Assembly (NCBI RefSeq): GCF_007904105.1
Contig: NZ_CP042325.1
Coordinates: 1,612,001-1,676,000, forward strand
From: Corynebacterium sp. sy039
GTDB lineage: Bacteria; Actinomycetota; Actinomycetes; Mycobacteriales; Mycobacteriaceae
Reading direction: 5' to 3'
Length of the DNA: 64,000 bases
This document shows, one piece after another, positions 1 through 64,000 of the stretch. The number at the start of each line of letters is the position of its first letter. Positions within the stretch are counted from its first letter, which is position 1. Under the pieces are notes generated by a model, which had not been told where the DNA came from, searched no databases, and saw only the letters and a list, made by a program, of their open reading frames with translations. The position numbers were made by a program, and so were the translations under genes.

Positions 1-1048
1 AAGTATCAACGTGCATGAGGTCTTTGTGGATCCTCAGACTCAAACTCCACATACACAGCAATGGCACAGCAATTTATCAAACATTACTCAGATCAGTGCT
101 GCGCAAGCTGATAAAAATACTGCTGACCGCCTCTGCGGCGTAATTTTTACCATGACTCAGCGCCAATTACTTTCCCGGGACACCACCGGGTTCGACATCA
201 CAATCCTCGGCACCATTCCTCACGACGAAGGCCTAGGGTATCGTGCCGCCGTCGATGTAGCAACGGCACTGGCAGTTGCTCGCAATATCGAAGACACTGA
301 TTCCGCCCCAACCAAAGCAAAAATTGCTGACGTATGTTTTCAAGCAGCAAACACCTATAGCGAAGTACCTGCGTCCCGATCCAGGTATAGCACCATCATG
401 CGTGGTCATGGCAGTGCAATCAATGTCATCAACTATGCCGATGGCTCCATCACCCAAGCATCTCACCCCGTTGGAGCTGCAACTCAAACAGCGGGATTCT
501 TTCTTGTTCCACGCACCAAAGATACGGCTGCTCTTTGTGAGCAAGCAGTAGCGCAACGCAATGCTTTCATCGAGCAGGCAACCCGCGCGTTTGGTGCAGA
601 AACTTTGTTTTTGCTCCCTGAGGCGCCGTCGCGAGTAATTGATTGGCTGCGTGCGGTTCATGAGGTCAATGGTCATGACGGTATGCCAAGCATTGCAGAC
701 GCAAGTAATTGGTTGTCGTTTCTTCATCAAGAAACTCAAGACGTCATCCAGGCAGCGCAAGCAATTCGCTCCCGACGACACACTGAGCTTTTCCCACTGC
801 TAGAACGTTCACAATTCAATACTCAACAACTCTATGGTCTTACCAATATCGACACTGCTCTTCATGCTTTTGCTCGCCAACACAATGCACTGAGCGCACG
901 TAGTCTTAGTGCCGGTGTCTCTGGTGCGATTTTGGCAATTGTTTCAGAGAATAACGCTGAGGAATTTCTGGATGCGTGTGATGCGAAAGACGCAATCATC
1001 ATTCCGTTAAGTGCTGGTGAGGCAGCAAGCATTCATTTTAAGGAATAA
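1..1048 (+). CDS. Galactokinase-like GHMP kinase family protein, 5' partial
   Basis: The reading frame is open from the left edge, so the start lies outside the window; a GTG at 11 is probably internal because the N-terminal sugar-binding part of galactokinases is missing. The visible 345 residues resemble the actinobacterial galactokinase-like proteins found beside rnpB. The phosphate-binding motif 2, normally GLSSSA, reads GLGYRAAVD, and the C-terminal GHMP motif reads SAGVSGAILAIV. Family knowledge says GHMP kinases phosphorylate small sugars or alcohols, but the replaced serines make kinase activity doubtful. It converges on rnpB. The family is fairly sure, the substrate unknown. Confidence 0.6.
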   Translation, partial: SINVHEVFVDPQTQTPHTQQWHSNLSNITQISAAQADKNTADRLCGVIFTMTQRQLLSRDTTGFDITILGTIPHDEGLGYRAAVDVATALAVARNIEDTDSAPTKAKIADVCFQAANTYSEVPASRSRYSTIMRGHGSAINVINYADGSITQASHPVGAATQTAGFFLVPRTKDTAALCEQAVAQRNAFIEQATRAFGAETLFLLPEAPSRVIDWLRAVHEVNGHDGMPSIADASNWLSFLHQETQDVIQAAQAIRSRRHTELFPLLERSQFNTQQLYGLTNIDTALHAFARQHNALSARSLSAGVSGAILAIVSENNAEEFLDACDAKDAIIIPLSAGEAASIHFKE

Positions 1049-1113
1049 CACATGGCGTGGCTACGCCCATACCTGTATATCCATCCCTGTTATCCCCAAT
1101 GATAAAAAGTAGA

Positions 1114-1524
<411 letters not shown>

Positions 1525-1598
1525 CTTTCACACTCTACTCCATGCCAAGTACAAAAGCACAAATAGTGACAATACACAGATAAACACACGCGCAAACG

Positions 1599-2837
1599 CT
1601 AAGCACTTGATAAGTTTTTGAGATGATCAACACCATTAAATAGGCGCATACACATTGGCCCATCAGCATAAAAATCAACAATAGAGATTGCTGCCAGATC
1701 AAGATGAAGTCGATGGAACACGTCGGCTGGTGCCCCCAAGACACTACGCACAACTGATTTAATTGGTGTCACATGACTTACCAAAACCACAGTTTTACCT
1801 GCATATTTCTGCTTTAGTTGCGTCATTGTGTCTGCCACTCGCTGCGCTACCATATCCAAAGATTCTCCTGCAGGTGGCACTACTGTTGAATCAATAAGCC
1901 ACTGACTATGCAACTTAGGATATTGGTCACGCACCTGGTTAAAACTCAACCCCTCCCAAGCCCCAAAGTTCATCTCTTTTAACCCTGGCTCAGTTTTAAG
2001 GTTGAGTCCTAGTTCCTGCGCGACAATAGTTGCAGTCTGTTGTGCTCGCTGTAGTGGAGAAGAAATTACCGCATCAATCACGCCCAGATCTCCCACAGCA
2101 CAAACAGGATCTGCACTGCCCAACACACTATTACGTGCGATAGCACTACGCTGCACCAACCATTGTGCTGCTGCTTGGGCTTGTTGCAGACCCAACTGTG
2201 TTAATTCTGGATCACTGTGTCCGCTATATTGCTTTGCCGCCGACATCGCCGTTTGTCCATGCCTCAATAAGATAAAACGCGTGGGCTGGGTACACGCACC
2301 ATGCCACGTCTCATTCTGGCTCACTGATTCAGCAGCACCAGCAGCGTCAGCACCACGCGCACCAGTATCAGCAGTATCAGCACCGCCTGTAGCACTGTTA
2401 CCACTACCCAGCACCCCAATCGGCGCTCCTGCCGCTAAGGCGTCCATAGCTTGGTTGGCCAGTTCGTCCGCACGCGCATTTTCTTTACGCGGAATCCACG
2501 AATACGTCACTGTGGAAAATGAGTTAGCTATTTTTTTGCATTGCAATGCAAGCTGTTGCATATCAGGGTGCTTGATTTTCCATCTGCCGGTCATTTGTTC
2601 TACCACCAGCTTAGAATCCATTTTCACATGAACCACCGTGGCACCATGACGCTGTGCCGCAGCTAACCCATTGAGCAACCCATAATACTCAGCAACATTG
2701 TTAGTAGCTTCCCCCACCACATAGGCTATTTTTTCCACTACTACGCCACTAGCAGCATCAATAACAACGCTACCTGCACCAGCTATGCCGGGGTTACCAC
2801 GCGAACCACCATCTGTTTCGAGGATAATCTCTGCCAT
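1599..2837 (-). CDS. Bifunctional RNase HI / histidine phosphatase (CobC-like)
   Basis: Two domains are fused in 412 residues. Residues 1-135 are an RNase HI with all four acidic catalytic residues (D9 in TDGGSRGNPG, E50, D74, D124). Residues 185-410 are a phosphoglycerate-mutase-like histidine phosphatase with the LRHGQT signature near 191 and a late VSHVTPIK histidine. An Ala/Gly-rich linker joins them. The mycobacterial counterpart is an RNase H fused to an alpha-ribazole phosphatase-like domain, so the enzyme may cleave RNA in hybrids and dephosphorylate a cobalamin precursor. The ATG at 2837 follows AAGGACAC. It lies 30 bp after the zinc-ribbon gene, probably one operon, and the CobC and CobD genes nearby support the cobalamin role. 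Confidence 0.93.
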   Translation of the reverse strand: MAEIILETDGGSRGNPGIAGAGSVVIDAASGVVVEKIAYVVGEATNNVAEYYGLLNGLAAAQRHGATVVHVKMDSKLVVEQMTGRWKIKHPDMQQLALQCKKIANSFSTVTYSWIPRKENARADELANQAMDALAAGAPIGVLGSGNSATGGADTADTGARGADAAGAAESVSQNETWHGACTQPTRFILLRHGQTAMSAAKQYSGHSDPELTQLGLQQAQAAAQWLVQRSAIARNSVLGSADPVCAVGDLGVIDAVISSPLQRAQQTATIVAQELGLNLKTEPGLKEMNFGAWEGLSFNQVRDQYPKLHSQWLIDSTVVPPAGESLDMVAQRVADTMTQLKQKYAGKTVVLVSHVTPIKSVVRSVLGAPADVFHRLHLDLAAISIVDFYADGPMCMRLFNGVDHLKNLSSA

Positions 2838-2867
2838 AATTGTGTGTCCTTGATTCTTCAGCGATTT

Positions 2868-3581
2868 TTAGCGCACTAAATAACTATTACAATCAGGGCA
2901 TTGCGCAAGCTCATCAGCTGGCGTTTGGCGAATTTTAGCAATCTCTACTGGAGGCAATGTAATAAAGCACCCACTACAACTGCGTCCATTAAACTTTGCT
3001 ACCCCCACCCCATTTTCCGCAAAACTCTGATCAAAAAGAGCAACACTATCGTGGGGTAATGTCGCACGCAAATGCGCAATGCGCTCATGTTTTTCTTGTA
3101 AGCTCCAAGCCGTTGGCGCTGCGTCGGCAGCACGGCTGGCAAGCTCAATTTTGCGATCCAACTCTGATAAATGCGCCCCATGCACAGCCACATTATTGCG
3201 CAGTGCATGAATCTGATTGTGTGCTTCTTGCAACTCAGACATTAAATCTGCAATGCGCGACTTTACCGAGTAGAGGTCATGCTCTAAATCTTTACGGGTT
3301 TCCCTGTCGATACTTGCGCCAAGTTGTCGTTTATCATCAGCTTCTCGACGCCGCAGCTTTGTCTCATCAGCCTGAATGCGCGCAATCTCTAATTCCATAT
3401 CATCCACAGCTAATTGTGCAGAGGATGCAGCTTGCGCCATTCTTTCTCGTTCATCAACGAGCCGAGCTAGTTCTTTATGTTCTTCGCTTGGTTCTGGCTC
3501 AATATGAGAATTATGTTTTAGAGCACGACTGAGCGTTGCCAGTTCTAAAAGTTCTTCTTGCTGTTGTGGCGATAGTTTCAT
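2868..3581 (-). CDS. Coiled-coil protein with C4 zinc ribbon
   Basis: The 237-residue protein has a long charged helical region (about residues 1-170) of coiled-coil type and ends in a C4 zinc ribbon, CSGC...CPDC, near residues 202-230. This is the architecture of the bacterial zf-RING_7/CT398-like family, usually next to Nif3-like proteins as here. The molecular function is not established; a nucleic-acid or flagellar/secretion-related role has been proposed for relatives. I chose the ATG at 3581 because AGAGG sits just upstream; an upstream in-frame start would overlap the Nif3 gene. It is followed by the RNase HI fusion on the same strand. Confidence 0.85.
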   Translation of the reverse strand: MKLSPQQQEELLELATLSRALKHNSHIEPEPSEEHKELARLVDERERMAQAASSAQLAVDDMELEIARIQADETKLRRREADDKRQLGASIDRETRKDLEHDLYSVKSRIADLMSELQEAHNQIHALRNNVAVHGAHLSELDRKIELASRAADAAPTAWSLQEKHERIAHLRATLPHDSVALFDQSFAENGVGVAKFNGRSCSGCFITLPPVEIAKIRQTPADELAQCPDCNSYLVR

Positions 3582-3603
3582 ATGTTTTCCTCTACTTTCC
3601 TCA

Positions 3604-4758
3604 TTATCTTTCCGGTATCGAATACGCTGAATGTGCAGAAATAGTCCACGGATCAGTACGAATATCAAGCACTTCGACGCTTACCTCAGGCAATTGTTCT
3701 CGCAGAATCTGTGCCGCTTGCTCAGTCCAAGGAAACTCACTTGCCCAATGCGCAGTATCAATAATGAATGGTCCGCCAGCACGCAATGACTCATCAACTG
3801 GGTGGTGGCGTAAATCTGAGGTGACATATACATCAACGCCTAGTCCACGTACTGCGTCCAAGAAACTATCACCAGCTCCAGAGGATACTGCTATGGTCTG
3901 CACCATTGCATCCGGATCACCTGCGGCACGTACTCCCCACGTGGTAGTTGGCAGTGCGTTGGCGACCTGTTGCACAAAGTCACGCAAACGCATAGGCTGC
4001 GGCAATTGCCCAACGCGCCCTAGCCCATAAGCGTGTTCCAGCTCCTGAGTATCGTGCAATGCCACAACGTCGTAGGCAGGTTCCTCATAAGGATGTGCGG
4101 CACGCAATGCTGTCATAATCCGTTGCCGATCTTGTGGTTTAGCCACAAATTCCACCCGAATCTCAGCAACGCGTTCTAGTTCTCCCACTGTGCCTTGTGC
4201 TGGTTGAGCACCGGATTGTGGGCGAAATTGCCCTGTTCCAGGTGTCTCAAAACTACACTCACTGTAGTTTCCTATCTTTCCTGCACCTGCCGCAAAGACT
4301 TGTTCTTTGAGCTTGTCGACGTCCGCAGCAGGAACATATACGCCCCATTTATCTAAGGATTCAGCATGGGGTTGAATCGGTCGACCAGAGCTAATGCCCA
4401 CAAGCTCTGCTAGTTTGTCGTTCACGCCGGGGCGCGCGGAATCTGCATTAGTGTGCGCGCTAAATAATGCCACACCTGAGCGAATGAGTTGATGGATAAT
4501 CGCACCTTTGGGGGTATCGGCTGCTACTGAGCTTACGCCTCGCAAAAGCAACGGATGGTGTGTGATAAGCATATCAGCGCCTTGGTCCACTGCTGCTTGG
4601 GCAACTTCCTGAGTGCAATCTAGGGCTAGGACAATTTTCGACACTTCTGCAGCGGGATCACCGCACACTAAACCAACTTGATCCCAGCTTTGCGCCAAAT
4701 ACGGCGGATAGGCATTATCCATTACTTTTCTGACGTCTTCTACAGTGGTATTCACCAT
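3604..4758 (-). CDS. Nif3-like dinuclear metal center protein
   Basis: The protein matches the Nif3/YbgI (GTP cyclohydrolase I type 2-like) family. Metal ligands are visible: MLITHHPLLLRG near residue 70, FSAHTNADSARPG, and the late DTAHWASEFPW pair of His and Glu. At 384 residues it is the long form with an inserted middle domain. The start at 4758 (MVNTTVEDV) is preferred because an upstream frame would run into the CobC-like gene, whose stop is only 14 bp upstream. The biochemical role is unknown; family members bind two metal ions. Gene order suggests co-transcription with the aminotransferase upstream and the zinc-ribbon gene downstream. Confidence 0.9.
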   Translation of the reverse strand: MVNTTVEDVRKVMDNAYPPYLAQSWDQVGLVCGDPAAEVSKIVLALDCTQEVAQAAVDQGADMLITHHPLLLRGVSSVAADTPKGAIIHQLIRSGVALFSAHTNADSARPGVNDKLAELVGISSGRPIQPHAESLDKWGVYVPAADVDKLKEQVFAAGAGKIGNYSECSFETPGTGQFRPQSGAQPAQGTVGELERVAEIRVEFVAKPQDRQRIMTALRAAHPYEEPAYDVVALHDTQELEHAYGLGRVGQLPQPMRLRDFVQQVANALPTTTWGVRAAGDPDAMVQTIAVSSGAGDSFLDAVRGLGVDVYVTSDLRHHPVDESLRAGGPFIIDTAHWASEFPWTEQAAQILREQLPEVSVEVLDIRTDPWTISAHSAYSIPER

Positions 4759-4772
4759 TATCAGTGTACCTG

Positions 4773-5921
4773 TTAGTGAACTATTCTTTGGCTCTCTTCG
4801 GCAAAAGCCGCCAAGAATGCCTTGACTTGGGATTGCTCTCGCACAGCGAGTCGCCAATACGTTACGCCAAGGCCGGGGAAGGTATCGCAGCGCCTAATTG
4901 CTATTCCTCTTTGCAAAAGTGCTTGTCGGATAGGTTCTGGATGAGGATGGGGTACTTTTACCAATAAGAATGGTGCTAGGGAATCACTTGCAAGGCGAAA
5001 GCCTGCCGTCGATAAGCTGTGTTGCATGGCTTCTCGTTGTTTGGCGACCTGTTGCTGCAATTGCGGTAATTGTGTGATGCCACGTTCATATACTGCTGCC
5101 GCAGCCGCTAATTGCATACTCCCCAGGGGCCAGTGCATTCTGCCGCGTTCTAGTTGGGCAATGAGTTTGGTACTGGCCAGTGCGTAGCCTATGCGCAAGC
5201 CGGCTAATCCCCAGGTTTTCGTAAGGCTACGCAGCACAATAATATGCTCTTCACCTGAGGAAATAGCTGCCGCCATGCTATAGGATTCTCCATTTGGAAC
5301 AATATCCAAAAATGCTTCGTCGACGACGAGCAGAGGTTTCTGCTGAGTTCCTACCCTGGTATGAGTGGCAAGCTCAGCTATGTTTTCTCGGTCATGGAGA
5401 ACCCCTGTAGGGTTTGTCGGATTGCCGATAATGACCAGGTCATTGTCATTGTGTTGTAGCTGCTCGGAAATATCACCTAAGTCCTTAAAAGGTTCTTGGA
5501 GAATAATCCGATCGCTCTCGACGCCACTCTCATGGAAAATAAGCTCTGGTTCGCTAAAACCAGGGTGAATAATTGCTGGTTTTTGTGCCAGGCGCGGCAA
5601 GAGGGAAAAACCTTCTGCTGCTCCATTGAGTAGCAGCACGTTTTCTGGGTGCACATTGTGATACTGGGCAATAGATGTGCGTACTTTTTGGGCAAGGCGC
5701 GCGTCGGGATACGCGGACAAGGTGGGAATATGTTTGGCCAGGCTTTCTTGAAGCCAGGTTGGGGGCATATTATCTAACACATTGACGCTAAAGTTCAGCG
5801 TTGCGCCTCTGGCATCTTCGTCGCCGTGTATTCGTACTCTGGTAGGAGGTGGTGGAACCGTCACTCGCCTATTGTATATAGCAGTGTATGTAGCTAGAGT
5901 TCTTTCCCGGCGGTTGCTCAT
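4773..5921 (-). CDS. cobC: CobC-like PLP-dependent aminotransferase
   Basis: A fold-type I aminotransferase of 382 residues related to histidinol-phosphate aminotransferase and threonine-phosphate decarboxylase. The PLP lysine is in SLTKTWGLAGLRIGYA, with NPTNPTG and VVDEAFLD motifs upstream in the usual order. In cobalamin assembly such enzymes supply the aminopropanol linker, and the CobD gene 2.4 kb away makes this more likely than a histidine role; the alternative is not excluded. No clear ribosome-binding site precedes the ATG at 5921, and a GTG at 5864 is another candidate. It is divergent from the tyrosine phosphatase gene with only 22 bp between starts. Confidence 0.78.
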   Translation of the reverse strand: MSNRRERTLATYTAIYNRRVTVPPPPTRVRIHGDEDARGATLNFSVNVLDNMPPTWLQESLAKHIPTLSAYPDARLAQKVRTSIAQYHNVHPENVLLLNGAAEGFSLLPRLAQKPAIIHPGFSEPELIFHESGVESDRIILQEPFKDLGDISEQLQHNDNDLVIIGNPTNPTGVLHDRENIAELATHTRVGTQQKPLLVVDEAFLDIVPNGESYSMAAAISSGEEHIIVLRSLTKTWGLAGLRIGYALASTKLIAQLERGRMHWPLGSMQLAAAAAVYERGITQLPQLQQQVAKQREAMQHSLSTAGFRLASDSLAPFLLVKVPHPHPEPIRQALLQRGIAIRRCDTFPGLGVTYWRLAVREQSQVKAFLAAFAEESQRIVH

Positions 5922-5943
5922 AAAATTTTAAGGAGAAACATAA

Positions 5944-6411
5944 ATGTACCATGTGGTTTTTGTATGTACTGGCAATATCTGTCGTTCCCCTATTGCTGAT
6001 GTGGTACTAACACAGCATTTACGCAAGAGCACTATGGCTGAGGTTATGGTTTCTTCCTGTGGGATTGGTGGTTGGCATAGCGGGCAACCAGCTGATTCGC
6101 GTGCGCTTCGCACATTAGAAACTGCTGGTTATGATGGTTCCGCACATAGGGCTGCACAATTTGGTGCGTCACATCAATCAGCTGATTTATTCATTGCTCT
6201 TGATAGTGGGCATGTGCGTGAGTTACAAGCGCTTGGCGTTGCACCAGAAAAGATCCGTTTGCTGCGTAGTTTCGATCCTGCAGCAGACGGCGATCTTGAC
6301 GTGGCTGATCCTTATTATGGCTCGCTGGATGATTTTGCACTCACCTTAGCTCAGGTCGAGGCTGCCATTCCAGGAATAATTGCGCATATTTCTGCAGAAT
6401 ATAAGGGGTAG
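5944..6411 (+). CDS. ptpA: Low-molecular-weight protein tyrosine phosphatase
   Basis: A 155-residue cytoplasmic phosphatase of the arsenate-reductase/LMW-PTP fold. The P-loop is complete: C8-TGNIC-R14-S. The general-acid aspartate is in the C-terminal DPYYG motif, with the typical tyrosine pair. It removes phosphate from phosphotyrosine; in mycobacteria the homologue is PtpA. AAGGAG precedes the ATG by about 7 bases. It is divergent from the CobC-like gene. An inverted repeat follows in the gap before the ZIP gene. Confidence 0.93.
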   Translation: MYHVVFVCTGNICRSPIADVVLTQHLRKSTMAEVMVSSCGIGGWHSGQPADSRALRTLETAGYDGSAHRAAQFGASHQSADLFIALDSGHVRELQALGVAPEKIRLLRSFDPAADGDLDVADPYYGSLDDFALTLAQVEAAIPGIIAHISAEYKG

Positions 6412-6435
6412 AAACTGCAATGACCTTGTAATTTG

Positions 6436-6460
6436 ACAACTAATCTACAGTGATAGTTGT
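6436..6460. other. Inverted repeat between ptpA and ZIP gene
   Basis: ACAACTA (6436-6442) and TAGTTGT (6454-6460) are perfect inverted copies separated by 11 bases and followed by TAGGTATTTTTACTC. It could be a weak terminator of ptpA or a metal-regulator operator for the ZIP gene 42 bases downstream. I cannot decide between them. Confidence 0.35.
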
Positions 6461-6501
6461 TAGGTATTTTTACTCTTTTCTAGGTTGTTTGTTAAATAAA
6501 T

Positions 6502-7356
6502 ATGATTACTGATTATTCTGTTTCGACAGTGCTTTTTGCCTTTGCATTGACTGTTTTCGCCGGACTTGCCACAGGAATTGGTGGGTTGATTGCCATTGCA
6601 AAGAAAAACCCTGGTCCGCATTTTTTGGCAGGAACAATGGGCTTGTCTGCTGGTGTCATGCTTTATGTCTCTTTTATTGAGCTACTGCCTGAAAGCATTG
6701 AATCGCTCACCAGTCATAGTCACGATCATGCAGGGCATGCAGACCATGCAGCGCACACTGCTTCATGGATAGCAGTTTCTGTGTTTTTCTTAAGTATGGC
6801 AGCGATTGCACTCATCGATCGTCTTATTCCAGAACCCATGCACGTGTCTGAGCATGATATGTCAGATAAAGCGGCACGCCAACATCAACAAGCAATGATG
6901 AAAACAGGTTCTATGGCTGCTCTTGCGCTTATGATTCATAATTTCCCTGAAGGTGCTGCTTCTTTTGTGGCCGGTACTGCACAAGCCTCTATCGCACTCC
7001 CGGTGGTATGTGCAATTGCCATACACAATATCCCAGAAGGAATCGCAGTAGGGGTTCCGATTAGAGAAGCCACCAGTTCTAAAAAGAAGGCACTATTGTG
7101 GACGCTTATCTCTGGTCTTACTGAACCACTCGGTGCTCTTGTTTGTTTATTGTTCCTTATGCCTTTTATGAATGGCATGGCACTCGGTATCATTTTTGCT
7201 TGTGTTGCCGGCGTTATGGTTTTTATTAGTCTCGATAAATTACTCCCGGCTGCTCTATCAACCAATAAGCAGCACACAGCGATCTATGGTGTCATCCTGG
7301 GCATGGCCATTATGGCGTTGTCGTTATTATTGTTCCACCATACCCACGCGGTATAA
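6502..7356 (+). CDS. ZIP family metal transporter
   Basis: A 284-residue membrane protein with about eight hydrophobic segments. The two family signatures in the metal pathway are present, HNFPEGAASF near residue 149 and HNIPEGIAVG near 177. A histidine-rich cytoplasmic-type loop (SHSHDHAGHADHAAH, residues 72-86) sits between membrane segments 2 and 3. ZIP/ZupT proteins import zinc and sometimes iron or manganese. The ATG at 6502 has no strong ribosome-binding site. The gap upstream holds an inverted repeat that might be regulatory. SURF1 follows in the same direction. Confidence 0.92.
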   Translation: MITDYSVSTVLFAFALTVFAGLATGIGGLIAIAKKNPGPHFLAGTMGLSAGVMLYVSFIELLPESIESLTSHSHDHAGHADHAAHTASWIAVSVFFLSMAAIALIDRLIPEPMHVSEHDMSDKAARQHQQAMMKTGSMAALALMIHNFPEGAASFVAGTAQASIALPVVCAIAIHNIPEGIAVGVPIREATSSKKKALLWTLISGLTEPLGALVCLLFLMPFMNGMALGIIFACVAGVMVFISLDKLLPAALSTNKQHTAIYGVILGMAIMALSLLLFHHTHAV

Positions 7357-7402
7357 GAGCTGGGTGCAGCAGTCAATCTCTGAGGTGTATTCTTAAGACA
7401 TC

Positions 7403-8338
7403 ATGGCTAAGCAGCGAAAAAAGCACACAGATGCTACACAACCTTGGTGGAAAACTTTTCTACACCCGGGGTGGGTTATTACTTTCCTTTTAGTTATTGC
7501 CTTTTCCTATGCTGCGCTGACTGTGTTGTCACCGTGGCAGCTGGGCAAGGATGAGGCAATTGTATCGCGTAATGAGCACGTCGAGAAGGCTTATAAAACA
7601 GACCCGCAACCGTTCACCGCGGTATTCACTAATGATGGCAGTGTCAAAGACGGGCAAGAATGGATGCGTGTGACTATTCGCGGCAGATTTTTGAGCGATA
7701 AAGAAGTGTTGCTTCGATTACGCCCGGTAGAATCTGGTCCTTCTTATCAATCTCTTGTTCCTTTTCAGCTTGACGACGGCACTGTCATGCTCATTAATCG
7801 CGGTTGGGTTCCCACTAAGGCAAGTGAAAAACCAGATATCCCCACCCCTCCTAGTGCCGAGATGACGATCACTGCCAATGCCCGTCTCAATGAACAAAAA
7901 CCAGCTACCAATCCCATGAATGACGGTGGCTACCAGCAAGTTTATGGTATTAACACTCAACAAATTTCCGAACTCATCGGGGTAAGCCTGGGCACAGACT
8001 ACTTGCAGCTTTCTGAGGATTCAGCTGGTGGACTTAATCCAATACCAGTGCCAAAGTTAGATCGAGGGAATCATTTGTCTTATGGTTTCCAATGGATTGC
8101 TTTTGGCATTATGGCACCGCTGGGCTTGGGCTATATGGTGTACTCTGAGCTACGCGAACGCAGACGCGTGCGCGAAGAAGAAGCAGAAATGCTTAGCGCG
8201 CCTACTGCTCAAGACCACAATGCTGACACGAAACCCTCACTCCCTAGTGAGTCCGCCCAACAGCAATCACTTCCGACGCGTAGCCGCTATGGTAATACGC
8301 GCCCCGATCATTATCGAAACAAGCGTAATCGTTACTAG
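7403..8338 (+). CDS. SURF1 family protein
   Basis: The SURF1 fold is visible: a first membrane helix at about residues 24-46, an extracytoplasmic domain with LINRGWVP near residue 130, and a second helix near residues 226-246. SURF1 proteins help assemble cytochrome c oxidase. The C-terminal tail of about 60 residues is polar, Ser/Arg-rich and probably disordered; its last 24 codons are read on the opposite strand as the end of cobD. The start is the ATG at 7403 with GAGG about 15 bases upstream. Confidence 0.9.
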   Translation: MAKQRKKHTDATQPWWKTFLHPGWVITFLLVIAFSYAALTVLSPWQLGKDEAIVSRNEHVEKAYKTDPQPFTAVFTNDGSVKDGQEWMRVTIRGRFLSDKEVLLRLRPVESGPSYQSLVPFQLDDGTVMLINRGWVPTKASEKPDIPTPPSAEMTITANARLNEQKPATNPMNDGGYQQVYGINTQQISELIGVSLGTDYLQLSEDSAGGLNPIPVPKLDRGNHLSYGFQWIAFGIMAPLGLGYMVYSELRERRRVREEEAEMLSAPTAQDHNADTKPSLPSESAQQQSLPTRSRYGNTRPDHYRNKRNRY

Positions 8339-9202
8339 GCGTTGATCCCACCGGGATAACGCCACTGCCTGCTGAATATGATGTATCTGTGGTGGGTTTC
8401 CGCTACCTAATGTTGGGCGCTGTTCTACCCCATGTGCATATTGAGTTTTCCCACCCAATTGCACGCCAAGTGCACCAGCAGCCGTTGCCTCAACCACACC
8501 AGCATTGGGGCTAGGATGTGCGGCAGCATCTGTACGCCATGCACCAAGCACCCGACGTGCATTGCCGTGCACCCACCCATAGGCAAGGTGGCTCAATGCT
8601 GTAATACGGGCAGGAATAAACGCTAATACATCGTCAAGTTTTGCTGCTGCATAACCAAATTGTGCATAGCGTTGGCTGCGATACCCCACCATTGCGTCAA
8701 GAGTATTAGCAAGCCGGTGCACGACTACTGCTACTGCGGCATAACGACCGCAGGCTGCAAAGAATAACGGAGCGATCGCTGCGTCGGAAGTGTTTTCTGC
8801 TAAAGACTCCACAGTGGCGCGAATGATACCCGCGCGATCCAATGCCTCTGGATCACGAGAACACAACCAAGGAATAAGCGCACGTGCTGCTGTTATATTG
8901 TCTTGTGCTAGTTCCTCATGCACCCGCTGACCTATTTTTTCTAGTGTTGTTCCACCAAGACTTGACCATAATCCCAACGCAAGTGCCAATTGTGGTCTTT
9001 TCTTTGCCCACAGCGCAACCACCAATGTAGGCGGCAAAATGCACGCACATACATATGTTGCTCCTGCTGCTTTGGTGGGGCGATAACAGATTTTTTCCAT
9101 CTGCGCGGCATAGGAACCAAATAAGGCAACGGGATGGAGCCGCCCTCCTGGATCGCCAATAATTCTGTCGGCAATTACTCCGGCCAATAGACCACGAAAC
9201 AT
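8267..9202 (-). CDS. cobD: Adenosylcobinamide-phosphate synthase CobD/CbiB
   Basis: A 311-residue membrane protein of the CbiB family. The N-terminal DRIIGDPGGRLHPV motif and the AENTSDAAIAPLFF and ANTLDAMVGYR motifs are typical. The enzyme joins the aminopropanol (phosphate) linker to adenosylcobyric acid. The ATG at 9202 is used. The gene converges on SURF1 and overlaps its last 72 bp. Together with the CobC-like aminotransferase and the phosphatase fusion it suggests retained late cobalamin steps. Confidence 0.94.
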   Translation of the reverse strand: MFRGLLAGVIADRIIGDPGGRLHPVALFGSYAAQMEKICYRPTKAAGATYVCACILPPTLVVALWAKKRPQLALALGLWSSLGGTTLEKIGQRVHEELAQDNITAARALIPWLCSRDPEALDRAGIIRATVESLAENTSDAAIAPLFFAACGRYAAVAVVVHRLANTLDAMVGYRSQRYAQFGYAAAKLDDVLAFIPARITALSHLAYGWVHGNARRVLGAWRTDAAAHPSPNAGVVEATAAGALGVQLGGKTQYAHGVEQRPTLGSGNPPQIHHIQQAVALSRWDQRLVTITLVSIMIGARITIAATRRK

Positions 9203-9241
9203 ATGACCCCCGCATTTTAAGGGTATAGGCTATATAAAAAT

Positions 9242-9271
9242 AAAAGCACTTCCCTTTGGAAAGTGCTTTTT
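9242..9271 (-). terminator. Terminator after tRNA-Val
   Basis: AAAAGCACTT and AAGTGCTTTT form a strong stem with a 10-base loop, directly after the tRNA CCA end on the minus strand, followed by a T-rich stretch. Confidence 0.85.
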
Positions 9272-9272
9272 G

Positions 9273-9348
9273 TGGTGCGCCCTGACGGGATCGAACCGCC
9301 GACCTGCTGGGTGTAAACCAGCTGCTCTCCCAGCTGAGCTAAAGGCGC
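9273..9348 (-). tRNA. tRNA-Val (anticodon TAC)
   Basis: The minus strand folds as a tRNA: acceptor GCGCCTT with AGGGCGC, D arm GCTC/GAGC, anticodon stem CTGGT/ACCAG with loop TTTACAC, and T arm with GGTTCGATCC. The anticodon TAC is at 9313-9315. The CCA end is encoded (9273-9275). Confidence 0.96.
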
Positions 9349-9434
9349 AGTATGCTGAGAAACTTACTGAACATCTCAGCAGCTCTCTTAGCAACGTCGT
9401 AAAGCTTAACACACAGTAGTGAAATAAAGAAAAT

Positions 9435-9869
9435 TCACTTGTTTCCGCTGGGTACAAGGCATGAGCCTTGCCATGCTCCTAAGCGTTCTGCTTTAGTTTG
9501 CACCAATCCAGCCAACTGTGCGGATTCTGCAATAAGGCCTGGCTCTAATGAACCCGGTTTCCCAGCACCAGGAGTCAATAGCCAGATGCGACCATTACCA
9601 GCCAACGGACGAATAACGTCGACGAGGCCGTCTACTAGGTCACCATCTTCTTCGCGCCACCAGAGCAAAACGGCGTCACATACCTCATCTGTGTCCTCGT
9701 CTAAGAGTTCTTCACCGATGATGTCTTCGATTGCTTCGCTTAGCTCAGAGTAGCAATCTTCATCCCAGCCAATTTCTTGCACCACCATGCCGTCTGTAAA
9801 ACCTAAACGGCGTGCATGATCCGCAGGAGTTACTGCGGCTTTTTTCTCCTTCGATACTGTTTCGTTCAT
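9435..9869 (-). CDS. DUF3052 family protein
   Basis: A small acidic soluble protein (144 residues from the chosen start) of the actinobacterial DUF3052 family, recognised by VVQEIGWDEDC and the AVLLWWREEDGDLVD core. Homologues regularly sit divergent to aceE, as here. Its function is not known to me. The start at 9869 gives the usual family length; the frame extends upstream to 9908 with other possible starts and there is no clear ribosome-binding site. Confidence 0.85.
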   Translation of the reverse strand: MNETVSKEKKAAVTPADHARRLGFTDGMVVQEIGWDEDCYSELSEAIEDIIGEELLDEDTDEVCDAVLLWWREEDGDLVDGLVDVIRPLAGNGRIWLLTPGAGKPGSLEPGLIAESAQLAGLVQTKAERLGAWQGSCLVPSGNK

Positions 9870-10090
9870 CACTAGGAACAATACTCCCATTCTGTGATTT
9901 TCTCTCATTTTCTGGGGTTATTTTCTTAATTTTTAGAAAAAATTAGACCGCAGAATAGTTCGTAGAACAGTTCAAGAAATATCCACTGTCCCCTAATTGG
10001 GTTTGACCATGAGCAAAGCAACCGCAACTGGCGTATTCTAGAAAACGTAATGTGTGCCTTTTTATGCACATACATGCACATATAAATCTC

Positions 10091-10106
10091 ATTGTGATTA
10101 CACAAT
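10091..10106. promoter_or_regulatory. Palindrome in the aceE leader
   Basis: ATTGTG-ATTA-CACAAT is a perfect inverted repeat ending 26 bases before the aceE start. It resembles a binding site for a dimeric regulator, but the 4-base spacer does not fit the GlxR consensus. A little upstream, TGTGTGC and GCACATA repeats occur around 10050-10080. Confidence 0.4.
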
Positions 10107-10132
10107 CATGAACTCTCACTTGGAGGTGTGGA

Positions 10133-12871
10133 ATGGCGGACCCAACTCAGGGAAAGCACGCTGAGGACACTAATTTTGCGATGATCCGCGATGGTGTTGC
10201 GTCTTATCTCAACGACGCCGATCCAGAAGAAACAAATGAATGGATCGATTCTCTCGACGGAATGTTGGCAGACTCAAGTCCAGAACGAGCACGTTTTATC
10301 ATGCTGCGTCTACTAGAACGTGCCTCAGCACAGCGAGTAGCTTTGCCTCCGCTCACCTCCACTGACTATGTGAACACCATCCCTACCAGCATGGAACCAG
10401 ATTTCCCTGGTGACGAGGAGATGGAAAAGCGCTACCGCCGTTGGATTCGTTGGAATGCAGCGATTATGGTGCACCGCGCTCAACGCCCTGGGATTGGCGT
10501 CGGCGGGCATATTTCGACATATGCTGGTGCAGCTCCACTCTATGAGGTTGGCTTCAACCACTTCTTCCGCGGTAAAGATCATCCAGGTGGCGGTGACCAA
10601 ATTTTCTTCCAGGGTCACGCTTCTCCTGGTATGTACGCTCGTGCTTTCCTTGAAGGACGCCTCACTGAGGACGACCTCGACGGATTCCGTCAGGAAGTAT
10701 CGCGCCCACAAGGCGGTTTGCCTTCTTATCCTCACCCACATGGCATGAGAGACTTCTGGGAGTTCCCTACCGTTTCTATGGGTCTTGGCCCAATGGACGC
10801 TATTTATCAGGCACGTTTTAACCGTTACCTGCATAATCGCGGTATCAAAGATACTTCTCAGCAGCACGTTTGGGCTTTCCTTGGCGATGGTGAGATGGAC
10901 GAGCCAGAATCACGCGGTCTTATCCAAATGGCAGCGCTGAACAACCTCGACAACCTCACCTTTGTCATCAACTGTAACTTGCAGCGTCTCGACGGTCCGG
11001 TTCGTGGTAATACCAAGATCATCCAAGAGCTTGAGTCTTTCTTCCGTGGAGCTGGTTGGTCAGTTATCAAAGTGGTATGGGGTCGCGAATGGGATCAGCT
11101 ATTCGAGGCTGACAAAGACGGTGCCCTCGTTGAGTTGATGAATACCACTCCTGATGGGGATTTCCAGACCTTCAAGGCCAATGACGGAAAGTATGTGCGT
11201 GAGCACTTCTTCAACCGCGATCCACGTACTGCAAAACTCGTAGCAGATTGGACCGATGAGGAAATCTGGAAACTTCCTCGCGGTGGACACGATTACCGCA
11301 AGATTTACGCAGCTTATAAGCGTGCCCTAGAAACCAAGGATCGCCCTACTGTTATCTTGGCGCACACCATTAAAGGTTATGGTCTTGGTCATAACTTCGA
11401 GGGACGCAATGCAACGCACCAGATGAAGAAACTCACCCTCGAGGATCTCAAGAAATTCCGCGATAAGCAGGGCATTCCTATTTCTGATGAACAATTAGAA
11501 AAAGATCCTTATTTGCCACCTTACTACCACCCAGGTGAAGACTCGCCAGAAATTAAATACTTGCTGGAGCGTCGTAAAGCTCTTGGTGGTTTCTTGCCAG
11601 AGCGTCGGGAAAACTACACGCCACTAGAATTACCGGGTCTGGATAAACTGCGTAGTATCCGCAAGGGATCTGGTAAGCAAGAAGTTGCCACCACCATGGC
11701 TATTGTGCGCGCGTTCAAGGAGCTTATGCGCGATAAGGAATTGGGCAAGCGCATTGTGCCTATTATTCCTGACGAGGCTCGTACCTTTGGTATGGACTCC
11801 TGGTTCCCAACGCTGAAAATCTATAACCCACATGGTCAAAACTATGTGCCGGTGGACCATGACCTCATGCTGTCCTATCGTGAAGCAACAGATGGTCAGA
11901 TCATGCACGAGGGTATCAATGAAGCAGGTTCTAGCGCAGCATTCATTGCAGCTGGTACAGCGTATGCAACGCATGGCGAACCAATGATTCCAATTTATAT
12001 CTTCTACTCCATGTTTGGTTTCCAGCGCACAGGCGATTCTTTCTGGGCAGCAGGCGACCAAATGGCTCGTGGCTTTATACTTGGCGCTACTGCAGGACGC
12101 ACCACCTTAACAGGTGAAGGTTTGCAGCACATGGATGGTCATTCCCAAATTTTGGCATCCACTAACCCTGCAATGGTTTCTTATGACCCTGCCTTTGCTT
12201 ATGAGATCGCTCACCTCATCCATCGAGGCATTGATCGTATGTACGGCAAAGATGGTGGCGAGAACATCATGTACTACCTCACCATTTACAATGAGCCGAT
12301 TCCTCAGCCAGCAGAGCCAGAAAACCTCGATGTTGAAGGGCTCCACAAAGGTATTTACCTTTACGAAAAGGCAGAAACTGGCACTGAGCTTGAAGTATCA
12401 TTGCTTGGTTCTGGTATCGGTATGCAGCAAGCATTGCGCGCACGTGATATTTTGCGCGACGAATACAACATTGGTGCCAATGTATTCTCGGTGACTTCTT
12501 GGGTTGAGCTTGCTCGTGAAGGACGCAAGAAAGAACTCGAGCAATTGCGCCACCCAGAAGCTGAGGTAGCAGAAGCATTTGCGACAACTCAGTTGAAGAA
12601 GGCTGCTGGCCCATACATTGCAGTTTCCGACTTCGCATCTGACCTCCAAGAGCAAATCCGACGCTTTGTCCCAGGTGATTACACCACCTTGGGCGCAGAT
12701 GGCTTTGGATTCTCCGATACTCGCCCTGCTGCACGACGATTCTTCAACATTGACGCTGAATCCGTTGTGGTTGCCGCTTTGGCAGCACTGGCACGCCAAG
12801 GCAAAGTTGAGCGCAAAATTGTTGCCCAGGCAGCAGAAAAGTTCAACTTGAACGACCCAACCAAAGCATAA
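10133..12871 (+). CDS. aceE: Pyruvate dehydrogenase E1 component (homodimeric)
   Basis: The 912-residue protein is the homodimeric E1 type. The thiamine diphosphate motif runs from [12 protein letters not shown] (near 252) to [15 protein letters not shown]. It decarboxylates pyruvate and passes the acetyl group to the E2 lipoyl domain; in corynebacteria E1 works in a shared pyruvate/oxoglutarate dehydrogenase complex. GGAGG lies 8 bases before the ATG. It stands alone between a long 5' region with palindromes and a terminator hairpin. Codon use is regular, as expected for a highly expressed gene. Confidence 0.98.
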
Positions 12872-12917
12872 TCTATGGCGCTAGGCGCATTTCGCGCCAC
12901 AAACCTCGATTAAGCTC

Positions 12918-12951
12918 AACGCGCTACCTCACCTAAGTGAGGTAGCGCGTT
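12918..12951. terminator. Bidirectional hairpin between aceE and hydrolase gene
   Basis: AACGCGCTACCTCA and TGAGGTAGCGCGTT form a perfect 14-bp stem with a 6-base loop between two converging genes. There is no long T run, so it may act by stalling. Confidence 0.75.
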
Positions 12952-12988
12952 ATGTATATGAGTGGCGTATGCAGCTAGAACCCAATAA

Positions 12989-13924
12989 TTACTGAGCTAT
13001 GAAATGCGCAATTGCTTTATTGACAACGGCAGGGTTTTCTAGCGGCAACATATGCCCCGCCTGCGGTATTACTTGCAACGCAGCGTGCGGCATAAGCTCA
13101 CAAATCTTCTCTGCCTGTGCCAGTGGTGTCACGTCGTCTTTGTCACCAACGATGACTACAGCGGGAATATCAGCTACTGCTTGGGCTGCTGCTAACTCAT
13201 CGTGTTTTTCTAGATCATCAAGGAAACCGACATAGGTTTCTATGGGAGTGGAATTGAGCAATTGTGCGTGCAGTTTCACTGCGGGGCTCATGCCACTGTT
13301 CTTGAACATGGTCACACCCAGCGTGGGGGCAATCAAAGCCGCAAACTCCGAGCGTAGTTTTTGCGCTTCTTCTGGAGAGATTTCCATAGCATTTCTAATG
13401 TCATCTGCCACGGGGAGCTTTAAGAGTTGAGGGGTACCTTTTCCGGAAAAGGATTCGATTGCGGTGGCTATGAGCACCATGCCACGTATTTGTTTGCGCA
13501 GCTTGGGGTAGCGTCGTAAGAGATTAAAACTGACCATTCCGCCTAGAGAGTGCCCGACAAGAATAATCGGTCCGGTAATGTTTGCGTCGGTGATGGCTGC
13601 ATAGACATCATCGGCAGCTCCATCGACGCTGCATTCTGCCACGGGATATTGGGGGGTTTGTCCATGCCCGCGAAAATCAGGCAGCAGGCAACGAGCTCGA
13701 TGTGCTATTTCTTCAGTTTGGTATTGCCATTGGGTTGCGGCAAGAGTGAAGCCGTGCACGAACACGACTGTTACTGCGCTATCTTCAGGGCCGGTGAGGA
13801 AATAGGTATTTTTGCCCACTGTGCGCTTGGTCGAAAAATGTTCTTCCCCGCGTGGCGGTGTTGCCGGCACGCTAGCAAGCCCATGATTGCGCTTGGAACG
13901 TTTCGTTAGTCGAAGAAAAGCCAT
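12989..13924 (-). CDS. Alpha/beta hydrolase
   Basis: An alpha/beta-hydrolase fold protein. The oxyanion motif VFVHGFTLAATQW, the nucleophile elbow GHSLGGM (Ser), GDKDDVTP (acid) and AGHMLPLENP (His) appear in order, so the triad is complete. The substrate is unknown. The first 25 residues are very basic. The start at 13924 is one of two candidates (the other is 13951); neither has a clear ribosome-binding site. It is divergent from the acyl carrier protein gene, which may hint at an acyl or thioester substrate, but this is inference only. Confidence 0.85.
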   Translation of the reverse strand: MAFLRLTKRSKRNHGLASVPATPPRGEEHFSTKRTVGKNTYFLTGPEDSAVTVVFVHGFTLAATQWQYQTEEIAHRARCLLPDFRGHGQTPQYPVAECSVDGAADDVYAAITDANITGPIILVGHSLGGMVSFNLLRRYPKLRKQIRGMVLIATAIESFSGKGTPQLLKLPVADDIRNAMEISPEEAQKLRSEFAALIAPTLGVTMFKNSGMSPAVKLHAQLLNSTPIETYVGFLDDLEKHDELAAAQAVADIPAVVIVGDKDDVTPLAQAEKICELMPHAALQVIPQAGHMLPLENPAVVNKAIAHFIAQ

Positions 13925-13995
13925 GCGTTGTAGTCTAGTCGAGTGCAGCATAAACTTAGCAAGGAACTAAATCTTCATGGGCAGAAAGGACAAGG

Positions 13996-14295
13996 ATGGC
14001 TTCGCTGCAAGAACAATTAGCAAAACTCCAGAGCACTCAGGACTCTGATGCGCGCACTGCCCAACCGACAACTGCACAAAAAATTCGTACCATCATCGCC
14101 CGCGTCCTTGGCGAAGAACCAGAATCCATTGCTACGAGCACTCTCTTGCAAGACCTCGGCGCGAGTTCGCTCGATATCATTGAGATCGCAGTGCGCTTGG
14201 AGATTGAGTTTCCACAGCAGCTACGTAGCGACAAGGTTCGGGCAACCATGAGCATTGCTGATCTTGCAGTACTTATCGACGCCACCCAAGGGTAA
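13996..14295 (+). CDS. Acyl carrier protein
   Basis: A 99-residue acyl carrier protein that holds acyl chains on a 4'-phosphopantetheine arm. The attachment site is LGASSLDIIE with Ser58; the usual Asp before this serine is replaced by Ser. The first 25 residues are a polar extension not found in E. coli AcpP. AAGGACAAGG precedes the ATG. No fatty-acid or polyketide genes adjoin it; the neighbours are an alpha/beta hydrolase and, convergent, a beta-lactamase-like protein. It may be the fatty/mycolic acid carrier or a specialised one. Confidence 0.9.
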   Translation: MASLQEQLAKLQSTQDSDARTAQPTTAQKIRTIIARVLGEEPESIATSTLLQDLGASSLDIIEIAVRLEIEFPQQLRSDKVRATMSIADLAVLIDATQG

Positions 14296-14300
14296 CGTGC

Positions 14301-15143
14301 TCAGTGGGTTAACTCCTGCCAGATGTGGTCATTGGTTTGACCCCATACTTCTTTAGCCCACGGTCCAAAAGCTCGATCGGTCAGCGCTATCATTGCTCGC
14401 TTGCTAGGACGATGCAGCCACATATATGTTCCCGACTGCCCAAAATGCCCTACCACATCGCTGGGCATACTCTGCCCTGTCCAGTGTGGGTTCTTTGCAC
14501 CTTTGATCTCAAAGCCCAACCCCCAGTCGCAGGGTTTGTACATTCCATAGCCAGGCACGATTCCGGCTAGACCAGGAAATGTGGTGTGGCAGGCTTGTGC
14601 TACTGTCTGGTCGTCGAGAAGCTGTGGGAATAGCACCTCACGAGCAAAAAGCGTGAGGTCATGAACACTCGAGCGTGCGCCGTGCCCTGCGCTGCCATGC
14701 AATAAAGAATTGTGCATACCTAATGGGGCGAATACTGCTTCATGGAGGTACTCGGGAAAGGGAATGTCTGTTTCGCGTTCTACTGCCGCGCTGAGTAGCT
14801 CGAAACCGTAGGAAGAATAGATGCGGCGCTGCTCAGGTTTTTTGATTGGGTCGTCTTGGCTAAAACCCACTCCTGCGGCATGAGCTAATAGGTGTTTTAC
14901 TGTAGCGTCCGTGGGACCGCATGGGGTATCTAGCTCAACAACCCCTTCTGAGATGGCAATGAGAAATCCGTAGGCACATAGTAGTTTTGTGACGCTGGCT
15001 AGCTCAAAAACGCGGTGAATATCGCCAGCAGTAGCAACGAGTGCGCTTTCGACGCCATGAGCATGGGCATTATCGCCCCAGTCAAGCACTGCTGCTGCTT
15101 TGTTGGTGACGTCCCATTGTGCCAAATGTGCTTCAAGATCCAT
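14301..15143 (-). CDS. Serine beta-lactamase-like hydrolase
   Basis: A 280-residue protein of the class C beta-lactamase/penicillin-binding-like family. The SxxK motif is SVTK (S50, K53), the second motif is YSSYGF where YxN is usual, and VGHFGQSGT near the C-terminus replaces the KTG box. No signal peptide is visible from the start at 15143, so it is probably cytoplasmic, an esterase or peptidase rather than an antibiotic-resistance enzyme. The frame extends upstream over the tRNA region, but those starts are unlikely. It ends 6 bp from the acyl carrier protein gene, convergent. Confidence 0.82.
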   Translation of the reverse strand: MDLEAHLAQWDVTNKAAAVLDWGDNAHAHGVESALVATAGDIHRVFELASVTKLLCAYGFLIAISEGVVELDTPCGPTDATVKHLLAHAAGVGFSQDDPIKKPEQRRIYSSYGFELLSAAVERETDIPFPEYLHEAVFAPLGMHNSLLHGSAGHGARSSVHDLTLFAREVLFPQLLDDQTVAQACHTTFPGLAGIVPGYGMYKPCDWGLGFEIKGAKNPHWTGQSMPSDVVGHFGQSGTYMWLHRPSKRAMIALTDRAFGPWAKEVWGQTNDHIWQELTH

Positions 15144-15191
15144 AGGGCATATTATAAGGCTCCGCGGCGATACTGCTGCGGAGCCTATGTG

Positions 15192-15265
15192 TGGGGCCAC
15201 CCGGGCTCGAACCGGGGACCGACGGATTATGAGTCCGCAGCTCTAACCGACTGAGCTATAGCCCC
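15192..15265 (-). tRNA. tRNA with CAT anticodon (elongator Met or Ile2)
   Basis: Acceptor GGGGCTA with TGGCCCC, D arm GCTC/GAGC, anticodon stem with loop CTCATAA, and T loop GGTTCGAGCC all fold. The anticodon is CAT. The first pair is G-C, so it is not the initiator tRNA, which has a C-A mismatch. Elongator Met or lysidine-modified Ile2 cannot be separated by eye. No CCA is encoded. Confidence 0.9.
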
Positions 15266-15482
15266 TAACACCATTCTTATGTGTGATTGCTGGGCAACCG
15301 CACGCAAGACTAGAAAAGTATAACACTAGAATGCTCTCTAGTGAAAAAAGGGCAAGTAGCTTATGGACGGAAGAATAACTTTCGAGAAAAATATGCAATA
15401 AGCTGCAGATTTGCAAGTGCAAGATTGGGTAGATATAGTTTATTTCGGTTGAACGCGTTGATGCGTTTCAGCTAGATAACAT

Positions 15483-15555
15483 TCCTCCATAGCTCAGTTG
15501 GCAGAGCATTCGACTGTTAATCGAAGGGTCACTGGTTCGAGCCCAGTTGGGGGAG
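15483..15555 (+). tRNA. tRNA-Asn (anticodon GTT)
   Basis: Acceptor TCCTCCA with TGGGGGA, anticodon stem TTCGA/TCGAA with loop CTGTTAA, T arm ACTGG/CCAGT. The anticodon is GTT and CCA is not encoded. The 217 bp between this and the previous tRNA hold no gene that I can see. Confidence 0.96.
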
Positions 15556-15564
15556 CTTTCTTCT

Positions 15565-15593
15565 ACCGCCTACAAAAGTGTAGGCGGTTTTTT
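15565..15593 (+). terminator. Rho-independent terminator after tRNA-Asn
   Basis: ACCGCCTAC pairs with GTAGGCGGT over a 6-base loop and is followed by a run of six T. Confidence 0.92.
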
Positions 15594-15604
15594 GAGTTAC
15601 TGCT

Positions 15605-15808
15605 GTGTATTATGCGCTCACCTATGCGATAGTGGGGTTTGTGTCGTCGGCTATATTGATGACTTCGGTGGCTGTTGGTGTAGAACTGGTGTCGGTTTTG
15701 TTGTTGAAGTCTTGGCGACCAGGAATGACAAGTGATGAGGTACGTCAGGCTTGGAGACAAACTGTTGAAATGACTAAGCGGATGACACTAGAGGAAACAA
15801 ACGAGTAA
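15605..15808 (+). CDS. Possible small membrane protein
   Basis: A GTG-started frame of 67 codons directly after the tRNA-Asn terminator. Residues 3-36 form one long hydrophobic stretch and the rest is polar and charged. I do not recognise it, there is no clear ribosome-binding site, and it could be a chance frame. It would lie upstream of the YtxH-like gene on the same strand. Confidence 0.35.
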   Translation: MYYALTYAIVGFVSSAILMTSVAVGVELVSVLLLKSWRPGMTSDEVRQAWRQTVEMTKRMTLEETNE

Positions 15809-15948
15809 TGCACAAAGAGAATGCGGATAGGGGTAATTCCACGCAAGTGTGTTAACAGCTGACCTGCCACCACTTCCTTCCCCCTTCCTGTGCTAAAACC
15901 CGTATAGTGGTGGGCAGAAGGTTCACAATAATATGGGAGGCTATTTTC

Positions 15949-16191
15949 ATGATTCAATTCGTCGTAGGTGCAGCTGCTGGCTATATTTTTGGTACTAAAG
16001 CAGGGCGACGCAGATATGAACAAATCAAGAAGGGCTATCACACAGCCGTTAATTCCCCTATTACTAAAAAGGCAGTGACCACCACTCGTCGGGTGATTGC
16101 TAATAAAATTGATCCACAGCCACGGATGAAGGAAGTAAAAAACATTAGGACTAAAGATAATTCCACTATTTTGGAACCAGATCACGACTAA
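15949..16191 (+). CDS. YtxH-like small membrane protein
   Basis: An 80-residue protein starting with a glycine- and alanine-rich membrane segment, FVVGAAAGYIFGTKAGRRRYEQ, typical of YtxH-domain proteins, then a basic tail. YtxH proteins are envelope- or stress-associated without a defined reaction. The start is chosen because GGAGG is 10 bases before this ATG. A hairpin terminator follows 4 bp after the stop. Confidence 0.8.
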   Translation: MIQFVVGAAAGYIFGTKAGRRRYEQIKKGYHTAVNSPITKKAVTTTRRVIANKIDPQPRMKEVKNIRTKDNSTILEPDHD

Positions 16192-16194
16192 TAC

Positions 16195-16249
16195 AAAAGC
16201 TCTTGGCTACCGCGATCTCAACACAATCGACGGTGACCAAGAGCTTTTT
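16195..16249. terminator. Long bidirectional hairpin terminator
   Basis: AAAAGCTCTTGG pairs with CCAAGAGCTTTT; inside it ACCG/CGGT and CGAT/ATCG continue the stem. A-rich on the left and T-rich on the right, it can end transcription from both converging genes. Confidence 0.88.
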
Positions 16250-16292
16250 GTCGCACTAGACAAGCCGCACGACGCAAGACAGCGGAAATAAA

Positions 16293-16673
16293 TTATGCCG
16301 CTACCTGGTTATTTACCTTTTTTGCAGCTTTATCTGCGATAACAGCTGCCCAGATGATTCCACCTATCGCTAAGACATAAGAGATAGCTCCGGTGGTCAA
16401 AGAAACAAATGGAACATCCTGCACAAAAAATGCTGAAATGAGTAGCACTGCGGTGAGGGCAATAACGAGCATTCCTGTCACTTTCAAGATAGGTGCGGCT
16501 TCTTTATGACCCTGCAGCCACGCTGCATCAGATTTTTTGGTTTGTGTTGTCCGTAGTCCCATTATTGAATTGCGATATAGTTTTCCCGAGGTAGCTGTAT
16601 TAGGAATACTTAAGCACAATGTGCTCAATAGAATCAGTCCCACAGCAGCGATGAATACAGCAGCAATCTGCAT
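16293..16673 (-). CDS. SdpI family membrane protein
   Basis: A 126-residue protein with three hydrophobic segments (about residues 1-24, 64-86 and 92-112). Between the first two lies the family signature, IMGLRTTQTKKSDAAW followed by GHK, that marks the SdpI/YhfL-type family. SdpI in Bacillus is an immunity protein for a killing peptide, but most relatives have unknown roles and no toxin gene is visible here. AAGGAAGG precedes the ATG. Confidence 0.8.
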   Translation of the reverse strand: MQIAAVFIAAVGLILLSTLCLSIPNTATSGKLYRNSIMGLRTTQTKKSDAAWLQGHKEAAPILKVTGMLVIALTAVLLISAFFVQDVPFVSLTTGAISYVLAIGGIIWAAVIADKAAKKVNNQVAA

Positions 16674-16747
16674 GGTTTTTCCTTCCTTATTGTGAACGTC
16701 CCTGCTCTTTTATTGTAAATAACCGCGGTGACCTCGTAGTCCTTCGT

Positions 16748-16762
16748 GATGAAAGATTCATC
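16748..16762. promoter_or_regulatory. Palindrome upstream of PTS operon
   Basis: GATGAA-AGA-TTCATC is a perfect 6-bp inverted repeat about 120 bp before the PTS IIA-IIB start. It might be an operator; no regulator gene is adjacent. Confidence 0.3.
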
Positions 16763-16881
16763 GAACCTTTACTTTTTTTAACTTCGCCCCTTCTTGCGCC
16801 ATATTGTGCTTAGTAACGTCGGCTGCCGCTGTTAGGATAGTTAATCACTTCGTGTTTTTACTACTTGTAAGAAAAGAGCTC

Positions 16882-17697
16882 ATGTCTAGTCTTAATGATC
16901 TCCTTGGGGATCGGATTCTCCTCGATGTTAGCGCTGATAGCTGGCAAGAATCCATAAGCATTGCAGGTGAATTATTAGAGCGCAGCAATAGTATTACTGC
17001 CGCCTATACTCAGGCAATGATTGATAATGTCACTGAGAATGGTCCTTATATTGTCATTGCTCCTGGTATTGCTTTTGCTCATGCCCGCAGCTCTGACGCT
17101 GTTATACGCAGTTGTCTTTCTTTTGTGCGGCTGCGTACCCCCATCACGTTTGGGCACCCCAAAAATGATCCAGTGCATATAGTTTTTGCTTTGGCAGCAG
17201 CTGATTCTCACGCACATATCGACGCTATGCGCAGCCTTGCTACCCTCTTGTCCACCAAGAGCACTCGCCAAGCACTCAGCCAAGCGCAGACCCCGGAGCA
17301 GATTGCAGAGATACTTGCTGGTGGTGCCCAACCAAACACAACGAGCACAACGAGCGCAACGAGCGCAGTGAAGAAGGCTCAGGCGAACGTCGAAAAGCAA
17401 GAAAGCACTGGTCACGTTTTGACCGTGTGCGGCAATGGATTAGGTACTTCGCTTTTCCTCAAAAGCACCCTCGAACAGGTACTAGAGCGTTGGGGCTGGT
17501 CAAGCTATGTTTCGGTGGAGGCGACAGACACAATTTCTGCAAAGGGAAAAGCCCAGTCGGCTGATTTTGTTCTCACGTCCGACGCTATCGCGCGCACCTT
17601 GGGCGAGATTGGCATACCGGTGTATGTTATTGAGAATTTTTCTTCCCCACAAGAAGTAGATCATGTGCTTCGTACCATCTATGACCTTGGAGAATAA
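16882..17697 (+). CDS. Fused PTS IIA-IIB protein, ascorbate type
   Basis: Residues 1-150 are a mannitol/fructose-type (PTS_EIIA_2) IIA domain with the phosphorylated histidine in GIAFAHARSSD; residues about 180-271 are a lactose/ascorbate-type IIB domain with the active cysteine in TVCGNGLGTSLF. A Thr/Ser/Ala linker near residues 152-165 is partly encoded by three 9-bp tandem repeats. It would take phosphate from HPr and pass it to the sugar entering through the IIC protein encoded 3 bp downstream. The ATG at 16882 follows AAGAAAAGAG; an upstream extension is unlikely. Confidence 0.9.
   Translation: MSSLNDLLGDRILLDVSADSWQESISIAGELLERSNSITAAYTQAMIDNVTENGPYIVIAPGIAFAHARSSDAVIRSCLSFVRLRTPITFGHPKNDPVHIVFALAAADSHAHIDAMRSLATLLSTKSTRQALSQAQTPEQIAEILAGGAQPNTTSTTSATSAVKKAQANVEKQESTGHVLTVCGNGLGTSLFLKSTLEQVLERWGWSSYVSVEATDTISAKGKAQSADFVLTSDAIARTLGEIGIPVYVIENFSSPQEVDHVLRTIYDLGE
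17338..17364 (+). repeat. Three 9-bp tandem repeats in the IIA-IIB linker
   Basis: ACAACGAGC, ACAACGAGC and GCAACGAGC follow each other and encode TTS-TTS-ATS. Copy number could vary without changing the frame. Confidence 0.8.
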
Positions 17698-17700
17698 CCT

Positions 17701-19209
17701 ATGCAGATTCTAGAGTTTCTTGTTAATGAGATTTTGTCAGTGCCCGCATTTCTCATTGGTATCATCACCGCAGTCGGATTGTTTGCGCTACGACGCAGTG
17801 TTGGTGATGTCATTGGTGCTGCCTTAAAAGCTGTGCTGGGTTTCATGCTCATTGGTGCAGGCGCTGGTGTAGTATCGGGCGCACTCGAACCATTGGGGGC
17901 AATGATTAATGCGGCTACCGGTGCACAAGGTGTTATTCCCACCAATGAGGCAATCGCAGGAATTGCGCAAGCAGAATATGGCTCTCAAGTAGCCTGGCTG
18001 TTGATATTAGGTTTTGGACTTAGCCTAGTCATTGCGCGTTTTACCAGCCTGAGGTATGTGTTTCTCACTGGTCACCATGCCTTATTCATGGCAACAATGC
18101 TGACCATTATCCTTGACACCGCAGGGTATAACAGTGTGACTGTGATTCTTGTCGGCGCTATTGTGCTTGCCATTATGATGGTTTCTTTGCCGGCACTATC
18201 CCAGCGATGGACCCGCACAATCACTGGTGATGATTCCATCGCAATGGGGCATTTTGGTACCTTGGGCTATGTTAGCTCGGCGTGCGTTGGCAGCGCACTG
18301 AATAAAATAGCTCGCCCCTCCCCTTCCACAGAGGATCTGCAACTGCCTTCTGGGTTAAAGTTCTTGCGTGATTCTATGGTCACTACTGCGCTTTCGATGG
18401 CACTGATGTATGTGATCATTGCGGCAATAGCACTGCCACGACTAGGCAACACGGATGCCTTTGCCATTTTTGAGCAAGAGGCCAGTTCAGTGGGTAATTA
18501 CTTTATGCAGTCTGTCACCCAAGGGCTCACCTTTGGTGTTGGTGTTGCCATTATTCTTTTCGGGGTGCGTACAGTGTTGGGTGAACTGATTCCCGCATTC
18601 CAAGGCATTGCCGATAAGGTAGTTCCTGGTGCGATTCCTGCTCTTGATTGTCCGATCGTGTTCCCTTATGCACAAAACGCAGTGCTGATTGGGTTCTTTG
18701 CTTCATTCTTAGGCGGACTGCTTGGCTTGGCTGTGCTTTCTGCATGGTTATCACCCGCATTCGGTGTGGCTCTTATTTTGCCTGGTCTTGTGCCACATTT
18801 CTTTACCGGTGGTGCGGCTGGTGTGTATGGTAATGCCACTGGTGGGCGTCGGGGAGCATTTTTTGGCGCGCTGACTAATGGACTCATCATCACATTCTTA
18901 CCTGCGTTTTTGATGTCTGTTTTGGGTAAGTTCAGCTCAAACACCACCACTTTTGGCGACGCCGACTTTGGTTGGTTGGGCTTGCTCATCGGATACAGCA
19001 CTCACGCCGGACAGGCTGTGGGACTGATTCTCATTCTGCTCATTGGTGTTGGGGTGCTGGGGTTGGCTCTGCTTGCGCAGAAAAATCTTGCACCGCTAGC
19101 TGCTCAAGAAACACCTAAGGTATCTGCTTCTAGGCAACAGCATGATTATCCCAAAATTCCGCGCCCGCATGGGGCTCCTATTCCACCAGCCCATATTGAG
19201 TATGAGTAG
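17701..19209 (+). CDS. ulaA: PTS ascorbate-type IIC permease UlaA/SgaT
   Basis: A 502-residue protein with about eleven hydrophobic segments and the UlaA family pattern (LILGFGLSLVIARFT, YVFLTGHHALFMA, DCPIVFPYAQNAVLIGF). The family imports ascorbate or a related sugar acid with phosphorylation. It begins 3 bp after the IIA-IIB gene and forms one operon with it. No catabolic genes (UlaG, UlaD and others) accompany the transporter, so its substrate is open. A polar tail of about 40 residues ends the protein. It converges with dnaG. Confidence 0.92.
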   Translation: MQILEFLVNEILSVPAFLIGIITAVGLFALRRSVGDVIGAALKAVLGFMLIGAGAGVVSGALEPLGAMINAATGAQGVIPTNEAIAGIAQAEYGSQVAWLLILGFGLSLVIARFTSLRYVFLTGHHALFMATMLTIILDTAGYNSVTVILVGAIVLAIMMVSLPALSQRWTRTITGDDSIAMGHFGTLGYVSSACVGSALNKIARPSPSTEDLQLPSGLKFLRDSMVTTALSMALMYVIIAAIALPRLGNTDAFAIFEQEASSVGNYFMQSVTQGLTFGVGVAIILFGVRTVLGELIPAFQGIADKVVPGAIPALDCPIVFPYAQNAVLIGFFASFLGGLLGLAVLSAWLSPAFGVALILPGLVPHFFTGGAAGVYGNATGGRRGAFFGALTNGLIITFLPAFLMSVLGKFSSNTTTFGDADFGWLGLLIGYSTHAGQAVGLILILLIGVGVLGLALLAQKNLAPLAAQETPKVSASRQQHDYPKIPRPHGAPIPPAHIEYE

Positions 19210-19225
19210 TGGCCCAAGGAGCGCC

Positions 19226-21118
19226 TTAGCTACCAAAAGCTAAGTCCAATAGCTCCCGACGACGCTGCTCTAATTCCACAAGTTCGGCAAATAACGCATT
19301 GTAAGTGCGCTCATCTTCTGATGGGCGCATTCTTTGCATTTTGCCCTTGAGCAGGGCAATTTGGTTGCCGATCTGTTGCTCTTGCAATCTAGCCAATGTG
19401 GTGTCGATGTGTGGCAAGAAATCTTCTTCAGTAACGTGGAATGCTTCTACTGCAAGTTCAGATACTAATGATTTTCCTACGAGATCGAGCATATGATCGC
19501 TTACCGAGGAAATCCATTGCGCCCCTGATTGCTGCGCACTGCACCCACCAGCAGAATCAATTGCTTTTTTGAGCGCTCGGTATGTCTCATGGGTAAATAC
19601 TTGTGGGGCGAGGTCGTCGAATCGCTTTCCCACAGCCTCAGGGTATTGCAGGGCAATTTTCAGACATTCGCGCTGTGTCCAAAGCCGCGGATCTTTGGGG
19701 TTGGGCAAAGATAGCACTGAGTCAGGTTGAGCGGCAGGGGCAGCATTATGAAAACGCTGTGCTTTGCGCTGTGGTGTACGGGGTTTGCGTGCTTGTGCTC
19801 GTACTTGCTGCACTACCTCATGCGGGTCTTGCCAACCAATCCACCCAGCTAATAGCCTGGCGTATTCATCTTGAAGTGGTTTGTCTTTGATACTTGCGAC
19901 CACTGGAACTGTGCGACGCAGTGCTTGTAAGCGCCCTTCCACAGAATCAAGAGAGTATTGGGCAATGAGGGTTTGGAGTGCGAACTCCACCATGGGAACC
20001 CTTGAGGCGATAAGTTCGCGCACAGCACTATCACCACGTTGCAGACGCAGGTCACAAGGATCCATTCCTTCTGGTGCCACTGAAACAAAGGATTGCCCAG
20101 TAAATTTTTGATCCCCCTCAAAAGCACGCATAGCTGCTTTTTGTCCAGCTTCATCGCCGTCGAAAGTATAGATGAGTTCCCCGCGGAAGAAGTTATCGTC
20201 AAGCATGAGCCTACGGATCATTTGCAGGTGATCATCGCCAAAAGCAGTACCACAGGCTGCTACTGCTGTGGTAATCCCTGCTGCGTGCATGGCCATCACA
20301 TCGGTATAGCCCTCGACGACTACCGCCTGGTGTCTGGTAGCAATATCACGCTTTGCCACATCAAGGCCAAAGAGTACCTTTGATTTTTTATACAAGAGCG
20401 TTTCCGGGGTATTCATGTATTTACCGAGGTTATCGTCGTCGAAAAGTTTTCTGGCGCCGAATCCGATTACATCACCCGATATGTTTTTAATCGGCCAGAG
20501 TAGTCTGCGATGAAAACGATCAATGGGCCCGAGTTTACCCATGCGCGATAAACCAGCAGCCTCTAGTTCCTGGAAACTAAAGCCTTGACGAAGTAACTGC
20601 TTGGTGAGAGTATCCCAGCCCTCGGGGGCATAACCGCACTCAAAGGAATAGATGAGTTCTTTAGAAAACCCACGGTTGAGTAAGAAATTACGTGCAGTGG
20701 CTGCCTGAGGTGTTTCTAATTGTTCTCGGTAAAACTTATGTGCTGCTCGGTTAGCTTCAATGAGGCGTTTACGGGTTCCAGGTTCTTCTCTGCGGGCACC
20801 AGTGGAACCACCCTCATAGTTAATTCGGTACCCAATTTTGTCTGCGCATATTTCCACTGCCTCCGGGAAAGAAACGTGCTCCATTTCCATGAGGAAAGCA
20901 AACACATCTCCGCCTTTTCCAGTGGAAAAACAGTGGTAGTAGCCGTGTTGCGGACGCACGAAGAAAGAAGGGGTGTTTTCGTCCTTGAATGGGCTAAGCC
21001 CGCGCAACGAATCAGCACCGGCAGGCTTGAGCTGCACATACTCACCGACGACGTCCTCTAGGCTAATTCTCTCTCGAATTGCCTGCACATCAGATGCCGG
21101 TATTTTTCCTTTTCTCAT
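19226..21118 (-). CDS. dnaG: DNA primase
   Basis: The enzyme makes RNA primers at the fork. The TOPRIM core is intact (VVVEGYTDVMAMHAAG and TFDGDEAGQ), and a C-terminal helicase-binding domain follows. The N-terminal zinc finger, normally CPFH...HCFGC, here reads SPFK...HCFST, so three of the four metal ligands are replaced (only one Cys remains). I chose the ATG at 21118, 12 bases after GGAGG; a TTG 12 bases upstream is too close to the ribosome-binding site. It lies 90 bp after glmS on the same strand. Confidence 0.96.
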   Translation of the reverse strand: MRKGKIPASDVQAIRERISLEDVVGEYVQLKPAGADSLRGLSPFKDENTPSFFVRPQHGYYHCFSTGKGGDVFAFLMEMEHVSFPEAVEICADKIGYRINYEGGSTGARREEPGTRKRLIEANRAAHKFYREQLETPQAATARNFLLNRGFSKELIYSFECGYAPEGWDTLTKQLLRQGFSFQELEAAGLSRMGKLGPIDRFHRRLLWPIKNISGDVIGFGARKLFDDDNLGKYMNTPETLLYKKSKVLFGLDVAKRDIATRHQAVVVEGYTDVMAMHAAGITTAVAACGTAFGDDHLQMIRRLMLDDNFFRGELIYTFDGDEAGQKAAMRAFEGDQKFTGQSFVSVAPEGMDPCDLRLQRGDSAVRELIASRVPMVEFALQTLIAQYSLDSVEGRLQALRRTVPVVASIKDKPLQDEYARLLAGWIGWQDPHEVVQQVRAQARKPRTPQRKAQRFHNAAPAAQPDSVLSLPNPKDPRLWTQRECLKIALQYPEAVGKRFDDLAPQVFTHETYRALKKAIDSAGGCSAQQSGAQWISSVSDHMLDLVGKSLVSELAVEAFHVTEEDFLPHIDTTLARLQEQQIGNQIALLKGKMQRMRPSEDERTYNALFAELVELEQRRRELLDLAFGS

Positions 21119-21208
21119 ATGTCTGCTCAACCTCCTTTCACCGCAGATGCCACCCTGGGCACCGCTACTACCTCACATATCCCACGTATCCCAGGCGCGT
21201 GCCGTGGA

Positions 21209-23086
21209 TTATTCCACAGTAACTGCCTTAGCTAAATTGCGTGGCTGATCCACATCCAAGCCTTTAGCCGCAGCAACGGCACAAGCAAAAATCTGCAATG
21301 GCACAGTAGCAAGCAAAGGCTGCAACAGTGTTGGGGCTTGAGGAATCCGAATCACATGGTTAGCGTAAGCGTCTACGACTTCATCGCCTTCCTCAGCGAT
21401 CACAATGGTAATCGCACCACGTGCCCGAATCTCTTGGATATTAGACACTACCTTTGCGTGCAAAGAATTACGCCCTTTTGCAGAAGGGACAATCACAAAC
21501 ACGGGTTGTCCTTCTTCGATCAAGGCAATCGGACCATGTTTGAGCTCACCAGCAGCAAAACCTTCTGCGTGGAGGTAGGCAATTTCTTTGAGCTTCAGGG
21601 CACCTTCGAGTGCTACTGGGAAACCAACATGGCGACCAAGGAAAATCACCGAGTTGGCATTTTGCATATTCTTGCCCAGGGTTTCAATACTTGCTTTAGC
21701 ATCAATAACTTGCTGAATTTTATCTGGCATGGCTTTGAGCTCACGCACAATAAGCTCAATCTCATCAGCAAACATATTGCCACGCAATTGTGCTAAATAC
21801 AGACCCAGCAGATAGGATGCTGTGATTTGCGCCAAGAATGCTTTGGTCGAGGCCACTGCAATCTCTGGGCCAGCATGGGTGTATAGGTTTGCGTCTGCCT
21901 CGCGTGGAATAGAGGAACCACGGGTGTTGCAGATGGCGAGTACCTTTGCGCCTTGTTCTTTAGCGTGGCGCACTGCCATGAGCGTGTCCATCGTCTCACC
22001 AGATTGAGATAACGCAACCACCAGGGTTTTCTCATTCACAATGGGGTCGCGGTAACGGAACTCATGCGCGAGCTCTACTTCAGTAGGGATACGACACCAA
22101 TGCTCAATGGCGTAGCGTGCCACTTGACCAGCATAAGCAGCTGTACCACAGGCAATAACAATGATTTTGTCTATACTGCGTAGCACTGCCTCATCAATGT
22201 GGAGTTCGTCGAGAGTGAGCTTGTTATTCTCATCAAAACGCCCCATGAGGGTTTCGCGCACGGCAGTGGGTTGGTCATGAATCTCTTTGACCATGAAGAA
22301 GTCATAGCCGCCTTTTTCAGCAGCAGAAATATCCCACTCCACCACAAATTTCTTGCCCTCATCAGGGTTATTGTCAAAATCAGTAATGTCATAACCTTGT
22401 GCGGTAAGCGTAATCACTCGGTTATCTGTCAGCTCGACGACGTCTTTCGTGTATTCAATAAAACCACTGACATCAGAACTCAGGAAGAACTCCCCCTCGC
22501 CTACACCAACCAGCAAGGGTGAACCAGAGCGCGATGCCACAATACGATCCGGGCATTGCTTATGAATAGCCAGAAGGGTAAACGCCCCCTCCAAACGCTT
22601 ACTGGTCAGGCGCATGGCATGGCTTAAATCGCCTTGAGCCTGCGCGTCGTGAGCAAAAATATCAGCTAAGAGCGTAGCTGCTACCTCTGTGTCTGTTTCA
22701 GAAACAAAGTTATAGCCTTTATCAGTGAGCTCTTTTTTTAACTCAGCATAGTTTTCAATAATGCCATTGTGGACAACAGCAACCTGACCATCGGCAACAA
22801 TATGCGGATGCGCATTAGTATCACTGGGCGCACCATGAGTTGCCCAACGCGTATGCCCAATGCCAACCTGAGCACTGCCTAGTGGTGATTGGGTGATAGC
22901 GTCTTCTAAAACCGCAACTTTTCCAGTTTTTTTACAAAAAGCAATGCCCTTTTCAGAGGCAACGGCAATACCTGCGGAATCATAACCGCGATATTCCAAA
23001 CGTTTAAGCCCCTGTAAAACAACATCTGAAGCTGTATATTCTGCAGCTGATTGCGAAGAGCCTACATATCCAACAATTCCACACAT
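21209..23086 (-). CDS. glmS: Glutamine-fructose-6-phosphate aminotransferase
   Basis: GlmS makes glucosamine-6-phosphate, the first step towards cell-wall amino sugars. The N-terminal glutaminase nucleophile is Cys2 (MCGIVGYVG) and the two SIS sugar-isomerase domains follow (ALSQSGETMDT is the phosphate loop of the first). At 625 residues it has the usual length and ends in the typical AKAVTVE. It is the upstream partner of dnaG and divergent from the ribonuclease gene. Confidence 0.98.
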   Translation of the reverse strand: MCGIVGYVGSSQSAAEYTASDVVLQGLKRLEYRGYDSAGIAVASEKGIAFCKKTGKVAVLEDAITQSPLGSAQVGIGHTRWATHGAPSDTNAHPHIVADGQVAVVHNGIIENYAELKKELTDKGYNFVSETDTEVAATLLADIFAHDAQAQGDLSHAMRLTSKRLEGAFTLLAIHKQCPDRIVASRSGSPLLVGVGEGEFFLSSDVSGFIEYTKDVVELTDNRVITLTAQGYDITDFDNNPDEGKKFVVEWDISAAEKGGYDFFMVKEIHDQPTAVRETLMGRFDENNKLTLDELHIDEAVLRSIDKIIVIACGTAAYAGQVARYAIEHWCRIPTEVELAHEFRYRDPIVNEKTLVVALSQSGETMDTLMAVRHAKEQGAKVLAICNTRGSSIPREADANLYTHAGPEIAVASTKAFLAQITASYLLGLYLAQLRGNMFADEIELIVRELKAMPDKIQQVIDAKASIETLGKNMQNANSVIFLGRHVGFPVALEGALKLKEIAYLHAEGFAAGELKHGPIALIEEGQPVFVIVPSAKGRNSLHAKVVSNIQEIRARGAITIVIAEEGDEVVDAYANHVIRIPQAPTLLQPLLATVPLQIFACAVAAAKGLDVDQPRNLAKAVTVE

Positions 23087-23187
23087 AGTGTCGCATTCTA
23101 CTCCAAATATGCCTCTAGTGGGGCACGGCTTGGGGCTGCCAAAAGGTTCTACTAGCGTTCCAGGAACAACTATGCCACCATAGCACT

Positions 23188-23697
23188 ATGAGTGGACAAT
23201 CACGGTCACCCAAAACTACCTCAAAATTGATTGCCGGTGCTGGCACCACTGCACTCGCATTAGCCGGCATCTGGTTTGGCATTTCGCACAATAATTCCAC
23301 CGATAATTCCACTAACGACGCTCATGCAACCAGCACAAAAAGCGCACGCCTACCCGCTGGTGCTACGCAATCCGCTAAGGCGGGTCGCGCAACACTCAAA
23401 AACTGTGAGCTGGATACTTTACCGGCAGAGGCCGAGGAAGTCGTAGCCGATATTTTGCAGGGTGGTCCCTATGAGTTTCCAGAGACTGATGGTTCTCACT
23501 TTGGCAACTATGAGCGCAAACTCCCCCGCCAAAGCAGTAGTTACTACCGCGAATATACCGTGGAAACCCCAGGTCTTGGGCACCGAGGAGAGAAAAGGAT
23601 TGTCACAGGTGGCGGCACAGAAACCGACCCCGAGGTATGGTACTACACTGAGGATCATTACGAGAGTTTTTGCGCCATACCTGACGCTGAGGACTAA
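23188..23697 (+). CDS. Membrane-tethered or secreted RNase Sa-like ribonuclease
   Basis: The C-terminal 100 residues match the microbial guanyl-specific ribonucleases of the RNase Sa group. Catalytic residues align by spacing: E122 in YREYTV, R133, R137 and H157 in EDHYESF; two cysteines (C73, C162) can form the usual disulfide. A hydrophobic segment at 14-33 followed by a Ser/Thr/Asn-rich stretch acts as signal or anchor, so the enzyme works outside. No barstar-like inhibitor gene adjoins it. Its end lies 30 bp from dgt, convergent. Confidence 0.88.
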   Translation: MSGQSRSPKTTSKLIAGAGTTALALAGIWFGISHNNSTDNSTNDAHATSTKSARLPAGATQSAKAGRATLKNCELDTLPAEAEEVVADILQGGPYEFPETDGSHFGNYERKLPRQSSSYYREYTVETPGLGHRGEKRIVTGGGTETDPEVWYYTEDHYESFCAIPDAED

Positions 23698-23726
23698 CGC
23701 TGCGACTCTAGCGTGGCAACAAAGGA

Positions 23727-25001
23727 CTATCCCAGGAAACCCGACCACTGTGCCGCCTGAGCAGCTACCCGCTCCAAACGCGATTCTGTCATTGACGCAA
23801 TTTGATCAATAATGACTCGCTCACGTTGTGCAGCAGTATCAGCCTGCTCCCACCACAGGCGAAAGAGAGGGTCAAGAGTACCAGCGCCACCTGCGGAAAA
23901 ATAATCGTAGACTCTAAAAATACGGTCGCGCTGCCGATCTTGACGCGCTAAATGCGCAGGCTGATCCATCACATAGAGCACCGCAATGGTTTTGAGCAAC
24001 GTCACCTCAGCCCATACCTGTTCAGGAATAACTACCGTGCCATACATTCGCCCCAATGGCTGCCCTTGAGCTGCTTCTTGGGTAGCGCTTACTACTGCTC
24101 CTACATATCTGCCCACCAACTGCGAAGTCATTGCTTTGAGCTGAGTGTAGTCACGCAACCTACCGTGGAATTCTGCGGCACTGGCTACTACGTCAAGATC
24201 GCGCAGGCGATCCGCGGCGTCGATAAGCTGCTCTGGTTCACCGCCAAAAGCTCGTGCCCCTTTATGCGCCAATGCAGCTAATTCGACGAAGTCCCACAGC
24301 ACACTTAATGTGATTCTGCCAGCAATAATGCCATCTTCTACATCGTGGACGCTATACGCAATGTCATCACTAAAATCCATGACCTGAGCCTCTGCACAAG
24401 GACGGTCATCAGTATGCCCCTGGCGTATCCACGTAAGAATGTCACGGTCTTCGTCATAGCAACCATATTTTTTATTGATACTGCCATCGGTATTGGTTTT
24501 GGTGCGCGGATATTTACAGGCAGCGTCGAGAGCTGCGCGGGTGAGATTAAGCCCAAAAGAAGTATCGCTCTCGTCAAGAATCTTTGGCTCTAGGCGAGTT
24601 AAAATCCGCAGCGTTTGCGCATTTCCCTCAAAACCACCACAGTCTTGTGCGACCTGGTCGAGCGCACGCTCACCATTATGCCCATACGGTGGATGCCCAA
24701 TGTCGTGAGTAAGACCAGCCATCTCGCATAAATCAGCATTTAAGCCCAACCCGCTACCGATGCCACGCGCTATTTGTGCCACTTCAAGAGAATGAGTAAG
24801 CCGAGTACGCGGCGTATCACCAATCCCAGGTGCCACTACCTGTGTTTTATCAGCTAAACGACGCAGCGCCGCAGAATGCAACACCCGCGCACGATCACGC
24901 GCAAAAGGGTGACGGGTGTCAGTGTGCGCAATGAGCACACTTCCCTTTTCCCCTTCTGAATACCGGCGCTGACAATCCTGATCAATGTAGTGGTAGCTCA
25001 C
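23727..25001 (-). CDS. dgt: Deoxyguanosinetriphosphate triphosphohydrolase-like protein
   Basis: An HD-domain dNTPase of 424 residues. The metal motif is complete: TRLTHSLEVAQIARGIG and LTHDIGHPPYGHNGE, later MDFSDDIAYSVHD. Such enzymes hydrolyse dNTPs to nucleoside and triphosphate. The start is a GTG at 25001. It begins 12 bp after the end of the membrane-protein gene upstream, probably one transcript. Confidence 0.94.
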   Translation of the reverse strand: MSYHYIDQDCQRRYSEGEKGSVLIAHTDTRHPFARDRARVLHSAALRRLADKTQVVAPGIGDTPRTRLTHSLEVAQIARGIGSGLGLNADLCEMAGLTHDIGHPPYGHNGERALDQVAQDCGGFEGNAQTLRILTRLEPKILDESDTSFGLNLTRAALDAACKYPRTKTNTDGSINKKYGCYDEDRDILTWIRQGHTDDRPCAEAQVMDFSDDIAYSVHDVEDGIIAGRITLSVLWDFVELAALAHKGARAFGGEPEQLIDAADRLRDLDVVASAAEFHGRLRDYTQLKAMTSQLVGRYVGAVVSATQEAAQGQPLGRMYGTVVIPEQVWAEVTLLKTIAVLYVMDQPAHLARQDRQRDRIFRVYDYFSAGGAGTLDPLFRLWWEQADTAAQRERVIIDQIASMTESRLERVAAQAAQWSGFLG

Positions 25002-25012
25002 CCTTGACGATT

Positions 25013-25585
25013 CTAGACGATTCTCGTGCCTCGCCCAGCAATCCAGCGTCGATAGACTGCAACCAGGGCGAATATATTAACCACAAGCCACATCACACCA
25101 TAAATAATCGACCGAGCACTCGGATTATTGACTTTCAGTTCCCAACCAAAAGACAACACAATGAGCACAGCAAAAGTAACCAACGCGCATAATGCCACAG
25201 GCCTACGTGCAGTAATAACAACACAACCCAAAAACGCCACCACAAAGCCACAACCAGTACCAACAATAAACCACATTGCCGCCTCTACAACCGGAGTAAA
25301 GCTAGCACCAACACCTAAGAGCACATCCGTACCAGTTTCGATTGCTAACGCTGCCCCAGTACACACAGCCCCAAGCATAATGCTCACAAACGCGCCTGCA
25401 TCAGCAAAAACCAAAGCAGCACAAAAACCAATCCATAACCACAACCACGGAAAAGCAACCAAAGAAATGAGAAAATCAGAACTAATCTTCGCTTCAAGAG
25501 AAGAAAGAAAAGGTAAAACTACTAAGAAACAAAGGATATAGGATATATGCGTATGTAATTTTCCATAATTGCGGTGGTTGCGCAT
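25013..25585 (-). CDS. Unrecognised multi-spanning membrane protein
   Basis: A 190-residue protein with about six hydrophobic segments and short polar loops; the C-terminus is basic (YRRWIAGRGTRIV). I do not recognise the family. It is upstream of dgt with only a short gap and is likely co-transcribed with it. Confidence 0.72.
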   Translation of the reverse strand: MRNHRNYGKLHTHISYILCFLVVLPFLSSLEAKISSDFLISLVAFPWLWLWIGFCAALVFADAGAFVSIMLGAVCTGAALAIETGTDVLLGVGASFTPVVEAAMWFIVGTGCGFVVAFLGCVVITARRPVALCALVTFAVLIVLSFGWELKVNNPSARSIIYGVMWLVVNIFALVAVYRRWIAGRGTRIV

Positions 25586-25737
25586 ACTGTAATCCCTTCA
25601 TAGACGCCCGACAAGCTCAGTATCACCGCCATAGGAAAGACTGTCAAAAGATATTTAAGCTATCCACCTAGCTGCACATTTCATCATGACGCGAAACAAC
25701 ACTCATCACATACCACCTGAGTCAACTAACGCAAAAA

Positions 25738-25782
25738 CTCCCCGCCAGCTAAGAATCATGTACTGATCCAACCAGCGGGGAG
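25738..25782 (-). terminator. Terminator of the first phase-variable gene
   Basis: CTCCCCGC and GCGGGGAG form the stem; on the minus strand a T run follows (GTTTTTGCG). The rest of the gap 25586-25803 holds nothing I can name. Confidence 0.8.
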
Positions 25783-25803
25783 CTTTCAACTCTTAAGCAA
25801 GAA

Positions 25804-27416
25804 TTACGCTGCGCGCAGATGTCCGCCAGTAGTAACTTTAGGACGGTCTTTCTTCGCCACAGTCTTAGCCTGCTTAGCGACGTTATCCTTCACGCTTTCA
25901 GAAATAACGGTCTTAGGTGCAGGCTTAGATTCTGGTTTAGAATCGGCAGGTTCGTCCTGCTCAGGCTCTACAACGGTGGTAACAACCTCACCCTGCTCAA
26001 CCTCTGTGTCTGTGTCAGGCACAGTTGGTGGAACAACAGGCTTAACCGGTTCCTCACGTTCTTCAGGACACTCAGCTGGCTTCACAGGTTTCTCCTGCTC
26101 AGGTTCCTGTGGTTCTTCAGAAGGAGTAGGTTCCTGAGTTTCCTCACTTGGAGTTGGTTCCTCAGACTCCCGTGGTTCCTCAGTTTCCTTGGAAGGCTTA
26201 GCAGGTTCAACCTCCTCTTCGTCAGAAGGCGTAGGTTCTTCAGATTCCTGTGGCTCGTCAGAAGGAGTTGGTTCCTCAGACTCTACAGGCTCCTCACTAG
26301 GTGGCACCTCAGTCTCTTCATCAGGACAAAGAGTAATATGCTGGAAACCCTGATCACAATTATCCTCAGCACCATATAGTGCGCCATAATAATTCACCGC
26401 AGGATTCAAGTGAAGATTAAACGTATTTACATACTTCTCATATCTATCACCACCAGCCTCGATATCGTTACCAATCATGTCAAAACGATTCGTATTACGA
26501 GTAACTGCACAGGTTCCCACACTTGTTAAACCATGGCGAGTACCCTGATCAGCATACAAAGCAGCAATCTTCTCATTCTCTAGGGCGATTTCTTTATTAC
26601 GCTGAACAATCTCTGCTTTACGAGCTGAAGACGCAGACTCATCCTCATGAATCATCGGAATAGACGCAGGAGGCAACTCATTAGTAAGCCCCCAGTGATA
26701 ACTTTTCAGACTCTGACACCCCTCCTCAGCGCTACCAAACACATCTTGGCTAGAGCATTTCCACATCACATTATCAACGCGAATCGGAATATAGGTATCT
26801 TCACCAACAGCCTCCACAGTACCGGTGACCTCAAAAGTATAGACACCACCCACACTGCCCAAACTAATCTGGTAGAAATTCCACTCAGGCTGATACGAAA
26901 AAGACGAAGGATTCACACCACGAGGCTGCCCTAACTTCTCTGATTCCTCGGCAGTAAACTTATAAAACGGAGTAATACCATACGTAGCATCACGCTCAAC
27001 ATTAGATAAATCTAATTCAGAACTATCCTTGATAGGAACCTGATAATCAACCATACGCACAGGCATAAAACTCGTATAAAGATCTATATCTTCGTTAGGC
27101 TTAACAGGCATATGCGTCAATTTGATAGACACGTCTTTGACCGTAGATGGGATCATGATCTGTGCATTCTTCGAGGTTTGGATTTGATCCTCACCCATCG
27201 CCAATGGCGCTACCTGCACTTGCCAGGTAACCTGTGTTTCATCCCCCACTTGCTTCACACAGGTAGAACCCGTATCACAGTTCACACCACCCCAAAAACC
27301 ATGAACATTATCAGCACCACCGGCTAATACCGAGGGGGGGGGGATAGAAAACCCGCACCAAGCACACCAACGGCAACCACAGCCGCAGCACGCTTAGCAA
27401 AACGATTCAACAACAT
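25804..27416 (-). CDS. Secreted Pro/Glu/Ser-rich protein A, phase-variable, read as OFF
   Basis: Translation from the ATG at 27416 (AGAGG upstream) gives a clear signal peptide, MLLNRFAKRAAAVVAVGVLG, then meets a run of ten C. With ten C the frame closes at TAG after 30 codons. With eleven or eight C it joins the 494-codon frame that ends at 25804, giving about 537 residues and a cleavage-like VLA-GG site. The mature part has an N-terminal domain with paired cysteines, a conserved middle (residues about 120-240), a Pro/Glu/Ser-rich stalk of EEPTPSEE-like repeats and a basic C-terminus ending HLRAA. There is no LPxTG motif or C-terminal membrane segment. Function unknown; an envelope or secreted antigen is likely. 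Confidence 0.8.
27334..27343 (-). repeat. C10 homopolymer in signal peptide A
   Basis: Ten C (ten G on the plus strand) in codons 25-28 of protein A. Slippage to eleven or eight restores the frame; other lengths close it. Confidence 0.9.
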
Positions 27417-27530
27417 TATTTCCTCTATTCTCCTAGGAAAAAGAACAAAAAAAGCACTTTCCAAGCCATCCCAGCCATAACATACAAAGCTGAGAAAAAC
27501 CTAAAAGCATTTCTCATCATAACCCAAGAC
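27414..27530 (-). promoter_or_regulatory. Conserved upstream block of protein A
   Basis: The region before the start is shared with the second paralogue (30704-30830): the leader with TCCTAGGA and AGAGG, and the TGCTTTTAGGTTTTTCTCAG stretch about 75 bases upstream. This probably holds the duplicated promoter. Confidence 0.55.
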
Positions 27531-27538
27531 ATGAAGAA

Positions 27539-27566
27539 AGTCCTAGCACCAACTGGCACTAGGACT
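27539..27566 (-). terminator. Hairpin after MFS gene
   Basis: AGTCCTAG and CTAGGACT pair over a 12-base loop, with TTTC following on the minus strand. It resembles the hairpin at 29038-29071. Confidence 0.7.
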
Positions 27567-27624
27567 CCACAGAAGAACAGGCGGTGACAGGCAAGCAAAC
27601 AGACAAACAGGGCAAGGAAGTTAC

Positions 27625-28893
27625 TTAAGCGATTTCTGTATCTACATCGTGCTCAATAGATGGAGCAGATTTTCGTCCTAAAAACTGACTCAGCCCAATG
27701 AGAAACGTCGCAATAGCTATTGCAGTCCAAACGATGACAGAGAACGCGTATCCCACACGATCTGCACTATATCCACCCAAGATTGCTCCTAGTGGAACCA
27801 CCGCCATAACAAACGTTCGCATTGAAGAAAGTCCCACGCCGATTTTCCCTTGAGGCAGCTGGCTAACAAAGTAGTTCATTGCGGAGACGTTGATGAACGT
27901 GGCTGCTATCGACCACAGTGCGCCCGAAATTGCCGTGAAAATGAATGCTGGCGCGTCACAAATAACCACGAACAGAAAAAACAGTGCTGAGAGCACCTGA
28001 CCAAAAGTTGCTAGCGTAATCATTTTTGCGAAATCGAAACGGTCAATGAGTCGTACTACCAACACTGATGCAAAAAGAGCTGCAAGGGCGTCGATTATGT
28101 TCAGGGTTGAAAAGCCCGACGGATTCATTCCTACTTCCCGCAGCAAGAACAGCGATTGTGGAGAGTCGATAAAGGCCAATCCAAGGTTTCCTGCGGCAAT
28201 GAGTAGTACCGGTATCAGACGTTCCTTACTCTGTGCAATGAATAAGAAGCCGCTAAGAAGCGTTCCTTTACCGTCAGTGTCCTCTAGCTGGCTAGAGCTT
28301 TCGTCAATGTTGGTATCGCTAACATTCTGAACCATTCTTCTTACCGGGAATGCAATCATTGCTAGGGCACACATCGCGAGTGCTGCTGCCCCAATATATC
28401 CTTCCCTATAGAATTCCCCTGCTGCAATCAGTGCTACCACACCAGGGGCAGCAATACCGATCATCTTGTCTGCAGATTCAAGCTGGGCAACCAGCTTGGA
28501 ATTTCCCACAATTTTTTGGATTGATACCGCTGTAATTATTTGAGAGTTGTCGATGAAAATACCGACAAACGATTGAAGAACCTGAAGAACCAGAATGGTC
28601 CAAAATGACAATCCTCCAGACAAATAAAGAAAAGCAAATGCCGTGAGGAGAGCAGCCTTAACCGTCAAGGCGTAAATCAATACCTTAATCGGGTCTAAAG
28701 AGTCGACCAACTTCCCAATGGGTACAGCGGAAACTAAGTACAAGACAATCGAGAGAGAACTCAGAAATCCCAGCTCCGTACCCGTGAATCCAAGCTGATT
28801 TACTACGACAAGTTGCGTTATTAGATCTACAGTGCGTCCGGCGAAAGCGTCGAACATATTGGAACTGGCATAGTATCGTTCAATACGTCTCAT
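27625..28893 (-). CDS. MFS transporter
   Basis: A 422-residue major-facilitator protein with about twelve membrane segments; the loop after segment 2 reads GKLVDSLDPIKVL, a weak form of the family A motif. It resembles drug or peptide exporters of the MFS_1/MFS_3 type, but the substrate is unknown. GAGG precedes the ATG. It stands between the two phase-variable genes, on the same strand, with similar hairpins on either side, so it could be cargo of the same accessory cassette. Confidence 0.88.
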   Translation of the reverse strand: MRRIERYYASSNMFDAFAGRTVDLITQLVVVNQLGFTGTELGFLSSLSIVLYLVSAVPIGKLVDSLDPIKVLIYALTVKAALLTAFAFLYLSGGLSFWTILVLQVLQSFVGIFIDNSQIITAVSIQKIVGNSKLVAQLESADKMIGIAAPGVVALIAAGEFYREGYIGAAALAMCALAMIAFPVRRMVQNVSDTNIDESSSQLEDTDGKGTLLSGFLFIAQSKERLIPVLLIAAGNLGLAFIDSPQSLFLLREVGMNPSGFSTLNIIDALAALFASVLVVRLIDRFDFAKMITLATFGQVLSALFFLFVVICDAPAFIFTAISGALWSIAATFINVSAMNYFVSQLPQGKIGVGLSSMRTFVMAVVPLGAILGGYSADRVGYAFSVIVWTAIAIATFLIGLSQFLGRKSAPSIEHDVDTEIA

Positions 28894-29037
28894 ACTTTTC
28901 CTCGCTGATCAATCGTGACTGTAACTCAAAACGCCCGTTAGGGCATGCAATAAACGTAGCAAAGCGCGGTTGGCTAAAGACTTTTCTCTTGAATCTAACC
29001 TAGTTGGAAAGCTCCCATCAGAACCTAAGAAACACAG

Positions 29038-29071
29038 AAAAGTCCTAGCACTGGTTAGTGCCAGGACTTTT
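29038..29071 (-). terminator. Terminator of protein B gene
   Basis: AAAAGTCCT-A-GCAC and GTGC-C-AGGACTTTT form a long stem with a 6-base loop, followed by T-rich sequence on both sides. Confidence 0.88.
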
Positions 29072-29090
29072 AGTTTTCTAAGGAACAGGA

Positions 29091-30706
29091 TTACGCTGCG
29101 CGCAAGTGACCACCAGTAGTAACTTTAGGACGGTCTTTCTTCGCAACAGTCTTAGCCTGCTTAGCGACGTTATCCTTCACACTTTCAGAAATAACGGTCT
29201 TAGACTCAGGGTTAGATTCTGGCTTAGAATCGGCAGGTTTATCCTGCTCAGGTTGAGCAGGTTTGCCTTCAGGTTCAACAATGGTAGTGACAACCTCAGA
29301 ATCAGTGTCCGCGTCAGGAGGTGTCGACGAAACAACAGAAACCTTAGGCTCCTCACGCTCCTCAGGACGCTCACCAGGCTTCACAGGCTTATTTTCCTCA
29401 GATTCCTGTGGCTCCTCGCTAGAAGTTGGTTCTTCAGTTTCCTTAGAAGGCTTAGCAGGCTCAACCTCCTCCTCAGAAGGCGTAGACTCTTCAGATTCCT
29501 GTGGCTCGTCAGAAGGCGTTGGTTCCTCAGACTCTACAGGCTCCTCACTAGGTGGAACCTCAGTCTCCTCATCAGGACAAAGAGTAATATGCTGGAAACC
29601 CTGATCACAGTTATCCTCACGACCAAGCAGTGAACCATAATAATCCAGCCCAGGATTCAAGCGAAGATTAAACGTATTCACATATTTCTGATAGCGAGCA
29701 CTACGATCAGGATAAAGATCAACACTAATCGTATCAAAGCGATCCGTATTCAGCGTTGGCACACATGTATCGGCATAATACAGACCATGTTCAGTCCCTC
29801 TATTCTTATACACATTAACAATCTCTTCATGGGTATATTCAGACTGCTCTTTCGTCATCACAGGAGGTAATTCACCGCTTTGAGCCCAATCATAATTACT
29901 CTTCAGCGGTGCACACCCTTCCTCAGCACTACCAAATTGATCTTCGGAAGAACATTTCCATATCAGATTGTCAACACGAATTGGCACATACGTATCCTCA
30001 CCAACAGCCTCTACAGTACCGGTGACCTCAAAAGTATAAACACCAGCATCATTCCCCAAATTAATCTGGTAAAAATTCCACTCAGGCTGATCAGCAAAAG
30101 ACGAAAGCTCAACACCCCAAGGCTGCCCTAACTTCTCTGATTCCTCAGCAGTAAACTTATAAAACGGAGTAATACCATACGTAGCATCACGCTCAACATT
30201 AGATAAATCTAATTCAGAACTATCCTTAATGGGAACCTCATAATCCACTTCCTGTGCAGGAGCAGACTTTAACTCAGCAATAACTTCCCCATCATCTTCA
30301 AGAGCCCCTCCTACAGTATTGCCCTGAATATCTTTCCCATAGGTCTTATTAGGATCCTCCCCCTTGGACTCATCACCATACTCAGGACGCGTAGGCATAT
30401 GAGTTAAACGAATAGAATTCACATCAACCGTTGCAGGCACCATAATCTGCGCGCTCTTCGAGGTCTGTATATGCTCCTCAGATTGTACTAATGGTGCTAC
30501 CTGTACTTGCCAGGTAACTTCTGCTTTATCACCAATTTTTTTCACACAGGTAGTACCGGTATCGCAGTTCGCACCACCCCAATAACCATGAACATTATCA
30601 CCGCCGCCACCGGCTAATACCGAGGGGGGGGGGCTAGAAAACCCGCACCAAGCACACCAACGGCAACCACAGCCGCAGCACGCTTAGCAAAACGATTCAA
30701 CAACAT
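29091..30706 (-). CDS. Secreted Pro/Glu/Ser-rich protein B, phase-variable, read as OFF
   Basis: This is a close paralogue of protein A: same signal peptide, same middle domain (DLSNVERDATYGITPFYKF is identical), same C-terminus ending VTTGGHLRAA. It differs in an insert near residues 100-130 and in stalk length. From the ATG at 30706 the frame meets ten C at 30624-30633 and stops after 30 codons; eleven or eight C would give a protein of about 538 residues. No sortase motif is visible. The pair is separated by the MFS gene, and the spacing of the two starts is 3290 bp. Function unknown; antigenic or adhesive roles are inference. Confidence 0.8.
30624..30633 (-). repeat. C10 homopolymer in signal peptide B
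   Basis: Ten C at the same codon positions as in protein A, with the same effect on the frame. Confidence 0.9.
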
Positions 30707-30875
30707 TATTTCCTCTATTCTCCTAGGAAAAAGAACAAAAAACACTTTCCAGATTCCCTCAAAACAAAGCTGAGAAAAACCTAAAAGCACACTCATCATA
30801 ACCACAAATTCACTCAATACACCACAACAAGCAGATACCACACCCCTCAACCAACCTCATACCCCCAAAATCACT

Positions 30876-32969
30876 ATGATGAACACTATGCCAACGGTTT
30901 TTTCTTCAACGTCATCATCAGGTTTCTTCGCTAAAGCTGCCCGCCTTAGCTGCGTCGCGGGGATAAGCGCTGTGGGTATTACTGCCACCCCACTCTATGC
31001 CAGTGCCACCACGCCTTCCACGCACCTGACTTACCTGGCTGAAGCACCAGCATCGTATCCGCAGTCGCTTACCGACGCAGATAATGTGCTCAGTGAAGAA
31101 GAAAAAACACGCATTACCCAGACCATCACTGATGTTGAGCAGGAACTAGGCGCTCGGATTGTCGTCGTTATTGCAAAAAACTTTGATGGCACTAATCCTA
31201 CGGTGTGGAGCTCACAAGTATTGAGCAAAAACGGTGGCACACAATCAAATACCGCAGTGTATGCCTTGAGCATGGAGGAACGTAAATTTGCGGTTCAGGT
31301 TGGCGAGAATTGGCGTGGCGGCAGCGTCGATAGCCTCTATGAAAACAGTATTGCGGTACTCCAAAATGATGCCACTGCGGTCGGCGCATCTATCGATGCT
31401 TTCCTCACCGCAGCCCGAGATACTTCCACATATATACCAAGCACAGAAACGAATACCAGCGCAAACAGTGGTAACAGTGCGCTCTGGCTCGGGGCAGGAG
31501 TGGGCAGTATAGCTCTTGTCGGTGGTGGCGCATGGGCGTACAGCCGAAGCAGGCGCAAAGAAACACACCAGCAAAACCTCGAGGCTGGGCGCGCAATTGC
31601 ACCGCATAAAACCGAGGAACTAGAACAGCTGCCGCTAGAAACCTTGCATACTTTGGCAGAAGAGGAATTGGTTTCCACCGATGAGTCAATCCGCAATGCA
31701 AAACAAGAACTAGAGCTTGCTCAGGCAGAGTTTGGTGCAGAACGTATCCGTACTTTTACTCGCGCAATGAACCACTCTACGATGACCTTGCAAAAAGCAT
31801 TTTCGCTCATGGGTCAGATTAACTCCGGGCGTATCAAAGACCCAATTGAAAAACGCAGCGTCCTAGTAGAAATTGTCTCTACCTGCGGGCTTGCCGACGA
31901 CGCTCTCGATAAAGAAGCAGAAAACTTTGCACAACTGCGCAATGTGCTCATCAACGCACCAGAGTTGCTCGACACAATCACCCAGAAAACTATCGAGGCG
32001 AGGGCACGCCTTAGCGCAGCACGACAAACCTTGGATACCCTCAATCAGACGTACCCAGCAGAAATTCTTGAATCCATTGTGCACAATCCTGACCTAGCTC
32101 AGGTAAGTATCGAGCAGGCCGAGAAAAACCTCGAAATGGGTAAAGCTCTTGTGGCTAAACCTGCTGGGCAACAGAGTGGTTTAGTAGCAGCGATTCGTAA
32201 TGCGGAAGAAGCATTAGCACACGCTGATAATTCTTTGAGCGCCATTGAGCACGCACAAGACAATATCTTGTTGGCGAAAGAACAACTGCCTGCACTCAAA
32301 GCAGAAATCGATGAAGAAATCACCGAGGCATTACACCTGCGCGAACAAGGACAACAGCAAGGCACAGCTGCAGACTGGGCCGAACTTGACGCTATCGTCG
32401 CTGCTGCACAAGGCGCACTCGAAACAGTACGAAATAAGAAAAACGATCCGCTTGGCTCGTGGACACTACTGACCGACATTGACTCTCGTCTAGACGAACA
32501 ACTCGATGTGCTACGCGAGCAAACAAGCCAGCATGAGCGTCAGCTGCGGATTTTTGACCAGCAAGCCGCAGCAGCACAAGCAGCAATCCAAGCCGCTAAT
32601 GACTTCATCTCTACGCGTGGTCGTGTCATTGGTTCTCGTGCACGCACTCAGCTTGCCGACGCCCAGCAACTCTTTGCCCAAGCCCTACAAAATAGAATCA
32701 CGCACACACGCACTGCTACCCAGCAAGCTCGACAAGCAGCAGAAAGTGCGAAAAGTGCATTGCGTCATGCGCGTCATGATGAGGATTCTTATCAGCGTCG
32801 CAATACTGGTGGTGGCTCCGGTACCTCTTTCCTCACTGGCATGGTGCTCGGGCAGATTCTCGGCGGAAACTCCGGCGGATTTGGCGGCGGTTTCGGCGGT
32901 GGTTTCGGTGGCGGCTCTGGTATGGGTGGTAGCTTTGGCGGCGGTAGTGGTCGCAGCGGCAGCTTCTAA
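30876..32969 (+). CDS. TPM-domain membrane protein with coiled coil and Gly-rich tail
   Basis: A 697-residue envelope protein. A signal peptide (about residues 1-45) is followed by a TPM/YgcG-type domain (LSEEEKTRITQTITDVEQ to VQVGENW), one membrane helix at about 200-222, a long charged helical region to about residue 640 and a Gly/Ser/Phe-rich tail. TPM domains have been linked to photosystem repair and phosphatase activity, but the bacterial role is unclear. The ATG at 30876 is followed by another at 30879. It is divergent from the phase-variable gene B. Confidence 0.85.
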   Translation: MMNTMPTVFSSTSSSGFFAKAARLSCVAGISAVGITATPLYASATTPSTHLTYLAEAPASYPQSLTDADNVLSEEEKTRITQTITDVEQELGARIVVVIAKNFDGTNPTVWSSQVLSKNGGTQSNTAVYALSMEERKFAVQVGENWRGGSVDSLYENSIAVLQNDATAVGASIDAFLTAARDTSTYIPSTETNTSANSGNSALWLGAGVGSIALVGGGAWAYSRSRRKETHQQNLEAGRAIAPHKTEELEQLPLETLHTLAEEELVSTDESIRNAKQELELAQAEFGAERIRTFTRAMNHSTMTLQKAFSLMGQINSGRIKDPIEKRSVLVEIVSTCGLADDALDKEAENFAQLRNVLINAPELLDTITQKTIEARARLSAARQTLDTLNQTYPAEILESIVHNPDLAQVSIEQAEKNLEMGKALVAKPAGQQSGLVAAIRNAEEALAHADNSLSAIEHAQDNILLAKEQLPALKAEIDEEITEALHLREQGQQQGTAADWAELDAIVAAAQGALETVRNKKNDPLGSWTLLTDIDSRLDEQLDVLREQTSQHERQLRIFDQQAAAAQAAIQAANDFISTRGRVIGSRARTQLADAQQLFAQALQNRITHTRTATQQARQAAESAKSALRHARHDEDSYQRRNTGGGSGTSFLTGMVLGQILGGNSGGFGGGFGGGFGGGSGMGGSFGGGSGRSGSF

Positions 32970-32996
32970 CCGGGTAGTTTCTCACCTCGCTGCCCA

Positions 32997-33443
32997 CTAG
33001 CGATGCACGTAACCAGTAACCCCATCAATGAGAAAACAACCATAACTCATAAATACAAGATCGAGCATAGGAACCTGCTCCGCAGCCGCCAAAAGCCCCA
33101 ACTCTAGCCCCCCACCAACCAAGGCTCGGATAGTTGCCACCGGAGTGGTTCCCACCTTAATCACACGCCTACGGTGCCAATGACTTGTACGAGACAACGT
33201 ATATGCTCGATCCGCGCACTGAGCAATAAGCTCAAACACTGTTATCTTTTCTTTTTGTAGTGTAAACACCTGACCATCACGGTCTGTGGCACGCATCCGA
33301 AAACTCATCAGTGTCCCAGGTGATGTTTCAATAAGCAAACGCTGTTGCCCATACTCAAGCACGTCAGAGCGCACTCTGGCAATGAGAGTGCCCTCTGGGG
33401 TTATGAGATCGCCTTTTTCCCAGGTGAACGTCGATAAGCTCAT
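32997..33443 (-). CDS. Unknown protein, second of a coupled pair
   Basis: A 148-residue protein without signal peptide, mostly beta-rich by appearance with a hydrophobic C-terminal part (ALVGGGLELGLLAAAEQVPMLDLVFMSYG). I do not recognise the family; a Tubby/LURP-type barrel is a guess. Its ATG overlaps the stop of the preceding gene (ATGA), so the two are translationally coupled. Confidence 0.7.
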   Translation of the reverse strand: MSLSTFTWEKGDLITPEGTLIARVRSDVLEYGQQRLLIETSPGTLMSFRMRATDRDGQVFTLQKEKITVFELIAQCADRAYTLSRTSHWHRRRVIKVGTTPVATIRALVGGGLELGLLAAAEQVPMLDLVFMSYGCFLIDGVTGYVHR

Positions 33444-33982
33444 AGGATAGCGAAAAGAATAATGACCGGTGTCAAAATTAACAGCGAAATACTCAGCACT
33501 AAACTGGTGGAATCAAGCCGCGCCTCAAGAATGTGGCGGGTGACCAAAGAAAAGAAGATCTTTTCGGAATCACTGAGCTGAGAATCTGGCTCAAACTCCG
33601 TAATGGCCTGGCGCACGCCCTTATTGCCACCGGAAAATTGGCCGAGCTTATCCTCAGCAGCATCAGCGCTGACATACACCCAATCTTGTCTAGCCTCATT
33701 AACAGCGTAACTATTCCGATCAGTACGCACCACGACCCGCTTTGACCTACTGAACTTCTTGCCTTCATCTTCCGGAACAGCCCGGTACACCCGACCATCA
33801 GGCAACGTGGCTCGAATTTCAGTATGCGTGGCACATATATGCCAATGGTGCCCTAAAACTTCTACATCAGCCTGCTCAGGAGTTGGTTGCGCAAAACTGG
33901 CCAATAGCACATCGTCATTGCTGCGCAGCTCGGCAACTTTGCTGCCAGCCACACGGGTGCGATTCCACCTGGTGTGCTCCAT
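33440..33982 (-). CDS. Unknown protein with C-terminal membrane anchor, coupled to glyS
   Basis: A roughly 180-residue protein with a beta-rich soluble part and one C-terminal hydrophobic helix (LVLSISLLILTPVIILFAIL), so it is likely tail-anchored in the membrane. The ATG at 33982 starts 3 bp after the glyS stop codon; an upstream TTG at 33991 would overlap it. Not recognised. It overlaps the next gene by 4 bp. Confidence 0.7.
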   Translation of the reverse strand: MEHTRWNRTRVAGSKVAELRSNDDVLLASFAQPTPEQADVEVLGHHWHICATHTEIRATLPDGRVYRAVPEDEGKKFSRSKRVVVRTDRNSYAVNEARQDWVYVSADAAEDKLGQFSGGNKGVRQAITEFEPDSQLSDSEKIFFSLVTRHILEARLDSTSLVLSISLLILTPVIILFAIL

Positions 33983-33984
33983 GA

Positions 33985-35370
33985 TTAGCAACCAATCAAC
34001 CGAGAAGCCAAATAAGCCTGCAGCTCATCAAGTGGCACGCGCTCCTGCTCCATCGTGTCACGTTCACGCACAGTCACCGCATTATCCTCAAGCGTGTCAA
34101 AATCAACCGTGACACAGAATGGCGTACCAATCTCATCTTGGCGACGATAACGGCGACCAATCGCACCAGAAGTGTCATAATCGATATTCCAAATCGCCCG
34201 CAATTGTGCCGCAAGCTCCTGCGCCTTAGCAGTCAACGGCTCCTTCTTACTCAACGGCAACACCGCAACTTTCACCGGTGCCAAACGATAATCGAGCTTT
34301 AACACCACACGCTTATCGACGCCACCCTTAGCATTAGGAGCCTCATCCTCATGATAAGCATCCACCAAAAATGCCATCATTGAACGCCCAAGACCAGCAG
34401 CAGGCTCAATAACATAAGGAATCCAACGCTCGCCCGTCTCCTGGTCGAAATAGCTCAGATCTTCCCCGGAGCCCTCGGAATGAACACGCAAATCATAATC
34501 AGTACGATTCGCAACACCCTCTAGCTCGCCCCACTTAGAGCCTTGGAACCCAAAAGCATATTCCACGTCAACAGTACGCTTTGAGTAATGAGACAATTTC
34601 TCTTTAGGGTGCTCATAAAGGCGCAGATTTTCTGGCTTAATCCCCAGGTCAATGTACCACTGGTGGCGAGCGTCAATCCAGTGCTGGTGCCATTGCTCAT
34701 CTTCACCCGGCTTAACAAAAAACTCCATTTCCATCTGCTCAAACTCACGAGTACGGAAAATAAAGTTACCCGGGGTGATTTCATTCCTAAACGACTTACC
34801 GATATTGGCAATACCAAAAGGCGGCTTCATACGAGCCGAGGTCATCACATTCTTAAAATTAACGAAAATGCCTTGAGCAGTTTCTGGACGAAGATAGTGC
34901 AAACCTTCTTCGTCGTCGACTGGACCCAGGAAAGTTTTGAGCAATCCAGAAAAAGCCTTTGGTTCTGTCCACGCACCCGGCTGCCCGGTTTCTGGATCGT
35001 TAATATCTGCTAAACCATTTGCAGGAGGATGACCATGCTTTTCTTCATAAGCCTCCAAAAGATGATCCGCACGATAACGCTTGTGAGTATGCAACGACTC
35101 CACCAACGGGTCAGTAAATACCTCAACGTGACCTGAAGAAACCCATGTTTGTCGTGGCAAAATAACGGAAGTATCCACACCCACAACATCAGGGCGCGAC
35201 GTAACCATTGACCTCCACCACTGACGCTTAATGTTTTCTTTTAATTCCACGCCAAGTGGACCATAATCCCAAGCAGAACGAGTACCACCGTAGATCTCAC
35301 CACAGGGATACACAAGCCCACGACGCTTGCAAAGGTTTACCACAGTATCAATGACAGTATTTGTTGCCAT
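33985..35370 (-). CDS. glyS: Glycyl-tRNA synthetase (alpha2 type)
   Basis: The class II enzyme charges tRNA-Gly. Motif 1 and the [23 protein letters not shown] region open the protein, motif 2 is [19 protein letters not shown], motif 3 is [12 protein letters not shown], and an anticodon-binding domain closes it. The start at 35370 ([10 protein letters not shown]) gives 461 residues, as usual for the dimeric type; AAGGAG lies 13 bases upstream. The two unknown genes downstream are translationally linked to it. Confidence 0.97.
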
Positions 35371-35482
35371 GAGGTATAGCCAACTCCTTATTTTCTCTTG
35401 AAGTACCGCTGGCTGCGATACTCTATGTAGCTTCTCAGCACCAATGCCCACAAAGCTATCAGCTATCTGTGCTTAAGTTTAG

Positions 35483-36652
35483 CTAAGCGACGCTAACCCC
35501 GAAAATCGAACCGAGTGCATATGTCACCCCAGCAGCAGCAAACCCAATGAGTAGCTGTCGCATAGCTCGCTTGAGCGGAGGTTTACCAGACAAAATACCC
35601 GTAATTGCCCCCGTTATCATCAAAGAAAAACCCACCAAAACCAAAGCACATATTCCTGCCGTCGGTGCGCCAAGCCCCAAAATAAACGGAATAATGGGAA
35701 TAAGAGCGCCAGTGCCAAAGCACAAAAAACTCGACACTGCTGCCGACCACGCCCCACCTGTATTAGCTGCTGTATGCGTAGCCAAGCCAATATCCACGGC
35801 AGCCATATGTTCCGCGCTATTATGCGCCGAGTTCTGCATAGTAGCCAAATGAGCAAAAACTGAATCAGCTTTTTCTTGAGCAGATTCTTCACTCATACCA
35901 CGAGCACGATATACCAACGCTAATTCATTAGCATCCACATCAAGCTGCGGCACCGCTTTTGTAGTCTCTGGATGAGGCGTCGAAGCCTCCAATAATTCAT
36001 TCTGGCTTTTTACTGAAATATACTCCCCCGCCCCCATCGACAATGCTCCAGAAAGCAACCCAGATATCCCCGTGATAAGCACAATATGAGAGGAAACACC
36101 ACTGGCCATCACCCCCAACACCAACGCCAAATTAGACACCAAACCATCATTGGCGCCAAAAACCGCAGCACGGAAATTACCACTCATGCGCTCCCTGCCC
36201 CGGGCAGCCAAACCGCGCACCACCTCTGCATGGATGGCTTCATCAGCACGCATTTGTTCTGTGGCATCGTCGTCAGCACCATAAGGGCTGCGGGCTTCCG
36301 AGGCTTGCATCATTGCCAAAGCAAAAACCGAACCAAATCTGCGCGCCAAAAACCCCAGAAAACGCGTCGATAAGTCGGGACGGCGCGGAAACCCCACTTC
36401 ATCACCCAATAATGTTCGCCAATGTTGCTCATGGCGCGCCTCAGCATCCGCAATGCTCAGCAAAATGTCTTTTTCTTCGCCCTCTTTGTGCTTTGCCAGT
36501 TCCCGATACACTGCTGCTTCGGCACGTTCATTAGCAAGATACTGTTGCCAACGTCTAATCTGCTTGGCACTAGGCTGCGACTGCGATCTTGGGTGCTCAG
36601 ATCGCTTACCATCTCCCGAATAGTTATGGTTTGTATCCTGCGCACCGCTCAT
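35483..36652 (-). CDS. Membrane ferritin / VIT-type iron-manganese exporter (MbfA-like)
   Basis: Residues about 25-100 form a ferritin-like helix pair with the metal ligands in [13 protein letters not shown] and [11 protein letters not shown]; residues about 155-389 are a VIT1/CCC1 transporter domain ([18 protein letters not shown], five membrane segments). This is the MbfA architecture, which exports iron under excess. The ATG overlaps the uppS stop by 4 bp, so it belongs to the uppS operon. It is followed by glyS after about 110 bp. Confidence 0.92.
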
Positions 36653-37413
36653 TTGCTAGTACCCCCAAAACGGCGATCACGCTGCGCATATTCTAATACC
36701 GCATCATAGAGATCAGCTGCTGTGTAATCTGGAAACAGTTTATTTTGATACACCATTTCCGCATACGCACTATGCCATAACAAAAAGTTCGAGGTGCGCT
36801 TTTCTCCCGAGGGGCGCAAAAACAAATCCACATCTGGCATATCCGGCTGATACAAAAACTGGGGAAAGTTCTTCTCGCTAATCGCATCCGCGCTCAGCTC
36901 ACCTGCCGCCACCTGCCGAGCAATCTCACGCACGCCGTCGACGATCTCTGCTCGACCACCGTAGTTAATGCACATGGTCAGCGTCATCTTTGTGTTATGC
37001 TGCGTGAGCTGTTGGGCTTGTTCAATCTCTCGGATTACGCTGCGCCACAACCGTGGGCGTCTGCCTGCCCAACGAATCCGCACTCCCCATTCATGGAGAA
37101 TATCGCGTTGCCTCCTGAGCACATCACGGTTAAACCCCATGAGGAAACGAACTTCCTCAGCAGATCTGCGCCAATTCTCCGTGGAAAAAGCATAAGCAGA
37201 TAAGTAAGGCACGCCCAATTCCAAGCACGCACGCACCATCTCCAGCAGCACAGCCTCACCACGCTTGTGCCCTTCCGTACGAGCCAGACCACGTTCTTGT
37301 GCCCACCGACCATTGCCGTCCATCACAAGTGCAATATGCTGTGGTAAAAATTGGCTAGGAATATGCGGCGGCTGTGCCCTGTCAGGCTGTGTTATCTCAG
37401 GTGCATTACTCAC
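36649..37413 (-). CDS. uppS: Polyprenyl (decaprenyl) diphosphate synthase
   Basis: A Z-type prenyltransferase of 254 residues that makes the lipid carrier for cell-wall precursors. The active-site block [18 protein letters not shown] is near residues 26-43 and the C-terminal [18 protein letters not shown] and [13 protein letters not shown] motifs are complete. It lies 60 bp after recO and overlaps the iron exporter gene by 4 bp. Confidence 0.96.
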
Positions 37414-37473
37414 AGCACCCTATTGTGCCAGTTTTCCTAGTCGCCTGGCTAGTTAGCTCGATTATGGCGTGCA

Positions 37474-38217
37474 CTACGCTTGATCCAAAACATTAAGACT
37501 GCTCAAACTTTTTTCGACGTGCCACTGCAAATAGGCACGCGTAAGTCGATGCACACTAGCCAAACGTTGTTTGTCGAGCAACTGATCTACCTGCCCCTGG
37601 TGCCCATGCTGCAATAGCCACATAATATGCAAAACCTCTGGATCGATATCTGCCGCACCACTCGGACGACACTGCACACACACCGCACCCCCAGCACCGG
37701 GATGAAAAGCATGATGCGGACCAGCCCGCCCACATTGCGCGCAAGCAAAAAGACTTGGCTGCCAGCCAGTCATATCCATAACCTGCAGTAAAAAACTATC
37801 CAGAATCAATAACGGATGTTCATGGTGCTGTAATGTGGCAATCGTATCCTTGACCAGATCGAATAGGGATTCTTCCTCAGCAAAACTTGCTTCGCTGAGC
37901 TTTTCGACGGCCTCCAATACCGCACTAGCTGCTAAATACCGCGTCACGTCGTCGATAATGCCTGAGCCGAAATACGTAATAGTATCTGCCCCAGTTATGG
38001 ACTCAAGGTTTTTACCCGGGTACAGCTGGACATCAAGCTCTACAAAAGGTTGCAGTCTAGAACCAAACCTGCTTTTTGCTCGACGTACTCCTTTGGCTAC
38101 GCCACGAATAAGACCATGATTTTTTGTGAGCAAAACAATAATGCGATCCGCTTCATTAAAATCAAAAGAGCGCACCACAAAAGCACGCTCTCGATAAGAT
38201 TGACCACGAGCAACCAC
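37474..38217 (-). CDS. recO: DNA repair protein RecO
   Basis: A 247-residue RecFOR-pathway protein with an N-terminal OB fold (FVVRSFDFNEADRIIVLLT) and a zinc-binding CAQCGRA...CVQC motif near 159-183. It helps RecA load on single-stranded DNA. The GTG start shares one base with the era stop codon, so the two are coupled. Confidence 0.95.
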   Translation of the reverse strand: MVARGQSYRERAFVVRSFDFNEADRIIVLLTKNHGLIRGVAKGVRRAKSRFGSRLQPFVELDVQLYPGKNLESITGADTITYFGSGIIDDVTRYLAASAVLEAVEKLSEASFAEEESLFDLVKDTIATLQHHEHPLLILDSFLLQVMDMTGWQPSLFACAQCGRAGPHHAFHPGAGGAVCVQCRPSGAADIDPEVLHIMWLLQHGHQGQVDQLLDKQRLASVHRLTRAYLQWHVEKSLSSLNVLDQA

Positions 38218-39134
38218 TAGAACCCTAATCTACCTAGCTGTTTCGGATCCCCCTGCCAATTCTTAAGCACTTTGATACGCAGGTCAAGATAGATATTTTG
38301 CCCAAGGAGTTTCATAATCTCAGGACGTGCCTCATAGACAATACGCGATAATCGACGCCCTTGCTTACCAATAATGATTGTCTTTTGCCCAGGTCGCTCC
38401 ACATAAATGACCGCATGAACATTAAGCGTACCGGGGCGATCATCATCGGGAAGAATCTCATCAACCTGCACCGCCACAGAGTGCGGTAATTCATCTTTGA
38501 GCCCACGCAATGCAGCTTCACGAATCAGCTCCGCAATACGAGTCTCGGTATCGTCGTCAGTAATGTGATCATCAGGATAGAACTTTGGGCCTTGGGGCAA
38601 CTGAGAGATGATAACGTCGATCAGCACATCACGCTGCTGTCCAGTCACCGCAGATACCGGCACCACTTCACTATCCGAACCAAGCAATTCATGCACAGCA
38701 ATAAGCTGCTCGCCAACCTGATCCCGCGATACCTTATCAATTTTGGTAACAATCCCAATGAGCTTTGTTTTAGGCGCTACCCGACGCACCGACTCAATAA
38801 TCCAACGATCACCAGGACCAATTTTCTCATCTGCAGGAATAGTAACCCCAATGAGATCCATATCGGCATACGTATCCTTAACCACCTCATTGAGACGCTC
38901 ACCCAATAATGTGCGAGGACGGTGCAACCCCGGCGTATCAACGACGACAATCTGCGCCTTTTCATGGTGCACAATACCACGAATAGGGTGACGAGTTGTT
39001 TCGGGCTGGTTGGCAGTAATAGCAATTTTCTGCCCTACCAAAGCATTGGTAAGAGTGGATTTTCCAGTATTAGGACGACCCACAAAACTAATAAAACCAG
39101 AACGGAAATCTGCTGGCACTTCGGTGTACGACAC
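38217..39134 (-). CDS. era: GTPase Era
   Basis: A 305-residue GTPase in 30S ribosome maturation. The G1 loop is GRPNTGKSTL, G3 is VVDTPGLH, and G4 is TKIDK; the C-terminal KH domain carries the GKQGRRLSRI motif. The start is a GTG. The 138 bp upstream to pdxY hold no gene that I can see. Confidence 0.97.
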   Translation of the reverse strand: MSYTEVPADFRSGFISFVGRPNTGKSTLTNALVGQKIAITANQPETTRHPIRGIVHHEKAQIVVVDTPGLHRPRTLLGERLNEVVKDTYADMDLIGVTIPADEKIGPGDRWIIESVRRVAPKTKLIGIVTKIDKVSRDQVGEQLIAVHELLGSDSEVVPVSAVTGQQRDVLIDVIISQLPQGPKFYPDDHITDDDTETRIAELIREAALRGLKDELPHSVAVQVDEILPDDDRPGTLNVHAVIYVERPGQKTIIIGKQGRRLSRIVYEARPEIMKLLGQNIYLDLRIKVLKNWQGDPKQLGRLGF

Positions 39135-39271
39135 CTGACTCCTTCACAACATTAGGGATATAGTTTGAGCACAACAGCACAAGCACGCAAACATTCCACC
39201 ATCAATTATTTTCCTCAGCCTAACACACCAGCAACAGCAACTAGCGTCTACAGCTGACAAACTTGCACCAA

Positions 39272-40123
39272 CTACGCGATTTTTTCCACACCAAATTGCA
39301 TCTCAGGGTGAGCAAAACGCTCCTGCGAGTCAATAAGAGTAAGCTCGCGCGCGTCGGCAGCAAAGGTGTCAGAAATCAAATCAAATACACTCGATGCGGT
39401 ACGAGCTAAGGCATCAGCAACATCATTGCTACGCACATAATGCCCAGTAAACAGCGCTGCCGTCACATCACCAGAACCATTGCGCTTAAAATCTAAAAAT
39501 GGTGTTTGTACTTTCCACGCACCAGAATCATTAGCAGCAATCATCTCCACAGTGTTATCAGGACGATCAGGGCGCAACACCGAGGTAACCAAAATAGTAT
39601 CCGGGCCAATTTTACGAGCCGCCTCAATAGCATTGAGCGTACTGCTTAAATCATGCGCTGCCACACCAGTGAGATACTCCAACTCAAATTGATTAGGGGT
39701 AATAATATCGGCAATAGGCACCACCCGATCACGCAATAGCGGTGGAATAAGATCCGAGACAAAGCACCCTGACTTCGCATTGCCCATAACAGGATCACAC
39801 GCATACACCGCGCGTGGATTCACCTCTTTCACCCGCTCAACTGCCTCAATAATCACATCAGCAATATCACTACCGCCTTGATAACCCGATAGCACCGCGT
39901 CGATATCGCTATAGCCACCACGTGCCTCAATCCCCTCAAGAACACTACGCACTTGAGCTGCAGGGATAAGCTCTCCGCCCCACTGGCCATAACCAGTATG
40001 ATTAGAAAAGTTCACAGTGTGAACCGGTAATACCTCATAGCCAATTCTTTGCAATGGGAATACTGCAGCAGAATTACCCACATGACCATAGCTGACGTGA
40101 GATTGTATAGAAAGAATACTCAT
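39272..40123 (-). CDS. pdxY: Pyridoxal kinase
   Basis: A PfkB/ribokinase-like pyridoxal kinase of 283 residues, phosphorylating pyridoxal in the PLP salvage route. The N-terminal ILSIQSHVSYGHVGNSAAVFP and NHTGYGQW motifs are typical of PdxY, and the C-terminal catalytic KRNGSGDVTAALF with its aspartate is present. It sits between the corC-like gene and era, possibly in the same transcript. Confidence 0.94.
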   Translation of the reverse strand: MSILSIQSHVSYGHVGNSAAVFPLQRIGYEVLPVHTVNFSNHTGYGQWGGELIPAAQVRSVLEGIEARGGYSDIDAVLSGYQGGSDIADVIIEAVERVKEVNPRAVYACDPVMGNAKSGCFVSDLIPPLLRDRVVPIADIITPNQFELEYLTGVAAHDLSSTLNAIEAARKIGPDTILVTSVLRPDRPDNTVEMIAANDSGAWKVQTPFLDFKRNGSGDVTAALFTGHYVRSNDVADALARTASSVFDLISDTFAADARELTLIDSQERFAHPEMQFGVEKIA

Positions 40124-40174
40124 ATCTTTATCTTCTCTTATCCTGTCTTATCCTGATAAATTTTTCTTAAAAAA

Positions 40175-41596
40175 TTAGTTATCCTCTGCCGCGGGCGCAG
40201 TATCTGCCGTATCGACCGCATGCATAGCACCTGTATGTTCCTCTTGCTCTTGTTCTGGTGTCAAGAGCGTGACCACAACCGACTGCATTCGGATTCGCCC
40301 ACGACGATCACGACCGCCTTCAGCCTTCAACTCCAGCATCCCCATACGCACTGTAGTACCTGGTAGCGGCACTCGACCAAGCTCATATGCCAAAAGCCCA
40401 CCAACAGTATCTACTTGGTCGCATATCTCCTCATCAAACTCAATGTTGATTCCCTCATCTCCATGATCTTCGTGAATCTGCTCCACCAGATCATCAAGCG
40501 ATAACCGCGACACCACCCGATACGCCATACTGCCCGCAGCAGAAGCCACACCATCAGTCTCCTCAAGTGCTAACGGCTCAATTGGGGCAACCTCAAGCTC
40601 ATCATATTCGTCAGCAATCTCGCCGACGATTTCTTCGAGAATATCCTCAATGGAAATCAGCCCAGCAATGCCACCATATTCGTCGACAAGCATGGCAATG
40701 TGATTACGATCATGCTGCATTTCCTGCAAAAGAGCGTCCAGATTTTTTGAGTCCGGCACAAAAATAGCCGGGCGCATAATCTCGTCTACTGTTACACTAC
40801 GCCCGCCGTCGGTGGCATAATACGTGCGCTCCACCAGGTCTTTGAGATATACCACGCCCAGAATATCATCCACTGTCTCACCGATCACCGGAATACGAGA
40901 ATGACCCGAACGAACACATAAACTTGTTGCCTGACCCGCCGTTTTACCTGATTCAATCCAGAGCATTTCTGGGCGCGGAACCATCACAGAACGCGCAGTA
41001 GTAGACGCGAGATCAAAAACTGATTGAATCATCCTGCGTTCTTCTACTTCCACCACGCCTTGCTGTTGCGCCTTATCGACGAGCTCGCGCAGCTCAACCT
41101 CGGAGGCATAGGGATCGCCCTTATCGCCACCAGGAGAAATAGTGTTTCCAATGCGGATGAGTAACCGAGAAAAAGGACTAAAAATAGTGCCGAAGATATA
41201 CAGCACTAAGGAAGAACCAAGCGAAATGGAATACGGATTTTTGCGCCCGACAGTGCGCGAAAACACCCCGATAATCGCAAAGCTCACCAGAGAAATAACC
41301 GCAATAGCTATCACTAATGCCCAGGTAGAGGTATCAATCAAATGGTAGACGAGCAATGCAGCAAAAACAGCAGCTGTGGTGTCTAGAATCGTGCGCCCAA
41401 GCACCAACAAGTTGATGTATTCACCTCGCCGACGCACCATGCGCAGTAAACGTCGCACAGCGTGTGAGCCTTCTTCTTTTGCCATATTTTCCACACGGGC
41501 AACAGAAATAGTGCTCAGTGCAGTTTCGATAGTGCTTACTAATCCAGACAGCAATAGCGCTGCGCAAATAATCAATGCCGCGATAAACGGACTCAC
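40175..41596 (-). CDS. CorC/HlyC family CNNM-domain transporter
   Basis: A 473-residue protein with a DUF21/CNNM membrane domain (four helices in the first 140 residues), two CBS domains (about 200-330; VPRPEMLWIE and MLVDEYGGIAGLISIEDI) and a C-terminal CorC_HlyC domain. Members take part in magnesium or cobalt efflux. The start is a GTG at 41596, 12 bp after ybeY. Confidence 0.92.
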   Translation of the reverse strand: MSPFIAALIICAALLLSGLVSTIETALSTISVARVENMAKEEGSHAVRRLLRMVRRRGEYINLLVLGRTILDTTAAVFAALLVYHLIDTSTWALVIAIAVISLVSFAIIGVFSRTVGRKNPYSISLGSSLVLYIFGTIFSPFSRLLIRIGNTISPGGDKGDPYASEVELRELVDKAQQQGVVEVEERRMIQSVFDLASTTARSVMVPRPEMLWIESGKTAGQATSLCVRSGHSRIPVIGETVDDILGVVYLKDLVERTYYATDGGRSVTVDEIMRPAIFVPDSKNLDALLQEMQHDRNHIAMLVDEYGGIAGLISIEDILEEIVGEIADEYDELEVAPIEPLALEETDGVASAAGSMAYRVVSRLSLDDLVEQIHEDHGDEGINIEFDEEICDQVDTVGGLLAYELGRVPLPGTTVRMGMLELKAEGGRDRRGRIRMQSVVVTLLTPEQEQEEHTGAMHAVDTADTAPAAEDN

Positions 41597-41608
41597 TAAT
41601 TAGCCACC

Positions 41609-42238
41609 TTATTCACTGTTTTCGTCATGCTCACGTGGTTGTGCAATAGCAGGAATACCGCCGCCAGGAACCAACAAGTCTAATTGCGCCCGATCAGCTG
41701 CAGAAGGAAAAGCCCCTGCTCCACTAGGCTTTGGTTGATAACTCACACCACGACGCTGGCAATCAGCATACCAATCGCGCAGTAATTCATTCTGCAATGC
41801 AAACATCTGTTGTTCTTGGTCTGGTTCAATGTGATCATAGCCCAACAGATGCAAACAACCATGAGTGGTCAATAATACCAGCTCGTGACCTAAATCATGA
41901 CCAGCCTTTTCTGCTTGGCGCTCGGCGAACTCTGGGCAAAGGATAATATCGCCCAGAATTGTCCCCTCTTGCTCTTCCACAGGCTCAGTCATTGTTCCAT
42001 GTGGTTTCCCTCGCCCAGGAGTGAGTTCATCCATAGGAAAACTCATCACATCAGTAGGACCTTCCAACCCCATCCAGCGCATATGCAAGTCACTCATAGT
42101 GTCTAGATCCACTAATGATAGTTCTACTTCTGCATGAGGGTGAACATCCATCTCGCCAAGAACGAAGGTGGCAACGTCGATAAGCGCTTGCTCATTGACA
42201 CCAGCAAAACCAGATTCATTTACTACCTCAATGCTCAT
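41609..42238 (-). CDS. ybeY: Endoribonuclease YbeY
   Basis: The metal-binding motif [11 protein letters not shown] is complete. YbeY is a single-strand RNase for 16S rRNA processing and ribosome quality control. At 209 residues it is longer than usual by a polar C-terminal tail of about 50 residues. The ATG overlaps the phoH stop by 4 bp. Confidence 0.96.
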
Positions 42239-43326
42239 TGTGTACTCCCTGTCTTAGGCGTAGTGTTCTGATTTTGGTCTTGGTCTTGTTGCGTTTGAGT
42301 TTCATAATGATCATATGCCTCTACAATGCGACCAACAAGCTGATGCCGGACGACGTCCTGGCTAGAAAGTTCAGAAAAATGCACTCCAGGTACGCCACGC
42401 AAAATATGACGTACAAGGCGCAAACCGGACTTCTGCCCAGTAGGCAAATCGACCTGGGTGATGTCGCCGGTCACGACCATTTTGGAACCAAACCCCAAGC
42501 GGGTAAGAAACATTTTCATTTGAGCAGGGGTGGTGTTTTGTGCCTCATCCAAAATGACAAATGCGTCATTGAGGGTACGACCACGCATATAAGCCAGCGG
42601 AGCTACCTCAACAATTCCCGCTTCCATCATTTTCGGGATCGCCTCTGGATCAACCATATCGCGCAGTGCATCATGCAAAGGACGCAAATAAGGATCAATT
42701 TTGTCATTGAGGGTACCGGGCAAAAATCCTAATTTTTCCCCCGCCTCCACCGCAGGTCTAGTCAAAATAATGCGATTGACCTGCTTTGATTGCAAAGCCT
42801 GCACCGCTTTTGCCATTGCCAAATATGTTTTACCAGAACCAGCAGGACCAAGCCCAAATGTGATGGTGTTCTCGTCAATGGCATCAACATATTCTTTTTG
42901 GCCATAGGTCTTAGGGCGAACAGCTTTCCCACGCCGACGAATAATATCATGCGCTAGAGCTTGGGAAATTGATTGTGGCGCTTGAGTGGTGACAATGCTA
43001 ATAGCATGCTTGACTGAATCAGGGCTAATGACATGACCACGCCGGGCAATAGCTTGCAGTTCTTTGAGCACTGTCAGTGCGCGGGCTAGTTCATGTTCCC
43101 TACCAATGACGCTAATTTTGGTGCCACGGACAACAAAATTGCAGTCCAGTTGGTTTTCTAGAGTTTTTAAGTTCTCATCATTGATACCCAATATCGTATG
43201 AATATGAGCAGGATCTACTTCAACTGTTCGCGTTGCATACTCAGTGTGCGCCACTATAGGTTCACCATGTACTTTCTTAGTTTTCTCTGCACTACCATAC
43301 ATAACTGTTTGTGTACTCTCATGCAC
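42235..43326 (-). CDS. phoH: PhoH-like ATPase
   Basis: A 363-residue RNA-linked ATPase with an N-terminal KH-like part and a RecA-like domain: Walker [14 protein letters not shown] near residue 160, Walker [11 protein letters not shown]. The GTG at 43326 lies in a run of repeated ATGAGTG-like codons, so the exact start is uncertain; an ATG at 43302 is an alternative. Its role is not well defined, though co-transcription with ybeY and era ties it to RNA metabolism. Confidence 0.93.
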
Positions 43327-43435
43327 TCATACACTCATGCACTTTGACTGCACTTCCATCATATTGCGCTTGTGCTCATTGTGCAGTATTTTCCACGCGT
43401 ACACCATCCATTCAGGTCTTATCCACATAAGATCA

Positions 43436-44236
43436 TCATGACCAGCGCGAACTCCGTGCCCCAATGGCGGCTAGCGCTACCATGCCAGCACTTGCCGTTC
43501 TGAGCACTTCTGCCCCTAATTTGATTGAGGTAGCACCAGCAGCATGGAATTGTTCCAACTCCTGATCGGTAATCCCGCCTTCTGGACCAATAATGAGTGC
43601 CACGCGTCCAGATTCCCCAAACTCTAGACTACGAAAAGCCACCGTTGCCTCCTCATGGAGCACCACGACCATATCAAACCGACCAGCAACACTGAGGTAA
43701 TCAATTATTTCTGTGGTGGAAAAAGGACCACTGACCTTAGGGATATGTGCCCGTCGGGATTGCTTAGCTGCAGCTATTGCGCTTTGCTGCCATTTCAACA
43801 CCGCTTTATGAGTCTTTGCCCCCTGCCATTTAGCAATACAACGATGTGCCTGCCATGCCAGAATCTCATCTGCCCCGCCTTGGGTCAGCAAATCCACAGC
43901 CAACTCGCTGCGTTCCGACTTAGGCAACGCCTGAACCACACTCACCTGCAAAGCAGGTAACTCCTGATATTCATATGCGAGCACCACACCACTTAACTGT
44001 TCTTTGCCAGACACTGCGCTTACTTCTACCTGCGCACGCGTACCCACACCGTCGATAAGCTCAATAGTCTCACCAGGTTTTATTCTTTTCACACTCACGG
44101 CATGGCGACCTTCTGCCCCACTGAGCGTTATCTGCTCCCCCACAGATACCGCCCAAGGAGTACGCGCCTGCGCGTCCTCAGTGCCGAGGGCATTCAGATA
44201 GCCCTCTAAGTCATGAATAAAAACCGGCAAAGACAC
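43436..44236 (-). CDS. rsmE: 16S rRNA (uracil1498-N3)-methyltransferase
   Basis: A SPOUT-fold methyltransferase. The N-terminal PUA-like part precedes the C-terminal knot with VALIIGPEGGITDQELEQF and KLGAEVLRTASAG. It methylates U1498 of 16S rRNA. The GTG start has AAGGAG 5 bases before it. It follows dnaJ by 38 bp, a spacing kept in many Actinobacteria. Confidence 0.96.
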   Translation of the reverse strand: MSLPVFIHDLEGYLNALGTEDAQARTPWAVSVGEQITLSGAEGRHAVSVKRIKPGETIELIDGVGTRAQVEVSAVSGKEQLSGVVLAYEYQELPALQVSVVQALPKSERSELAVDLLTQGGADEILAWQAHRCIAKWQGAKTHKAVLKWQQSAIAAAKQSRRAHIPKVSGPFSTTEIIDYLSVAGRFDMVVVLHEEATVAFRSLEFGESGRVALIIGPEGGITDQELEQFHAAGATSIKLGAEVLRTASAGMVALAAIGARSSRWS

Positions 44237-44250
44237 ATAATCTCCTTCTC

Positions 44251-44261
44251 GCTTATCGACG
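44251..44261. repeat. Intergenic copy of the recurring 11-mer
   Basis: GCTTATCGACG lies between dnaJ and rsmE. The same 11-mer or its complement occurs at eight other places in this window. Confidence 0.7.
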
Positions 44262-44274
44262 CCAACCAGAAGTT

Positions 44275-45411
44275 TTACCTACGGAAATGATTACGGAACT
44301 TGCCAAAGAAAGAGCTCTCATCCTCTTTGCGCTTATGCACATCCGTGCGCTCTTTACTGGTGCCGCGCAGTTGCTCGAGAAGTTTCTTCTGCTTTTCGTC
44401 GAGATGGCTAGGCACCACCACATTGATATGGGCGTGCATATTGCCGCTGCTCTGCTGACGCAACCGCGGCATACCCTGCCCTTCCACAGTGATATCCTCA
44501 CCAGGTTGAGTACCAGCAGGAACAGTGACAGTAATTTTTTCTCCAGCGAGGTTTTCTACCTCAAAATCCACACCCAATGCTGCATCAACCATAGGGACAC
44601 TCACGCTAAAGTGCAGATCATCACCATCACGGTGGAAAACCGGGTGGCGCTCAATAGATATTTCGATAAATAAATCACCAGCAGGACCGCCACCATGACC
44701 TACTTCACCCTGCCCAGCCATACGAATGCGCATGCCCTCTGCAATACCAGCAGGGATATTAACGCTGAGATCACGCCTTGCCGCAACACGACCATCACCA
44801 GCACACTTGCTACAAGGATCAGTGATAACCTCACCAGTACCAGAACAGCTAGGACACGGTGATGAAGTCATCACATTGCCAAGGAAAGAACGCTGCACAC
44901 TCTGTATCTCACCACTACCTTGACACTGAGTACACGTAACTGGTTTTGCTTTAGTTTGCGAACCAGTACCGGTACATTCATCACACAGCACGGCGGTGTC
45001 AATAGTTACTTCTTTCTTCGTACCGTTAAAGGCTTCCTCTAACGTAATACGCGCACGCAACAGCGCATCGGAGCCTTGTTGTACTCGTGAGCGCGGACCT
45101 CGACTACCAGCGCCACCACCAAAGAAAGTCTCAAATAGATCCCCTAAGCCACCAGCACCAAAGCCGCCACTAAAACCGCCGGCACCGCCACCTTGCTCCA
45201 TAGGGTCACCACCAGCATCAACGATACGACGTTTTTGCGGATCCAACAGTACCTCTTGTGCCAAAGAAATCTCACTAAAGCGCTCGGCAGCTTCTTCTGT
45301 ATCGTTAACGTCTGGATGATACTTACGTGCTAATTTTCGATATGCTTTTTTAATCTCATTATCGCTTGCACCACGATCAATACCTAGAATTGCGTAATAG
45401 TCACGAGCCAC
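44275..45411 (-). CDS. dnaJ: Chaperone DnaJ (DnaJ2 type)
   Basis: A 378-residue Hsp40: J domain with the HPD motif (YHPDVN), a Gly-rich region, and four zinc-binding CxxCxGxG repeats ([32 protein letters not shown]), then the substrate-binding part. It stimulates DnaK. The GTG start is 75 bp after hrcA, and the pair is typically transcribed together. Confidence 0.97.
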
Positions 45412-45486
45412 GGTGTTTTAACAGCTTCCTTTTCTCATTTTGTTCTACTCCTGGCGAGGTATTTTAGCCAAGAGAAAAATAATATA

Positions 45487-46536
45487 CTACTCGCTATTGT
45501 CCAAAACCCTGCCAACATATTGTGCAACGGCTGACACCTTAGACATAGTTCCCAAATAATCCATATATGTCGGTCCTACCACGCCCAGTCCCCCCAAAGC
45601 CTGACCTTGCAATCCATAACCCGTAGCAACTACCGACGTCTGACTAAAATGTTCGTCCTCATTTTCATCACCAATACTCACATTCACCTGCCCCAAATCA
45701 GAAGCAGCACCCAAAAGTTTCAGCACCACAACTTGTTCTTCTAATGCCTCCAACAAAGCCGGTAGTCCTTGAGGAAAACTATGGCTTGCTCTGGTTAAAT
45801 GCGAAGCACCAGCGAGAATAAGTCGATCATTAGGCTGTTCTACCAAAGTTTCAATTAACACCGTGGCACAAGCAACAAGGTGCTGATGAATATCAACAGT
45901 CACGCTGCCTTCTATGCAACTGGGATCTAAAAGTTGCGTCAACGATACCGACGCATCAGAAAGAGTCTTACCACCAAGTACCCTATTGAGCACATTGCGC
46001 ATAACATGAACCTGCTGCTGGGTACATTCCTGTACTAATTCCACATTGCGCTGTTCCACTCGACCAGAATCAGTAATAAGCACCAAGAGCAAACGATGAG
46101 CACCCAGTAATACCAACTCACAATGTTTTACCCGAGCGACATGGAGATTAGGTAATTGCACCACCGCTACTTGCCTGGTGAGCTGGCTAAGAAGCTGCAC
46201 ACTACGTCGCAAGATATCTTCTAAATCCACACCATCTTCCAAAAACGACAGGATTGCCTTGCGTTCGGCAACAGACAAAGGCTTCACCTCATGCAAAGAA
46301 TCAACAAAAAGACGATATGCTTTCTGGGTAGGAATACGCCCGGAACTGGTATGTTGCGAAACAATATAACCATCAGATTCCAACGCTGCCATATCATTAC
46401 GAATCGTGGCAGAAGAAACCCCAAATTTATAGCGCTCCACCAGAGACTTTGATCCCACTGGCTCCTGAGAAGAAATATAATCAGCAACAATCGCCTGCAA
46501 CACTTGTTTACGTCTTGTCTGCGCTGAATATGCCAT
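45487..46536 (-). CDS. hrcA: Heat-inducible repressor HrcA
   Basis: A 349-residue winged-helix repressor. The N-terminal DNA-binding part with [12 protein letters not shown] and the following [14 protein letters not shown] are diagnostic. It represses chaperone genes at the CIRCE operator. I see no CIRCE sequence in the 64 bp before it. Confidence 0.97.
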
Positions 46537-46599
46537 CGTTCCTCCTCTTACCTTTACCCTTATTGCCGATCCTAGTATTGCCGGTTTCTAGCTCACGAT

Positions 46600-47790
46600 T
46601 TAGTTATCTATCTCATCAAAGAGTATGTCAGCGATAATACCGTCGGCAAGCAAACGCCCGGCATCAGTTACTGCTACCCGGTCATCAATACGCACCAAAG
46701 AACGCTCAACAAAACTCTGCGCAACACGTAATTCACGAGCACTCAACTCAGCTTTATCAATGCCCTCGCGTAATCTTAGACCCAACATCACACGTTCTTC
46801 ATGACGCTGTTGCGCACTCAACCATTCACTATCTGCAATGGGCAACTGATTCTGCGCCACAGCACGCGCATAAGTAGCTGGATGTTTGAGATGAGCAAAA
46901 CGCACCGACCCCATATGAGAATGCGCACCTGGACCGGCACCCCACCAGTCACCATCACGCCAATAACATAAATTATGCTCGCACTGACCACCTGGTTGCG
47001 CCCAATTAGACACCTCATACCACTCAAAACCATGACCACGCAATGCCGTATCAATCATCTGATAACGATCAGCATAAGTATCTTCATCAGGTTGCGGTAA
47101 CAATCCCTTTTTTAACTTACGCGCCATCCGCGTACCATCTTCCACAATAAGTGAATAAGCACTCACATGATCTACACCTGTAGCAAGCACCTGCTCTAAA
47201 GTATGCGCAACATCAGCATCTGTCTCTGTGGGCGTGCCATAAATCATATCCAGATTGACATGGGAAAACCCCGCTGCACGTGCTTCTCTCGCCGCCGCAA
47301 AAGCACGACCAGGAGTATGCGCGCGTTCTAGCACTTTTAACACTTGTGCTGACGCGGACTGCATTCCCAACGAAATACGCGTAAAACCCGCTTCTTTAAG
47401 CTCATCGAAGAAACGCGGCGAAGTCGATTCCGGATTGGACTCAGTTGTAATTTCGCAGTCGGGCGAAATACTAAAATTATTGCGAATTGCCCGCATAATC
47501 CGCCTCAAACCAACCGCGCCAAGCATACTTGGCGTACCCCCACCAATAAAAATTGTGCGCACCAAACGAGTATCGCCCTTGTCGGCACGTAGATGCGCAG
47601 CTAATTCAAGTTCTTTTTCTAAGGCATCAAGATAAGATTCAGTAGAAGCCTGCGCCCCCAACTCCCCAGGAGTATAAGTATTGAAATCGCAATACCCGCA
47701 CCTTGAGCTACAAAACGGGACATGGATATAGAGTCCAAAAGGGGTATGCTCATCAATTGAGACGGCGTCGAAAAGCGGGAAATCGACCAT
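46600..47790 (-). CDS. hemW: Radical SAM protein HemW
   Basis: The radical SAM cluster motif CSSRCGYCDFNTY (CxxxCxxC, family HemW/HemN-like) sits near the N-terminus, then GGGTPSML and the C-terminal winged domain. Without the HemN extension it is HemW, a heme chaperone rather than the coproporphyrinogen oxidase. I prefer the ATG at 47790, preceded by GGTGAG; another ATG at 47805 would follow the upstream gene by 2 bp. Confidence 0.93.
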   Translation of the reverse strand: MVDFPLFDAVSIDEHTPFGLYIHVPFCSSRCGYCDFNTYTPGELGAQASTESYLDALEKELELAAHLRADKGDTRLVRTIFIGGGTPSMLGAVGLRRIMRAIRNNFSISPDCEITTESNPESTSPRFFDELKEAGFTRISLGMQSASAQVLKVLERAHTPGRAFAAAREARAAGFSHVNLDMIYGTPTETDADVAHTLEQVLATGVDHVSAYSLIVEDGTRMARKLKKGLLPQPDEDTYADRYQMIDTALRGHGFEWYEVSNWAQPGGQCEHNLCYWRDGDWWGAGPGAHSHMGSVRFAHLKHPATYARAVAQNQLPIADSEWLSAQQRHEERVMLGLRLREGIDKAELSARELRVAQSFVERSLVRIDDRVAVTDAGRLLADGIIADILFDEIDN

Positions 47791-47807
47791 GAATTTACTC
47801 ACCATGT

Positions 47808-48494
47808 CTAGGATGCGTCAGCACTAGCAACACTATTTTTCTTGCTACGCACTCTAGCGACGATAGCATCAATGCGTGCACGCTCATTAAGGAATTGAGG
47901 TGGATTGCTACCGCGCATGGTACGAGCATAGTGCGGGTGCTCTTGAGCCACAGCAGCCAACCACGCGTGCCCAACAGAAAGAACCATATTACGCGTACGG
48001 TTATACAAACGCGGCAAGTTACTCAGGCCAGGATTCCGCGCCGCATACTCTGTCTGCCCCAGTTCCCACTGAGTCACATGGGCGAGATATTCCTTTACCA
48101 GTTCAGTGCGAGAATCAAGAGCTTGAGTTAGCTCACCAACGATAATCGGTGACTGTGTGATAGGAAACCGCTCTCGCAAACTATGCGTGTTAATCAGCAC
48201 AGGAGTAGGTAAAAGAGCAATGGAAGATTCCTCACCAAGTGCTACAGTACCAGCAGCAAGACCAGAAGTAAGTGCTTGGTTTAGCCCATATAGCTCAGCC
48301 AAGATAGTGCGGGAATCCTGACTAGCTTCTGCAATAATTTCCTCGAACTCTGTGATGCAGTCTTCGACGAGTTCTTCATCCCAATCCGCAATGGCCTCAG
48401 CAAGATTTTCAATATAGGTGGCGACTTCATCACCGATATTAAAAATCTCTTGCACAAGCTCACGGTGACGCAGTGTTGCATCATGTACCTTCAT
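47808..48494 (-). CDS. Unrecognised conserved-type soluble protein
   Basis: A roughly 229-residue protein with an acidic helical N-terminal half (ADWDEELVEDCITEFEEII) and a basic C-terminus. I do not recognise the family. The start at 48494 follows AAAAGGGG; the longer frame reaching 48617 begins without a ribosome-binding site. It ends just before hemW and is probably co-transcribed. Confidence 0.7.
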   Translation of the reverse strand: MKVHDATLRHRELVQEIFNIGDEVATYIENLAEAIADWDEELVEDCITEFEEIIAEASQDSRTILAELYGLNQALTSGLAAGTVALGEESSIALLPTPVLINTHSLRERFPITQSPIIVGELTQALDSRTELVKEYLAHVTQWELGQTEYAARNPGLSNLPRLYNRTRNMVLSVGHAWLAAVAQEHPHYARTMRGSNPPQFLNERARIDAIVARVRSKKNSVASADAS

Positions 48495-48664
48495 GGCAGC
48501 GCCACCCCTTTTCTTGATTATTCCCAACCATTCACCATGAGAGCCAGTTATGATGAATGTGAAAATATCCTTAGTCTCGTCTTCTCTACGAAAGAAAACT
48601 CTAAAGTAGTTCTTCAAGGTTTGGGTGGCGGCTCGCCGTTATTGGCAGATAAGTTAATTCAGAG

Positions 48665-50494
48665 TTAGCGCTTATACAAATGATCAATAGCATCAGCATA
48701 ACGACGCGCAACGATATTACGCTTTACCTTCATCGTTGGCGTAAGCTCATCAGCCTCTTCACTTAAGTCCCTATCAAGAATGTAGAATTTCTTAATTGCC
48801 TCAGCATGAGAAACAGTAGAATTAACTGCATTCACGGCATCTTGAATCTCTGCACGCAACACAGGGTCAGTAGCCAAATCACTAATCGAACGAGATTCTG
48901 GGATATTGCGATCCAAACGCCACCGTTTGAGAGCTTCCTCGTCCAATGTGATCAACAATCCCACGAAAGGCTTACCATCGCCAACAACCATCGCCTGGCT
49001 GATCATCGGATGCGCGCGCAAAGCATCTTCCATAGGACCAGGTGATACATTCTTACCACCAGCAGTAACAATCAGATCTTTCTTGCGACCAGTAATAACC
49101 AAATGACCAGAATCAAGTAGCTCACCAAGATCACCAGTATTAAACCACTCACCGTCGAAAGATTCTTTGGTGGCTTCTTCATTATTCCAGTAGCCGTCGA
49201 AAACGACATTACCTTTAACGAGAATCTCACCATTTTCGTTAATTCTCAGTGATACGCCGCCCACAGGCTTACCCACAGTGCCAATCTTTTGGTCAAGGAA
49301 ATCAACCGCAGCAGCAGCAGTAGTCTCAGTTAAGCCATATCCTTCATAAATAGGCACACCGATGCCGCGGAAAAAATGGAGCAACTCTGGGCTCATCGCA
49401 GAGCCACCAGAAATACAGTATTTTACCGAATTACCAATTGCCGCACGTATTTTTGCATACACGAGCTTGTCAAATGCAGCGTGCTTGAGCTTGAGGAAAC
49501 GAGAAGGTCCTTCTGGGGTATCTAATGCTTTAGAATACTCCTGGGCAATTTTTTCCGCCTGAATAAATAATGCCCCCTTGAGCGAACTATCCTCATAGGC
49601 GCTGGTTGCTGCAGAATTGCGCACCTTCTCAAACACACGCGGCACTCCCAAAATCAAGTTTGGTCTAGCACGTTGGAACTCTAGTGAGATAGTAGAAAAA
49701 TCAGACCAGTGAGATTGCGTCGCACCGCCAATAGCCACCGCCAACGACACCGCCCGAGAAAACACATGAGCCAGCGGCAAGAAAGTTAACACGCGAGTAC
49801 CTGGTGTCGCAATGGCACCAATAGGGTTAGTCAACACGGCACGTGCCTCTGCCAGCCAATTCGCATGAGTTAATCGACACCCTTTAGGGCGACCTGTAGT
49901 ACCCGAGGTATATACAAGAGACGCAAGATCACTGGAATTAGTTGCAGCAATACGCGCATCAACTTCCGAACTATCAATGCTACGCCCCTCAAACTTGAGT
50001 GTTTCCACCGCCGAACTATTGATCTCCAAAATCCGACGCAACTGTGAATTAGATCCCTGCAACGCAGGCGTACCATCTTCACCCAACTCGAGGTGTTTTA
50101 CTAAATCAGTGTGATCTCGGGTTTCTGTAATGGCAAAAACAGCTTGAGAATCTTCAATGATCCACTCAATTTGTTTCAAGGAAGAAGAACCATAAATCGG
50201 CACAGTAACAGCGCCAGCAGCCCAAATCGCAAAATCTAACAAATTCCATTCATAACGAGTCTCACTCAACAATGCCACGCGATCGCCCTGCTGAACACCA
50301 GCACTAATAAGCCCCTTCGCAACATCATAAACCTCAGTAATAAACTCAGCTGCGGTAACGTTAATCCACTCATAATTCTTCGGGCGGGTAAACAGTACAC
50401 CATACGGGCGCGCCTGGGCAGTAGCCATAAGGGCAGTAAGACACGTTTCCTTCTCCCCAATAGTGTACTGAGCTTCTGTAGTTATTTCCTGCAT
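48665..50494 (-). CDS. fadD: Long-chain acyl-CoA synthetase (FadD type)
   Basis: An AMP-binding acyl-activating enzyme of about 609 residues. The P-loop motif is YTSGTTGRPKG, the YEGYGLTETT and NTGDLGELLDSGHLVITGRKKDL motifs follow, as in FadD15-like proteins of corynebacteria. It makes acyl-CoA from free fatty acids. The ATG at 50494 (MQEITTEAQ) has AGGTGGAAAG upstream; the frame extends further with weaker starts. It is divergent from malQ. Confidence 0.93.
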   Translation of the reverse strand: MQEITTEAQYTIGEKETCLTALMATAQARPYGVLFTRPKNYEWINVTAAEFITEVYDVAKGLISAGVQQGDRVALLSETRYEWNLLDFAIWAAGAVTVPIYGSSSLKQIEWIIEDSQAVFAITETRDHTDLVKHLELGEDGTPALQGSNSQLRRILEINSSAVETLKFEGRSIDSSEVDARIAATNSSDLASLVYTSGTTGRPKGCRLTHANWLAEARAVLTNPIGAIATPGTRVLTFLPLAHVFSRAVSLAVAIGGATQSHWSDFSTISLEFQRARPNLILGVPRVFEKVRNSAATSAYEDSSLKGALFIQAEKIAQEYSKALDTPEGPSRFLKLKHAAFDKLVYAKIRAAIGNSVKYCISGGSAMSPELLHFFRGIGVPIYEGYGLTETTAAAAVDFLDQKIGTVGKPVGGVSLRINENGEILVKGNVVFDGYWNNEEATKESFDGEWFNTGDLGELLDSGHLVITGRKKDLIVTAGGKNVSPGPMEDALRAHPMISQAMVVGDGKPFVGLLITLDEEALKRWRLDRNIPESRSISDLATDPVLRAEIQDAVNAVNSTVSHAEAIKKFYILDRDLSEEADELTPTMKVKRNIVARRYADAIDHLYKR

Positions 50495-50622
50495 ATATTC
50501 TTTCCACCTAACGCAAGCACGCGTTTTCTTGGTAGGCGTATCGTCGGCAGCCATACCAGAGAACTAAAACTGATGTTTTACTCATATTTTAATCATATTT
50601 GCCACCAAAACTGTATATTCTC

Positions 50623-50633
50623 GCTTATCGACG
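50623..50633. repeat. Intergenic copy of the recurring 11-mer near malQ
   Basis: GCTTATCGACG lies 42 bp before the malQ start, in the divergent promoter gap. Confidence 0.7.
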
Positions 50634-50674
50634 TGGCTTAGCACCAAGAATACAGCTATGGCACAATAGCGCTT

Positions 50675-52876
50675 GTGAGCTACCAAGAAACTCTGCATGA
50701 ACTCGCCGCTGCCTATCACATTGCCACTGGCTACCACGGATTTGGTGGCGAATACATAACCGCAAGCAACGATACGATACTAAAAATCCTCCATGCCTAC
50801 GGAGTGACCTTTGACAAGGATACCGCTGCCGCAGGTGCCGAAAATTCTGCAAGCTCTGACGCACCCACTGAAGATCAATTACGCCACGCAATCCAAGCAC
50901 GCCACAACGCACTCTTTAGTCAACCACTGCCACCAGCAATTGTGGCCGTGGCAGGCGATCCTCATGTATTTCACGTACACGTCCACGATGGTGCCCCAGC
51001 CGACCTAGAGATTCAGCTAGAAGACGGCTCTCTGGCCTATCCAGAACAAATCGACAACTGGACTCCCCCACGCACTATCGACGGCATTACCTGGGGAGAA
51101 GCGTCGTTTAAGCTGCCCGTAGACTTACCACTGGGCTGGCACACACTTACGCTACGCTCGCATGAGCTTAGTGCGAGCGCTTTTCTTGTGATTACTCCTG
51201 AACGCTTGCATACTGCTGATACTTTCCTTGACAAACCCGCTCATGGTGTGATGGCACAACTCTATTCTGTGCGCAGCAAAAATTCTTGGGGAATGGGTGA
51301 TTTTCATGATCTGGGTCAGCTGGCGCAACTGCTTGCCACTGAAGCAGAGGCAGATTTTTTGTTAATCAACCCACTGCACGCTGCCGAACCTTTCCCACCG
51401 GTGGAAGACTCCCCTTACCTACCCACCACCAGGCGATTCATCAACCCTATTTATATTCGGATAGAGGATATACCAGAATATCTCGACTTGAGTGAAGATA
51501 TTAAAGCTGACGTGCATACCATCGCCAATGAACTTCGTGCCCTCAACCACAGTAGCGACACCATCGACCGTAACCGGATATATCAAGCAAAACTACAAGT
51601 GCTGCAAGAAATTTTCCATATTGGGCGCGCAGCGGCACGCGAACAAGATTTCCAAGATTTTATCACTGACCAAGGCGAAGGACTCAAAGAATTTGCCCTA
51701 TGGTGTGCCCAGGAACATAAGTCACACCATGCTGACTCAGAAACTGGCGCCCATGCTTTGCCTGAAGACATCACCCAAACCGCCGAATTCTATATGTGGC
51801 TACAGTGGATTTGCGACCAGCAACTTGCTGCCGCACAATCCCAAGCACGCGACGCTGGGATGCGCATTGGCATCATAGCTGACCTAGCAGTGGGAATTCA
51901 CCCAGGTGGTGCTGATGCCCATACATTAGCGTCGGTTCTTGCTCCTGAGGCTTCCGTGGGTGCTCCCCCAGATAATTACAATCAACACGGACAAGACTGG
52001 TCCCAGCCGCCTTGGCATCCAGAACGGCTTGCCGAGCAGGGCTATATTCCTTGGCGCGATTTATTGCGCACTGTCCTTGCCCATTGTGGTGGCATTCGTG
52101 TTGATCATATTCTCGGGTTATTCCGACTTTTTTGGATTCCGCGACTGCAACCTGCCGCAACGGGCATTTATGTTCACTACGATTACAATGCGCTTATTGG
52201 TATCCTCGCACTTGAAGCCACACGAGCAAATGCCGTCGTTATTGGCGAGGATCTTGGCACATTCGAGCCGTGGATTCAGCATACTCTGGCTCATCGTGGC
52301 ATCATGGGCACCTCTATTTTGTGGTTCGAGAGTTCTGACCATCATCCAGGTCCACGCTATCAGGAAGAATATCGACAATTAGCGCTTAGTTCAGTGACCA
52401 CGCATGACTTACCGCCTACGGCAGGTTATTTAGCTGGCGCCCATGTTGCGCTACGTCAACAACTAGGTTTGCTAGGCGCAGACAGTGAACAATCCCATGC
52501 GGATCATGCACAGGATATGCACTGGCAAGCCGAAGTGCTCAACCGAGTTAAAGAACAAGGTGCTTTTTCCGGTTTAGCTCTCGACGCTACCGATTTCCAT
52601 TCCCTCACGCGCCAGGAACGTGGCGATGTGGTGGATATTCTTGTTGGGTTACATCGCTTTATTGCTGCAACGCCTTCTGCCCTGACCTGCACAGCATTGG
52701 TAGACATGGTTGGCGATACTCGTATCCAAAATCAACCAGGAACCACTAAAGATATGTACCCTAACTGGTGCATACCCCTTAGCGATGCTTCTGGGAAAGC
52801 TCTTTTGTTAGAAGATCTTGCTGGTCTAGAACAATTTGCTCGCATAGCGCAGGCAAGTCGTCGCTTAGACACATAG
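50675..52876 (+). CDS. malQ: 4-alpha-glucanotransferase (amylomaltase)
   Basis: A 733-residue GH77 enzyme that moves maltodextrin chains. The family landmarks are visible: GSWGMGDFHDL-like SWGMGDF, LLINPLHA, GIIADLAVGIHPGGAD, GGIRVDHILGLFRLFWIP and the VVIGEDLGTF acid region. An N-terminal extension of about 150 residues is typical of actinobacterial MalQ. The start is a GTG at 50675. Confidence 0.95.
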   Translation: MSYQETLHELAAAYHIATGYHGFGGEYITASNDTILKILHAYGVTFDKDTAAAGAENSASSDAPTEDQLRHAIQARHNALFSQPLPPAIVAVAGDPHVFHVHVHDGAPADLEIQLEDGSLAYPEQIDNWTPPRTIDGITWGEASFKLPVDLPLGWHTLTLRSHELSASAFLVITPERLHTADTFLDKPAHGVMAQLYSVRSKNSWGMGDFHDLGQLAQLLATEAEADFLLINPLHAAEPFPPVEDSPYLPTTRRFINPIYIRIEDIPEYLDLSEDIKADVHTIANELRALNHSSDTIDRNRIYQAKLQVLQEIFHIGRAAAREQDFQDFITDQGEGLKEFALWCAQEHKSHHADSETGAHALPEDITQTAEFYMWLQWICDQQLAAAQSQARDAGMRIGIIADLAVGIHPGGADAHTLASVLAPEASVGAPPDNYNQHGQDWSQPPWHPERLAEQGYIPWRDLLRTVLAHCGGIRVDHILGLFRLFWIPRLQPAATGIYVHYDYNALIGILALEATRANAVVIGEDLGTFEPWIQHTLAHRGIMGTSILWFESSDHHPGPRYQEEYRQLALSSVTTHDLPPTAGYLAGAHVALRQQLGLLGADSEQSHADHAQDMHWQAEVLNRVKEQGAFSGLALDATDFHSLTRQERGDVVDILVGLHRFIAATPSALTCTALVDMVGDTRIQNQPGTTKDMYPNWCIPLSDASGKALLLEDLAGLEQFARIAQASRRLDT

Positions 52877-52901
52877 GTGCCACATAGGTGCGCTGACTGT
52901 T

Positions 52902-53042
52902 TTAGAGAAGACTCACAAGCCACGCGATGAAAACTACCGCAAGCAATAAATATAATGCCTGGGTAACACGTGATTGTGGGTATTTTCTCTTTTGCTTGGG
53001 TAGCTGTTGATCTTCTTTACGTAATTGTTCTGGGTTTGCCAT
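52902..53042 (-). CDS. Small membrane protein of 46 residues
   Basis: An ATG-started frame with a polar, lysine-rich N-terminus (PKQKRKYPQSRVTQ) and one membrane helix at the end (ALYLLLAVVFIAWLVSLL). It is 34 bp from the preceding small membrane gene on the same strand. A weak AGAGAC is upstream. I do not recognise it, but the one-helix design and context make it plausible. Confidence 0.55.
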   Translation of the reverse strand: MANPEQLRKEDQQLPKQKRKYPQSRVTQALYLLLAVVFIAWLVSLL

Positions 53043-53075
53043 AGTCGTATCGTTGTCTCTTTGTGTCACGGTAGC

Positions 53076-53354
53076 TCAGTCTTGACTTTGGTCAAGATGA
53101 GGTGCGCGCACTTTTGTTTTTAATCCTGTTTTTAATCCTAGCCGTCGGGCTACGAGGGAAAAAGCCCGCGTAATCCAGGTGCCGCACGCGTCCACGCAGC
53201 GCAACCAGATCAATGCTAAAACACCACAGAGCGGCAGCACGATCATAAGCACCACAGGGCTTTGCAGCCATAGTGGCGCTGAGGTTAAAAATTGACTCAG
53301 CGCATCTACTCGCGCAATAAACCACTGATATGCGCCGCTTATCACCACACCCAT
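53076..53354 (-). CDS. Small membrane protein downstream of dcp
   Basis: A 92-residue protein with one or two hydrophobic segments (about residues 1-24 and 31-52) and a basic C-terminus. Not recognised. It starts 5 bp after the dcp stop codon and is likely translated from the same transcript. Confidence 0.65.
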   Translation of the reverse strand: MGVVISGAYQWFIARVDALSQFLTSAPLWLQSPVVLMIVLPLCGVLALIWLRCVDACGTWITRAFSLVARRLGLKTGLKTKVRAPHLDQSQD

Positions 53355-53359
53355 ATGTT

Positions 53360-55414
53360 TTATAGCGCCCCTGATAACCCGCGACGGCGCAGCAAAGGCG
53401 TAATATCTTTTTCTCGTCCGCGTAGTGCAATAAACGCCTGGGTGTAATCATCAGCGCCACCACGAGAAAGAACCACATCTCTAAACCGCTGACCAGCTTG
53501 GCGCGCAGCGGTATCAGTTTCCCCAGTACCAGCAGCGCCTTGTTCTTGGAACCAGTCAAAGCCATCAGCGTCGAGAGCTTCTGCCCACAAATACGAGTAA
53601 TAACCGGCAGAGTAACCACCAGCAAAAATATGGTTGAAGTATGTAGAGCGGTACCGCGGCGCTATCTGCTCTAGTTCAATACCTGCCGCCGCCAATGCTT
53701 CTTTCTCGAATTGTTCAATATCAGCAGCACTCAACTGTGCAGCTTGTTCGGGGCTCAAACTATGCCAGGCGAGATCAATAATGGCAGCAGCAAGGTACTC
53801 GGTGGTGGCAAAGCCCTGCCCAAATTGACGAGATTTTTCAATAGCGGCAACAAGCTCATCACTAATCACCTCACCTGTTGTGATATGGCGTGCATAGTTG
53901 CGCAAAATCACTGGATCAAATGCCCAGTTTTCATTGATTTGCGATGGGAACTCCACATAGTCACGGGGAACATTGGTGCCCGAGAAACTTGGATAGCGCA
54001 CATTGGATAGTAGTCCATGCAACGCGTGTCCGAACTCATGGAAGAGCGTGGTGAGGTTATCAATGCTGAGGAGCGCTTCGCTGCCGTCGGCAGGTTTTGT
54101 AATACCCATCACGTTTACTACCACGGGTTTGGAATCTAATAGTTGGGATTGATTCACAAAAGAAGACATCCATGCCCCGCCGCGTTTCGACGGACGGGCA
54201 TAGTAATCCGTCACGAACAAACCAATACCAGTGCCATCTTCTTCTTTTACTTCCCATACTTCTACGCCCTCGGCATAACCTTTAAGATCTGGGCGCGGTT
54301 CGACGCTTATGCCATAAAGGCGTTGTGCTGCGTAGAACACTCCGTCGATAAGCACTTGACGCAGCGGGAAGTAGTGCGATAGTTCTTCTTCATCGAGATC
54401 AAAGTCACGAGCGCGAACGCGTGATTCCCAATATGGCCAGTCAGCAGCTGTGATTTCTTCAGAGGTTGCCTCGCTGAGGAGTTTTAACTCATGTTCTGCA
54501 TTTGTGACTGCTGCAGGAGCAAGGTCATAGAGCAATTCACGAGCAGCACGAGCGCTACCAGCTGTTTCTTCTGCAATTACGTAGTCTGCGTGCGTATCAT
54601 AGCCAAGCAACCGTGCCCGTTCTGCGCGTAATTGCACTGTTTCTATCACCAACTGAGCATTGCTGGTTTTTCCTCGTTGCTGACTTGCCTCATAGAGTGC
54701 TGCGCGTGCTTGATGCGTGGTGAGATTTGCTTGCTCAGACTGTACCGTTGGCAATTCAAGGGGCAACACATATGTACCGCTTTTACCTAAAGCTGCTGCG
54801 TCTTCCGCGGCAGAGGCAATTCTGCTAGGGCTTAGCCCTGCTAATTGTTCTGGATTGTCAAAAGATACTGCTAGTTCTTTTGTATCTTTGAGTAAGTTGC
54901 GTCCAAATTGGTCACTGAGCACAGACAATCTGGTGTTAATTTCTTTAAGACGCTCGCGTTGGTGTCCCTCTAATTGAGCGCCACGACGAGTAAAAAGGCG
55001 AAGTAAATGCTCATGCAAGCGTTCGGACTCTGCGTCTTGTGGTGGGGTTACTGCTGCTATGCGTTGGTAAAGATTATGGTTGAGGTAAATATCATCGTCA
55101 TGAGCAGTAAGCGCAGGGATAATTCTTTCTGCTATTCCTTCTAATTCTTCGGTGCTATCGGTGGAAAGTAAATTGAAGAAAACATCTAGAGTACGGTTGA
55201 GGATTGCTCCTGATCGCTCAAAAGCCTCGACGGTGTTTTCCCATGTTGCTTCAGCCGGATTGTTAATGATGTCTGTTATTTCTGCACGCTGTTGTGCAAT
55301 GCCGTGTGCAACAGCTGGCTCATAGTGGGAAGGGTTAATTGCTTGGAAATCAGGTAGTGCATAAGGCAACGTAGAGGGGCTAAAAAATGGGTTTTGTGTG
55401 TTATGTTCGCTCAT
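53360..55414 (-). CDS. dcp: Peptidyl-dipeptidase / oligopeptidase (M3)
   Basis: A 684-residue M3 metallopeptidase with the zinc motif LFHEFGHALHGLLS near residue 460 and the downstream glutamate ligand region. It is of the Dcp/oligopeptidase A type, acting on short peptides in the cytoplasm. The ATG at 55414 is close to the divergent esterase gene. Confidence 0.95.
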   Translation of the reverse strand: MSEHNTQNPFFSPSTLPYALPDFQAINPSHYEPAVAHGIAQQRAEITDIINNPAEATWENTVEAFERSGAILNRTLDVFFNLLSTDSTEELEGIAERIIPALTAHDDDIYLNHNLYQRIAAVTPPQDAESERLHEHLLRLFTRRGAQLEGHQRERLKEINTRLSVLSDQFGRNLLKDTKELAVSFDNPEQLAGLSPSRIASAAEDAAALGKSGTYVLPLELPTVQSEQANLTTHQARAALYEASQQRGKTSNAQLVIETVQLRAERARLLGYDTHADYVIAEETAGSARAARELLYDLAPAAVTNAEHELKLLSEATSEEITAADWPYWESRVRARDFDLDEEELSHYFPLRQVLIDGVFYAAQRLYGISVEPRPDLKGYAEGVEVWEVKEEDGTGIGLFVTDYYARPSKRGGAWMSSFVNQSQLLDSKPVVVNVMGITKPADGSEALLSIDNLTTLFHEFGHALHGLLSNVRYPSFSGTNVPRDYVEFPSQINENWAFDPVILRNYARHITTGEVISDELVAAIEKSRQFGQGFATTEYLAAAIIDLAWHSLSPEQAAQLSAADIEQFEKEALAAAGIELEQIAPRYRSTYFNHIFAGGYSAGYYSYLWAEALDADGFDWFQEQGAAGTGETDTAARQAGQRFRDVVLSRGGADDYTQAFIALRGREKDITPLLRRRGLSGAL

Positions 55415-55472
55415 GTTTATCTATGTTAGTGGTTTTATAGGGCTAGCACTTATTTTTGTTTTGGGCATTGCT

Positions 55473-56969
55473 ATGATGGTGTCCATGCCGCCACATTCTG
55501 CTGATTCTTATCCCGATTACACCACTGCCCAGCGGGTACTCTGCCCTGCAGGCACGTTTGTCGGAATAAAACGCAATACACATGGCACGCGTGAAACACA
55601 TAACTCACGCACCTCGTATGCCCAACATAGCGCAGGCAATGCCCACAGTGAACAGCATTTTTACCCCTATATCAGCTATGGGAAACTCAGTAGCACCTAT
55701 GGCGATGCGGTCTTGGCGAGCCATCCAGATCATAATGTTGATTATGGTGCTAATCAGGGTGCTGATCATGGTGCAGCAAGCGCCAGCACCACAACCGCAG
55801 TAGATACCACTATTCCTGGCTCTAGCTCCTCTTATGCCTTTCCAGGTCATGATTTGCAATTAAGTATTACTACGCCTGCCACCGTACAAAGCGGGGATGA
55901 TTTACCAGTTGTGGTTTTTATTCATGGCGGAGCGTATGAGGGTGGCTCAAGGGAAGAACCGTGGTTTTCTGGCACGGGGTTTGCTGCACGCAATATCATT
56001 ACGGTCACTATTAGTTATCGACTCAGTTTGGCTGGTTTTTTACCTTTTTATGCCGATACTCCTGGCCACTATCGCGGTGTTAATGACTGTTTGCTTGCTT
56101 TGGATTGGGTACAAAAGCATATTGAGGATTTTGGTGGTGACCCCACTAATGTCACGCTCATGGGACAATCGGCGGGCGCGGGAATTGGACTGTGGTTGTG
56201 CCGAAAAGATCACTATAAAGGAACTTTTCGACGTGCATGGCTCATGTCTCCTGCTTTTCCAGCTAGCAGCTTTGCTCGTCGTAAGACTCTGTTGCGGGCA
56301 AGCCTTGGTGTGCCGCTGACTCGAGAGGGTTTAGCAAAGCTCGCTCCAGAAAAACTCACGCGACGGTATCGTCGATTTCGCAAAATGTATCTGGATCTTA
56401 CCGTGGGTCCGTATCCGTGGCAGCCATCTGAGCTGGCAGAGGTGCCTATTGTATTGAGTTGCTTGGAGCAAGAATTTTATAATTTTGCTCCTGCTATCAA
56501 ACTTGACCAGTCTCGCTATGGTGCTACTACACCTGTGCGTGCTTTTATGCGCAGAATGTATCGGGTTGCACGACATTATCGTTGGGATTCTTATAAACAA
56601 CTGCTCACTGATTTCTTTTTCCGGTGCATTATTGAAAAAACAGCAGCTGCGGCGCCGCATTCGACGTGGGTCATACAATACTCAGGAAGTGATGCTGCTC
56701 CTGGGGTGCATTGTGCAGATATACCGTGGATATTTAATTCTCAAGCAGAAATCGCTGGAACTTCCTGGGAGTTGTTACGCAATCCTGCTCAGGAATTAGT
56801 TTCGAGTTCTCATGAGCGTGCAGTGCGGTTTATTCGTGGTCATAAACCTGACTGGAACCCCTATGGTGACTCAGCTCAGGTACTTTCGGTTTCTTTGGCT
56901 GATGCGCACGCCACACTTGTTGCTGATCCTTTTGCACACTTGCGTGGTGTGTTCCGTAGAGATGAGTAA
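55473..56969 (+). CDS. Type-B carboxylesterase
   Basis: An alpha/beta hydrolase of the carboxylesterase B family: oxyanion VVVFIHGGAYEGGS, nucleophile motif LMGQSAGAGIGLWLC, and the LDWVQKHIEDFGGDPTNVT block just before it. A low-complexity insert of about 35 residues (DHNVDYGANQGADHGAAS and a Ser/Thr stretch) lies between the beginning and the catalytic core. The start is uncertain; the frame reaches 55398, which would add a hydrophobic segment and overlap dcp. Confidence 0.85.
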   Translation: MMVSMPPHSADSYPDYTTAQRVLCPAGTFVGIKRNTHGTRETHNSRTSYAQHSAGNAHSEQHFYPYISYGKLSSTYGDAVLASHPDHNVDYGANQGADHGAASASTTTAVDTTIPGSSSSYAFPGHDLQLSITTPATVQSGDDLPVVVFIHGGAYEGGSREEPWFSGTGFAARNIITVTISYRLSLAGFLPFYADTPGHYRGVNDCLLALDWVQKHIEDFGGDPTNVTLMGQSAGAGIGLWLCRKDHYKGTFRRAWLMSPAFPASSFARRKTLLRASLGVPLTREGLAKLAPEKLTRRYRRFRKMYLDLTVGPYPWQPSELAEVPIVLSCLEQEFYNFAPAIKLDQSRYGATTPVRAFMRRMYRVARHYRWDSYKQLLTDFFFRCIIEKTAAAAPHSTWVIQYSGSDAAPGVHCADIPWIFNSQAEIAGTSWELLRNPAQELVSSSHERAVRFIRGHKPDWNPYGDSAQVLSVSLADAHATLVADPFAHLRGVFRRDE

Positions 56970-56974
56970 TTCAG

Positions 56975-57952
56975 ATGAAAAATCCTTTTAGTAGCGCACA
57001 GTGCGGTGACTTAATCGCGGCACTGTGTAGTGGAGATATTCCAGATGGGGTGCAGTTACATGGGTGTGTTCCTGATGAGTTCGGTATTGTTTGCACTCAA
57101 GCTCTAGATGTTGAGCAAACTAATGACTCTTTTGTGGTTAGAGCTGATCAGGCGCGGGCACCTTATCCTCAGACTATATGGAAATTTTATGCGGATTTAC
57201 CTGATGGTTTGAGTCCTGAGGTGGTGTTGCCTCAGTTCATCACGAAGCATATCCCTACCTTGGTGGGCTATATGACTTACTCTCTTGATGGGAATACCTA
57301 CACTCTTGGTATTATTACCGAGTTTCTTGGCACGGCACAGGATTGTTGGTCTGCGATTCATAATGATTCTATGCGTCCACGTTTGCTTGCGCGGAGTGCT
57401 GAGCTGGGGACTTGTCTTGGTGAGATTCACCAAGAACTATTCCGGAACTGCCCACACTCACATATTTCTGGTGTTGCTCTCGCCAATCAGCTCAATGTTC
57501 GACTTGATGAGTTTGCCCAGGCTAGTGAGCTCATTTCTCCTTTCGTATCATCAGCACGTCAGCTGTATAACCAGCTTACTCAGGTAGCAACGATTCCTAC
57601 CCAGCGTATTCATGGCGATTTGCACTTAGGACAGATACTCTCTGATACTTCTGGTTTTTATTTCCTCGATTTTGAGGGCGAACCAGGCTCAGACAACACA
57701 GTCCTTGATTCTCCACTGCGAGATATTGCTGGTATCGCGCGTAGTTTTCATTACGCTGGTCTTGAGTTCCCACAACACGAGTTCTTATCTGGATATCGAC
57801 AAACAACTTCCGACGAAACACTCAATGACATGGTGCTATCTGCCTATATTGTTGATCGGTTCTTATATGAAGTTATTTATGAGCTTAACCATCGTCCTGA
57901 TTGGGTAGAGCGCCCATTATCGAGCGCTCATTTCATCCCTGTGCTGCGTTAA
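56975..57952 (+). CDS. Maltokinase-like kinase
   Basis: A 325-residue kinase of the aminoglycoside phosphotransferase fold, resembling maltokinase (Mak/Pep2). The catalytic loop is RIHGDLHLGQIL and the metal motif FLDFEGEPG, both characteristic of the maltokinase group. Maltokinase makes maltose-1-phosphate for GlgE-type glucan synthesis and usually stands next to, or is fused with, trehalose synthase TreS. No treS lies beside it here; the gene before it is an esterase ending 5 bp upstream. Confidence 0.82.
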   Translation: MKNPFSSAQCGDLIAALCSGDIPDGVQLHGCVPDEFGIVCTQALDVEQTNDSFVVRADQARAPYPQTIWKFYADLPDGLSPEVVLPQFITKHIPTLVGYMTYSLDGNTYTLGIITEFLGTAQDCWSAIHNDSMRPRLLARSAELGTCLGEIHQELFRNCPHSHISGVALANQLNVRLDEFAQASELISPFVSSARQLYNQLTQVATIPTQRIHGDLHLGQILSDTSGFYFLDFEGEPGSDNTVLDSPLRDIAGIARSFHYAGLEFPQHEFLSGYRQTTSDETLNDMVLSAYIVDRFLYEVIYELNHRPDWVERPLSSAHFIPVLR

Positions 57953-57989
57953 CCATTGGTGCCGTTGTTTTCTTTAACAGTGCCGTGAG

Positions 57990-59723
57990 TTAATTTCTTA
58001 CCCAGGCACCAATCACTCCCGGAACAACTCCTTCGCGTTTTCCTATGAGTGCCGCAATGTTGTCGTCAACCTCTACCTCAGTGATAATCCCTTTGGGCTT
58101 TTTATTGGATTTGGCACTTGAAGCAGCAGATTGCATTGGCATCCCTCCCATCATATTTGCCCCGCGTCCTTGTGCTACTGCCTGCATTGGTGGTGCAGAG
58201 TTACTTGCCATAGCTGGCAATGATCCTGCACCTGAGCCCGAACCTGACATATTCATAGCCCGTAATGCTGACGTACCTGCCAATTGCTGAGGTAACCCGG
58301 AAGTACCACTTGCAGAAAGTGATCCTGCACCACGTACACCACCGAGTGCGCCAAGACCTAGTCCAGCAGATGCTAAGGCTGCTTTCCTGTTGGCGCTTTT
58401 AGCATTGTGCGCTGTATGACTGTCGTGCGAAGTAGTTGTCGAACCAAACTGACTATGTCCGCCTAATCCACTACTTGCACTGCGTGTAGCAGTATGACCT
58501 GCTAACTCTGAACCACCATGTGTACCATGAGCAACTGGATTAAGTGCAGAGTTCATAGCTGGTGTGCTCATCGCGTTGTGAGAAGATAGCCCCTGCGGTG
58601 ATGTAGGCGCAACACCAGAAGTGGGTGTTGCTGATCCAGCTCCAGTGTGCGTATTTGTTGCTGCTGGATTGCTTGCGATATGCGCCATTTCAGCATTATT
58701 GAGTTTTGCTGCTTGCGCATCAATTGCGTTGAAATTACCTGCCCCGGGTTGTGCGGCTGCGCTATGCGTAGCCACTGGTGCACCTGTGGCACCTAACCCA
58801 GATGTGTTGGTCCGCCCCTTGCCTGCAATGGCATCCATGCCAATCTCAGTACCTATTCCCCCACTGAGTGCAGCATTGTTGACCATAAGATTGTTAATCT
58901 TTGGTACCGCTGCAGCGACATAGCTTGCCAAAGAAGCCTGCATTTTTGCAAGATAACCTTGCTCTACTGCTTTACGTTCTACCGGATCAGTGATCGCCTC
59001 TATCGCTGGTAATGCTGCCGATACTTCACTGAGCATGGCTGCTTTAATCATTGATAGTTTGTCTACGTCACTGGCTAATATCTGAGCATTGGCTGCAAAG
59101 AATTCACCTTGCGTAGCCATCTCATTGATTCGAGCTACTGCTCTATCAAATACAACACCACTATTTGCTGCTGCGATTTGTCCTGCTACACCACGTAGCT
59201 GAGCAGCGACTTGTGCACAATGGTTACTCATATTTCTCCATGTAGTGCTTGCTGCCACAACATCAGCATCATTAGTTGCCGCCAACGACGCTGCTAGTGC
59301 TTCTATTGATGTTGCTGGTGCTACTACTGGTGGTGGGAAAAAGAAATTCTCGAAACGCGTTGGTGGACGCATCGGGAAAAGAGCCGCCTCTGCACCAACA
59401 CTGCCACCCTCATCAGCAATATCCATTGCTCGCCCAATGTAGCTATTTTGCCCTGTTAAAGCTCGCAATGTAATACGAGCATTCTTGCTCAACCAAGAAA
59501 GCTGCTGATTAAAAGAGTTTAGAATCGTTTGTGCAGAACCAACGCCACCATGCAACACCATAGCGTGCCCAGCACCTAACTGGTCTAAGCCAGATACGCT
59601 TGAATAGCCGCCTGAGATTGTACTGACTCCGGAAAATATACTCCCTGCTAAAGAACTCTTCGATAAAACCATCAAAGTGTTCGTTACTGCCTCTAATTCT
59701 TTTGCATCAAGCGATAGATCCAT
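57990..59723 (-). CDS. Probable type VII-like secreted protein (WXG/PPE-like)
   Basis: A 577-residue Ala/Gly/Ser-rich protein. Residues 1-270 look all-helical; TWRNMSNHCAQVAAQLR around residue 160 resembles the WXG-type turn of ESX substrates. A long low-complexity region rich in Ala, Gly, Ser, Thr and His follows (about 300-530), then a conserved-looking tail, EVEVDDNIAALIGKRE and GVVPGVIGAWV. No signal peptide is present and no YxxxD/E motif was found, so type VII export is inference. The start overlaps the lipoprotein gene by 17 bp. Confidence 0.55.
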   Translation of the reverse strand: MDLSLDAKELEAVTNTLMVLSKSSLAGSIFSGVSTISGGYSSVSGLDQLGAGHAMVLHGGVGSAQTILNSFNQQLSWLSKNARITLRALTGQNSYIGRAMDIADEGGSVGAEAALFPMRPPTRFENFFFPPPVVAPATSIEALAASLAATNDADVVAASTTWRNMSNHCAQVAAQLRGVAGQIAAANSGVVFDRAVARINEMATQGEFFAANAQILASDVDKLSMIKAAMLSEVSAALPAIEAITDPVERKAVEQGYLAKMQASLASYVAAAVPKINNLMVNNAALSGGIGTEIGMDAIAGKGRTNTSGLGATGAPVATHSAAAQPGAGNFNAIDAQAAKLNNAEMAHIASNPAATNTHTGAGSATPTSGVAPTSPQGLSSHNAMSTPAMNSALNPVAHGTHGGSELAGHTATRSASSGLGGHSQFGSTTTSHDSHTAHNAKSANRKAALASAGLGLGALGGVRGAGSLSASGTSGLPQQLAGTSALRAMNMSGSGSGAGSLPAMASNSAPPMQAVAQGRGANMMGGMPMQSAASSAKSNKKPKGIITEVEVDDNIAALIGKREGVVPGVIGAWVRN

Positions 59724-60411
59724 TATTCCCCCACCTCATCTGATATATCTGCTTCAATGTTTGTGCTGCCATTGAACACAATTCTTCATAGTCAACTTCA
59801 GAATGAATACCTGAAGTATAAACGGTATAAAGACGACCATTAGGCGTGGCTATACTAGCCATACATTGCTCAGGTGGCCCCTGGAGCAAACTAACATACG
59901 CCCCAGCCAACATAGGATCTGTAATATCCCGTACCCTTGTTGTCTTTTCTTCCACCATCTCTCTGCTAGAGGTATCCACTCCCAAAACAACAAGATATCT
60001 ACTTAGCCCTGATACATCTATATCAGGAATATCAAAAACAGAAACATCTTTTTCTTGGGAATCAAATGAACATCCGATATGTGGATACTTATGTTCTCCT
60101 TCATAAACTTCCCCCGTAAATTCCAGCCCCATCTCCCTAAACTGTTCCGTCGAAAGCTCGGCGCAGATATTGACGTAGTGAAAGTCAGGGGAATCTCGGT
60201 CAAAAGTTGCCACAGCGGACGTCGGTTTCCCTGATGTTGATGTGACTACCGATGAGGCAAGTTTTGACGAAGCAGCAGCTTTCCCCTCCTCTTTGCTGCT
60301 GCCTGCGGTAGAACATGCGCAAAGCACAAAACATATGCTGCACAGCATGAACATACTGTGCAGCGTTATGCCCAGGTAACTGCGCATATCCTTTTGCGTT
60401 GTAAAAATCAT
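59707..60411 (-). CDS. DUF3558-like lipoprotein
   Basis: A lipobox (VLCAC) follows a short hydrophobic segment, so the protein is probably anchored to the membrane from that cysteine. The mature domain resembles the actinobacterial DUF3558 lipoproteins: an early NICAEL cysteine, a FREMGLEF segment, and a GCSFDS cysteine. The frame starts at 60417; I prefer the ATG at 60411, 6 bases after AAGGA. The gene is upstream of and overlaps the WXG/PPE-like gene, suggesting a joint role. Confidence 0.72.
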   Translation of the reverse strand: MIFTTQKDMRSYLGITLHSMFMLCSICFVLCACSTAGSSKEEGKAAASSKLASSVVTSTSGKPTSAVATFDRDSPDFHYVNICAELSTEQFREMGLEFTGEVYEGEHKYPHIGCSFDSQEKDVSVFDIPDIDVSGLSRYLVVLGVDTSSREMVEEKTTRVRDITDPMLAGAYVSLLQGPPEQCMASIATPNGRLYTVYTSGIHSEVDYEELCSMAAQTLKQIYQMRWGNNGSIA

Positions 60412-60549
60412 GAACATTCCTTACTCTTCTTTTTAGTGTGCTGCGTAGTAGACACAGTTCACACTCAAAAAGAAATAGACGAGTAGAAACGCAAAAGGGT
60501 TCCACGGGGCTAAAAGAGACGACTAAAAGGAAAAGTAGCAGGTAGCACG

Positions 60550-61050
60550 CTATGCGTTGTTGAGGTCACCGGTGAATCTAAGATTGCCAATGCTAAAGGT
60601 AGCGTCGTAAAGGCTGCCATAGCTGGTGTCAAAAGCAAAGGCTAGGTTAGTCGACGCGTGGGGACCAAGTGGCAGGTCAAGTGCGATAGTTCCTCCAGAT
60701 ACTCTCGAGGCTTCTGAGCCAGAAATACTTAAGGTTGGCTGCCCAAGTGCATTTGGCGGCAGTGGAACATCATTGTTGTTAGTAATAAGCACATAAACAA
60801 AGTTTCCTCCGCCTTCTTGGTTATACCCTGTTCCTTGCAGCTCTACTGAGATATGGAGTCCAGGATCTTCCGTAGGCTTTGTAAAATCCGTTACGGTAAT
60901 AGGCTCAACTGGTTGGGCAACAAACGCTGGCGCAGTGGTAGTGGTCGGTGCTAGTGAGATTTCTGAATTAGCAGTTTTTTGTTCATCACTACAGGCACTT
61001 AACGTCATGGTGGCGATAATTGTCACAGCAGCAATGCTCTTTTTCTTCAT
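60550..61050 (-). CDS. Lipoprotein with Ig-like beta-sandwich domain
   Basis: A 166-residue lipoprotein with signal MKKKSIAAVTIIATMTLSAC ending in the lipobox cysteine, a Thr-rich spacer (APTTTTAPAF) and a beta-sandwich-looking domain with VYVLITNNNDVPL, resembling the DUF4352/Ig-like group. Function unknown. It is upstream of the DUF3558-like gene on the same strand with about 140 bp between. Confidence 0.75.
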   Translation of the reverse strand: MKKKSIAAVTIIATMTLSACSDEQKTANSEISLAPTTTTAPAFVAQPVEPITVTDFTKPTEDPGLHISVELQGTGYNQEGGGNFVYVLITNNNDVPLPPNALGQPTLSISGSEASRVSGGTIALDLPLGPHASTNLAFAFDTSYGSLYDATFSIGNLRFTGDLNNA

Positions 61051-61196
61051 TGATAATTCCTTTGTCTAACTAGCTCAATATCCACAACAATGCAGCCGCA
61101 ACGCAGCGCAGTAGGCAACATGAGCGTATTGTTTTCTTCGTTACTATGATTCTAGCTTGTCTTAAGAGTTTAGAAAGTTTCGGTGTTTATTGCATA

Positions 61197-63059
61197 ATGG
61201 GTTCGATCACAAGAATTTTACGCAGCGCAAAAACCTTATGGCCTTATTATTTGGGAGTGATAAGCAGCGCAGTTATTATTTCGCTTTTATCATTGCTTAT
61301 TCCTTTTATTTTGCGCGATGCTACAGATACGATCGTCGAAGCGCTCTCCGACAAGTCGGGTAAATCGGGGTGGGCTGAGGCAAAAAGCCATCTCATGGTG
61401 CTTGCTATTGCGTTGCTCGTAGCCCAATTATTAAACACTATTTTGCGCAATGTGGGTGGATACATTGGTGATGTTATGGCTGCACGAATGCGTCAGATTC
61501 TTTCTACGAGGTATTTTGCGCAGCTTTTGGGAATGCCGCAGCGTTATTTTGATAATCAGGTAACTGGTACGATCATTGCGCGTTTGGATCGGTCTATTTC
61601 TTCCATTACCCAAGCATTGCAGTCGATGGCTAATAGTTTCTTTCCCATGCTTATTACCCTTGGCGCTGTGCTAGGTATTTCGGCATGGTACTACTGGCCT
61701 TTGGCTTTGCTCCTTGCCGCGATTATCCCAATTTATATGTGGCTTACTTCTTTGACCAGTAAACGCTGGCAGAGTACCGAGAGTAAGAAAAATGAGCAGA
61801 TTGATCTTGCCGGGGGTCGGTTTGCCGAAGTTGTTGGTCAGATTAAAGTTGTGAAATCTTTTGTCTCTGAGCTGCGCGAATTAGATACTTTTGCTAAGCG
61901 CTATCGCCATACGGTGAACTACACCAAGACGCAATCCTCGTGGTGGCATCTTATGGATGTGCTGCGCGGCGGAGTGATGGATGTGATTTTCTTCGCTATC
62001 TATCTCATGCTGTTCTTCCGCACTCTCGAAGGCGCGTTTAGCCTGGGCGATATGGTGTTGTTATTGCAGTTGGTGAATATGGCGCGTCAGCCTATGACCA
62101 TGATGAGTTGGGTGGTTGACACCACGCAGCGAGCGATTGCTGGTTCCAAAGATTATTTCGAGGTTATGGAGCACAATCTTGAAAATACCGTCAACAAAGA
62201 AATTGCTGCTGCTACTCAGGCTTCCGACGTTCCACAGCTGAGCACCCATAAACCAGAACAATTGCCAGAAACTGATATTGCTTCCGATGTCATGATTAGC
62301 TTCGATAATGTCAGTTTTTCCTATGAGAGCAACGAACCGGTACTGAACTCGATTAGTTTTCAAGCCGCCAAGAATCAACGTATCGCTTTGGTCAGTGAAT
62401 CAGGTGGTGGAAAATCTACGATTGTTAATCTTCTCCTTGGGTTGTATCGTCCGACGTCAGGGCAGCTCATGGTTGCTGGCCATGATGTGAGGCATCTTTC
62501 AGCTGAGCAATTGCGCGCCAATGTGGGTGTGGTATTCCAAGAGGCATCATTATTCTCGGGAACGATTTTTGAGAATATCGCTTATGGTCGCCCTGATGCG
62601 TCGCTGAACGATGTGATTGCCGTCGCTAAGCGAGCGCATGCTCATGATTTTATTTCTGCTTTCCCCGATGGCTATCACACTGTGATTGGTGAGCGCGGTT
62701 TGCGTTTATCTGGTGGGCAGAAGCAGCGCGTCTCCATTGCACGAGCGATGCTCAAGGATGCGCCTATTTTGGTTCTCGATGAGGCTACGTCAGCGCTCGA
62801 CGCAAAAGCAGAGATTGCGGTACAAGCAGGTCTTGATGAGCTGATGGTGGGCAGAACAACGCTTATCATTGCGCATAGGCTTTCGACCATTGCCGATGTG
62901 GATACAATCATTACGCTAGATAAAGGCGAGGTTGATGAGATTGGCAGCCCTGCTCAATTGGCTCACACTGGCGGCATTTATTCTCAGTTATTGGATTTAA
63001 CTTTGCATAGTAGTGAAGAGAACAAAGCCAAGCTCAAGCGCTTTGGTTTTCACGGCTAA
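61197..63059 (+). CDS. ABC transporter, fused permease and ATPase
   Basis: A half-type exporter: six membrane segments in the first 300 residues, then the ATPase. Walker A is SESGGGKST (the usual leading Gly is Ser), signature LRLSGGQKQR, Walker B ILVLDEATSALD, H-loop IIAHRL. It resembles lipid or drug exporters of the MsbA type and would dimerise. The start at 61197 gives a short cytoplasmic lead; the frame begins at 61146. A short hairpin follows the stop. Confidence 0.92.
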   Translation: MGSITRILRSAKTLWPYYLGVISSAVIISLLSLLIPFILRDATDTIVEALSDKSGKSGWAEAKSHLMVLAIALLVAQLLNTILRNVGGYIGDVMAARMRQILSTRYFAQLLGMPQRYFDNQVTGTIIARLDRSISSITQALQSMANSFFPMLITLGAVLGISAWYYWPLALLLAAIIPIYMWLTSLTSKRWQSTESKKNEQIDLAGGRFAEVVGQIKVVKSFVSELRELDTFAKRYRHTVNYTKTQSSWWHLMDVLRGGVMDVIFFAIYLMLFFRTLEGAFSLGDMVLLLQLVNMARQPMTMMSWVVDTTQRAIAGSKDYFEVMEHNLENTVNKEIAAATQASDVPQLSTHKPEQLPETDIASDVMISFDNVSFSYESNEPVLNSISFQAAKNQRIALVSESGGGKSTIVNLLLGLYRPTSGQLMVAGHDVRHLSAEQLRANVGVVFQEASLFSGTIFENIAYGRPDASLNDVIAVAKRAHAHDFISAFPDGYHTVIGERGLRLSGGQKQRVSIARAMLKDAPILVLDEATSALDAKAEIAVQAGLDELMVGRTTLIIAHRLSTIADVDTIITLDKGEVDEIGSPAQLAHTGGIYSQLLDLTLHSSEENKAKLKRFGFHG

Positions 63060-63077
63060 AGAACTCTAAGGAGTTCT
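63060..63077. terminator. Weak hairpin after ABC transporter gene
   Basis: AGAACTC and GAGTTCT pair over a 4-base loop, without a T run. The TCTAAGGAG segment is also repeated in tandem. Confidence 0.4.
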
Positions 63078-63089
63078 AAGGAGCTTAAA

Positions 63090-63117
63090 TAGACTAGACG
63101 GTCTAATACTGGTCTAG
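63090..63117. promoter_or_regulatory. McbR-type operator upstream of aecD
   Basis: TAGAC (63090-63094), six bases, GTCTA (63101-63105) exactly match the C. glutamicum McbR consensus TAGAC-N6-GTCTA. Another GTCTA (63112) and TAGAC (63095) extend the pattern. It lies 22 bases before the aecD start and overlaps a likely -10 region. Confidence 0.75.
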
Positions 63118-63127
63118 TATGGAGCCT

Positions 63128-64000
63128 ATGTTATTTCCAAGTTATGCAGAATTAAAGAATCGTCGCACGTTAAAGTGGACTCGCTACCCTGATGATGTTA
63201 TCCCGCTGTGGGTAGCCGAGTCTGATTTTAGCACTTGTCCAGCAATTACCGAGGCTCTTGCACGTGCCGTGGAGCATGAGAGTTTTGGTTATCCACCTGA
63301 TAATGCGGGTATTGCGGCAGCAACGGCACAGTTCTACCAGGATCATTATGGTTATCCAGCGCGCCCGGAGTGGATCTTTCCGGTGCCCGATGTGGTACGT
63401 GCGTTGTGTATCGCGATTGAGCATTTTACCCGCAAAGATTCTACTGTTATTATTCCGGTTCCTGCTTATCCACCATTTTTCCAGTTGCTTTCGACGACCA
63501 ACCGCGAAGGCGTGTTTCTCGACGCCAGAGATGGCATTGATTTAGCTGAGGTAGAAGCTGCCTTCCAACAAGGTGCAGGGGCGATTGTGCTGTGTAATCC
63601 TTTTAATCCATTGGGGTTTGTCTTTAAGCAGGATTATCTCATTAAGCTCTGTGACCTGGCAGCGCGCTATGATGCTCGAGTTTTGGTTGATGAGATTCAT
63701 GCCCCACTGGTGTATGAGGGCACACATATTGTCGCAGCTGGTGTTTCTGACACTGCGGCTCGGGTGTGTATCACAGCCACTGCAACCTCAAAGGCATGGA
63801 ATACTGCTGGGCTTAAATGTGCACAGCTTATTTTCTCTAATGCTGAGGATGTGCGCACGTGGAATGCTCTTTCCCCTATTGTCAAAGACGGTGTTTCTAC
63901 TTTTGGTCTGATTGCTGCCGAGGCTGCCTATACGCATGGGCGCGAGTTTTTGGCTGAGGAATTGGCTTATCTGGATGCTAATCGACGCTTTTTGGTTGAG
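63128..64000 (+). CDS. aecD: Cystathionine beta-lyase / C-S lyase (MalY/PatB type), 3' partial
   Basis: The 291 codons seen in the window match the corynebacterial C-S lyase AecD throughout: RTLKWTRYPDDVIPLWVAESDF, VDEIHAPLVYEGTH and the PLP lysine motif TSKAWNTAGLKCAQ. The enzyme releases homocysteine from cystathionine and cleaves similar C-S bonds. The start is the ATG at 63128, close in sequence to the known N-terminus. The C-terminal 30 or so residues are beyond the window. The McbR-type site upstream suggests control with methionine and cysteine genes. Confidence 0.93.
   Translation, partial: MLFPSYAELKNRRTLKWTRYPDDVIPLWVAESDFSTCPAITEALARAVEHESFGYPPDNAGIAAATAQFYQDHYGYPARPEWIFPVPDVVRALCIAIEHFTRKDSTVIIPVPAYPPFFQLLSTTNREGVFLDARDGIDLAEVEAAFQQGAGAIVLCNPFNPLGFVFKQDYLIKLCDLAARYDARVLVDEIHAPLVYEGTHIVAAGVSDTAARVCITATATSKAWNTAGLKCAQLIFSNAEDVRTWNALSPIVKDGVSTFGLIAAEAAYTHGREFLAEELAYLDANRRFLVE

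What the first reader, a model, noticed from the sequence alone, without database searches (positions are those of the whole stretch)
25804..30706. Pair of secreted-protein genes with C10 tracts inside the signal peptide: likely phase variation
Two paralogues each carry ten C at codons 25-28, after an otherwise good signal peptide. As read, both frames stop after 30 codons; eleven or eight C opens a frame of about 500 codons with a plausible cleavage site. Conserved protein sequence after the break argues for selection on the ON form. Slipped-strand switching would turn secretion on and off. Poly-G/C contingency loci are established in other pathogens; for this gene family in Corynebacterium I know of no description.
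Basis: partly seen in the sequence, partly recalled or inferred. Interest (0 to 1): 0.88.

Follow-up and report, generated by a model that had tools for sequence, protein, structure and literature searches.

The report
Twenty-gene poly-C on/off surface switch
This Corynebacterium genome carries about twenty related secreted-protein genes, each with a run of cytosines inside its export signal that probably flips the gene on or off by copying slips, giving a bacterium from a genus where such switches seem undescribed a large random surface repertoire.

Summary
Window genes at 27416 and 30706 (minus strand) have C10 at codons 25-28 of a signal peptide; both frames close after 30 codons, while 509 and 510 codons stay open behind the tract. 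The genome has 20 such paralogues with C9, C10 or C11 at the same leader position: 15 closed, 5 open, all 20 frames behind the tract intact to one shared C-terminal end. Closed copies look selected (median dN/dS 0.31); CCC is 1.7% of the proline codons behind the tracts. All four open standard-leader copies have a best database match that is annotated to start behind the tract or in another register; one is firm evidence of a different tract length. nucS is present, MutS not found; 37 C/G runs of 9 or more against 4.7 expected. Seven further runs (G11-G13) sit in promoter-like spacers of a second secreted family; one C9 lies in hsdM. Best reading: Opa-like translational phase variation of a secreted or surface family (0.82). 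Switching in living cells is not shown.

The parts
25804..27416 (-). family-1 gene, copy 1 (closed as assembled): ATG 27416, leader, tract, long frame behind it
27334..27343 (-). C10 tract inside the signal peptide, codons 25-28
27324..27416 (-). 30-codon closed frame read from the ATG, with its stop
25804..27333 (-). 509-codon frame open behind the tract: beta-rich part, then an acidic, proline-rich, predicted disordered tail
25817..25836 (-). codons of the C-terminal end VTTGGHL, shared with a second secreted family
29091..30706 (-). family-1 gene, copy 2 (closed as assembled)
30624..30633 (-). C10 tract inside the signal peptide, codons 25-28
30614..30706 (-). 30-codon closed frame read from the ATG, with its stop
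29091..30623 (-). 510-codon frame open behind the tract
29104..29123 (-). codons of the C-terminal end VTTGGHL

Best explanation
The two window genes belong to a family of 20 paralogues whose expression is switched one by one by length changes of a poly-C tract in the signal-peptide codons. In one length class the leader is in frame with the mature part, so the protein is made and exported; in the other classes translation ends within about 40 codons. Shown: 20 tracts of three lengths at one place, state sorting by length class within the standard leader, intact and selected frames behind closed tracts, one firm and three likely state differences between this genome and database records of related strains, nucS without a MutS match. 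Inferred: slipped-strand mispairing in growing cells, independent random switching, export to the surface, and a role in attachment or antigenic variety (beta-rich fold with a hypervariable part).
For: 20 copies with C9 (2), C10 (14), C11 (4) at one place; 5 open and 15 closed from the ATG, all 20 frames behind the tract open for 453-550 codons in one register and 20 of 20 ending in VTTGGHL. dN/dS of 105 closed-closed pairs: median 0.31, range 0.18-0.48. CCC is 15 of 881 proline codons behind the tracts although the tracts are pure C. 37 C/G runs of 9 or more against 4.65 expected from a first-order model of the window. State differences from database records of related strains: firm for P0023, likely for P0008, P0022 and P0028. 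nucS present, no MutS match; NucS of M. smegmatis does not repair 1-2 base indels (PMC11551767, passages).
Against: No reads and no second culture were seen; the tract lengths come from one assembly. Three of the four strain differences rest on annotated start codons, the strain behind P0008 is not named, and cluster members behind the representatives were not visible. Paralogues share ancestry and may exchange sequence, so 20 copies are not 20 independent events, and selection may predate closure. 13 of the 19 standard-leader copies have the same length, which could hint at little variation or at a base-calling bias.
Confidence: 0.82

Rival explanations
1. Base-calling or assembly miscounts: the true tracts are all in frame and the genes are simply always on.
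For: Homopolymers are error-prone (general knowledge) and 13 of 19 standard-leader copies share one closed length. The sequencing method of the assembly is not known to me.
Against: Three lengths occur in one assembly, and runs of 11-13 C/G are called elsewhere in it. SY003 protein P0023 shows the same off-register reading as this genome's own closed copy P0004.
Confidence: 0.07
2. Closed copies are silent donors: a library of cassettes that recombine into the few open copies, the tract being a lock rather than a switch.
For: 15 of 20 closed; leaders nearly identical (mean 0.90 over 73 nt among 19); a variable centre between conserved ends.
Against: Every copy keeps its own leader and start; the likely state change at four loci is at the tract. 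Mosaics were not tested formally. It could also act together with phase variation.
Confidence: 0.06
3. Recoding: transcriptional slippage or ribosomal frameshifting on the C run makes a fixed low level of full-length protein from every copy.
For: Runs of C can be slip-prone in principle (general knowledge, no call).
Against: It does not explain the three lengths or the state differences between strains. Not tested here.
Confidence: 0.04
4. Decaying pseudogenes after expansion of the family.
For: 15 closed frames and one truncated tractless copy.
Against: 0 of 20 tract-bearing copies has another break although 4.3% of single changes would make a stop; dN/dS 0.31 among closed pairs.
Confidence: 0.01

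Closest known systems
Neisseria Opa proteins
   Same: Family of variable surface proteins, switched by repeats in the part of the gene that codes for the leader peptide (PMC3960869, passage); that Opa genes are multi-copy in one genome is recalled.
   Different: Opa uses CTCTT repeats; here a C homopolymer. No Pfam family matched and the model is a beta-rich domain with a disordered tail. The bearer is an actinobacterium.
Propionibacterium (Cutibacterium) acnes PPA2127 and PPA1880
   Same: Actinobacterial secreted putative adhesins with a C tract in the 5' end (PPA2127) or a G tract in the putative promoter spacer (PPA1880), variable between strains (PMC3224659, passages).
   Different: Described there gene by gene; here 20 paralogues, and seven promoter-type loci of a second family.
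Neisseria opc-type promoter with a homopolymer
   Same: Homopolymer of variable length at the promoter (PMC3960869, passage), as at the seven family-2 loci.
   Different: Different proteins; transcription was not measured here.
Homopolymeric-tract phase variation in mycobacteria
   Same: Another actinobacterial group with NucS-type repair and indels in homopolymers (PMC11551767, passages; PMC11898584, listing and start of abstract).
   Different: In what I saw, not a large secreted paralogue family switched in the leader.

Membership tests
Simple-repeat phase-variable (contingency) locus | homopolymer of unusual length placed to shift the reading frame | tested here: met
Simple-repeat phase-variable (contingency) locus | frame behind the repeat intact and under selection in closed copies | tested here: met
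Simple-repeat phase-variable (contingency) locus | repeat length differs between isolates at one locus | tested here: inconclusive
   firm from the protein register for P0023, likely for three others; no DNA of a second isolate was found.
Simple-repeat phase-variable (contingency) locus | reversible on/off expression in a culture | not testable with these tools
   needs reads and protein detection
Neisseria Opa family | multi-copy, repeats in the leader codons, variable part | tested here: met
Neisseria Opa family | homology to Opa outer-membrane proteins | tested here: not met
   No Pfam family at E up to 1 for either window protein. So it works like Opa but is not filed as an Opa.
Gram-positive beta-sandwich adhesins | adhesin-type fold | tested here: inconclusive
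LPXTG-anchored proteins | C-terminal LPXTG, membrane helix, basic tail | tested here: not met
   The 20 frames end with VTTGGHL, the window copies with VTTGGHLRAA; the distant relative P0033 has LPLTG and Actinotignum loci have hydrophobic ends.

The most novel reading that the evidence does not exclude
A genome-wide stochastic surface programme in an actinobacterium without MutS: 20 leader-switched and 7 promoter-switched secreted proteins, largely sharing one C-terminal end that may be an undescribed attachment signal, plus a switchable type I methylase, together allowing millions of surface states within one clone.
Probability: 0.45. Interest if true: 0.87.

Novelty: new member of a known kind. 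Interest (0 to 1): 0.78.

Why it matters
It would bring large-scale, Opa-like random surface variation into Corynebacterium. Eight literature searches aimed at this genus, these strains or this tract type listed no such description, within a library that lacks most subscription papers and with lists cut at 20 of 47 and 25 of 145. It also offers a natural set of 20 loci for asking how tracts behave in cells that rely on NucS, which in M. smegmatis does not mend small indels. Of 27 database representatives of this lineage's family (P0003-P0029), 23 start behind the tract and 2 in another register (counted by eye), so signal peptides are lost from annotation.

Tried and rejected
Poly-C as a mere genus habit: of 242 genus genomes, G000 has 37 runs of 9 or more C/G; by eye only G020 (60) and G008 (53) have more, with clustered runs, many near contig ends, among the places listed, and G021 (35) and G120 (33) come near. 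I read 16 of the 35 runs of G021 (72% GC) and 17 of the 20 of G014 (64% GC), chosen by the capped list: mostly GC-rich or intergenic places and no leader-placed family. Against a clean contrast: two runs in G021 fall within the first 20 codons of one ORF, and a G10 in G014 lies 282 nt ahead of a secreted-looking ORF (by eye). G120 and the other tract-rich genomes were not read.

Pfam and NCBIfam gave no family for the mature part, and the PDB sequence search none. The first scan for relatives in named genomes confirmed none; the second, with an alignment, gave nine distant loci. A leader-only protein search gave three representatives, all already known. The search for papers on the strains gave five papers, none of use.

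Promoter-spacer scoring (34 rows, two strands of 17 tracts) against random sites (4,000; 3.3% reach 8.5, 0.05% reach 10): 944294 scored 10.0 and 2040129 10.5; six of seven family-2 loci 8.5-9.5 and 65143 7.5; but 445845 and 2149687 also reached 8.5, so 8.5 alone is weak and the family-2 case rests more on position and conservation. The other tracts scored 8 or less. Dropped rows: 6 of 85 pairs with an open copy were unusable for dN/dS. In one search the last count (database starts) failed because gapped alignment rows replaced the proteins; I counted instead.

Full report
What is there. The window (G000:C1:1612001-1676000 of an unnamed 2.24 Mb genome placed in Corynebacterium by its database matches) has two minus-strand genes whose leaders MLLNRFAKRAAAVVAVGVLGAGFL run into C10. 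The ATG frames end after 30 codons; behind each tract a frame of 509 or 510 codons begins SVLAGG. The C10 runs exceed chance in the window.

Scale. A protein search of the own genome gave 38 matches, which I group into 21 family copies plus one marginal match at 984414. Twenty copies carry a C9 (2), C10 (14) or C11 (4) tract in the leader. The genome has 42 C/G runs of 8 or more and 37 of 9 or more; a first-order model from the window (GC 48.7%) expects 20.9 and 4.65. Of the 37, 20 are in this family and 17 elsewhere.

State. Read mechanically from the ATG, 5 of 20 copies are open (481-576 aa) and 15 closed (30-39 aa). Among the 19 with the standard leader, the state sorts without exception by length class; the twentieth (1918200) has a divergent leader in a different phase and is open. 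All 20 frames behind the tract are open over 453-550 codons in one register, and 20 of 20 end with VTTGGHL.

Selection. Closed-closed pairs have median dN/dS 0.31 (105 of 105 pairs), pairs with an open copy 0.28 (79 of 85 usable). 4.3% of single-base changes in these frames would make a stop, yet none of the 15 closed copies has one; that this is far below a neutral expectation is my inference. Proline codons behind the tracts are CCC in 15 of 881 cases, so a pure C run is not a codon habit. A central part (alignment columns 101-260) is far more variable (pN/pS 0.69 against 0.31-0.38 elsewhere), with many gaps. The one copy without a tract has an interrupted C run, is open from its ATG for 354 codons, and has lost its C-terminal end to a frame break.

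Strains. Database representatives include records of Corynebacterium sp. sy017 and SY003. For the four open standard-leader copies the best matches are P0022 and P0028 (named sy017; 98.5% and 93.0%, next paralogues 59.8% and 66.7%), P0008 (unnamed record; 96.5%, next 77.7%) and P0023 (SY003; 89.9%, next 79.6%). The first three start behind the tract as annotated; P0023 starts MRVFYPPPSVLAGN, a register that this genome shows in its own closed copy P0004. So P0023 needs a tract of a different length class from its best match here; the other three depend on the gene caller. The fifth open copy matches P0026 (97.2%), whose representative has the full leader. DNA of these strains was not found (near genomes may be left out there).

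Relatives. 9 of 242 genus genomes match at E up to 0.001, G000 included, with six candidates scored per genome; the only close one besides G000 is G241 (48%, two copies, no leader tract, open; one has C10 about 190 nt upstream). Nine Actinotignum/Arcanobacterium loci at about 30% have no run of 8 or more C/G at the start of the match; one has such runs further downstream. The leader tract is therefore, as far as seen, a feature of this lineage.

Repair. nucS is present (841397, plus a weak second match at 1410822) and no MutS domain is found, while the control search finds MutS in 11 of 14 control genomes. NucS of M. smegmatis does not repair 1-2 base indels (PMC11551767, passages). Carrying this over to Corynebacterium is inference.

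Second family and others. Seven loci have G11-G13 between TGGACA-like and TA[CT]TCT elements, about 50 nt before an ATG (five) or GTG (two) of a long frame with a leader-like start: three end inside the fetched stretch (1971, 633 and 1034 codons), four run past it. DUF7507 matched in the one protein tested. VTTGGHL codons occur at 28 places in the genome: 21 fall in family 1 (tractless copy included), two are seen at the end of family-2 frames (56863, 309938), four more lie 4-6 kb downstream of family-2 tracts and are assigned by position only, and one (169366) is unassigned; the 633-codon frame lacks one by position. A tract in the spacer is as in the P. acnes PPA1880 promoter (PMC3224659, passages). 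Two ABC-transporter ATPase genes have a -35-like box, 9 bases, G10 and a -10-like box (944294, 2040129). A C9 lies in an hsdM-like gene whose frame ends just behind it.

Literature. Searches on phase variation and Corynebacterium, a broader one, one for the strains and one for leader poly-C listed no description in this genus; these were read as listings with the starts of abstracts. The P. acnes homopolymer survey PMC4746626 and PMC3960869 were seen in passages.

Verdict. The kind of switch is known; its bearer, scale and genus appear new. Switching in living cells remains to be shown.

Noticed in passing
L071 (56863, 63032, 65143), L072, L073, L075, L089 of G000: Seven loci with G11-G13 in a promoter-like spacer before large secreted-looking repeat proteins; two are seen to end in VTTGGHL and four more probably do.
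   Followed up: partly
L080, tract at G000:959545: C9 inside a type I hsdM-like gene beside an hsdS-like gene; the frame ends just behind the tract: a candidate phase-variable methylase (phasevarion).
   Followed up: partly
L087 (2040129) and L079 (944294): G10 between -35-like and -10-like boxes ahead of ABC-transporter ATPase genes.
   Followed up: partly
L078 (918305), L074 (445845): G10 near the start of an MFS transporter gene and of a gene just behind an ORF that looks like a sigma factor (recalled, not tested); starts uncertain.
   Followed up: no
25817-25836 and 29104-29123; 28 places in G000: C-terminal end VTTGGHL shared by two unrelated secreted families, without LPXTG: a possible attachment or sorting signal.
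   Followed up: partly
P0003-P0029: 23 of 27 database representatives start behind the tract and 2 in another register, so signal peptides are missing in annotation.
   Followed up: yes
L049:1209 (G241): The nearest relative outside this lineage has C10 about 190 nt upstream of one of its two family genes.
   Followed up: no
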